From a virus, in IMG/VR virus record IMGVR_UViG_3300046387_000051, positions 1-30,649 of that record: a stretch of DNA of 30,649 bases; one strand, 5' to 3'. Below, one piece after another: positions 1 through 30,649 of the stretch (the stretch's first letter is position 1; each line of letters opens with the position of its first letter). The position numbers and the translations under genes were made by a program. Below the pieces are notes generated by a model. The model had not been told where the DNA came from. It did no database searches and saw nothing but the letters and a program-made list of their open reading frames with translations.

Positions 1-75
1 GATAGCTGCCGCCAAAATCGTAGTCCACCATCTCAATGGTTTTGTTAAATGGATTTATCAAAATTGCTTTCGACA
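1..75 (-). CDS. Hypothetical protein, DUF3846-like N-terminus (partial)
   Basis: The gene begins at an ATG (complement of 73-75) and runs off the left edge; only its first 25 codons are visible. The peptide starts MSKAILINPFNKTIEMVDYD. This resembles the start of small phage proteins of the DUF3846 type, where a hydrophobic strand and a Pro-Phe or Asp-Pro step precede an E-V-x-Y stretch; that match is from memory and tentative. A good ribosome binding site (GAAAGGAACC) lies just upstream. Its leader contains the CACTAAC box and a hairpin also seen before the other leftward genes. Function is unknown; it is probably an early accessory gene. Confidence 0.6.
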
Positions 76-100
76 TTTTTGGTTCCTTTCGTTAGTGACT

Positions 101-116
101 AGAGCATGATTGCTCT
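101..116 (-). promoter_or_regulatory. Leader hairpin upstream of the leftmost leftward gene
   Basis: Perfect 6-bp stem AGAGCA / TGCTCT around a TGAT loop. It lies directly before the CACTAAC box (complement of 91-97) and the ribosome binding site of the gene starting at 75. It has no U-run, so it is not a classical terminator. Its position matches the hairpins before the genes starting at 513 and 1016. Confidence 0.5.
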
Positions 117-122
117 ACTTAG

Positions 123-150
123 ATAATATCAAACTGAGCAGATATCACAA
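123..150 (-). promoter_or_regulatory. Candidate sigma70-type promoter, leftward
   Basis: On the minus strand TTGTGA (4 of 6 match to TTGACA) is followed after 16 bases by TATTAT (5 of 6 match to TATAAT). It lies downstream of the leftward terminator at 231-258 and upstream of the gene starting at 75, where a fresh promoter would be needed. This is a consensus match by eye only. Confidence 0.35.
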
Positions 151-230
151 GCCCTTTGTGCGGGTCGTGCGATTCGATAGTCGTGTGTATCCGTGCGGTC
201 TGATCGATCTGGACGCGACCCGGCGCGCAT

Positions 231-258
231 AAAAAAAGGGCGGGAATAATCCCGCCCT
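231..258 (-). terminator. Rho-independent terminator, leftward
   Basis: Minus-strand stem of 9 bp (237-245 pairs with 250-258, core GGGCGGGA / TCCCGCCC) with a 4-nt loop, followed by a run of seven U (complement of 231-237). It lies 19 bases past the stop codon of the membrane-protein gene at 277-513. This is a textbook intrinsic terminator for the leftward transcript. Confidence 0.92.
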
Positions 259-276
259 CTATTCTTTTGTCGCTGT

Positions 277-513
277 TTAGTAGTACTTGGATATCATGCT
301 TGCGGCTATAAACAACAACACCGTGCCTGGTATGCCGAACAATGATGTTAGCCATGCAGGTTCGACGGGATAGAACATCCCGACAAGCGCGACGGATATT
401 AGCACGCCACCAATCAAGAAAATGAACACGCCAGTATGTAACAGCAATTCGGCGCGTCGTCTCTCGCGTTTGATTCTTTCGATTTGGTCGGCTGGTGTTT
501 TCAAGTTAGTCAT
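277..513 (-). CDS. Small two-pass membrane protein
   Basis: The 78-residue protein has a charged N-terminus rich in Lys, Arg and Glu (residues 1-23). Two hydrophobic segments follow, at about residues 27-47 and 53-74, and it ends in KYY. The short turn between segments (FYPVEPAW) suggests a helical hairpin in the inner membrane. The ATG at 513 is preceded by GAGAGGAAAG, a strong ribosome binding site. The gene is followed by a strong terminator at 231-258. I do not recognise a family. A holin-like or superinfection-related role is possible from topology alone but unsupported. Confidence 0.8.
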   Translation of the reverse strand: MTNLKTPADQIERIKRERRRAELLLHTGVFIFLIGGVLISVALVGMFYPVEPAWLTSLFGIPGTVLLFIAASMISKYY

Positions 514-537
514 GGTCTTTCCTCTCTCTAGGTTAGT

Positions 538-569
538 GATAGGGGCTGAAAGAATGTCCAGCCCCTATC
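538..569 (-). promoter_or_regulatory. Intergenic 11-bp hairpin in leftward operon
   Basis: Perfect stem GATAGGGGCTG (538-548) / CAGCCCCTATC (559-569) with a 10-nt loop. It sits between the stop of the 47-codon gene (577) and the start at 513. No U-run follows on the minus strand, so it is more likely an RNA-stability, processing or leaky attenuation element than a full terminator. TAACC-type sequence flanks both sides. Confidence 0.6.
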
Positions 570-576
570 GGTTAGT

Positions 577-720
577 TTAAAACAATTCGGACAAGATAAA
601 ATCTATTTCTTGTTCGGTCTTGCCGTCTCTTAACGCTTCTCTTACTTCGTCATATTCAAGCGCAAGATCCGGCGTGATGGTATGGTGCAAGCACAATGCT
701 AGAAATTCGTTCGCCGTCAT
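577..720 (-). CDS. Small acidic hypothetical protein (47 aa)
   Basis: This short gene was read from the junction. It opens with an ATG at 720 (MTANEFLALCLHHTITPDLA) and ends at TAA (complement of 577-579) after EIDFILSELF. Its start overlaps the stop of the upstream zinc-ribbon gene in an ATGA, implying translational coupling. The product is acidic and predicted helical, without a transmembrane segment. I do not recognise a family. Its small size suits a phage regulatory or host-interaction peptide, but nothing in the sequence fixes the function. Confidence 0.7.
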   Translation of the reverse strand: MTANEFLALCLHHTITPDLALEYDEVREALRDGKTEQEIDFILSELF

Positions 721-1016
721 TGTGCTGTTACTTCCATGATATCTTTACGCGCCCATGATAGAAAATCGTCGTCATCCATTGCTTGGCGCAATTCATTATC
801 AAAGCGGTATTCTTCGCCTCTAAAAAAGACAACGGTATCCATTGTCCCGTCATCCACGAAATGGATATCGAACATCTCGCGCAATTCTTTGTCGCTATTG
901 TATCCATTGCATACTTGGCAAATACAAATATCGGTATCGCTATCTAGTGTGAAATAATCGGCAGCGCGCTCATCTTCTACACGGCCACAGATATCGCATT
1001 GAGTATTTCCAGACAT
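717..1016 (-). CDS. Small acidic protein with a CxxC...CxxC zinc-ribbon-like motif
   Basis: The 99-residue protein is read from the ATG at 1016, because GAAAGGAAAACC precedes it at correct spacing; an upstream in-frame ATG at 1049 would run through the intergenic hairpin and has no binding site. Cys7-x2-Cys10 and Cys33-x2-Cys36 form two knuckles about 22 residues apart, as in a zinc ribbon; Cys31 is an extra cysteine. The rest is very acidic, with an Asp run near residue 80 (AMDDDDFLSWARKD). A nucleic-acid or protein-binding early regulator is plausible, but the family is not recognised. Confidence 0.8.
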   Translation of the reverse strand: MSGNTQCDICGRVEDERAADYFTLDSDTDICICQVCNGYNSDKELREMFDIHFVDDGTMDTVVFFRGEEYRFDNELRQAMDDDDFLSWARKDIMEVTAQ

Positions 1017-1038
1017 TGGTTTTCCTTTCAAGGTTAGT

Positions 1039-1061
1039 GGGCGGGGCATCCAGCCCCGCCC
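1039..1061 (-). promoter_or_regulatory. Intergenic 9-bp GC-rich hairpin in leftward operon
   Basis: Perfect stem GGGCGGGGC (1039-1047) / GCCCCGCCC (1053-1061) with a 5-nt loop. It lies between the stop of the gene at 1068 and the CACTAACC box and ribosome binding site of the gene starting at 1016. No U-run follows. It parallels the hairpin at 538-569 in position and flanking sequence. Confidence 0.6.
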
Positions 1062-1067
1062 GATTGG

Positions 1068-1409
1068 TTACGCTGTTTTCCAAAATGAATAAGCCCGCTT
1101 TGGGTTTTCTTTTCGGTACTTGGTCAAATCCACTTTATAGTCAATGTGGATTTGCGCGTTATTTGTTCGCGTTTGGGTTTCGTTTTTATAGTCTAGTGTG
1201 ACCCAAACCTTGTCATCGCCTAGCGTGTAAATTCCGCGCTTCATTTGGCCTTTACGTTCGCCGCTTGTGTAATGCACTTTCATCCGCTTTTCGACTTCAG
1301 CTTGCATTGCTTTTTCAGTGGCATTTGCTTTTGACGCATCGGCTCTAGCTTTTTGAAAAGCCTTTACCAGTGCAAGGTCATCTAGGTTTGAATAATCTTG
1401 TTTAGTCAT
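1068..1409 (-). CDS. Hypothetical basic protein (113 aa)
   Basis: Residues 1-45 are charged and predicted helical (DDLALVKAFQKARADASKAN and onward). Residues 46-113 look beta-rich and basic (GIYTLGDDKVWVTLDYKN), ending in SFWKTA. No cysteines or membrane segments are present. The ATG at 1409 follows GAGGAACC. It is the first leftward gene after the divergent region 1410-1656, so it would be the promoter-proximal gene of that transcript. The family is not recognised. It could be an early DNA- or RNA-binding protein, but that rests only on charge and position. Confidence 0.78.
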   Translation of the reverse strand: MTKQDYSNLDDLALVKAFQKARADASKANATEKAMQAEVEKRMKVHYTSGERKGQMKRGIYTLGDDKVWVTLDYKNETQTRTNNAQIHIDYKVDLTKYRKENPKRAYSFWKTA

Positions 1410-1447
1410 CTTGGTTCCTCATTGGTGACTGCTAGAGCCTCATGCCC

Positions 1448-1465
1448 TAACGTTCAAAAACGTTA
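1448..1465. promoter_or_regulatory. Perfect inverted repeat, possible operator
   Basis: TAACGTT-CAAA-AACGTTA is a perfect 7-bp inverted repeat with a 4-base centre, about 40 bases upstream of the leftward gene start at 1409. It could bind a dimeric repressor or form a small RNA hairpin. No protein is assigned to it. Confidence 0.4.
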
Positions 1466-1616
1466 CCACCAAAACATGGGATAATCAACAACTAAAACAC
1501 AATACGAAAATCTTTTTTTGGGGTTACTTTTGGCGATTGCTAGGCGCAACGCAGCGTCACTGATAGGGGCACCCAACAGAAACCGGGGCGGGCAGGTGCG
1601 TATGTGTGTGTATGTG

Positions 1617-1645
1617 TTAGATTGATAAATTCATTTCAATATAAT
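1617..1645 (+). promoter_or_regulatory. Weak candidate promoter for the terminase gene
   Basis: A perfect TATAAT (1640-1645) lies 17 bases after TTAGAT (1617-1622), a poor -35. If used, transcription would start near 1652, only a few bases before the ATG at 1657, giving an almost leaderless message. This agrees with the lack of a clear ribosome binding site there. Confidence 0.3.
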
Positions 1646-1656
1646 ATCGTTTGGGC

Positions 1657-3135
1657 ATGACAAACCTCGATATTATTCCCGAAGAAAAACTTCGTGAAAT
1701 CCTCTTGTTACAGGAAGCGCAAGCAACCCTAACCAAGCGTGAAGAAGCCAAGGACAAGTTCATGTCTTTTGCTCACCATGTGTATGACGACTTTATTGAG
1801 GGGAACCACCACAGAGTTATATCAGAAAAACTTGAGCTTGTTGCACAGGGTAAGTTGAAACGACTGATCATTAACATGCCACCGCGTCACTCCAAATCTG
1901 AATTAGCATCCTATTTGATGCCTGCATGGTTTTTGGGAAGGAACCCTAGACTGAAAATTATTCAGGCAACGATGAACACGGAACTAGCCACCCGTTTTGG
2001 TAGGAAAGTGCGTGACTTGATTGCTGACCCCATATACACGGAAATATTTCCAGAAACCGACCTCAAACAAGACAGTCAAGCTGCTGGTAGATGGGAGACA
2101 AGTAAGAAGGGCGAATACTTTGCGGCGGGTGTTGGTGCGGCGATGACGGGTCGCGGTGCAGATTTGTTGATTATCGATGACCCACACTCGGAACAAGACG
2201 CATTATCCTCGACTGCATATGACCATACCTATGAATGGTACACCTCTGGGCCTCGTCAGCGGCTCCAGCCTGGTGGTTCGATCATCATTGTTCAGACAAG
2301 GTGGTCAAAAAAGGACTTAACGGGCCGGTTACTGACCGAACAGATGAAAGACACCATGTCTGATCAGTGGGAATTGATAGAATTTCCTGCAATTATGCCA
2401 TCGGGGAACCCTGTGTGGCCTGAATTTTGGAACAAGGACGAGTTACTGTCGGTAAAAGCGTCTTTGTCCCCTTCTAAATGGAACGCGCAGTGGCAACAAA
2501 ATCCTACATCCGAAGAAACTGCCATGGTCAAGCGCGAATGGTGGCAGACTTGGACAAAAAAGAAGATTCCACGGCTCAAGTACATACTTCAGAGTTACGA
2601 TACGGCGTTTTCCAAGAAAGAAACGGCTGACTACACGGCGATTACGACGTGGGGCATCTTTGATCCTGATGAGGACAACACGGAACACATCATTTTGTTG
2701 GATGCAATGAAGGGTCGGTACAATTTCCCCGAACTGAAGGAAGTTGCAGCGGAACAGCATGAGTATTGGGAACCGGACATGGTGTTGATTGAGGCGAAAG
2801 CGTCGGGTCAGCCGCTGGCAGATGAGCTACTCAGGATTGATATACCTGTTTTGACGTATTCACCGGGCAAAGCCAAGGGCCGTGGTGGTGTTGACAAGGT
2901 TACTCGTATGCACATGGTTGCTCCACTGTTTGAGGCTGGTCGAGTCTGGGCACCGGAGGAGACTTTTGCGGAGGATGTTATTGAAGAAGTTGCTTCTTTT
3001 CCAAAGGGCGACTACGATGACTACTGTGACAGCATGACGATGGCACTTATTAGATTTAGGCAGGGCGGCTTTGCGTCGTTAGAAGAAGATGAGGAAGATC
3101 CGTACTACAGGCGCAAGAAATATGAGTATTACTGA
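1657..3135 (+). CDS. terL: Terminase large subunit (ATPase and nuclease)
   Basis: The 492-residue packaging motor cuts concatemeric phage DNA and pumps it through the portal into the prohead. Visible motifs are the Walker-A-like MPPRHSKS (residues 74-81), Walker B LLIIDD (170-175), a motif-III-like QTRWSKKDLTGR (213-224), and an RNase-H-type nuclease with acidic residues in SYDTAF (D315), VLIEAKASG (E379) and DDYCDSM (D458). Length and motif order match the large-terminase group having the MPPRHSKS P-loop variant. The ATG at 1657 is preferred over an in-frame TTG at 1651, although neither has a clear ribosome binding site. Its stop overlaps the next start (TGATG). No small terminase subunit is adjacent. 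Confidence 0.97.
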   Translation: MTNLDIIPEEKLREILLLQEAQATLTKREEAKDKFMSFAHHVYDDFIEGNHHRVISEKLELVAQGKLKRLIINMPPRHSKSELASYLMPAWFLGRNPRLKIIQATMNTELATRFGRKVRDLIADPIYTEIFPETDLKQDSQAAGRWETSKKGEYFAAGVGAAMTGRGADLLIIDDPHSEQDALSSTAYDHTYEWYTSGPRQRLQPGGSIIIVQTRWSKKDLTGRLLTEQMKDTMSDQWELIEFPAIMPSGNPVWPEFWNKDELLSVKASLSPSKWNAQWQQNPTSEETAMVKREWWQTWTKKKIPRLKYILQSYDTAFSKKETADYTAITTWGIFDPDEDNTEHIILLDAMKGRYNFPELKEVAAEQHEYWEPDMVLIEAKASGQPLADELLRIDIPVLTYSPGKAKGRGGVDKVTRMHMVAPLFEAGRVWAPEETFAEDVIEEVASFPKGDYDDYCDSMTMALIRFRQGGFASLEEDEEDPYYRRKKYEYY

Positions 3136-3602
3136 TGGATCCTTTGACAACAGGACTGGCTGGTATCGCACTTGTGCAAAAATCGGTCGAGTTTATAAAA
3201 TCAAACATAGATACTGCCAACAGCATATCGGATATTGCGGGGGCGATTGATGGACTTTTTGCGGGTGAAAAACAAGTTCAACAAGAAAGGTTTGGTGGCA
3301 AAGGTATTCTTGGACAAACTAAGGATGCCGCGCACAGTGTTATTGATGCAAAACTGGCGCAGGAACAACTCCGCGATATGCAGACTCTTATCGACAATCG
3401 GTTTGGATACGGGACGTGGAGACAAATCATTGCCGAAAAAAACAAGCGCATCAGGGAAGAAAAAGAAAGAATAGCTGAAGAAAAGCGCATCGCCAGACAG
3501 AAGCAAAAAGAACTGCAAGAAATGTTAGTTGTAGTTGGCTCTATCGTTGTTGTAGCAATGCTGTTTCTTCTTGCCGTTGTCGGTTACGTCAAACTGGGCT
3601 AG
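3135..3602 (+). CDS. Coiled-coil protein with C-terminal membrane anchor
   Basis: The 155-residue protein has a mildly hydrophobic N-terminus (residues 1-45, TTGLAGIALVQKSVEF). A long charged helix spans about residues 95-130, with repeating Glu/Lys/Arg/Gln that predicts a coiled coil. A single strong transmembrane segment follows at about 131-153 (VVVGSIVVVAMLFLLAVVGYV). It is translationally coupled to terL through a TGATG overlap and precedes the portal by 37 bases. A small membrane protein between terminase and portal could help lysis or dock packaging to the membrane, but neither is shown. The family is not recognised with certainty. Confidence 0.85.
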   Translation: MDPLTTGLAGIALVQKSVEFIKSNIDTANSISDIAGAIDGLFAGEKQVQQERFGGKGILGQTKDAAHSVIDAKLAQEQLRDMQTLIDNRFGYGTWRQIIAEKNKRIREEKERIAEEKRIARQKQKELQEMLVVVGSIVVVAMLFLLAVVGYVKLG

Positions 3603-3639
3603 TGTAATCTACGTTTTATAAACAACTGGAGAAACAGGC

Positions 3640-6102
3640 ATGTCACAAACGGGCAATCCACCGGGAGCAATGGTTGATTCGGCAATGCCTGCGGGTGGCG
3701 GTGCTGAAGATGTTCTTATTGAAGCAGAGGCACAAAGCCCCGGTATAACTGACGAGATACTGGAAGAGCTTATTGTTGAGGCTGGTGAAGGTGATACACT
3801 AGATCCCGAAGAAGCGTTACAGGAAATAGGGCATACATCCAATCTTGCTGAATCTCTGGACGAGCGCGTGCTCGAAGGGATTGCTGGTGAGCTTGTTGAT
3901 GCTTTTGAAGATGACCTTGATTCACGAGACGAGTGGGAACAGGCACTATCTAAGGGTCTGGGTCTACTTGGCATCAACTATGAAGAGCGTGACGAGCCTT
4001 TCTCTGGCGCGTCTGGTGTAACACACCCGCTTATTTCAGAATCGGTGACGCAGTTTCAGGCGCAAGCATATAAAGAAATACTTCCGTCAGCGGGGCCGGT
4101 ACGCACACAGATAGTTGGTGCACATACAGCAGAATCTGAAGATCAGGCAAAGCGTGTCGAAGATTTTATGAACTACTACATCATGGAAGTGATGGAGGAG
4201 TATGATCTGGACACTGATCAGATGCTCTTTTACCTGCCATTGGCTGGTTCGACGTTCAAGAAAGTGTACTTCGATCCGATTAAGGGTCGGGCGGTAGCCA
4301 AGTTTTTACCAGCTGAAGATGTTGTGGTGCCATATTCGGCAACCGATATTCGCACAGCGGAGCGCATCACTCACGTTTTGCGAACCTCGGAAAACGATCT
4401 GCGTAAGATGCAGGTCGGTGGGATATACAGGGATGTTGAGATATCAGCTTCGCAACTTGATTCTGATTCGGATGAACTGAAGGATCGTGTAAATGAGATA
4501 TCCGGTGTACGTCCGTCTTATCAGGATACGGGCTACACGCTTCTTGAGATACACACTTATCTGGATCTCGAAGGGTTTGAGGATGTCGATGATGCTGGCG
4601 AACCCACGGGTGTGAAGCTCCCTTATGCAGTTACCTTGGATCGGGATAGCAATAAGGTGCTGGCTATTTATCGTAACTACGAAGAAGAAGATGAGTCACG
4701 CGCAGCACTTCAACACTTTGTGCACTACAAGTTTTTACCGGGCTTTGGTTTCTATGGTTTTGGTTTGATCCACATGATTGGTGGTTTGTCTCGCGCTGCC
4801 ACTTCTATCCTGCGTCAGTTGATCGATGCTGGTACGTTGTCGAACCTACCTGCTGGTTTCAAGGCTCGTGGTGTTCGTATCCGTAATGATGATGAACCGT
4901 TACAGCCTGGTGAGTTCAGGGACATTGATGCCCCTGGTGGTGATATTCGTAACGCAATATCGCCGCTACCGTACAAGGAACCTTCGGGAACTCTGTCACA
5001 ATTACTGGGCGTGATTATTGATAGTGGTCGCAGATATGCGTCGATTGCTGATAATTCTACGGGTGACATGAACTCGAATGCGCCGGTAGGCACGACGGTT
5101 GCTTTACTGGAGCGCGGATCACGGGTCATGAGTGCGATTCACAAACGTATGCACTATGCTCAAAAGCAGGAGTTCAAACTTCTTTCTGCCATCATCGGTG
5201 ATACGGTTGAAATGTATCCATATCAGTTGCGTGTGCCTGCACAGGTTGCTGCACAGGATTTTGATGGTCGGGTAGACATCATTCCGGTATCTGATCCGAA
5301 TATCTTTTCTGCGGCACAGCGTCAGGCTTTGGCACAAACGCAGTTGCAGATGGCGATGCAAAGCCCAGAGATTCATGATTTACGCGAAGCGTATCGTCGT
5401 ATGTATGCCGCGCTTGAAGTTAAGAATATCGATGAACTGTTGCCCAAGAAACCTGATCCGCAGCCCATGGATCCGGCATCGGAGATTGCCAAACTTTTTT
5501 CTGGTCAGGATTTCAGAGCGTTTCCACAACAGAATCAGGAAGCACATATCACGGCTTATGTTTCAATGTTGCAGACACCTATTATGCGTGAAGTGGCTCC
5601 GGTTAAGGGTGCGTTGATTTCTAAATTGTTTGAGCGCATTGGTTATCTGGCACAACAGACAGCGGTTCAACAGATACAGGCACAAGCTCAACAGCAGATG
5701 CAACAGGCTATGGCTACGATTACTGATCCGGCTATGGCACAACAATTGCAGATGCAGATACAGGCACAAGCTCAACAGCAGTTAGCAGTTCTGGTTCCGC
5801 AGATCACGGCACAGTTGGTGGCACAGTATGCACCGGGTATATCGCCGCCTGAATCACCTGATCCTCTTGTTGGTATTCGCCAAGCTGAAGTTCAGATTGC
5901 GGCGGCTGACCAACAACGTAGGACGCAGAAAGATCAGACTGATGCGGCACTTGAAACGGCACGCATACAGCAGTCTGCACAACAGGCTGAAGATCGGTTG
6001 GATACGCAAGTTGAGATTGCTGCAAAACGTGATGCGACGAATAGGGAGCGCATACAAACGCAGGAAGAGATTGCTGTAATGAGAGAGTTAAACAAGGGAT
6101 GA
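3640..6102 (+). CDS. Portal protein (P22-like), with long Gln-rich C-terminal extension
   Basis: The 820-residue protein would form the dodecameric ring at the capsid vertex that binds the terminase and neck. Residues 1-95 are acidic and probably disordered. From about 96 a portal core is recognisable: GASGVTHPLISESVTQFQAQ (around 122), NYYIMEVMEEYDLDTDQML (around 177), LPLAGSTFKKVYFDP and FLPAEDVVVPY. The core continues to GDMNSNAPVGTTVALLERGS, typical of P22-type portals in marine phages. Residues about 640-820 are extremely Gln/Ala-rich and helical, resembling the long barrel helices of P22 portal. The start has GGAGAAACAGGC before the ATG. It follows terL, as usual for a portal. Confidence 0.92.
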   Translation: MSQTGNPPGAMVDSAMPAGGGAEDVLIEAEAQSPGITDEILEELIVEAGEGDTLDPEEALQEIGHTSNLAESLDERVLEGIAGELVDAFEDDLDSRDEWEQALSKGLGLLGINYEERDEPFSGASGVTHPLISESVTQFQAQAYKEILPSAGPVRTQIVGAHTAESEDQAKRVEDFMNYYIMEVMEEYDLDTDQMLFYLPLAGSTFKKVYFDPIKGRAVAKFLPAEDVVVPYSATDIRTAERITHVLRTSENDLRKMQVGGIYRDVEISASQLDSDSDELKDRVNEISGVRPSYQDTGYTLLEIHTYLDLEGFEDVDDAGEPTGVKLPYAVTLDRDSNKVLAIYRNYEEEDESRAALQHFVHYKFLPGFGFYGFGLIHMIGGLSRAATSILRQLIDAGTLSNLPAGFKARGVRIRNDDEPLQPGEFRDIDAPGGDIRNAISPLPYKEPSGTLSQLLGVIIDSGRRYASIADNSTGDMNSNAPVGTTVALLERGSRVMSAIHKRMHYAQKQEFKLLSAIIGDTVEMYPYQLRVPAQVAAQDFDGRVDIIPVSDPNIFSAAQRQALAQTQLQMAMQSPEIHDLREAYRRMYAALEVKNIDELLPKKPDPQPMDPASEIAKLFSGQDFRAFPQQNQEAHITAYVSMLQTPIMREVAPVKGALISKLFERIGYLAQQTAVQQIQAQAQQQMQQAMATITDPAMAQQLQMQIQAQAQQQLAVLVPQITAQLVAQYAPGISPPESPDPLVGIRQAEVQIAAADQQRRTQKDQTDAALETARIQQSAQQAEDRLDTQVEIAAKRDATNRERIQTQEEIAVMRELNKG
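5671..5697 (+). repeat. 27-bp direct repeat inside portal gene, copy 1
   Basis: The 27-base sequence beginning CAGATACAGGCACAAGCTCA is repeated without mismatch at 5755-5781. It encodes QIQAQAQQQ in the Gln-rich C-terminal helix. The same frame and an offset of 84 bp (28 codons) suggest an internal duplication that lengthened the helix. Confidence 0.85.
5755..5781 (+). repeat. 27-bp direct repeat inside portal gene, copy 2
   Basis: Exact second copy of 5671-5697, again encoding QIQAQAQQQ. Exact identity at synonymous positions indicates a recent duplication or conversion rather than selection on the peptide alone. Confidence 0.85.
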
Positions 6103-6251
6103 CATCTGTTTGGGCTGGTCGCTGGGGTGAATACTTTGTGCTAAAGAAGATGGCGCATGAGTGGCACAAAAAAGGTCTGGGTATGGATGAGATAGAAGCA
6201 CGGCTACGCAGGGAACTAGAGGGCGTGCCGTTGAAAGCGGTCGATGGTTAA
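6099..6251 (+). CDS. Small hypothetical protein (50 aa)
   Basis: Read from the junction: its ATG overlaps the portal stop as ATGA. It starts MTSVWAGRWGEYFVLKKMAH and ends LEGVPLKAVDG. It is basic and helical with several Trp (residues 5, 9 and 22), and the segment GLGMDEIEARLRRELEG looks like a helix-turn-helix or hairpin piece too short to assign. The next gene overlaps its last codons. Translational coupling to the portal and the tight overlap support it being real. Function unknown. Confidence 0.65.
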   Translation: MTSVWAGRWGEYFVLKKMAHEWHKKGLGMDEIEARLRRELEGVPLKAVDG

Positions 6252-6408
6252 AGAAATAAATTTGAGGGCACGGTGCAAGCGAACTGATGAAGTTTTGCGA
6301 TTAATTGCATATTACCCAGAGCACAAAGTTTACTTTTACACTGGCTCGTCACCGGGAACTGGGTTGGTAAAACAAAGTGCAGTGGAGGTTTTGAATGACA
6401 CCCAGTAA
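6244..6408 (+). CDS. Small hypothetical protein (54 aa)
   Basis: Starts MVKEINLRARCKRTDEVLRL and ends QSAVEVLNDTQ. It overlaps the preceding gene by 8 bases and the following EF-hand gene by 14 bases. Its N-terminus is basic; the middle (IAYYPEHKVYFYTG) looks like a beta hairpin. No membrane segment or known motif is present. Read by eye from tightly packed starts and stops; the tiling with both neighbours is the main support. Confidence 0.6.
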   Translation: MVKEINLRARCKRTDEVLRLIAYYPEHKVYFYTGSSPGTGLVKQSAVEVLNDTQ

Positions 6409-6718
6409 AAAATTGGAACGGGGTAGTCGTTATGAAGCCCACGATTTAGACGGTGATGGCATTGTGACAGATGCCGAGATTGCCCGTGAAAAGGAGATGA
6501 TTGAGCTTGAGTTACGCGAGGAAAAAGCAAAGGCACAGCAGTACATGGCTTGGGTCGCTATGGGAAGTATGCTCGTTTTTTCAACAATCCTTTTTCTACC
6601 TGTGGTTTCTGATAGTCGTGTCAATGCTCTCGCTGATCTCCTTGGTCTTTTCTATATCGCTCAAGCTGGCGTTGTTGGCGCATACATGGGTGTATCGGCG
6701 TGGATGAGCCGAAAATAA
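6395..6718 (+). CDS. EF-hand calcium-binding membrane protein
   Basis: The 107-residue protein carries a full 12-residue EF-hand loop, DLDGDGIVTDAE at residues 17-28, with Asp at positions 1, 3 and 5, Gly at 6 and Glu at 12; position 8 is Val instead of the usual Ile. A charged helix follows (29-49), then two membrane segments at about 50-71 and 78-104, ending SRK. GGAGG precedes the ATG. The layout suggests a cytoplasmic calcium sensor or metal-binding tail on a two-pass inner-membrane protein. It is 118 bases upstream of a holin-like gene, so a lysis role is reasonable but inferred. Confidence 0.88.
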   Translation: MTPSKKLERGSRYEAHDLDGDGIVTDAEIAREKEMIELELREEKAKAQQYMAWVAMGSMLVFSTILFLPVVSDSRVNALADLLGLFYIAQAGVVGAYMGVSAWMSRK

Positions 6719-6734
6719 TTTACAGGTATGAAGG

Positions 6735-6770
6735 CTCATTAAACAAATATCGTGAGTATAATTTAATGAG
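6735..6770 (+). repeat. 9-bp inverted repeat around a TATAAT, overlapping a tiny ORF start
   Basis: CTCATTAAA (6735-6743) and TTTAATGAG (6762-6770) are perfect inverted arms, 18 bases apart. A TATAAT lies at 6757-6762, and the ATG of a 22-codon frame (6766) lies in the right arm. As RNA it would hide that start; as DNA it could be an operator. No good -35 is seen. Confidence 0.45.
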
Positions 6771-6834
6771 AAAAAAGCAACGACGACTTAGGAAAGAGTG
6801 GTCTGCCAAAGACAAAAGATTCAAGGGGTACTGA
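6766..6834 (+). CDS. Tiny basic peptide (22 aa)
   Basis: The frame encodes MRKKQRRLRKEWSAKDKRFK and ends GY before TGA. It fills the gap between the EF-hand gene and the holin-like gene and ends three bases before the next ATG (TGATAATG). It is strongly basic, like several other tiny proteins in this phage. There is no obvious ribosome binding site. It may be a real coupled leader peptide or chance. Confidence 0.4.
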   Translation: MRKKQRRLRKEWSAKDKRFKGY

Positions 6835-6836
6835 TA

Positions 6837-7298
6837 ATGCTGAGTGTAATAGGTTCTCTGATAGGCTTTGCCAGCAGTACGGCTCCGGCGATTGCTGATC
6901 ATTTTAAACAAAAGAGTGATCAGAAGTTTGAGCTAGAGAAGATGAAGTGCGCGGCTGAGTTACGCAAAGACGGTTATGACTTTGAACTAAAGGCGTTTGA
7001 GGCGCAGGCTTCGGACAAAGAACACGACAGACTGATACAGCACGACATCAGCATGAACAAAGGTAGCGGTATCATATCTGGTCTACAGCGTTCGGTGCGT
7101 CCGGTAATCACATATTGTTTCTTTGGTTTGTTTCTGGCGATTGAAATTACGCTGTTGCGTGAGGCATTGAACAGCGGCATGAGTGTGGCTGAGTCTCTCA
7201 ATGTGTTGTGGGACGAAGATACAAAAGCGATTTTTGCTGCTATCATTAGTTTCTGGTTTGGTTCGAGAGCTATAGATAAAGCACGAGGAAGAGGATAG
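6837..7298 (+). CDS. Putative holin, three-segment type
   Basis: The 153-residue protein has an N-terminal hydrophobic segment (1-20), a charged helical middle (25-75) and two further hydrophobic segments at about 88-108 (SVRPVITYCFFGLFLAIEIT) and 129-146 (ending FAAIISFWFGSR). The order and the RPVITY plus FAAIISFWFGSR signatures resemble the three-TM holins first noted in gene transfer agents. Such a holin would make inner-membrane lesions at lysis. The ATG at 6837 follows AAGGGG; a GTG at 6798 is upstream but without support. No endolysin is seen in the window. Confidence 0.75.
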   Translation: MLSVIGSLIGFASSTAPAIADHFKQKSDQKFELEKMKCAAELRKDGYDFELKAFEAQASDKEHDRLIQHDISMNKGSGIISGLQRSVRPVITYCFFGLFLAIEITLLREALNSGMSVAESLNVLWDEDTKAIFAAIISFWFGSRAIDKARGRG

Positions 7299-7302
7299 TC
7301 TG

Positions 7303-7647
7303 ATGCCGTTGAATAAAAAAGGTGAGAAGATTATGGATGCCATGACAGATCAGTATGGCAAGAAGAAAGGCAAGCAGGTTTTTTATGCTAGTCTCAATAA
7401 AGACAAGATATCAGGAGTAAAGAAAATGAGTGATGGTGGTGACGTTAAAATGAAGACCCCAGTCAAAGATTTACCCAACCCCGGTTTAAAGGCTCTTGCT
7501 GGAACCGAAAAAGGTAAGAAGGCTATAGCTAGAATGGGTTTTAAGGATGGTGGTAAGGTTGCCAAAGGTGGCAAGTGTCCTAGTCGCGGAACAATTCGTG
7601 GTACGGGCGCGGCTATATCTGGTGTCGGCTTCAAAGGTATCCGATGA
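7303..7647 (+). CDS. Small basic Gly/Lys-rich protein
   Basis: The 114-residue protein starts with KKGEKIMDAMTDQYGKKKGK and VFYASLNKDKISG. It continues with Lys/Gly-rich low-complexity sequence and ends in CPSRGTIRGTGAAISGVGFK followed by GIR. Similar RGTGAA...F-x-G tails occur in small proteins of marine phages near capsid genes. GAGGAAGAGGA precedes the ATG. Its stop overlaps the next start (ATGA). It could be a minor virion or DNA-binding protein; no enzymatic motif is seen. Confidence 0.75.
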   Translation: MPLNKKGEKIMDAMTDQYGKKKGKQVFYASLNKDKISGVKKMSDGGDVKMKTPVKDLPNPGLKALAGTEKGKKAIARMGFKDGGKVAKGGKCPSRGTIRGTGAAISGVGFKGIR

Positions 7648-7856
7648 ACCTTATTGACTTCGTAAGCAAATACCGCAAAACTCTGAACAATCGCGTAAGT
7701 GATTTATCGATTACTGTTTCTAGCGGGTCTATAAAAGACATGGAACAGTACCGCAGCATCGTAGGTGAGATCCAGGGACTCTCAACTGCACTAGATGAAT
7801 TAAGTTCCCTGCTAAAAGGTTTTGATACAGATGACGAAGACGTTACTGATTCCTGA
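7644..7856 (+). CDS. Small helical protein upstream of co-chaperonin gene
   Basis: The 70-residue protein is acidic and predicted helical, with the heptad-like segment SIVGEIQGLSTALDELSSLL. It starts at an ATGA overlap with the previous stop and overlaps the following co-chaperonin start by 26 bases, so all three genes are probably translated as a coupled set. Its N-terminus (MNLIDFVSKYRKTLNNRV) shows no signal peptide. The family is not recognised. Small helical proteins at this place, ahead of scaffold and capsid, may be assembly factors, but that is an inference from position only. Confidence 0.75.
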   Translation: MNLIDFVSKYRKTLNNRVSDLSITVSSGSIKDMEQYRSIVGEIQGLSTALDELSSLLKGFDTDDEDVTDS

Positions 7857-8247
7857 CTACGCAAAAGCGGCGATAGAAGCAAAAAAGAAAGCCGAATCCA
7901 AACAGAAAGCCATGGAAAGAGTACCGCAGCCCACGGGTTGGCGTTTACTTGTTATGCCATATCGAGGGCGCGAAAAGACGGATGGGGGTATTTATATCCC
8001 AGATGCTGTTGCGGATCGTGAGGCACTTGCAACTGTGGTCGCATATGTCGTGAAAGTCGGGCCGCTTGCCTACAAAGATTCTGATAAATTTGGTGCAGAT
8101 ATGGAGCCTTGGTGCAAAGAAGGCGACTGGGTTTGCATTGGTCGATACGCCGGTTCTCGCTTCAAGCTAGAGGACGGTGAGGTTCGTATAATTAACGACG
8201 ATGAAGTAATCGCTACGATTATAGATCCAGAAGACATAAAAATTTAG
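7831..8247 (+). CDS. GroES-like co-chaperonin
   Basis: The 138-residue protein has residues 36-138 resembling the Cpn10 fold: GWRLLVMPYRGREKTDGGIY carries the mobile-loop element (GGIYI in place of GGIVL), then VVAYVVKVGPLA, the turn CKEGDWVCIGRYAG, the roof-like loop GSRFKLEDGEVRI and a final strand DEVIATI. Residues 1-35 form an extra Lys-rich helix. Phage co-chaperonins cap host GroEL, often to help fold the major capsid protein; the place just before scaffold and capsid fits. The ATG at 7831 is preferred to a TTG at 7822. It lacks an obviously long mobile loop, unlike T4 gp31. Confidence 0.85.
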   Translation: MTKTLLIPDYAKAAIEAKKKAESKQKAMERVPQPTGWRLLVMPYRGREKTDGGIYIPDAVADREALATVVAYVVKVGPLAYKDSDKFGADMEPWCKEGDWVCIGRYAGSRFKLEDGEVRIINDDEVIATIIDPEDIKI

Positions 8248-8256
8248 GAGAAGAGT

Positions 8257-9186
8257 ATGTCGGAAGCAGAAGTAAAAGAAACAGAACCTGAGTTTGAATT
8301 AGAGGTTGAAGAAGATGGAACAAGCGCGACTGAACCTGCCAAAGTTGATGAGAAATCGACCCCATCTGAAGAGGTCGATGATACAACAGAGACTTCGGAC
8401 GAACAAGCCGAGGATAACACTGAAGACAATTCAGAAGAATTATCAGAATATTCACTAGGTGTTCAAAAAAGAATAACTGCCATAACACACAAAAGACGCG
8501 AGGCAGAGCGTAGAGAACAAGCAGCTTTGGAATACGCTGAAGCTATGAAGAAGCAGCTGGAAGAGTTGCGTTCAGAAAATAAAAAGAACGAAAGCAGTCT
8601 TGTTAACGAGTTCGGTAGTCGCATTGAATCTGAACTTGAATCGGCAAAGTCACAGTATCGGGAAGCGCACGAAGAGGCAGATCCTGATAAACTTTTTGAA
8701 GCTCAACAAAAAATAAGCCGGTTGGCCTTGGAGCAATCAAGACACGAAGAAGCAAAAACCAGGCTTGAAGTCCAACAAGAACAGCCTGACCCGACTCCAC
8801 AACCTGTAGCTCCAAATGTTCCTGACGCAAAAGCGCAGGCGTGGGCAGAACGTAATGACTGGTTTGGCGAGGATCAATCTATGACATACGCGGCGATGGG
8901 CATACATCAGAAGCTGGTGCAAGAGGGCGTGGATCCAGCCACGGACGATTATTACGCTAGGCTGGACGCACAACTCCAAGAAGATTTCCCAAGCAAGTAT
9001 CCAAAAACGGGTGGTAAAAAATCGAAACCACCTGTAGCAGCGGCAACTAATTCCGGTTCTCGTACTTCGGCAAAAGGCAAAAGAACAATAAAGCTGACGG
9101 AATCAGAAAAGGCGATAGCTAGAAAATTGAACGTTCCATACGAGGCTTACGCCAAAGAAGTTGCAAAACTAAACAAGGATAGATAA
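8257..9186 (+). CDS. Capsid scaffolding / assembly protein
   Basis: The 309-residue protein has a very acidic, disordered N-terminus (residues 1-75), a long charged coiled coil (about 80-175), a Pro/Gln linker (about 180-200), a short folded part (AWAERNDWFGEDQSMTYAAM) and a basic C-terminus ending with KLTESEKAIARKLNVPYEAY. This order and the final ESEKAIARKLNVP motif are typical of scaffolding proteins of T7-like and related marine phages, where the basic tail binds the capsid shell inside the prohead. TAGGAGAAGAGT precedes the ATG. It lies before the capsid genes, as usual. Confidence 0.88.
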   Translation: MSEAEVKETEPEFELEVEEDGTSATEPAKVDEKSTPSEEVDDTTETSDEQAEDNTEDNSEELSEYSLGVQKRITAITHKRREAERREQAALEYAEAMKKQLEELRSENKKNESSLVNEFGSRIESELESAKSQYREAHEEADPDKLFEAQQKISRLALEQSRHEEAKTRLEVQQEQPDPTPQPVAPNVPDAKAQAWAERNDWFGEDQSMTYAAMGIHQKLVQEGVDPATDDYYARLDAQLQEDFPSKYPKTGGKKSKPPVAAATNSGSRTSAKGKRTIKLTESEKAIARKLNVPYEAYAKEVAKLNKDR

Positions 9187-9187
9187 C

Positions 9188-9652
9188 ATGACTGAGAAAC
9201 GCATACCACGAGAGTCGCAGACTCGCAAAAAAACTGCGCGCAAAACTCCTTGGAAGCCCCCTAGTATGCTGGAGGCACCACAAGCCCCCGCTGGATATGT
9301 CCATCGGTGGGTGAGAGTCGGGATCAGAGGTGAGGATGACAAGACAAATGTTCATGCCAAACTTCGAGAAGGATGGGAGCCAGTAAGATCGGATGAATAT
9401 CCAGATTTTGAGGCACCCACAATCGACGAAGGTAAATTTCAAGGTGTGATTGGAAACGGTGGGCTTATGCTTTGCCGGATTCCAGAGGAAACGGTTTCTG
9501 AGAGAACTGCCTATTTTCGGGATCAGACCCGCAACCAGATGAAAGCCGTTGATGAAAACCTCATGAGGGAACAACATCCCTCGATGCCGATACAAAGTGA
9601 TCGGCAAAGTCGTGTAACTTTCGGGGGCAAAGGAAACGATTCCTCCGAATAG
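9188..9652 (+). CDS. Conserved head-region protein, possible minor capsid protein
   Basis: The 154-residue protein begins with a basic tail (RIPRESQTRKKTARKTPWKP), then a compact domain (GYVHRWVRVGIRGEDDKTN through GNGGLMLCRIPEETV) and a charged helical end (RTAYFRDQTRNQMKAVDENL). The HRWVR...GWEPV...GLMLCRIPEE pattern is familiar to me from unassigned proteins between scaffold and capsid genes of marine phages. It has no known catalytic motif. Placement between scaffold and two capsid-type genes suggests a minor head or assembly role. It starts one base after the scaffold stop. Confidence 0.8.
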   Translation: MTEKRIPRESQTRKKTARKTPWKPPSMLEAPQAPAGYVHRWVRVGIRGEDDKTNVHAKLREGWEPVRSDEYPDFEAPTIDEGKFQGVIGNGGLMLCRIPEETVSERTAYFRDQTRNQMKAVDENLMREQHPSMPIQSDRQSRVTFGGKGNDSSE

Positions 9653-9679
9653 AACTGAAACGTTTGTTAGGAGTATAAA

Positions 9680-10315
9680 ATGGCAAACTCAAATGGTGCA
9701 TTTGGCCTACGTCCTTACGCAAAAGTAGGACAGAATACAAACAGCACTGGTTTGACTGAGTACCGCATTGCTTCCGATAACTCAAACGTCATCTATACAG
9801 GTTCTCCAGTTATTCCACTTAGCACAGGTTTTATCGACATTGTTGGTGCAGCCGCTGGTGGAACTGTAGGTCTGTTGGGAGCGTTTGCTGGATGCGAATA
9901 TGTAAGCTCAACTACCGGTGAAGTAGTGTTCTCAAAACACTGGCCTGGTTCTGGTGCAGACAGTAATTTTCCTGTTCGTGCCTTTGTTAATGATGATCCC
10001 CTACAACTGTATATTGTAGCGTCTGATGCTTCGCTTACAAATGAGTCCACAGCCCGTGGTCACGTTTTTGCGAACGCTAACTTTTCTTCGGGTGCTTCTG
10101 GTAGTACGACTACTGGTAAGTCTTCCGCAGCGTTGGCAGTTAGTACTATCGCTACAACAGCCAATCTGAATCTTCGGATTATGGGTATTGTTGATGATGT
10201 CGAGAACGCAGACTTTGCGTCCTCTGGCATTGGTGTAATCGTGCGTCTGAACAACCACTTCAATTCACCGAATGGTGCGATTGCAGGTGGTACTGTTTCG
10301 ACGACAGGCGTATAG
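9680..10315 (+). CDS. Virion structural protein, capsid decoration candidate
   Basis: The 211-residue protein is beta-rich, small-residue-rich and lacks charged clusters. It starts MANSNGAFGLRPYAKVGQNT, similar to the N-A-F-G-L/F-R-P opening of abundant marine phage virion proteins next to the major capsid gene. Internal segments such as YTGSPVIPLSTGFIDIV and LRIMGIVDDVENADF look like strands of a compact barrel. TTAGGAGTATAAA gives a strong ribosome binding site. A decoration or cement protein on the capsid surface is the best guess; particle proteomics would test it. Confidence 0.8.
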   Translation: MANSNGAFGLRPYAKVGQNTNSTGLTEYRIASDNSNVIYTGSPVIPLSTGFIDIVGAAAGGTVGLLGAFAGCEYVSSTTGEVVFSKHWPGSGADSNFPVRAFVNDDPLQLYIVASDASLTNESTARGHVFANANFSSGASGSTTTGKSSAALAVSTIATTANLNLRIMGIVDDVENADFASSGIGVIVRLNNHFNSPNGAIAGGTVSTTGV

Positions 10316-10326
10316 GAGTTTAGGTT

Positions 10327-11235
10327 ATGGCTATTTCTCGCGCACAACTTGCAAAAGAACTCGAACCCGGCCTCAACGCCCTGTTCGGGATGGAGTATAA
10401 CCGTTACGAAGGCCAACACGCGGAAATCTTCGACACAGAGGCTTCTGATAGAGCCTTTGAAGAAGAGGTCATGCTGTCTGGTTTCGGTGCTGCTCCCACT
10501 AAGTCTGAAGGTTCAGCAGTAACTTTCGATGACGCACAAGAGGCATACACTGCTCGTTACACACACGAAACAGTAGCGTCGGCTTTCTCCGTAACGGAAG
10601 AAGCTGTTGAGGACAATCTGTATGATCGTCTCTCATCCCGTTACACTCGTGCGTTGGCACGGGCCATGGCTCATACTAAGCAGGTTAAAGCTGCTGCAAT
10701 TCTCAATAATGCTTTCGACAGCACCAAAAAAGGTGGCGATGGCAAGGAGCTTTGTGCAACTGATCACCCGCTTACTAATGGTGGCTCACTGGCTAACGAA
10801 CCCAGCGTAGCTGCTGATCTAAACGAGACATCTCTTGAAGATGCTCTGATCAGTATTGCTGGTTTTGTTGATGAGCGTGGTCTGATTATCGCCCTTCGCG
10901 GGTCGAAACTGATCATTCCGCGTCAGCTTCAGTTTGTTGCAGAGCGTCTGATGGCTTCAAATCTTCGTACTGCTACGGCAGATAACGACACAAACGCTAT
11001 CCGCAATATGGGAATGTTGCCGGAAGGTTATGTCGTAAACGATTATCTGACAGACACAGATGCGTTCTTCATTAAGACGGACTCACCGAATGGCTTCAAG
11101 CACTTCGAGCGTCTGTCTCTGACAACACAAATGGAGCCTGATTTCGATACAGGTAACATGCGTTATAAGGCGCGTGAGCGTTATAGCTTTGGCTTTAGCG
11201 ACCCACGGTGCGTGTTCGGTTCGCCGGGCGCGTAA
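10327..11235 (+). CDS. Major capsid protein (HK97-like fold, Mu gpT-like)
   Basis: The 302-residue protein builds the icosahedral shell. It begins MAISRAQLAKELEPGLNALF, has the helix-rich FSVTEEAVEDNLYDRLSSRY and RALARAMAHTKQVKAAAILN (spine-helix-like) and the P-domain LRGSKLIIPRQLQFVAERLM. The C-terminal strands include MRYKARERYSFGFSDPRCVF. These features match capsid proteins of the Mu gpT group found in many marine phages. It follows scaffold and decoration genes and is followed at once by a strong terminator, as expected for the most abundant product. TAGGAGTTTAGGTT precedes the ATG. Confidence 0.92.
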   Translation: MAISRAQLAKELEPGLNALFGMEYNRYEGQHAEIFDTEASDRAFEEEVMLSGFGAAPTKSEGSAVTFDDAQEAYTARYTHETVASAFSVTEEAVEDNLYDRLSSRYTRALARAMAHTKQVKAAAILNNAFDSTKKGGDGKELCATDHPLTNGGSLANEPSVAADLNETSLEDALISIAGFVDERGLIIALRGSKLIIPRQLQFVAERLMASNLRTATADNDTNAIRNMGMLPEGYVVNDYLTDTDAFFIKTDSPNGFKHFERLSLTTQMEPDFDTGNMRYKARERYSFGFSDPRCVFGSPGA

Positions 11236-11249
11236 CTTTCCCACGCCAG

Positions 11250-11282
11250 AAAAGGGGCGGTTGTTTGACCGCCCCTTTTTTT
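11250..11282 (+). terminator. Rho-independent terminator after the major capsid gene
   Basis: Stem GGGGCGGT / ACCGCCCC, extended by four A-T pairs, has a 6-nt loop (11262-11267) and a T run from 11276 to 11282. It lies 15 bases past the capsid stop. It would end most capsid transcripts and raise capsid message relative to downstream genes. Confidence 0.94.
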
Positions 11283-11293
11283 GTGTCTATACT
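11265..11293 (+). promoter_or_regulatory. Sigma70-like promoter embedded in the capsid terminator
   Basis: TTGACC (11265-11270, 5 of 6) and TATACT (11288-11293, 5 of 6) are separated by exactly 17 bases. The -35 lies in the loop and descending arm of the terminator. Transcription would start near 11300 and read the second structural block. This is the best promoter match I found in the window. Confidence 0.65.
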
Positions 11294-11306
11294 TTAAAAA
11301 TCCTGA

Positions 11307-11325
11307 CAGTCACATGGTGTGACTG
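11307..11325 (+). promoter_or_regulatory. Palindrome just downstream of the predicted start site
   Basis: CAGTCACA-TGG-TGTGACTG is a perfect 8-bp inverted repeat with a 3-base centre, at about +7 to +25 of the promoter at 11265-11293. It could be an operator that blocks transcription, or a 5' stem-loop that stabilises the message. The ribosome binding site (AGGAG) of the next gene follows it. Confidence 0.6.
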
Positions 11326-11350
11326 ACACTAGCCGCGACAGGAGATTTAC

Positions 11351-11977
11351 ATGGCTAATACAACATTCACGGGGCCAGTGCGCTCCAAAGGTGGATTCAC
11401 CTCAATCAGTGAAAACGCTACAACGGGAGCTATCACAACGCTCTCAAGCATCAGTTCAACAGGCGTATCGTCTTTTGATGCAAACACACTTGCAACCGAA
11501 GCCGGAACAGGTATCACAGGTGGCACAGGCACGATCTATCGTAGTGCTGTTCAGCGTATGGGTGGTATCATCACTACCCGTATTCTTATCGACCTGACTG
11601 GTCTGCGCTCAACTGCAAGCGGTGACATCATCGGTGTGAACGGAACGTCTAACGTATGTCACATTGGTCAGATTACAGCCGCCCGAAACGGCACGATTCT
11701 GACAGGTAGCATGGAGTGCTTTGAAGCACCTGCTGGTGGCGATCCAGACATCAACGTACATTCGGCTACAGAAAGCACAGGTGTTGAAGATGGTGCTATC
11801 TCTAATTTGACAGAAACTCTTTTGGTAAACGCAGGCGATGCTACTCTTGGTAGTAAGGTCTATTTCTCAGCTGTACCTGCTGCGGATGAGTTCTTGTACC
11901 TCACACTGGGTGACACAACTGACGCTGATTATACAGCTGGTAAACTCTTTATTGAATTGATGGGTTACGAAGCCTAG
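11351..11977 (+). CDS. Virion structural protein, decoration or head-fibre candidate
   Basis: The 208-residue protein starts MANTTFTGPVRSKGGFTSIS, an opening I associate with abundant structural proteins of marine phages. It is Thr/Gly/Ser-rich and beta-rich (for example FIELMGYEA at the end and GSKVYFSAVPAADEFLYLTL). There is no membrane segment and few Cys. It is the first gene of the transcript restarted at 11265-11293 and is itself followed by a terminator at 11982-12011, so it is probably made at high level. That expression pattern favours a major virion component rather than an enzyme. Confidence 0.82.
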   Translation: MANTTFTGPVRSKGGFTSISENATTGAITTLSSISSTGVSSFDANTLATEAGTGITGGTGTIYRSAVQRMGGIITTRILIDLTGLRSTASGDIIGVNGTSNVCHIGQITAARNGTILTGSMECFEAPAGGDPDINVHSATESTGVEDGAISNLTETLLVNAGDATLGSKVYFSAVPAADEFLYLTLGDTTDADYTAGKLFIELMGYEA

Positions 11978-11981
11978 TAAC

Positions 11982-12011
11982 GAGAGGGGGTAACACCCCC
12001 TCTCCTTTTTT
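11982..12011 (+). terminator. Rho-independent terminator / attenuator between structural genes
   Basis: Stem GAGAGGGGGT (11982-11991) / ACCCCCTCTC (11995-12004) with a 3-nt loop is followed by C and six T (12006-12011). I see no good promoter between it and the next gene at 12026, so the downstream genes probably depend on read-through. Confidence 0.92.
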
Positions 12012-12025
12012 ATAAGGAGTTTAGT

Positions 12026-12307
12026 ATGGCAGGTTCAGATGTAAAAACTACTCGTGTGACAGCGACAGGTACGGCATCTATAGGTCGTTGCCGTTTGTTG
12101 CAGGTTCTTGTTACATCGGGCGGTTCAGGAACACCCGAACTAAAACTTACCGATGGGTCAGATTCTGGTGCAACTAAATTGCATGTCGATTTACAGACAG
12201 GTGAGACAGATACGATATCAATCCCAGCACAGGGTATTTTGTTTGAGACAGATGTAAATGTTCACACGATAGATGATATCACTTCTGTTGTGTTTTTTAC
12301 TGCTTAG
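12026..12307 (+). CDS. Small beta-rich structural protein
   Basis: The 93-residue protein appears to be a single beta domain (SIGRCRLLQVLVTSGGSGTP, then ELKLTDGSDSG, then HTIDDITSVVFFTA). Its length and alternating pattern resemble small phage decoration or fibre-attached domains, and a similar fold is suggested for the gene at 19611. ATAAGGAGTTTAGT gives a good ribosome binding site 3 bases after the terminator T run. The family is not firmly recognised. Confidence 0.75.
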   Translation: MAGSDVKTTRVTATGTASIGRCRLLQVLVTSGGSGTPELKLTDGSDSGATKLHVDLQTGETDTISIPAQGILFETDVNVHTIDDITSVVFFTA

Positions 12308-12329
12308 AAAGTGACGACAGGGGGACAAA

Positions 12330-13034
12330 ATGGTTCTTCAGACTTCCGGTTCTGCGATAAAGTTTAGTGAGATACAGGACGAGTTTGGCGGCACAAACCC
12401 GATATCGCTTTCGGAGTACTACATTGGCGGGGACAATGTTCCCGCCACTATCACAAGTTCAGGTGTTGCGCCGGGTGCATTTACAGCCTATACGGGCGGG
12501 GGCGTTTTTGTCTTACCATTTGTCTTTGGGCCCATCACACATTTTAAGCAGGTGATAACTAAATCGTTTACCTTTACTGAAGGCGGTTCTGGTTCATCGT
12601 TTTTATCGACACTGCTTGCTTCTAATCCTACATACACTTATACACTGGCATTCGACGCCGCAGATCTTTTAGCCTCGTCCGCCATACTTACTAGTGCGTC
12701 CACGAATGGAACGGCTCTTTTTCCGGGCAGTGTAAACGGTGGGGCAACCAATTCTGTTACTTACAAAGCAGCTTATGAAGCGTCCCTCAATGCAGCAAAC
12801 GAAGTCATAATTACATCGGGAGGCTTCGACTATCAGATTGGATCTAACGTTTTTGCTAGTCGCATAACGCCAATTCTTTTTTCGGCTGGCACAACAGCCG
12901 AGGTAATAGCAAGTGATTTTTCACAAGTTCGCAGAAGAACTACGGGCACACAAGTCACCAGCAATGTAAATCCAAATGTCCCAGCAAATGGCGAAGTGTC
13001 CATATCTGATTACTACGGTGGTCGAGATGACTAG
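12330..13034 (+). CDS. Structural protein with paired YYxGG motifs
   Basis: The 234-residue protein begins SGSAIKFSEIQDEFGGTNPI followed by SLSEYYIGG, a motif widespread in phage virion and tail proteins, and ends with GEVSISDYYGGRDD, a second copy of the same SxS(E/D)YYxGG signature. The interior is Ser/Thr-rich and beta-rich. The paired motifs at both ends suggest a peptide that docks on the same partner twice or bridges subunits. CAGGGGGAC precedes the ATG. Its stop overlaps the next gene. The exact particle position is unknown. Confidence 0.8.
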   Translation: MVLQTSGSAIKFSEIQDEFGGTNPISLSEYYIGGDNVPATITSSGVAPGAFTAYTGGGVFVLPFVFGPITHFKQVITKSFTFTEGGSGSSFLSTLLASNPTYTYTLAFDAADLLASSAILTSASTNGTALFPGSVNGGATNSVTYKAAYEASLNAANEVIITSGGFDYQIGSNVFASRITPILFSAGTTAEVIASDFSQVRRRTTGTQVTSNVNPNVPANGEVSISDYYGGRDD

Positions 13035-13311
13035 AAAAGCCAGCAAGATGCCAGCCCGAAATAAAAAAAACTTCAGGTCAACCAAGGCCGGAGCAGGCAT
13101 GACTAAGAAAGGCGTGGCTGCATACCGTCGTATGAACCCCGGCAGTAAGCTGAAGACTGCTGTAACAGGCAAAGTCAAAAAGGGTAGCGCGGCGGCAAAG
13201 CGTAGAAAATCATTCTGCGCTCGTTCTGCTGGTCAGATGAAGAAGTTTCCAAAGGCCGCGAAGAATCCTAACAGCAGATTGCGTCAGGCAAGAAGACGGT
13301 GGAAGTGTTGA
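13027..13311 (+). CDS. Small basic protein, DUF6321-like
   Basis: The 94-residue protein is rich in Lys, Arg and Ala. It includes GMTKKGVAAYRRMNPGSKLK, then AAKRRKSFCARSAGQMKK and the end NPNSRLRQARRRWKC. The RRKSFCARSxGQ plus RRRWxC pattern matches small proteins of phages and large algal viruses, which I recall as DUF6321; the family name is from memory. The ATG at 13027 overlaps the preceding stop region; an in-frame upstream ATG at 12976 would lie inside the preceding gene. A nucleic-acid-binding virion or packaging peptide is plausible. Confidence 0.8.
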   Translation: MTRKASKMPARNKKNFRSTKAGAGMTKKGVAAYRRMNPGSKLKTAVTGKVKKGSAAAKRRKSFCARSAGQMKKFPKAAKNPNSRLRQARRRWKC

Positions 13312-13312
13312 C

Positions 13313-13513
13313 ATGAAAATTCAGGAAGCAGTAGCCCGTATAGAAAAGCACGAAGCAGAATGTTCTCTTCGATACGAAGAGATACAACGTCGGCTCGAAG
13401 ACGGTAAACAAAAAATGGATAAGCTGGATGCCAACATCTCAGCAAACTTCAAATATCTGGTGGGTATCATCATAGCAACTGCGTTACTGCCTTTTGTTGA
13501 GAAGCTGTTCTGA
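13313..13513 (+). CDS. Coiled-coil protein with C-terminal membrane anchor, holin/XhlA-like
   Basis: The 66-residue protein has residues 1-42 as a charged coiled coil (VARIEKHEAECSLRYEEIQR) and residues 46-63 as a transmembrane segment (FKYLVGIIIATALLPFVE). This is the layout of haemolysin-XhlA-like or small holin-associated phage proteins. It sits among basic peptides rather than a lysis cassette. It starts one base after the previous stop and its own stop overlaps the next ATG (TGATG). A lysis accessory function is possible but not shown. Confidence 0.78.
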   Translation: MKIQEAVARIEKHEAECSLRYEEIQRRLEDGKQKMDKLDANISANFKYLVGIIIATALLPFVEKLF

Positions 13514-13668
13514 TGACGATCTCTAGGTCGAGCATACCGAAGCAGATCACCAAGCCTCCACAGAAAAGAAAATGGAGCGCAAAACGCAAGCGTAGTATAA
13601 ACTGTAAGAAGCCCAGAGGCTTTTCAGAGCGTGCCCATTGTGCAGGACGCAGGAAAAGGAAGAAATGA
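13513..13668 (+). CDS. Tiny basic Cys-containing protein (51 aa)
   Basis: Read from the junction. It begins MTISRSSIPKQITKPPQKRK and ends CKKPRGFSERAHCAGRRKRK then K. The C-K-K-P-R-G-F-S-E-R-A-H-C core recurs in tiny phage proteins next to other basic peptides. Its ATG overlaps the previous stop and it ends one base before the next ATG. The Cys pair (residues 31 and 43) and His42 might hold a metal. Probable nucleic-acid-binding or structural peptide; no function is known to me. Confidence 0.72.
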   Translation: MTISRSSIPKQITKPPQKRKWSAKRKRSINCKKPRGFSERAHCAGRRKRKK

Positions 13669-13669
13669 G

Positions 13670-13897
13670 ATGTCAAAAAAGGATGCTTGTTACCACAAAG
13701 TCAAGGCACGTTATCGTGTCTTTCCGAGTGCTTACGCTTCCGGTGCGATTGCCAAGTGCAGAAAAGTCGGAGCTAAAAACTGGGGAAATAAAAGCAAGAG
13801 TAAAGCAGTTAGAAAAGCAGATGGAGGAATGGTGCGCGGAGCTTCAAAGTTCAGAGACGGACAGAAGTACCGCTATAAAACCACCAAGATCTACTGA
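13670..13897 (+). CDS. Small basic protein, KDACYHKVK family
   Basis: The 75-residue protein starts MSKKDACYHKVKARYRVFPS and continues AYASGAIAKCRKVGAKNWGN. This signature is strongly conserved in small proteins of marine phages and giant viruses. Residues 45-75 are a basic tail (KADGGMVRGASKFRDGQKYR). The ATG at 13670 is chosen because it falls one base after the previous stop and begins the conserved block; an in-frame ATG at 13631 lies inside the previous gene. Function unknown; DNA condensation or a virion role is inferred from composition. Confidence 0.82.
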   Translation: MSKKDACYHKVKARYRVFPSAYASGAIAKCRKVGAKNWGNKSKSKAVRKADGGMVRGASKFRDGQKYRYKTTKIY

Positions 13898-14181
13898 TGC
13901 CAGCAGTAAGAAAAACTAAAAAAGGGTTAGCCCTCAAACGCTGGTTCAAAGAGGACTGGAAAGACGTTCGCACGGGCAAGAAGTGTGGACGCGGAAAGAG
14001 CGAGAAGAGGGGCACACCGTATTGTCGCCCGTCTAAACGAGTCTCTTCTAAGACACCCAAGACTACTAAAGAAATGACAGCCGCTGAGAAGCGCAGTAGA
14101 GTTAGTCAAAAGAAACGGCTGGGACAACCAGCTGGTAAACCTCGTAGAGTCAAAGCAGTTAGAAGGAGGAAGACGAAATGA
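13897..14181 (+). CDS. Small basic protein, DUF5872-like
   Basis: The 94-residue protein has the core GLALKRWFKEDWKDVRTGKK followed by CGRGKSEKRGTPYCRPSKRV and SSKTPKT. The W-x-D-V...CGR...PYCRPSKRVSSKTPKT pattern is one I know from DUF5872-type proteins of phages and giant viruses; the family number is from memory. Two Cys flank a basic loop. The C-terminus is nearly all Lys, Arg and Gln. It overlaps the previous stop (TGATG) and its own stop overlaps the next ATG (ATGA). Confidence 0.82.
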   Translation: MPAVRKTKKGLALKRWFKEDWKDVRTGKKCGRGKSEKRGTPYCRPSKRVSSKTPKTTKEMTAAEKRSRVSQKKRLGQPAGKPRRVKAVRRRKTK

Positions 14182-14405
14182 TTAAAAAGCGTAAAGGCAT
14201 GAAAAAAGGCGGCGTGATGAAATCCAAAGGTTACCGTCGTGGCGGTGCCGTTGGTATGAAGTCTAAAGGTATGAAACGCGGTGGTGCTGTTGGTATGAAA
14301 TCCAAAGGCATGAAGCGTGGCGGTGCCGCTAAAAAACCCACAATGACACTGGCTCAAATTAGAGCAGCAGCCAAGAAAAAAGGTTATAAGCTCACTAAAG
14401 CGTAA
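14178..14405 (+). CDS. Lys/Gly-rich repeat protein
   Basis: The 75-residue protein is made largely of three tandem 13-residue repeats (MKSKGMKRGGAVG type, residues 14-52), followed by a helical end (LAQIRAAAKKKGYKLTKA). It is strongly basic with no acidic residues in the repeat. Such a peptide would bind nucleic acid or an acidic surface. The preceding GGAGGAAGACGAA is a strong ribosome binding site. It is the last of the basic cluster and its stop overlaps the next gene (TAATG). Confidence 0.8.
   Translation: MIKKRKGMKKGGVMKSKGYRRGGAVGMKSKGMKRGGAVGMKSKGMKRGGAAKKPTMTLAQIRAAAKKKGYKLTKA
14217..14333 (+). repeat. Three tandem 39-bp coding repeats
   Basis: Three in-frame 39-bp units encode MKSKG(Y/M)(R/K)RGGA(V/A)(G/K). 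The units differ at synonymous positions (for example AAGTCTAAAGG versus AAATCCAAAGG), so the repeat is old or kept at the peptide level. Confidence 0.85.
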
Positions 14406-15082
14406 TGCCTTATCTTCAAAGCAATATCCCTCACTTCAAGTGTTGGGTGCGCCGGGAATACACACACAACCATGAGAAATACCATGGCGAGTTTTTACAC
14501 GCCATGGCTATCGCTGTAACGACTATGCCATGCAGGTCGTTGAGCTTTCAGGTTATATTCACGGGCATCGAAGCTGAAGGTGAGGAAGAGGACACTGTAC
14601 ACGGCGGTGCAATGTGGGCGCGTATGCCTATCACTGCACTGGTGGCAGATGAGCCTTTAGAAGAATGGCCTGTTCCTATGGCTGTTCATGATGCACAACC
14701 ATGGGATTGCTCATCGCATAACCATGCCGTGTATGTTTTAGACAGAGCCACACCTTGTCCCTGGTTCGCAAAGATAGATGGCGAGATGTTTCCTGCCAAA
14801 TATTTGTTCACTGTAGATTATTCGGAAAACGAAATCGCGGATGACCCGGCACAACACAAGCAGAGCCATGTGTTGCATTTGCTTGATGCTGGCGAGTGGA
14901 CAGGAAATATTGTGGCGTTGCCCAACAACCGTGTTAGGGTGACTCATCCAGCTTGGTTTGAGGCGGGGACTGGTGCCCCAGACTTCAAACCATCTGCTCA
15001 TATACATTATTCTAAAAGTGATTTAGACTATACGTTAGATGTAAACAGGGTGTTTGATAACCTTTATAACGAGGAAGAGTGA
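14405..15082 (+). CDS. Conserved hypothetical protein of the neck region
   Basis: The 225-residue acidic protein is rich in His and Trp. It begins PHFKCWVRREYTHNHEKYHG, has SLSFQVIFTGIEAEGEEEDT and the block PMAVHDAQPWDCSSHNHAVY, and ends with VRVTHPAWFEAGTGAPDFKP and a terminal DNLYNEEE. I remember similar uncharacterised proteins in marine phages but no function. The many His, Asp and Cys could bind metal. It lies between the basic cluster and the adaptor-like gene, whose ATG it overlaps (TGATG), so a neck, assembly or modification role is possible. Confidence 0.8.
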   Translation: MPYLQSNIPHFKCWVRREYTHNHEKYHGEFLHAMAIAVTTMPCRSLSFQVIFTGIEAEGEEEDTVHGGAMWARMPITALVADEPLEEWPVPMAVHDAQPWDCSSHNHAVYVLDRATPCPWFAKIDGEMFPAKYLFTVDYSENEIADDPAQHKQSHVLHLLDAGEWTGNIVALPNNRVRVTHPAWFEAGTGAPDFKPSAHIHYSKSDLDYTLDVNRVFDNLYNEEE

Positions 15083-15750
15083 TGGCAACGTCCAGTTCAA
15101 GGAACTTTACTCTTGATGTAGCTGAAGTCATTGAGGAAGCCTACGAACGTTGTGGGTTGGAAGTCAGGACTGGGTATGACGCTGAAACGGCGAGACGCTC
15201 ACTTAACATCATGTTTGCAGATTGGGCAAATAGAGGCGTAAATCTGTGGACGGTGCAATTGGGCACACAAGCCCTCACATCAGGTACATCTACCTACACC
15301 CTCTCTAACGAGATTACTGATATACTTGAAGTGGTTGTTCGTCGTGACAATACTGATTTTCAGGTGCAACGCATTAGCCGAGGCGAGTATCAGAGTCAGC
15401 CAAACAAAGCGACAACAGGCAAGCCCTCTAGTTTCTATTTCAACAGACAGATTACACCAGAGATAAACCTATGGCCTACGCCTGAAAACAGCACAGATGT
15501 TTTACGTTATTACTTTGTTCAACGCATACAAGACGCTGATGCTTTGGTAAATGATGTAGATGCACCATTCCGGTTTCTGCCTTGTATGGCAGCAGGACTG
15601 GCATACTATCTTTCTGTTAAACGCGCACCTCAAAGAATACAGGTTTTGAAATCAATCTACGAAGAAGAGTTTCAGCGTGCGGCAGATGAAGACGAGGATC
15701 GTGTAGCACTCAAACTTACTCCAAGTATTGATTATTTACGGGTGCGCTAA
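15082..15750 (+). CDS. Head-to-tail adaptor-like protein (P22 gp4-like)
   Basis: The 222-residue protein starts with a helix (TLDVAEVIEEAYERCGLEVR) and LNIMFADWANRGVNLWTVQL, followed by a strand region (TYTLSNEITDILEVVVRRD), GKPSSFYFNRQITPEINLWP and C-terminal helices (MAAGLAYYLSVKRAP). This plan resembles P22 gp4-type adaptors, which bind under the portal and seal packaged DNA. The ATG at 15082 has GAGGA six bases upstream and overlaps the previous stop; an alternative GTG is at 15079. It is one of a run of neck genes. Confidence 0.78.
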   Translation: MATSSSRNFTLDVAEVIEEAYERCGLEVRTGYDAETARRSLNIMFADWANRGVNLWTVQLGTQALTSGTSTYTLSNEITDILEVVVRRDNTDFQVQRISRGEYQSQPNKATTGKPSSFYFNRQITPEINLWPTPENSTDVLRYYFVQRIQDADALVNDVDAPFRFLPCMAAGLAYYLSVKRAPQRIQVLKSIYEEEFQRAADEDEDRVALKLTPSIDYLRVR

Positions 15751-16265
15751 TGGCTCGGTTTGCATCAGGTAAAAGAGCATACGGCATTTCAGATAGATCT
15801 GGTTTCCGATACCGCAAGGCAGAGATGCGGAAAGAGTGGAACGGTCTGTTGGTGGGGCCGGATGAGTATGAACCAAAACACCCACAATTAACACCGCCTC
15901 GAAACATTGCAGATCCAGAGGCTATTCGTAATGCTAGGACAGATCGAACAGAACCAGCCATTGAGGTTCTTTTGGGTCTTGATCCTTTTAAATCAGGTTC
16001 GGCTAGTTCGGCGGTTATAACTGTTACAGAAACAGCCCATGGTCGTTCTACTAGCGACGTAGTTAGGTTCAGATCTACTCTGCCTTTTGATGGTTTTACG
16101 TCAACTGCACTTGAAAACAGTAGCGGGTTTACAATTACAGTTGTGGACACAAACTCGTATACTTTTGATATCAGTCAACGAGGGTCATCCGAAACAGCCA
16201 CTGTTGGTTCTGTGTCTGGTGGCGGTAAAGTAGCTTCGGCTGGCCCGGTAACAGTGAGTGCATAA
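15750..16265 (+). CDS. Virion protein with a C-terminal beta module shared with the nozzle-like protein
   Basis: The 171-residue protein begins MARFASGKRAYGISDRSGFR, then KEWNGLLVGPDEYEPKHPQL, an opening conserved in marine phage structural proteins. Residues 84-141 form a beta module (SSAVITVTETAHGRSTSDVV then a TNSYTFDI end) that closely parallels residues 109-164 of the large protein at 26311. The start overlaps the previous stop (TAATGG). Its place between two adaptor-like genes supports a neck or tail-attachment part. Confidence 0.8.
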   Translation: MARFASGKRAYGISDRSGFRYRKAEMRKEWNGLLVGPDEYEPKHPQLTPPRNIADPEAIRNARTDRTEPAIEVLLGLDPFKSGSASSAVITVTETAHGRSTSDVVRFRSTLPFDGFTSTALENSSGFTITVVDTNSYTFDISQRGSSETATVGSVSGGGKVASAGPVTVSA

Positions 16266-16267
16266 TT

Positions 16268-16915
16268 ATGAGTTTTACTTACGGCGAACTAAAAACAGCA
16301 ATTCAGGATTACACTGAGAATACAGAGACATCCTTTACTACTCACTTGAATGATTTTATCAAGGCGGCTGAAGACAGGCTTTTCAAGTCCGTGGACTTTG
16401 AAATATTTCGTAAAAACGTCACCAGCGCGTTTACGTCCAGTGACCGGTTTCTAACTGTACCTACGGATTTTCTAGCGTCGTTTTCGTTGCGTATCACAAC
16501 ATCAGGTTCTGAACGTTTTTTAGAACAAAAAGACGTTAATTTTTTGCAAACATACACCCCGTCTGCATCCACAACTGGTTTGCCTAAATATTATGCAAGG
16601 TTCGATGAGAATAATTTAATAGTCGCACCCACGCCAGACTCTAACTACACGGTGGAGTTACACTACTATTTTAGACCGACAAGTCTTACAGCTGGTGCTG
16701 ATAGCGGTACGACTTGGTTAAGTACAAATGCGTCCTTTGCTTTGTTATATGGCAGTTTGTTTGAAGCCTACGCTTATATGAAAAGCGATCCTGATATGTT
16801 AAAAGTTTATAGTGACAGATTTACAGAGGAACTGTTGCGACTGAAAGATCTGGGTGAGGCACGAGAAAATACAGATGCTTATCGTAAGGGTCTTCCAAGT
16901 AGAGAAAGGACGTAA
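16268..16915 (+). CDS. Neck adaptor-like protein (SU10-adaptor-like)
   Basis: The 215-residue protein begins with a helix (YGELKTAIQDYTENTETSFT), then HLNDFIKAAEDRLFKSVDFE and strands RFLTVPTDFLASFSLRIT and PKYYARFDENNLIVAPTPDS. C-terminal helices follow (LYGSLFEAYAYMKSDPDMLK, then RFTEELLRL). The order helix - beta hairpin - YYFRP - helix is the plan of short-tailed-phage adaptors such as those I recall from SU10-like phages. A ring of this protein would link portal and nozzle. It is distinct from the gene at 15082; both together suggest a two-layer neck. Confidence 0.75.
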   Translation: MSFTYGELKTAIQDYTENTETSFTTHLNDFIKAAEDRLFKSVDFEIFRKNVTSAFTSSDRFLTVPTDFLASFSLRITTSGSERFLEQKDVNFLQTYTPSASTTGLPKYYARFDENNLIVAPTPDSNYTVELHYYFRPTSLTAGADSGTTWLSTNASFALLYGSLFEAYAYMKSDPDMLKVYSDRFTEELLRLKDLGEARENTDAYRKGLPSRERT

Positions 16916-16917
16916 CG

Positions 16918-17346
16918 ATGGCAACCTCTAACGCTGCAACCACATATCTTGAGGGTAAGTTACTTAGCTTTATCTTCAAAAACAATGCCGCAAGTTTTTC
17001 ATCACCCGGCGACAGTATCTATGTTGGCCTAGCAACTGCTGTATCCGATGCAGAAGGTGGTAGTCTGACGGAGGCAAGTTTTACTAATTATGCACGACAG
17101 CAAGTTACTGCGGCTAACTGGACGATTGCTTCTACAAGCACGGACGCACAAACCGTTGTAAATGCTGCCAACATAGAGTTTCCAGCATCGGGCGGTAGCA
17201 CTCAGATAATAACTCATGTGTTTTTGGCTGACGCATCAACCAGTGGCAACATACTTTTTGTAGGTGCTTTGGATTCCTCAAGATCTGTTGCATCTGGGGA
17301 CATCTTCCGAATCAACGCGAGTAACTTAACCATTGAGTTGAAATAA
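16918..17346 (+). CDS. Tail-fibre-associated protein, Gp80-like
   Basis: The 142-residue protein starts TTYLEGKLLSFIFKNNAASF, then DSIYVGLATAVSDAEGGSLT and NYARQQVTAANWTIA. It ends with a beta region (ITHVFLADASTSGNILFVGA). The Y-L-E-x-x-L-L...YVGL...NYARQ pattern is that of small phage tail-fibre proteins often annotated Gp80-like. It is two bases after the adaptor-like gene and overlaps the first fibre gene (TAATGG), marking the boundary between neck and fibre modules. No enzymatic motif is visible. Confidence 0.8.
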   Translation: MATSNAATTYLEGKLLSFIFKNNAASFSSPGDSIYVGLATAVSDAEGGSLTEASFTNYARQQVTAANWTIASTSTDAQTVVNAANIEFPASGGSTQIITHVFLADASTSGNILFVGALDSSRSVASGDIFRINASNLTIELK

Positions 17347-19607
17347 TGGCTTTTGCAGTTAACGATAGAGTAAAAGAAACCAGCACGACTACAGGCACTG
17401 GCACTCTTTCGTTGGCTGGTGCGCTTACGGGGTTTCAAACCTTTGTAACGGGCATAGGTAATAGCAACACTACCTACTATGCGATTGTGCATGAAAGTGC
17501 TGATGAATTTGAAGTGGGCATTGGGACTGTAACGGATGCCTCGCCTGATACTCTGTCTCGCACAACCATACTAGAAAGCTCGAACAGCGATAGCGCGGTG
17601 AACTTTTCTTCTGGCACGAAGACCGTGTTCTGCACATTGCCTGCTGAAAAAGCATTGCTGGTGCCTGGGTCGGGTGATCTGACGATTGATGCACCTGCTG
17701 ACATCATTCTTGATGCAGATGGCGCAGATGTTCTGCTGAAAGATGCTGGTACACAATACGCCGCGCTGACTAATTCTTCCGGCAATCTAATCTTGAAGTC
17801 AGGTTCTACCACTGCGATCACGTTTGACGGAGCCAATGCAACGTTTGCCGGGACTGTCACAATAGGCAGTGCTGGTATCAGTGAAGCAGAACTAGAGATA
17901 CTTGATGGAGCAACCGTCACTACGGACGAGTTGAACGTACTTGACGGTATTACTTCTACGGTAGCGGAACTGAATATCGTTGATGGGAATACTTCAGCTT
18001 CATCGGTCACAGTAGCTGACGCAGATCGTGTTGTATTGAACGATGCAGGCACGATGAAGCAGGTGGCTGTCACAGATTTATCTGCATATTTTGACGATGA
18101 AATCACGGCAATGCCTAATCTTGTCACTACCGCAGCGACGACTGTTGGCGCATTAGATTCGGGTTCAATCACATCAAACTTTGGCACAATAAATAACGGT
18201 GCCAGCACTATCACGACGACTGGTGCAATTACTGGTGGTTCACTTGTTGCAGATGATGTAACGGTCAATGGCAAAGCAATCACTATGACCGGCTCTAGTA
18301 GTGATACCGCCACACTTACGGTGGGCACGAACGGTACATTAGATATTGTCACAACCGACGATGCAGCGGCAGCTGCAAACATACAGATTACCGCAGATGG
18401 CACAGCAGAGCTTGCAGGCACAACGGTTACGCTTGACTCATCCGGTGGGATTACATTGGACGCAGATGGCGGCACAATCACCTTTGCCGATGCAGGTTCA
18501 TCGCTAGGTACAATTACATCGTCTGGATACTCAGGCACTGCGGCTGTTGCCACAACAGTTACTGTTAGCGACAGCACAGCAAACACAAACTTCCCCGTGG
18601 TATTTCACGATGAATCAAACGCGCTATTAGATGACACGGGCGCACTGCGCTACAACCCAAGTACAGGTGAGTTACTGGTTCCAAAACTTACCGTGGCGGG
18701 TACAACTACAACTGTAGACACCGTTACGATGAACGCAGAAAACGCGATTATCTTTGAGGGTGCTACTGCTGATGCTCACGAAACTACACTGACAATCGTA
18801 GACCCAACGGCAGACAGAACAATCAACTTACCGAACCAGTCGGGCACGATACCTGTGCTTGCCGCCGCAAGTAACACAGCAATTACATCAACGCCAGCAG
18901 AGCTAAACATCCTAGATGGTGCAACCGTAGTTGTTGGCGAGATAAACGCCCTTGATTTAGGCTCAACGGCTGTTGGCACAGCGATTGCGTCAAAGGCAGT
19001 CGTACTAGACTCCAACAAGGATTACACTGGAATTAGAAACTTTACAGTCACCGGAGAGTTGGACGCGGCAACGGGTGACTTTTCTAGTGATGTAGACATA
19101 GATGGCGACCTGCTTGTAGGTGACGACATTACATTGGACAGCGATGCGGCTGTTCTAGGGTTTGGTGCAGACAAGGACGTAACGCTTACGCATGTTGCTG
19201 ATACTGCTTTGTTGCTGAATAGCTCACGCCAACTACAGTTTGGTGACTCAGGTACATATATTCATCAAAGTGCAGACGGTGTTCTTGATTTGGTATCTGA
19301 TACAGAACTAGAACTGAACGCCACGACGATAGACATCAACGGTAATGTAGAGATTAGCGGCACAACAACTCAGACAGGCGTATCAACATCAACGGCAAAG
19401 GATGTGTTCAATGCAGGCATGTCGGTAAAGAACGGAGCTACATCAGCAGGGTTTGTAGAGTTCTTTGAAGACAGCGATAACGGCACGAACAAGGCAACGC
19501 TTATCGGCCCAGCATCTACTGCGGATGTAACGCTGACACTACCCAGTGCAACAGGCACAGTGGCAACCACGGATGATGCAACGGCATTGGCAATCGCGTT
19601 AGGATAA
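17346..19607 (+). CDS. Long repeat-rich tail fibre protein
   Basis: The 753-residue protein begins MAFAVNDRVKETSTTTGTGT and LAGALTGFQTFVTGIG, a common N-terminal domain of marine phage fibres (residues 1-100). It continues with a very long Thr/Ala/Gly/Asp-rich beta region containing ELNxLDGxT repeats (about residues 180-215 and 518-540), ILDADG-type repeats and a DRTINLPNQSGTIPV-like segment (about 480). It has no chaperone end. Such repeats fold as trimeric beta-helical shafts. It is the first and longest gene of the fibre cassette, probably the main shaft. Confidence 0.85.
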   Translation: MAFAVNDRVKETSTTTGTGTLSLAGALTGFQTFVTGIGNSNTTYYAIVHESADEFEVGIGTVTDASPDTLSRTTILESSNSDSAVNFSSGTKTVFCTLPAEKALLVPGSGDLTIDAPADIILDADGADVLLKDAGTQYAALTNSSGNLILKSGSTTAITFDGANATFAGTVTIGSAGISEAELEILDGATVTTDELNVLDGITSTVAELNIVDGNTSASSVTVADADRVVLNDAGTMKQVAVTDLSAYFDDEITAMPNLVTTAATTVGALDSGSITSNFGTINNGASTITTTGAITGGSLVADDVTVNGKAITMTGSSSDTATLTVGTNGTLDIVTTDDAAAAANIQITADGTAELAGTTVTLDSSGGITLDADGGTITFADAGSSLGTITSSGYSGTAAVATTVTVSDSTANTNFPVVFHDESNALLDDTGALRYNPSTGELLVPKLTVAGTTTTVDTVTMNAENAIIFEGATADAHETTLTIVDPTADRTINLPNQSGTIPVLAAASNTAITSTPAELNILDGATVVVGEINALDLGSTAVGTAIASKAVVLDSNKDYTGIRNFTVTGELDAATGDFSSDVDIDGDLLVGDDITLDSDAAVLGFGADKDVTLTHVADTALLLNSSRQLQFGDSGTYIHQSADGVLDLVSDTELELNATTIDINGNVEISGTTTQTGVSTSTAKDVFNAGMSVKNGATSAGFVEFFEDSDNGTNKATLIGPASTADVTLTLPSATGTVATTDDATALAIALG
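17885..17990 (+). repeat. LDG repeats in fibre gene
   Basis: Three adjacent degenerate units of about 13 codons encode AELEILDGATV, DELNVLDGITS and AELNIVDGNTS. A further copy lies near 18895-18960 (AELNILDGATV). They are imperfect at the DNA level and mark the beta shaft. Confidence 0.75.
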
Positions 19608-19610
19608 AAC

Positions 19611-19961
19611 ATGGCTAATATATTCAAGGTAAAAACACATGCGGCAATGCCTGCTTCGGCTGGGACTTTGGAGACATTGTATACCTGCCCCGGCTCTACA
19701 ACTTCTGTTGTCCTTGGACTGATACTTTGTAACGTAGGCACAGCACAACACACTGTAGACGTACAGTTGGTTTCAGATACCAGTGACACAGAAACAAACG
19801 CAACAGTAAAGCTGTTGGAGAATGTACCGATACCCGCAGGTTCATCACTAGAGGTACTGTCAGGCGGCAAGGTCGTAGTACAGGCCACGGACGTTATAAA
19901 GATTGACGCAGACACGGCGGCAAAGATTGATGCGACACTGAGTATTATGGAGATTACCTGA
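19611..19961 (+). CDS. Small beta-rich virion protein
   Basis: The 116-residue protein starts MANIFKVKTHAAMPASAGTL, then LYTCPGSTTSVVLGLILCNV, TVDVQLVSD and a closing region (ENVPIPAGSSLEVLSGGKVV). The MANIFK...LYT-x-P-x-x-x-x-x-VVLGL pattern recurs in small structural proteins of marine phages near fibre genes. It appears to be one beta-sandwich. It lies three bases after the long fibre and overlaps the next fibre (TGATGG). It may cap or attach the fibre. Confidence 0.8.
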   Translation: MANIFKVKTHAAMPASAGTLETLYTCPGSTTSVVLGLILCNVGTAQHTVDVQLVSDTSDTETNATVKLLENVPIPAGSSLEVLSGGKVVVQATDVIKIDADTAAKIDATLSIMEIT

Positions 19962-21088
19962 TGGGTTATACTGGTAAGAAGCCAACCAATGTAGTCGATG
20001 TCAGCGAAACGCAATCACTTACGGTTGATGGCGACCTGACAATCTCTGACAAAATTGTCCACTCTGGGGATACAAATACTGCAATTAGATTTGCGGCGGC
20101 AGATACGGTAACTATCGAAACGGCTGGAAGCGAAAGGGTAAGGGTCGATAGCAATGGTCAACTTGGGATAGGCGTAACTTCTGTAGACACGGCACTTCAT
20201 GTAAAATCTGCTAATGACACGGTTGCAATCATTGAAAGTAGTGATGCTACATCAAAACTGCAAATTAAAGATAGTGATAGCACCAATGGTGCAAGTCTAG
20301 CTGTAACAAACGAAATATTTAATATTCAAGTTAACGGGTCCGAGCGTATGCGTATCGACAGTTCAGGCAATGTACAAATCGGCTCAACCAATAGTGGTGT
20401 TGCAGGTACGCTTGATGTTTCTGTAGGTAGCACTTCTTCTTCGGGTGGAATTACCTTGTTCTCACCTACTAATGGCACACATTCTCTTGGTTTTGCAGAT
20501 GGCACATCAGGCACTGACCGATATAGAGGCTATTTAGAATATCAACACGCTAGTGATGCAATGACTTTTGGGGTTCAAGCTAGTGAGGCTATGAGGATAG
20601 ACTCGTCTCCTCAAGTTTTAATGGGTAAAACAGTAGCAAATCTTACGACTGCTGGAAGCCTTCAAGCCGCTAATGCAACATCAGATGGTTCTCCAGCTTA
20701 TTTCTACATGATTAAAACTTTTAGCGGAACAAGAAACGCTTGGTTGAATTACCACTCTGGGACGTATGTTGGCGGTATAAACATGACCAACACTTCCACA
20801 AGTTTTCCAACATCTTCAGATGAGCGTTTAAAAAAGAATATTGTGGATGCTCCGTCTGCGGGAGACAAAATAGATGCAATGCAGGTTCGTAGTTTTAACT
20901 GGAAGGCCGACGACAGCTTTCAAGAATATGGCCTAATCGCTCAAGAACTTGAGCCAGTCTATGATTTGCCAGTTGAGCAACATGACACTGAAGATACCTA
21001 CACTGTAGACTATAGCAAACTGGTTCCAATTTTATTGAAAGAAATTCAAGACTTGCGTAAGCGTGTCGCAACTCTGGAGAATAATTAA
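19961..21088 (+). CDS. Tail fibre with C-terminal S74-type self-cleaving chaperone
   Basis: The 375-residue protein has an N-terminal MGYTGKKPTNVVDVSETQSL anchor, a shaft with three ER(V/M)R(V/I)DS repeats, and a C-terminal intramolecular chaperone (residues 286-375) starting SDERLKKNI and ending with a coiled coil (PILLKEIQDLRKRVATLENN). In the S74 family Ser286 and Lys291 of SDxRxK catalyse cleavage just before the Ser after trimer folding. Both residues are present. A segment near 20048-20110 is nearly duplicated in the fibre gene at 23054. From about 20200 the composition becomes AT-rich. Confidence 0.88.
   Translation: MGYTGKKPTNVVDVSETQSLTVDGDLTISDKIVHSGDTNTAIRFAAADTVTIETAGSERVRVDSNGQLGIGVTSVDTALHVKSANDTVAIIESSDATSKLQIKDSDSTNGASLAVTNEIFNIQVNGSERMRIDSSGNVQIGSTNSGVAGTLDVSVGSTSSSGGITLFSPTNGTHSLGFADGTSGTDRYRGYLEYQHASDAMTFGVQASEAMRIDSSPQVLMGKTVANLTTAGSLQAANATSDGSPAYFYMIKTFSGTRNAWLNYHSGTYVGGINMTNTSTSFPTSSDERLKKNIVDAPSAGDKIDAMQVRSFNWKADDSFQEYGLIAQELEPVYDLPVEQHDTEDTYTVDYSKLVPILLKEIQDLRKRVATLENN
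20048..20110 (+). repeat. Fibre module duplicated in the gene at 23054 (copy 1)
   Basis: This stretch encodes DKIVHSGDTNTAIRFAAADT and flanking residues and is very similar to 23426-23488 (DKIVHTGDTNTAIRFAAADT). DNA differences are mostly at third positions. It is a shared fibre-shaft module that could serve recombination between the two genes. Confidence 0.8.
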
Positions 21089-21436
21089 ATGCGTTTAGCA
21101 GTTAGCGAGATAAAAACTTGGGCTGGAAAAGTCAAGACTTTGGATTCTGACCCTAAAAGCTGGGCTATTTTTGAACGGCAAAAAGCTATTCACAAACATT
21201 TAGACGAACATGGGATGATAAATCCAATAATAATAAACAGCAATAAAGAGTTGCAAGTTGGAGGGTGTCGTTTGCAATATGCAATTTTGAAGAGATGGCA
21301 ATATATAAATGTGATTATTTGCGATGACCCTGTAGAAATTTTAAACCTTCAAGATATGCAAGCCAACTATGAACACACTTTTCTTCCTCAAAATTTAATA
21401 GAAAGACATAAATTAGTAAGCGGAGTAAAAATGTAA
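21089..21436 (+). CDS. ParB/sulfiredoxin-like small protein
   Basis: The 115-residue protein matches the N-terminal ParB fold: AIHKHLDEHGMINPIIINSN (residues 33-52), ELQVGGCRLQYAILKRWQYI (54-73) and NVIICDD (74-80). GGCRLQYA stands where ParB proteins have the CTP-binding GERRxRA box, so it is degenerate, keeping Gly and Arg. There is no helix-turn-helix. The gene is tucked directly between fibre genes with no gap. It is much more AT-rich than the shaft gene upstream: 17 G/C of 60 in 21301-21360, against 32 of 60 in 18421-18480. This suggests recent acquisition. Confidence 0.75.
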   Translation: MRLAVSEIKTWAGKVKTLDSDPKSWAIFERQKAIHKHLDEHGMINPIIINSNKELQVGGCRLQYAILKRWQYINVIICDDPVEILNLQDMQANYEHTFLPQNLIERHKLVSGVKM

Positions 21437-21780
21437 TGGCTAATACTTATGCTTGGGACTTTCCCTCACTAGATGCTGCCCCCACGGAGGGAAGTTTGGC
21501 AGACGTTGTAAAAGTAATTCACTATCGGTTTATTGCTACAAGTGACCAGAACAAACCTGACGGCGACCCGTACACTGTTCAGGCTTACGGTACCGTCAGT
21601 CTTGGCGATGCAAGTGGTGACAGCTTTACAGACTTTAATAGTATTACCAAAGACCAGTGCAAGACTTGGACGCTTTCCGCTTTGGATAAAACAGAAGCAG
21701 AAATGAAGACGCTTATAGACGAACAAATGACCACTTTAATCACGCCGCCTGTGGTCGGCAAAATACCTTCTGGATGGTAA
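21436..21780 (+). CDS. Conserved small tail-region protein (DUF7936-like)
   Basis: The 114-residue protein starts MANTYAWDFPSLDAAPTEGS, then VVKVIHYRFIATSDQ, PYTVQAYGTVSLGDASGD and MKTLIDEQMTTLITPPVVGK. This one-domain beta plan, ending in an IxxxITPPVV motif, matches a small family I recall as DUF7936 in phages of marine bacteria. Its start overlaps the previous stop (TAATGG) and it lies beside fibre genes. It may be a tail-fibre assembly or attachment factor. The family number is from memory and the role is inferred. Confidence 0.72.
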   Translation: MANTYAWDFPSLDAAPTEGSLADVVKVIHYRFIATSDQNKPDGDPYTVQAYGTVSLGDASGDSFTDFNSITKDQCKTWTLSALDKTEAEMKTLIDEQMTTLITPPVVGKIPSGW

Positions 21781-21783
21781 GAC

Positions 21784-22869
21784 ATGACTAGCAACGCAAG
21801 AGAACTAGCACAGATACCCAGCACTCCGTCAGGGCGCAAGAATCTTGTGACTAATGGTGCAATGAACGTGGCACAACGCTCTACCTCAGTTACAGGTATT
21901 GGTGCTTCTGCTGGTTATTTTACAGTTGATAGATTTAATATCAATGCCTCTGGCACAAGTGGTCGCTTGACTATGACACAAACTGCTGATGGTCCTTCTG
22001 GTTTTGCTAACTGTATTAAACTTGATTGCACCACAGCAGACACGGACATGGATGCAAATAAGTTTATAATTCTTGAACAAAGATTTGAGGGTCAAGACTT
22101 ACAGAGATTTATGAAAGGAACTAGCGATGCTAAAGAGTATGCAGTTTCTTTTTATGTAAAAGGCAATGCTTCAGCAACCTATGTTGCCGAGTTATTTGAT
22201 ACTGACAACAGCAGACAAGTATCAAAAACTTTTTCGGTAACAACTAGTTGGACAAGGGTTGAATTAACTTTCCCAGCAGATACGACAGGCGCATTTAATG
22301 ATGACAATGCTCAAAGTTTGAATCTACATTTATGGGTTGTTTCAGGCACTACTTACACCAGTGGCACACTTAGCCAAACGTGGACATCTAACAGCGGCAA
22401 CAACGCAAACAGAGCCGTTGGTGGTGGTAATTTTTTCAGCAGTACAGACAACACATTTTTCATAACAGGCGTTCAACTCGAAGTTGGCTCCGTAGCCACT
22501 GAGTTTGAGCATCGCAGCTTTGGTGAAGACTTGGCGTTGTGTCAAAGATATTACGAAAAAAATTATCCGCAAGGGACTGCTCCAGCATCTTCCTCCACAT
22601 TATCAAAAGGTTCTTTTGTCGTACATACAAGTGCAACTATGACTTATAGATGGTCACAGCAATTTAAAGTAACAAAAAGAGCCGCACCAACATCTGTTAT
22701 TTATTCAACTACAGGTGCGTCTGGAAATGTTAGACTAAATAACGGTTCTGATTTAGCAGTCACTATTGAGGATAGTGGTGATTCTGGTTTTGCGGTATAT
22801 GCTCTCAATAGGTCATCAACTGGCGGCGAGTTTTATTGGTGGAACTGGGTTGCTGATGCGGAGTTATAA
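21784..22869 (+). CDS. Receptor-binding / tail fibre protein with carbohydrate-binding-like domain
   Basis: The 361-residue protein begins GRKNLVTNGAMNVAQRSTSV, an opening typical of phage receptor-binding proteins. Residues about 40-240 form a jelly-roll-like beta domain (YAVSFYVKGNASATYVAELF and TRVELTFPADT; end FFITGVQLEVGSVATEFEHR). The end of this domain matches carbohydrate-binding modules in which GVQLEVG is the last strand. Residues 245-361 form a distal domain starting LALCQRYYEKNYPQG. It has no chaperone. It most likely contacts host surface sugar. Confidence 0.82.
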   Translation: MTSNARELAQIPSTPSGRKNLVTNGAMNVAQRSTSVTGIGASAGYFTVDRFNINASGTSGRLTMTQTADGPSGFANCIKLDCTTADTDMDANKFIILEQRFEGQDLQRFMKGTSDAKEYAVSFYVKGNASATYVAELFDTDNSRQVSKTFSVTTSWTRVELTFPADTTGAFNDDNAQSLNLHLWVVSGTTYTSGTLSQTWTSNSGNNANRAVGGGNFFSSTDNTFFITGVQLEVGSVATEFEHRSFGEDLALCQRYYEKNYPQGTAPASSSTLSKGSFVVHTSATMTYRWSQQFKVTKRAAPTSVIYSTTGASGNVRLNNGSDLAVTIEDSGDSGFAVYALNRSSTGGEFYWWNWVADAEL

Positions 22870-22871
22870 TT

Positions 22872-23054
22872 ATGGAAAATAGTATTCAGTTTACATCAGC
22901 AAAATATATTGCTCTTGATGGCAATAACACTTCAATAGAAGTTGTTATTGAGGGAACAACTATGTCTGTCCCACTTGACCCAGCCAACCGCCACTACGCC
23001 GAAATCCTACGCCAAGTAGAAGCTGGCACACTTACGATTGCGGAGGCCGAATAA
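22872..23054 (+). CDS. Small fibre-cassette protein (60 aa)
   Basis: The protein starts MENSIQFTSAKYIALDGNNT, then SIEVVIEGTTMSVPLDPANR followed by HYAEILRQVEAGTLTIAEAE. The VPLDPANRHYxEIxRQVxAG block is well conserved in small proteins next to fibre genes of marine phages. It looks like a beta hairpin plus helix. It lies two bases after the receptor-binding gene and overlaps the next fibre start (TAATGG), so the three are probably co-translated. A fibre chaperone or connector is possible. Confidence 0.78.
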   Translation: MENSIQFTSAKYIALDGNNTSIEVVIEGTTMSVPLDPANRHYAEILRQVEAGTLTIAEAE

Positions 23055-24148
23055 TGGCATACATAGGCAAAGAACCGGGCAGTGGTCTTCGAGGCAGGTT
23101 TGTCTACACAGCCACAGCAGGACAGACGAGCTTTACTGGCGCAGACAGTCTTGGACGCACCCTAACATACACAGATTCCGAATACACGGATGTATTTCTC
23201 AACGGCGTTAAGCTAGACAAGACAGACTACACCGCCACCAGCGGCACGAGCATCGTTTTGGACAGCGGCGCTACAGCAGGTGACACGCTAGAGATACTGG
23301 CGTTTGACACGTTTGGGTTGTTCTCCGGTGAGTTTGCACAAGATGTTAGCGTTGCAGGTGCTTTGACGGTTTCCGGCACAACTACCACCGCAGCCACTAC
23401 AATGACAGGCGATTTGTCTCTAGCCGACAAGATTGTTCATACCGGCGATACAAACACTGCAATCAGGTTTGCGGCGGCAGACACTGTTACTGTTGAAACA
23501 GGAGGGACAGAAGCACTTCGCATTGATAGCTCACAAAATGTGGGAATTGGCGACACATCACCTGATTCTACCCTCCACGTTAATTCAGGCACTGCGAACA
23601 CAGCAGTTACTCTAGAAAGCACCGATACTTCTGTTTGGCAAGTAATGAAGGATGACACTGCTAGTCTTTTCTTTGGTAACACTGGCGGCAACTTTGCATT
23701 GTACACTAGTGCTACTGAACGTATTCGTGTTCTTTCTGGCGGTGGCCTAACCTTCAACGGCGATACAGCCGCCGCCAATGCGCTGGATGATTATGAGGAA
23801 GGTACTTGGACGCCGACTGCTTCAAGTAATATTAACGCAATTTCAGGTGCTGAAGGGTTTTACACAAAAATTGGAAACATAGTAGTACTTCAGTTTAAGG
23901 CAGGCTTGACCCCAACCAGCACTAGTTCAGGACTGATTTTAGGTGGTTTGCCTTTTGCAGTATCAGATAAAGTGACTAGTACTCAAGTTGAGGCAACAGG
24001 TGTTGCTTATGAAGATAGTTCACTGTTTGTAATGTTTCCACTAGGAAGCACTTCAACTCTTCAAATTGAACTTGATAGACCAATACAAGGGTCAGCCAGT
24101 GGCTCTGCTAAATCGTACAGAGGAAACTTTACTTATTTTACAGGTTAA
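23054..24148 (+). CDS. Tail fibre protein
   Basis: The 364-residue protein has an N-terminal attachment domain (residues 1-100; TDVFLNGVKLDKTDYTATSG then SGATAGDTLEILAFDTFGLF), the same type seen in adsorption fibres of cyanophages. A short shaft shares the DKIVHTGDTNTAIRFAAADT module with the gene at 19961. The C-terminal beta domain is EGTWTPTASSNINAISGAEG (about residues 250 on) through to FYTKIGNIVVLQFKAGL. The E-G-T-W-T-P start is common to exchangeable fibre tips. No S74 end is present. Confidence 0.82.
   Translation: MAYIGKEPGSGLRGRFVYTATAGQTSFTGADSLGRTLTYTDSEYTDVFLNGVKLDKTDYTATSGTSIVLDSGATAGDTLEILAFDTFGLFSGEFAQDVSVAGALTVSGTTTTAATTMTGDLSLADKIVHTGDTNTAIRFAAADTVTVETGGTEALRIDSSQNVGIGDTSPDSTLHVNSGTANTAVTLESTDTSVWQVMKDDTASLFFGNTGGNFALYTSATERIRVLSGGGLTFNGDTAAANALDDYEEGTWTPTASSNINAISGAEGFYTKIGNIVVLQFKAGLTPTSTSSGLILGGLPFAVSDKVTSTQVEATGVAYEDSSLFVMFPLGSTSTLQIELDRPIQGSASGSAKSYRGNFTYFTG
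23426..23488 (+). repeat. Fibre module duplicated from the gene at 19961 (copy 2)
   Basis: It encodes the same DKIVH(S/T)GDTNTAIRFAAADT segment as 20048-20110, with high DNA similarity, and both copies are followed by an ER/EALRIDSS-type repeat and (L/V)GIG. A possible homologous recombination point for fibre swapping. Confidence 0.8.
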
Positions 24149-24193
24149 CCCGTCTGGAAGTCGGGTCAGACAGTCCAACCATAGGAGATAAAA

Positions 24194-24475
24194 ATGGCAC
24201 TAACTAAAGAATTTGAATATGACTGCGAAGTTCGTGGCGAACACAAAAACGTCCAAGTTCGCAAGGCAACTATCGTGAAGGATGATGGCGTAGAACTTAG
24301 CCGCACCTATCACCGACACGTTCTGCACTGCCGCACGAAGTCTGGTGACACTTGGGGTGACACAGACATTTCAGGCGAGGATGCAACCGTTCAGGCTGTA
24401 TGCAACGCAGTGTGGACTGACAGCGTGAAGTCTGCTTATGAAACATTTATGGATAGTCAAACAGGGCCAGTCTAG
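24194..24475 (+). CDS. Small fibre-cassette protein (93 aa)
   Basis: The protein starts MALTKEFEYDCEVRGEHKNV, then QVRKATIVKDDGVELSRTYH and ends ETFMDSQTGPV. It is a compact, charged beta domain and helix with two Cys-containing strands. Similar small proteins accompany fibre genes in marine phages. ATAGGAGATAAAA gives a strong ribosome binding site after a 45-base gap, which contains only a short ACCCG/CGGGT stem without a U-run. Function unknown, possibly a fibre assembly partner. Confidence 0.75.
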   Translation: MALTKEFEYDCEVRGEHKNVQVRKATIVKDDGVELSRTYHRHVLHCRTKSGDTWGDTDISGEDATVQAVCNAVWTDSVKSAYETFMDSQTGPV

Positions 24476-24895
24476 ATGTTCGGAGAACTATCATTTTCAG
24501 ATCGGGGCTTTTCTGCACACGGAGCAATAGTTAGCGAAGCGTCTACCCAGAGCTTCAATGCAACTCAAACAGCTACGCCGACATTGATAGCTATACCCCC
24601 AGCTATTATTACAGATTTTAACTTTACGAAAACATCCGCTGCTTTTGTTGTTATTGAAGACAGCGCAACTGTAGATATTAATTTCACACAGACAACAGCT
24701 GCTATTTATATTGCCAGTGGTGTAGGTTCCCTAATTGGTTCTTTTGATGTAACCTCTGATGGAGAGCTTTTATTTGCTTCACTTGATGCTACAATCCCAG
24801 CAGAAAGTTGGACGAATATTACGCACACAGGAGATAGTTGGACAACTATAACACCATCAGGCTCTGAGTCTTATACGGATGTTGATACGAGCTAG
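24476..24895 (+). CDS. Small beta-rich structural protein
   Basis: The 139-residue protein begins MFGELSFSDRGFSAHGAIVS. It then has repeated DFNFT and DINFTQT strands (FNFTKTSAAFVVIEDS; INFTQTTAAIYIASG) and ends with a repeated-looking SWTNITHTGDSWTTITPSG. The internal repeats suggest a small beta-solenoid or Ig-like fibre component. It starts directly after the previous stop (TAGATG) with no separate ribosome binding site, implying coupling. Family not recognised. Confidence 0.72.
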   Translation: MFGELSFSDRGFSAHGAIVSEASTQSFNATQTATPTLIAIPPAIITDFNFTKTSAAFVVIEDSATVDINFTQTTAAIYIASGVGSLIGSFDVTSDGELLFASLDATIPAESWTNITHTGDSWTTITPSGSESYTDVDTS

Positions 24896-24906
24896 AGGAT
24901 TAGACA

Positions 24907-26310
24907 GTGACCACTACAACGACATATAGCAATAATCTAGGCATCACTCTGATCGGTACGGGTCAACAGGCCGGAACTTGGGGCACGACAACTAATACAA
25001 ACTTTGAATTGTTGGATGAAGCAATCAACGGTGTTGTAACTCTAACGCTTTCAGCCACTGGCTCAACAGGTAGTCCTAATGATCAAACGATTGCTGATGG
25101 GACGACTTCTGTACTACGCCATAAATACATTAATGTTACGAGTGGCAGTGATTTGGGCGGCACGGTCTACCTTCGCTTGCTTGATAACGCGGTACAAAAG
25201 ATTGCGATTATCAAAAACAGTCTAGCGGGTAGTCAGTCACTTGTTTTGATCCAAGGTACATATGATGCTGCTAATGTTTTAACTTTAACAAACGGTAAAA
25301 CGGTTGTAGCAAAGTTCGACGGGGGAGGAACAGGGGCAACAGTTGTCAATGCGTTGGGTGATTTGACTATCGACGCTGTAGACAATGTTTCTGTAACAGC
25401 AAACAACAGCACAAACGAAAGCGTATTTCCCGTTTTTGTTGACGGTGCTACCGGGGCACAAGGTTTGGAAAGCGATACCGGACTAAGCTACAACCCAAGC
25501 ACAGGTGTTCTAACGACAACTTCTGTCACTGGTAATCTTACAGGTGCCGTTACGGGTAATGTGACCGGCAACGTTACTGGTAATGTCACTGGTAATGTAA
25601 CCGGCAACACAAGTGGCTCGTCTGGTAGTTGCACGGGTAACGCCGCAACAGCCACTGCGCTTGCAAATGCCCGAACGATTACGTTAGCAGGGGATGTCAC
25701 ATCTAGTGCCGTATCGTTTGATGGCAGTGCAAATATTACAATCACCACCGCACAAGCAAATAACTCTGTTGATTTGACGACGCACACAACAGGGAATTAT
25801 GTAGCTTCTGTAAGTGGTGGCACAGGTGTAACTGTAGATGTTTCTGCTAGTGAAGGAGCAACGCCAACACTAAGTATCGGTCAAGATGTCCAAACTACTG
25901 CAAGTGTTCAGTTTACTTCACTTGGTGTGGGCGCGTCTGCATCTGGTACTGCTGGTGAGATAAGAGCTACGAATGATATTACAGCGTTCTTTTCTTCTGA
26001 TGAACGACTTAAAGAAAACATTTGTTATATCGAAGAAGCTCTAGACAAAGTGGCACAGATTCAGGGCGTGGAGTTTGACTGGACAGACGACTACATGCAG
26101 AACCGTGGGGGTGAAGACGGGCTGTTTGTACGCAAACACGATGTCGGGCTAATCGCCCAGGATGTAGAAAAAGTGTTGCCAGAAGTAGTCGCCAATCGAG
26201 AAGATGGTTACAAGGCCATCAAGTATGATCGTGTAGTAGCTTTGCTGGTCAATGCTGTGCATGAGCTAACAAACAAAGTTGAAGATCTTGAAGCTAAACT
26301 GGAGAGCTAG
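24907..26310 (+). CDS. Second tail fibre with S74-type self-cleaving chaperone
   Basis: The 467-residue protein uses a GTG start with AGAGGATTAGACA before it. It opens with the fibre N-domain NNLGITLIGTGQQAGTWGTT followed by NTNFELLDEAINGVVTLTLS. A shaft with TGNV repeats (about residues 208-235) follows, and it ends with an S74 chaperone from SDERLKENI (Ser364, Lys369; residues 364-467) to ELTNKVEDLEAKLES. It lacks the ERMRIDSS repeats of the gene at 19961, so it is a different fibre with the same maturation strategy. It is followed directly by the nozzle-like gene. Confidence 0.88.
   Translation: MTTTTTYSNNLGITLIGTGQQAGTWGTTTNTNFELLDEAINGVVTLTLSATGSTGSPNDQTIADGTTSVLRHKYINVTSGSDLGGTVYLRLLDNAVQKIAIIKNSLAGSQSLVLIQGTYDAANVLTLTNGKTVVAKFDGGGTGATVVNALGDLTIDAVDNVSVTANNSTNESVFPVFVDGATGAQGLESDTGLSYNPSTGVLTTTSVTGNLTGAVTGNVTGNVTGNVTGNVTGNTSGSSGSCTGNAATATALANARTITLAGDVTSSAVSFDGSANITITTAQANNSVDLTTHTTGNYVASVSGGTGVTVDVSASEGATPTLSIGQDVQTTASVQFTSLGVGASASGTAGEIRATNDITAFFSSDERLKENICYIEEALDKVAQIQGVEFDWTDDYMQNRGGEDGLFVRKHDVGLIAQDVEKVLPEVVANREDGYKAIKYDRVVALLVNAVHELTNKVEDLEAKLES
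25528..25611 (+). repeat. Seven tandem 12-bp (TGNV) coding repeats
   Basis: Seven in-frame 12-bp units encode TGNL, TGAV, TGNV x4 and TGNT. Codons for the same residue vary (GTGACC, GTTACT, GTCACT, GTAACC), so the peptide is conserved more than the DNA. A length-variable shaft repeat. Confidence 0.85.
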
Positions 26311-28455
26311 GTGCCACTTACTAAACTTCAGTTCAGACCCGGTATTGCAACCGATATCACCTCGTATAGCAACGAAGGCAGTTGGGTAGATTGTGACAAG
26401 ATCCGTTTTCGGTTTGGATATCCTGAAAAGATTGGTGGTTGGAAAAGCATATCCAGTGAAACTTACGAAGGCACTGCTCGTACTTTAATAAACTTCATCA
26501 CTACCGATAGCTCAGACCTCATGGGAATCGGAACGCATCTTAAATACTATATTGAGCAAGGCGGGTCATATAACGATGTTACTCCGTTGCGTGTGACGAC
26601 ATCAGCAGGCGATATAACTTTTTCTGCCTCGAATGGATCCTCTACGATAACCGTTACTGACGCTTCTCACGGTGCTTTAATAAATGATTTTGTAACGTTC
26701 TCTGGTGCCGCGTCTCTCGGCGGCAACGTAACTGCGGATGTTCTTAATCAAGAGTATCAGATAGCAAATATTGTCAACGTCAACATTTACGAAATAGCGG
26801 CAAAAGACACGAGTGGCACAACCGTTACAGCAAACAGCAGTGATTCCGGTAACGGCGGCAGTTCTGTTGTAGGGAAGTATCAAGTTAACACAGGTCTTAA
26901 CAGTGCTGTTGACGGTGCTGGTTGGGGCGGCGGTTTGTGGGGCGGTGAAGTATCGAGTGCTGCACTCACAACCTTGAATGAAGGTGGCACACTAAGTGCA
27001 AGTGACACCACAATTACTCTTACAAGTGCAACTAATTTTCCAAGTTCTGGAACACTGTTGATTGATTCAGAGTTAATTGCTTACAGCGGTAAAAGCACTA
27101 ACGATATTACGGGGGCAACACGCGGCAGTTTTGGTACCACCGCTGCTACGCATAGCGACGGTACACCTGTTGTTAATGCTACAGACTTTTTTGGTTGGGG
27201 TAGCTCTGCCCCAACAGGCACGACACTAGATCTTCGTCTTTGGTCACATGACACGCTGGGTGATGATCTTCTTTTGTGTGCGCGTGATAGTGGTGTTTTC
27301 CGTTGGGAGAAGGTAAACGGCTTGAACACTCGTTCAATTAAATTGGTAGACACTACGGGTGGCACATCTCGTAGTGTGCCTACAGTAGCAAAACAGATTA
27401 TGGTCTTTCCGTTTCCACGTCATGTTATTGCATTTGGTTGCGATAACGAGAACTCAAGTAGCTCCGCGACAGAAGGAGACGGTGTTCAAAACCCGTTGAA
27501 GATTAGGTTCAGTGATTCTGAAGATCAGTTAAAGTGGTTTGCTGTTACATCTGGTGGGTCAATCAATACAGCTGGTGGATTTGATCTGGGTGTCGGGTCA
27601 ACGATTGTACAGGCTGTTAAGACACGCCGCGAGGTGGTAGTGCTTACGGACACAGCTATCTATTCCATGACTTTCATAGGTGGGCAATCAATTTTTGCCG
27701 CCAACCTCGTTGCATCCAACATATCTATTATCAGTCCAAACGCTGCTGTTGCTGTTGACGACACAGTGTATTGGATGGGTAAGAACAACTTCTATATCTA
27801 TCGTGGCACCACTGAAAAGCTACCTTGTACAGTTGAGTTAAAAGTATTTGGTGACATAAACGTAGGTCAGTTTAACCAAGTCGTTGCAGGAGCTAACGCA
27901 GACCATGGTGAAATATGGTGGTTCTACACGTCAGCCAGCGCAACTGAAAATGATCGTTACGTCATCTATAATTACCAAACACAGATCTGGTACTTTGGTT
28001 CTCTGTCGCGCACGGCGTGGATAGATAAAACCAGCCGGTCTAACCCACACGCAGCGGGTGCCTCAAAACTATTCAGGCACGAGGATGGTGTAGATGACGA
28101 CACAACAGCCATGACACCTTCTATTGCATCGGCGGTCATGGACATCGGTGATGGCGAGAACTTTAGTTTTGTCAGGCGGGTCGTACCGGACATCAACTTT
28201 ACTGGTTCTGAACAGACAGGTGTGACTGCCACGTTTACTATGGAAGCTAGGACATTCCCTGGCACAACGTTCGGTGCAAGTGACTCAGGCACTGTAACTC
28301 GCACAGCTACATCTCCTGTCGATCAGTACACAGATCAGTTGCATATCAGGTTACGCGGCAGAGCTTACACGCTCAAGATATCGTCTGATCAGCTAGGCGT
28401 GCAGTGGCAACTTGGCTCACCGCGCTTTGATATCAGACCAGACGGGAGAAGATAA
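26311..28455 (+). CDS. Tail nozzle / hub-like protein
   Basis: The 714-residue protein starts GTG with GGAGAGCTAG upstream. It opens PLTKLQFRPGIATDITSYSN, then DCDKIRFRFGYPEKIGGWKS (residues 28-47), typical of the large tail protein of short-tailed marine phages. Recurrent W, Y and LxxLxLC blocks (DDLLLCARDSGVFRWEKVN, NPLKIRFSDSEDQLKWFAVT, SAVAVDDTVYWMGKNNFYIY-like) suggest a beta-propeller like P22 gp10 or SU10 nozzle. Inserted modules lie at about 109-164 (shared with the gene at 15750) and 222-288 (GTLLIDSELIAYSG and ITGATRGSFGTTAATH). The nozzle reading is from recalled similarity only. Confidence 0.75.
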   Translation: MPLTKLQFRPGIATDITSYSNEGSWVDCDKIRFRFGYPEKIGGWKSISSETYEGTARTLINFITTDSSDLMGIGTHLKYYIEQGGSYNDVTPLRVTTSAGDITFSASNGSSTITVTDASHGALINDFVTFSGAASLGGNVTADVLNQEYQIANIVNVNIYEIAAKDTSGTTVTANSSDSGNGGSSVVGKYQVNTGLNSAVDGAGWGGGLWGGEVSSAALTTLNEGGTLSASDTTITLTSATNFPSSGTLLIDSELIAYSGKSTNDITGATRGSFGTTAATHSDGTPVVNATDFFGWGSSAPTGTTLDLRLWSHDTLGDDLLLCARDSGVFRWEKVNGLNTRSIKLVDTTGGTSRSVPTVAKQIMVFPFPRHVIAFGCDNENSSSSATEGDGVQNPLKIRFSDSEDQLKWFAVTSGGSINTAGGFDLGVGSTIVQAVKTRREVVVLTDTAIYSMTFIGGQSIFAANLVASNISIISPNAAVAVDDTVYWMGKNNFYIYRGTTEKLPCTVELKVFGDINVGQFNQVVAGANADHGEIWWFYTSASATENDRYVIYNYQTQIWYFGSLSRTAWIDKTSRSNPHAAGASKLFRHEDGVDDDTTAMTPSIASAVMDIGDGENFSFVRRVVPDINFTGSEQTGVTATFTMEARTFPGTTFGASDSGTVTRTATSPVDQYTDQLHIRLRGRAYTLKISSDQLGVQWQLGSPRFDIRPDGRR

Positions 28456-28694
28456 TGGCAAGAAAGGTAGAAGTTTCTACAATTATCCTACCCACGCCAC
28501 CCGGAAGCGGCGAGGTTACGTTAGAGTATCTGACGGATCTTGTCCTTGTTTTACAACAATTTATAGATGAGGAACGTAGCACTCGCGCCCTTCGAGGCAC
28601 CACACTGACCCTGACACAAATACCTACAGCTTCTACGGGTCTTGAAAGTGGTGCATTGTTCAGCGATAGTGGAACTGTTAAGGTAGTCTCATGA
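28455..28694 (+). CDS. Small protein (79 aa) in the tail/ejection block
   Basis: The protein starts MARKVEVSTIILPTPPGSGE, then VTLEYLTDLVLVLQQFIDEE and ends SGALFSDSGTVKVVS. It has a beta opening, a central helix and a beta end without membrane segments. Its start overlaps the nozzle-like stop (TAATGG) and its end overlaps the next start (ATGA). It may be a small tail or head-tail component or a chaperone for its neighbours. Family not recognised. Confidence 0.75.
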   Translation: MARKVEVSTIILPTPPGSGEVTLEYLTDLVLVLQQFIDEERSTRALRGTTLTLTQIPTASTGLESGALFSDSGTVKVVS

Positions 28695-30040
28695 TGAATA
28701 TGCAACAACCCGCTGGTGTGGCCTCGCTATCTACCCCCATGATGGCTAATAGATTAGCTCAAATGGGTCGGTATGATGACGACCAAATCGCACACGTTGC
28801 CGAAGGTGAGATGCTCGTACCGGCACCCATTCTCAAATATTACCCAGAAGTAAGAGAGGAGATATTTGATGTCATCAAAAAAGAAGGATTGGATCCGCAA
28901 GAGTTTATCGTCGGCGGTGACATGGTTGCGCGAAACCCGTACACGGGTGTCCAAGAGTTTGGTTTCCTTTCGAAAGTATTTAAAGGCATTAAAAAAGTAG
29001 TTAAGAAAGCCGCGCCAATTATTCTTGGCTTAACTGCGGCAGCTTTGACTGGAGGCTTGGTAAACCCGTTTACTATGGGTTCACTAAGCGGTGGCATAGG
29101 TGCTCTAAGTGGTAGCTTGGCAACTGCGCTTGGCACCACCGGTGGTGCGCTCACAGCTGGTTTGGTTGGTGGTACAACTTATGGACTTGCAAGAGGTAAA
29201 AACCTCAAAGACTCACTCAAGAGAGGTGCCAAGGTTGCCGCAGTAGCTGGTGCCGCACAAGGTCTTGGTGCCTTTGATAGTTTTGCTGCGGGTGCACCTG
29301 GAGCCACTGAAGGTGCTGTTGTCTCTCAAACACAGGTTGGGCCTCCAACTAGCGACCAGATTGCCGCAGGTAGTGGGTCTGGTGCTGTAGAGTCTAGTCT
29401 CGGTGGATTAGAAGCGGCTGGTACTGACGTTACAATAGACACAGGTGTGAAAGGACTCGACCCGTTTAAATATACAGTTGACGCTTCAGGTAACGTATTG
29501 TCTACATCAGGAACCACGGGCAGTAGCGTATTCGGCGCAGGAGGTATTGAAGGCTTCCTATCTAGGTACCCCAGTACAGGCGGATCTGGCTTTTTTTCTG
29601 GTATGAGTCCTGCCGCAAAAACTTTTGCGTATACATCACTTGGATTGAGTGTATTGCCTATCTTGCTTCCTCAAGATGTTGAACAGTATCAACAAGAATC
29701 TGGTATACCACTGACGCAGGAAGACATAGATGCGTTGACCGGCAAAGCCGATGCAGGCCCACCCTCTCCCGCAGCCATAGCTTTTGCAAAATTTTATAGA
29801 GACAGACAAAACTATCAAGGTGCTGGCGGTCAACAGGTAGGTGGTTCAGGTATTCCAACCTTGATGGAGGGTGGCGAAGTCGCTGGCCCCGGTACGGGAA
29901 CCTCGGATAGCATACCGGCCTTGTTGTCAGACGGTGAGTTTGTCATGACTGCGGAAGCAGTCCGTAATGCAGGTGGCGGTAGCCGCCGCAAAGGTGCAGC
30001 CAAAATGTACAAACTCATGAAGAATCTGGAGGCCGCATAA
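28691..30040 (+). CDS. Internal virion / ejection protein candidate
   Basis: The 449-residue protein begins with a charged domain (about 20-90; GRYDDDQIAHVAEGEMLVPA and PILKYYPEVREEIFDVIKKE). It follows with a basic stretch (FLSKVFKGIKKVVKKA) and a very hydrophobic Gly/Ala-rich region (about 110-190; PIILGLTAAALTGGLVNPFT). It ends with GPGTGTSDSIPALLSDGEFV then MTAEAVRNAGG and a basic tail (SRRKGAAKMYKLMK). Membrane-active ejection proteins often have such Gly/Ala-rich amphipathic helices. The ATGATG start overlaps the previous stop; either ATG (28691 or 28694) could be used. Role inferred from sequence type and position. Confidence 0.75.
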   Translation: MMNMQQPAGVASLSTPMMANRLAQMGRYDDDQIAHVAEGEMLVPAPILKYYPEVREEIFDVIKKEGLDPQEFIVGGDMVARNPYTGVQEFGFLSKVFKGIKKVVKKAAPIILGLTAAALTGGLVNPFTMGSLSGGIGALSGSLATALGTTGGALTAGLVGGTTYGLARGKNLKDSLKRGAKVAAVAGAAQGLGAFDSFAAGAPGATEGAVVSQTQVGPPTSDQIAAGSGSGAVESSLGGLEAAGTDVTIDTGVKGLDPFKYTVDASGNVLSTSGTTGSSVFGAGGIEGFLSRYPSTGGSGFFSGMSPAAKTFAYTSLGLSVLPILLPQDVEQYQQESGIPLTQEDIDALTGKADAGPPSPAAIAFAKFYRDRQNYQGAGGQQVGGSGIPTLMEGGEVAGPGTGTSDSIPALLSDGEFVMTAEAVRNAGGGSRRKGAAKMYKLMKNLEAA

Positions 30041-30649
30041 TGGGAAGTTATAGAGGCTCTGTGGGACGAGCACCATCACCATCGGTTGATACCGGGAATG
30101 CTGCAGTCGATGAAGACGGTAATCCTGTTTCCGTTGATCCGCTTGACGCGCTTCTTCAAAAAATTGATACAGATAATCTTCAAGCTGCGATACAGGTTCC
30201 TGTTACACCGCAGTATCAAAAAGATTTTCAAAAACAGCTGTTCGAAAGACTACAGGCTGTATCGGATCCCGAAACAGGTATTCAATATGTGTCTCCCGCG
30301 AGAGCACCTTTTGTAGCTGGTCTGAGTGCAGAACAACAACAAGCCCTACAACGCGCACAAGCTGGTCTTGGTTCTTATCAACCTTTTATGCAACAAGCAG
30401 GTGCTACGTTTGATCAAGCTGGTGGTGCGTTAGGCACGTTAGGAGACTATTCCGACATACTCGCACGGATGGGTGGTACAACAGCAGGGCAGGTTCAACC
30501 GTTTACACAAGACGCACTTCAATCTGTTTCAGATCTTCGCGGGACGGTTGGCGACATAGGACAACAAGTGTCTGCATTGCAGGACACCACAGGTAGGTTT
30601 GATCCGTCTGACATAAGTGCGTTCCGCAATCCGTTCGAAGACCAGCTAG
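30040..30649 (+). CDS. Probable large internal virion / ejection protein (partial)
   Basis: An ATG at 30040 (TAATGG overlap with the previous stop) opens a frame that stays open to the window edge: 203 codons seen. It begins MGSYRGSVGRAPSPSVDTGN, then LQAAIQVPVTPQYQKDFQKQ, YVSPARAPFVAGLSAEQQQA, a Gln/Gly-rich helical region with repeated DxAGGALGTLGDY-type motifs, and SDISAFRNPFEDQL at the edge. The composition (Gln, Ala and Gly-rich helices) fits ejection or internal-core proteins. Its full size and any enzymatic domain lie outside the window. Confidence 0.75.
   Translation, partial: MGSYRGSVGRAPSPSVDTGNAAVDEDGNPVSVDPLDALLQKIDTDNLQAAIQVPVTPQYQKDFQKQLFERLQAVSDPETGIQYVSPARAPFVAGLSAEQQQALQRAQAGLGSYQPFMQQAGATFDQAGGALGTLGDYSDILARMGGTTAGQVQPFTQDALQSVSDLRGTVGDIGQQVSALQDTTGRFDPSDISAFRNPFEDQL

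Follow-up and report, generated by a model that had tools for sequence, protein, structure and literature searches.

A predicted ParB/sulfiredoxin-fold gene at a fixed site behind peptidase S74 tail-fiber genes of phages

RESULTS

Position of the ParB-like gene

The ParB-like open reading frame (ORF) of the window, by which we mean the whole 30,649-base viral record analyzed here, is a real, conserved, and mobile tail-cassette gene whose product is predicted to have the ParB/sulfiredoxin fold and whose function we infer from its fold and neighborhood. The ORF encodes 115 amino acids from an ATG start and, as the preliminary description had stated, lies between fiber and tail genes, with a peptidase S74 fiber gene directly upstream and a DUF7936 gene downstream (Table 1). 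There is no intergenic space around it in the window: the TAA stop of the fiber gene directly abuts the ParB-like ATG in the same frame, and the ParB-like stop overlaps the DUF7936 ATG by one base. When the gene was checked for a promoter or terminator of its own, promoter-like and terminator-like patterns occurred at chance level. The second S74 fiber gene of the window, which served as a comparison locus, has no ParB-like gene behind it. A single TAA separates the same-frame S74 fiber and ParB-like genes both in the window (21086 to 21091) and in contig L002 (5998 to 6003), where readthrough would give a fusion.

TABLE 1 Coordinates of the ParB-like gene, its neighbors, and the comparison fiber gene in the window
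Feature	Position	Strand	Evidence
ParB-like gene, predicted single domain of ParB/sulfiredoxin fold	21089..21436	+	ORF; fold search; 27 other contigs
Tail-fiber gene with C-terminal peptidase S74 intramolecular chaperone domain	19961..21088	+	Pfam PF13884, E 2.9e-12, residues 286-334
S74 chaperone-domain segment, upstream part of the block common to otherwise different contigs	20798..21088	+	Alignment; homology blocks
DUF7936 small tail-cassette protein	21436..21780	+	Pfam PF25590, E 1.6e-17; relatives
Second S74 fiber gene of the window	24907..26310	+	Pfam PF13884, E 8.1e-16

Scans of IMG/VR that took no account of gene position recovered the ParB-like gene in 27 contigs besides the window: 19 in the first scan, then L023 and L024, and then five by a pattern scan. 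Contig L049, which was first seen in a scan with S74 ends and also appeared in the pattern scan, was counted once. Together with the window, these sequences form 14 groups at 90% DNA identity. An S74 domain was found directly upstream of the ParB-like gene in 26 of the 27 contigs, as in the window, a fixed position that does not support the first proposal of a functionally misplaced gene. Contig L146 starts 7 bases before the ParB-like gene, and the tail of an S74 domain can still be read there. Spacing between the S74 stop and the ParB-like start was measured at 18 loci. The window, L002, and L007 have a spacing of 0, L003, L004, and L016 have one of +15, and the remaining 12 have one of -20 or -17. 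At the overlapping loci, the final S74 codons, read in another frame, encode the conserved MRLK start of the ParB-like protein. On the other side, a DUF7936-like gene was the first ORF found at 24 of the 26 sites with downstream DNA, the window included, and none was found next to the ParB-like gene in L017 and L023; when 10 of these proteins were run against Pfam, eight encoded at ParB-bearing loci and two at empty sites, all were confirmed as DUF7936. The pattern scan also picked up L137, L144, L147, and L148, which carry the same unrelated 245-amino-acid ORF with the string FGGCSLTYA.

Predicted fold and family relationship

The ParB/Srx-type domain first proposed from the sequence was borne out by structure prediction and fold search, which ranked ParB and Noc N-terminal domains first, followed by sulfiredoxin and SerK. 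The window protein, modeled from 6 sequences, reached a pLDDT of 74.3 and matched ParB N-domains with a best E of 9.1e-5. The AlphaFold2 model of its 103-amino-acid homolog from L002, built from 17 sequences, reached a pLDDT of 92.7 and a pTM of 0.84. Foldseek comparison of the L002 model with the PDB gave a pNOB8-like ParB-N (6.4e-5), Noc (1.1e-4), and ParB (3.1e-4) and next Arabidopsis sulfiredoxin (2.8e-3) and SerK (2.9e-2). With VIA-align, the same model gave Z scores of 9.0 for ParB-N (rmsd 3.3, 96 residues aligned), 9.0 for Myxococcus xanthus ParB (rmsd 3.9, 88 aligned), 8.3 for sulfiredoxin 6ky4 (rmsd 2.9, 72 aligned), and 7.3 for SerK (rmsd 3.2, 80 aligned).

Sequence profiles gave more distant matches. 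The window ORF alone had no Pfam match and only weak ParB matches in PHROG (best E, 0.0011). The Pfam ParB_N profile (PF02195) matched 16 of 17 family members at E values up to 1, with a best E of 3.9e-6; its curated cutoff is 26.3 bits, and L002 scored 21.0 bits. Most members also showed weak sequence matches to the ParB domains of phage DNA methyltransferases (phrog_498 and PADLOC MTase_II), and the family has no methylase domain and lies in a different operon. No close relative was seen in the cultured phage records searched, since the window protein had no match there at E 0.01 and none of the 40 records returned for L002 at E values up to 10 reached 80% coverage. With regard to a bacterial origin, a pattern scan of genome contigs returned 41 stretches, none of them a relative.

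Homology to ParB_N, as well as library entries labeled, for instance, "ParB-like partition nuclease," would fit a ParB-type DNA partition protein or a nuclease acting on phage DNA. We consider this very improbable given the protein itself: family members are 103 to 115 amino acids long and comprise one domain, the model stops with the fold, and both a helix-turn-helix DNA-binding domain (whose absence had been predicted correctly) and a C-terminal dimerization domain are missing, with zero residues beyond the fold. The position in a tail operon also argues against it, as does the lack of a Pfam nuclease domain match among family members, and the nuclease role once suggested for the gene found no support. 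Compared with the N-terminal domain of ParB and Noc, the family is alike in fold, in a GxxR motif, and in an HGMxNPI stretch that aligns to ParB, but it lacks the helix-turn-helix and dimerization domains and has GGCR in place of GERR.

The P motif and its invariant cysteine

The phosphate-binding P motif of nucleotide binding by the ParB fold is defined as GxxR in the passages of PMC12704722 concerned. In the window this motif is G58-G59-C60-R61, encoded at 21260 to 21271. The window and 23 further contigs read GGCR, and L012, L014, and L020 read GECR. GxxR is kept in every sequence that spans the motif, namely the window and 26 other contigs; L007 is cut before it. Because the ParB_N profile aligns GGCR with the GERR of ParB and GGCR fits the published definition, the P motif is intact, and the "degenerate CTP box" of the preliminary description was wrong for this motif. 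An NTP (CTP or ATP)-related role of the predicted fold is plausible.

Cys60 was invariant in all 17 aligned members, which had been found without cysteine as a search criterion, and its position is held by T, G, H, or R in six remote phage ParB-like proteins. The later pattern scan (26 stretches) required cysteine, and its members are thus no evidence of cysteine conservation. A catalytic role of Cys60 is possible. One such role would be that of a sulfiredoxin-like enzyme whose phosphoryl or thiol chemistry would involve Cys60 and might, for example, repair oxidized cysteine of host or tail proteins. The invariant cysteine, the similarity to sulfiredoxin in predicted fold and in size, and an FGGC string common to the family and to the sulfiredoxin motif SFGGCHR (as given in the part of PMC8071185 concerned) would all agree with this reading. 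It is nevertheless improbable in our judgment. The family string at the P motif is (F/V/I)G(G/E)C-R-(L/F), in which the cysteine is followed by R-L instead of the H-R of sulfiredoxin; in an alignment anchored on the arginine of GxxR, the cysteine appears to fall one residue later than in the G-C-H-R of sulfiredoxin, and the GECR of L012 fits the GERR of ParB. A straight sulfiredoxin was rejected, the active-site string being unmatched beyond FGGC.

Composition and selection

The ParB-like ORF has a GC content of 34.2%, against a window mean of 46.4%. Among the 39 genes of the window it ranks lowest in GC (z, -3.6), and in GC3 only two genes rank below it; in a sliding comparison all 348-nucleotide stretches at or below its GC content overlapped the ORF. 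The composition scan thus agreed with the earlier statement that the gene lies in AT-rich DNA: no other stretch of gene size in the window is as rich in AT. The figure of 17 G/C per 60 bases that had been given for it holds for the lines starting at 21180, 21300, and 21360 (16, 17, and 16) but not for those at 21120 and 21240 (28 and 25). Amino acid content combined with the codon use of the window predicts 40.8% GC compared to the 34.5% observed, with none of 5,000 draws as low; amino acid content accounts for about half of the low GC in the window gene. AT-richness as a family trait was rejected: among 28 sequences including the window, the ParB-like gene was below every tested flank in GC in only 22, and its GC content reached 54% in L139.

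The ratio of dN to dS ranged from 0.05 to 0.39 in nine pairs with dS below 1, values that indicate that the gene is under purifying selection. A recent lone insertion was rejected on the basis of this selection together with the division of the family into 14 groups.

Optional presence and mobility of the segment

To learn how S74 relatives are followed, S74 ends, all taken from ParB-bearing loci, were used as queries, and 80 of 406 relatives were kept. Among the 76 with at least 450 bases past the stop, 4 carried a ParB-like gene and 72 did not, which indicates that S74 fibers do not generally need it. S74 is followed directly by DUF7936, with no ParB-like gene, in L025, L026, and, by sequence, also L052; in the latter two, the DUF7936-type gene begins 3 bases after the S74 stop. 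Relatives of DUF7936 at 19 loci likewise had no ParB-like gene, and an S74 gene lay just upstream in most. The proposal that the gene is an acquired moron therefore held in part. It is accessory, with S74 and DUF7936 adjacent in relatives that lack it, and its composition deviates in the window. A self-contained unit is not supported: the start follows or overlaps the fiber stop, the stop overlaps the next start in the window, and promoter and terminator patterns are at chance.

Several comparisons point to recombination at this site. In L003, the 15 bases between the S74 stop and the ParB-like ATG (3079 to 3093) match the 3' end of the L002 S74 gene at 14 positions; the same interval matches at 11 positions in L004 and 8 in L016. 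Of the 709,209 positions scanned in other loci, none gave a 14/15 match with the six-base core kept. We read the L003 stretch as a putative scar of transfer, the relic of another S74 gene end, and the versions in L004 and L016 as probably decayed. Blocks of shared DNA begin at about -170 to -520 bases, and for the majority of pairs this point lies close to where the S74 chaperone domain starts (about -280). In most pairs examined they end at about +300 to +350 (the ParB-like end) or about +660 to +900 (the DUF7936 end or just beyond). The window and L007 share positions -716 to +171 at 96% identity, L007 ending there; L002 and L012 share the ParB-like gene alone; and the window is too distant from L002 and from L016 for a shared block. 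Together with the scar, these blocks show that a segment made up of the S74 chaperone end, the ParB-like gene, and DUF7936 moves between phages. ParB-like identity between L012 and L002 is 82%, and chaperone identity is 47%. Across 17 sequences, divergence of the ParB-like and S74 chaperone sequences was correlated with a Mantel r of 0.31 (p, 0.018), a value that supports tight coevolution weakly, and this explanation was set aside.

Of 21 records checked for backbone genes, namely L026 and 20 of the 27 ParB-bearing contigs, 4 had a window-type terminase and 3 a window-type capsid; many of these records are fragments, and absence of a backbone gene thus says little. The p93 gene of the window (24182 to 24464) is 97.5% identical in DNA to that of L007 (4265 to 4547), with surrounding fiber genes that differ and stand in another order; from this comparison, tail cassettes are apparently shuffled.

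Optional presence with empty sites, the L003 scar, placement behind differing S74 types, the distinct composition in the window, and remote relatives that include ParB domains of phage DNA methylases would all suit a late effector whose target lies inside the infected cell, such as host or competing-phage DNA metabolism or defense, and which is unrelated to the fiber. Such a gene would stay behind S74 genes because fiber cassettes recombine there. Most S74 fibers lack the gene and different S74 types are tolerated, observations that count against a fiber role, and for this reason we regard a hitchhiking effector as a possibility to be taken seriously. It would have to be reconciled with the finding that none of the 27 contigs places the gene elsewhere, even though the searches were position blind, with the lack of room for its own promoter in the window, where promoter patterns are at chance, and with the absence of a helix-turn-helix and of any fused enzyme.

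DISCUSSION

The reading that we favor, at somewhat less than even confidence, is that the ParB-like protein is a late, probably NTP-binding accessory of S74 fiber cassettes, most likely acting in fiber maturation. The analysis shows the gene, its predicted ParB/Srx fold, an intact P motif, a fixed site, optional presence, mobility of the cassette, and purifying selection; that the protein binds NTP, is made late, and acts on the fiber is what we infer from these. With its compact ParB/Srx fold and its complete GxxR, the protein would most likely bind NTP. It would be translated late from the tail-fiber operon, right behind a fiber with a self-cleaving S74 chaperone, and its gene is an optional part of the mobile segment swapped between phages. 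As a cassette-specific accessory, it might help the fiber to fold, to shed the cleaved S74 chaperone, or to attach, with nucleotide binding as the switch or energy source, and a nucleotide-using helper would fit the step of chaperone release. The more specific version, a nucleotide-switched tail-fiber maturation factor that acts together with the self-cleaving S74 chaperone and moves with host-range cassettes, is rather unlikely at present; if true, it would bring a ParB-type NTP switch into virion assembly.

Short single-domain phage proteins of the ParB fold are already known. Those described by Kaljevic et al. (2025; PMC12704722), as single-domain proteins of the ParB-CTPase fold, resemble the present family in their length of about 100 amino acids, in consisting of nearly the ParB fold alone, in phage origin, and in GxxR. 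They differ from it in that the family has a cysteine at position 3 of the P motif and a fixed site behind S74 fiber genes, whereas the passages concerned give no tail-fiber linkage for the short proteins. The same source reports, in the part concerned, that a phage ParB fold fused to DUF1983 binds ATP and that DUF1983 is a domain often located at the C terminus of receptor-binding proteins. This fusion is an independent link of the ParB fold with receptor-binding proteins, although there the two are fused and here a separate gene adjoins the S74 fiber. Apart from this fusion, the titles and abstract beginnings covered in the literature described no tail-fiber-linked ParB-like gene.

With its fixed S74 fiber neighbor, its natural states with and without the gene, and its invariant motif, the family offers a handle on these questions. 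If the link to the fiber is functional, NTP switching would enter fiber maturation. Otherwise, the gene would mark a recombination point of fiber cassettes and so bear on the exchange of host-range genes between phages.

The plus strand of the window carries a terminase gene, a large portal-like gene, a capsid gene, and tail genes; the labels "portal-like" and "capsid" are our reading of sequence, size, and gene order. Among phage records, the terminase is closest to those of 023Pt_psg01 (59.6%), Pelagibacter phage HTVC027P (57.2%), and Phage DSL-LC04 (60.6%). The ORF at 7825 to 8247 resembles what we take to be a GroES-type co-chaperonin, and a GroES is annotated in the structural region of HTVC027P. 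Positions 12976 to 14405 hold a run of four small ORFs very rich in Lys and Arg (111, 88, 94, and 75 amino acids), the last with GMKRGG-type repeats.
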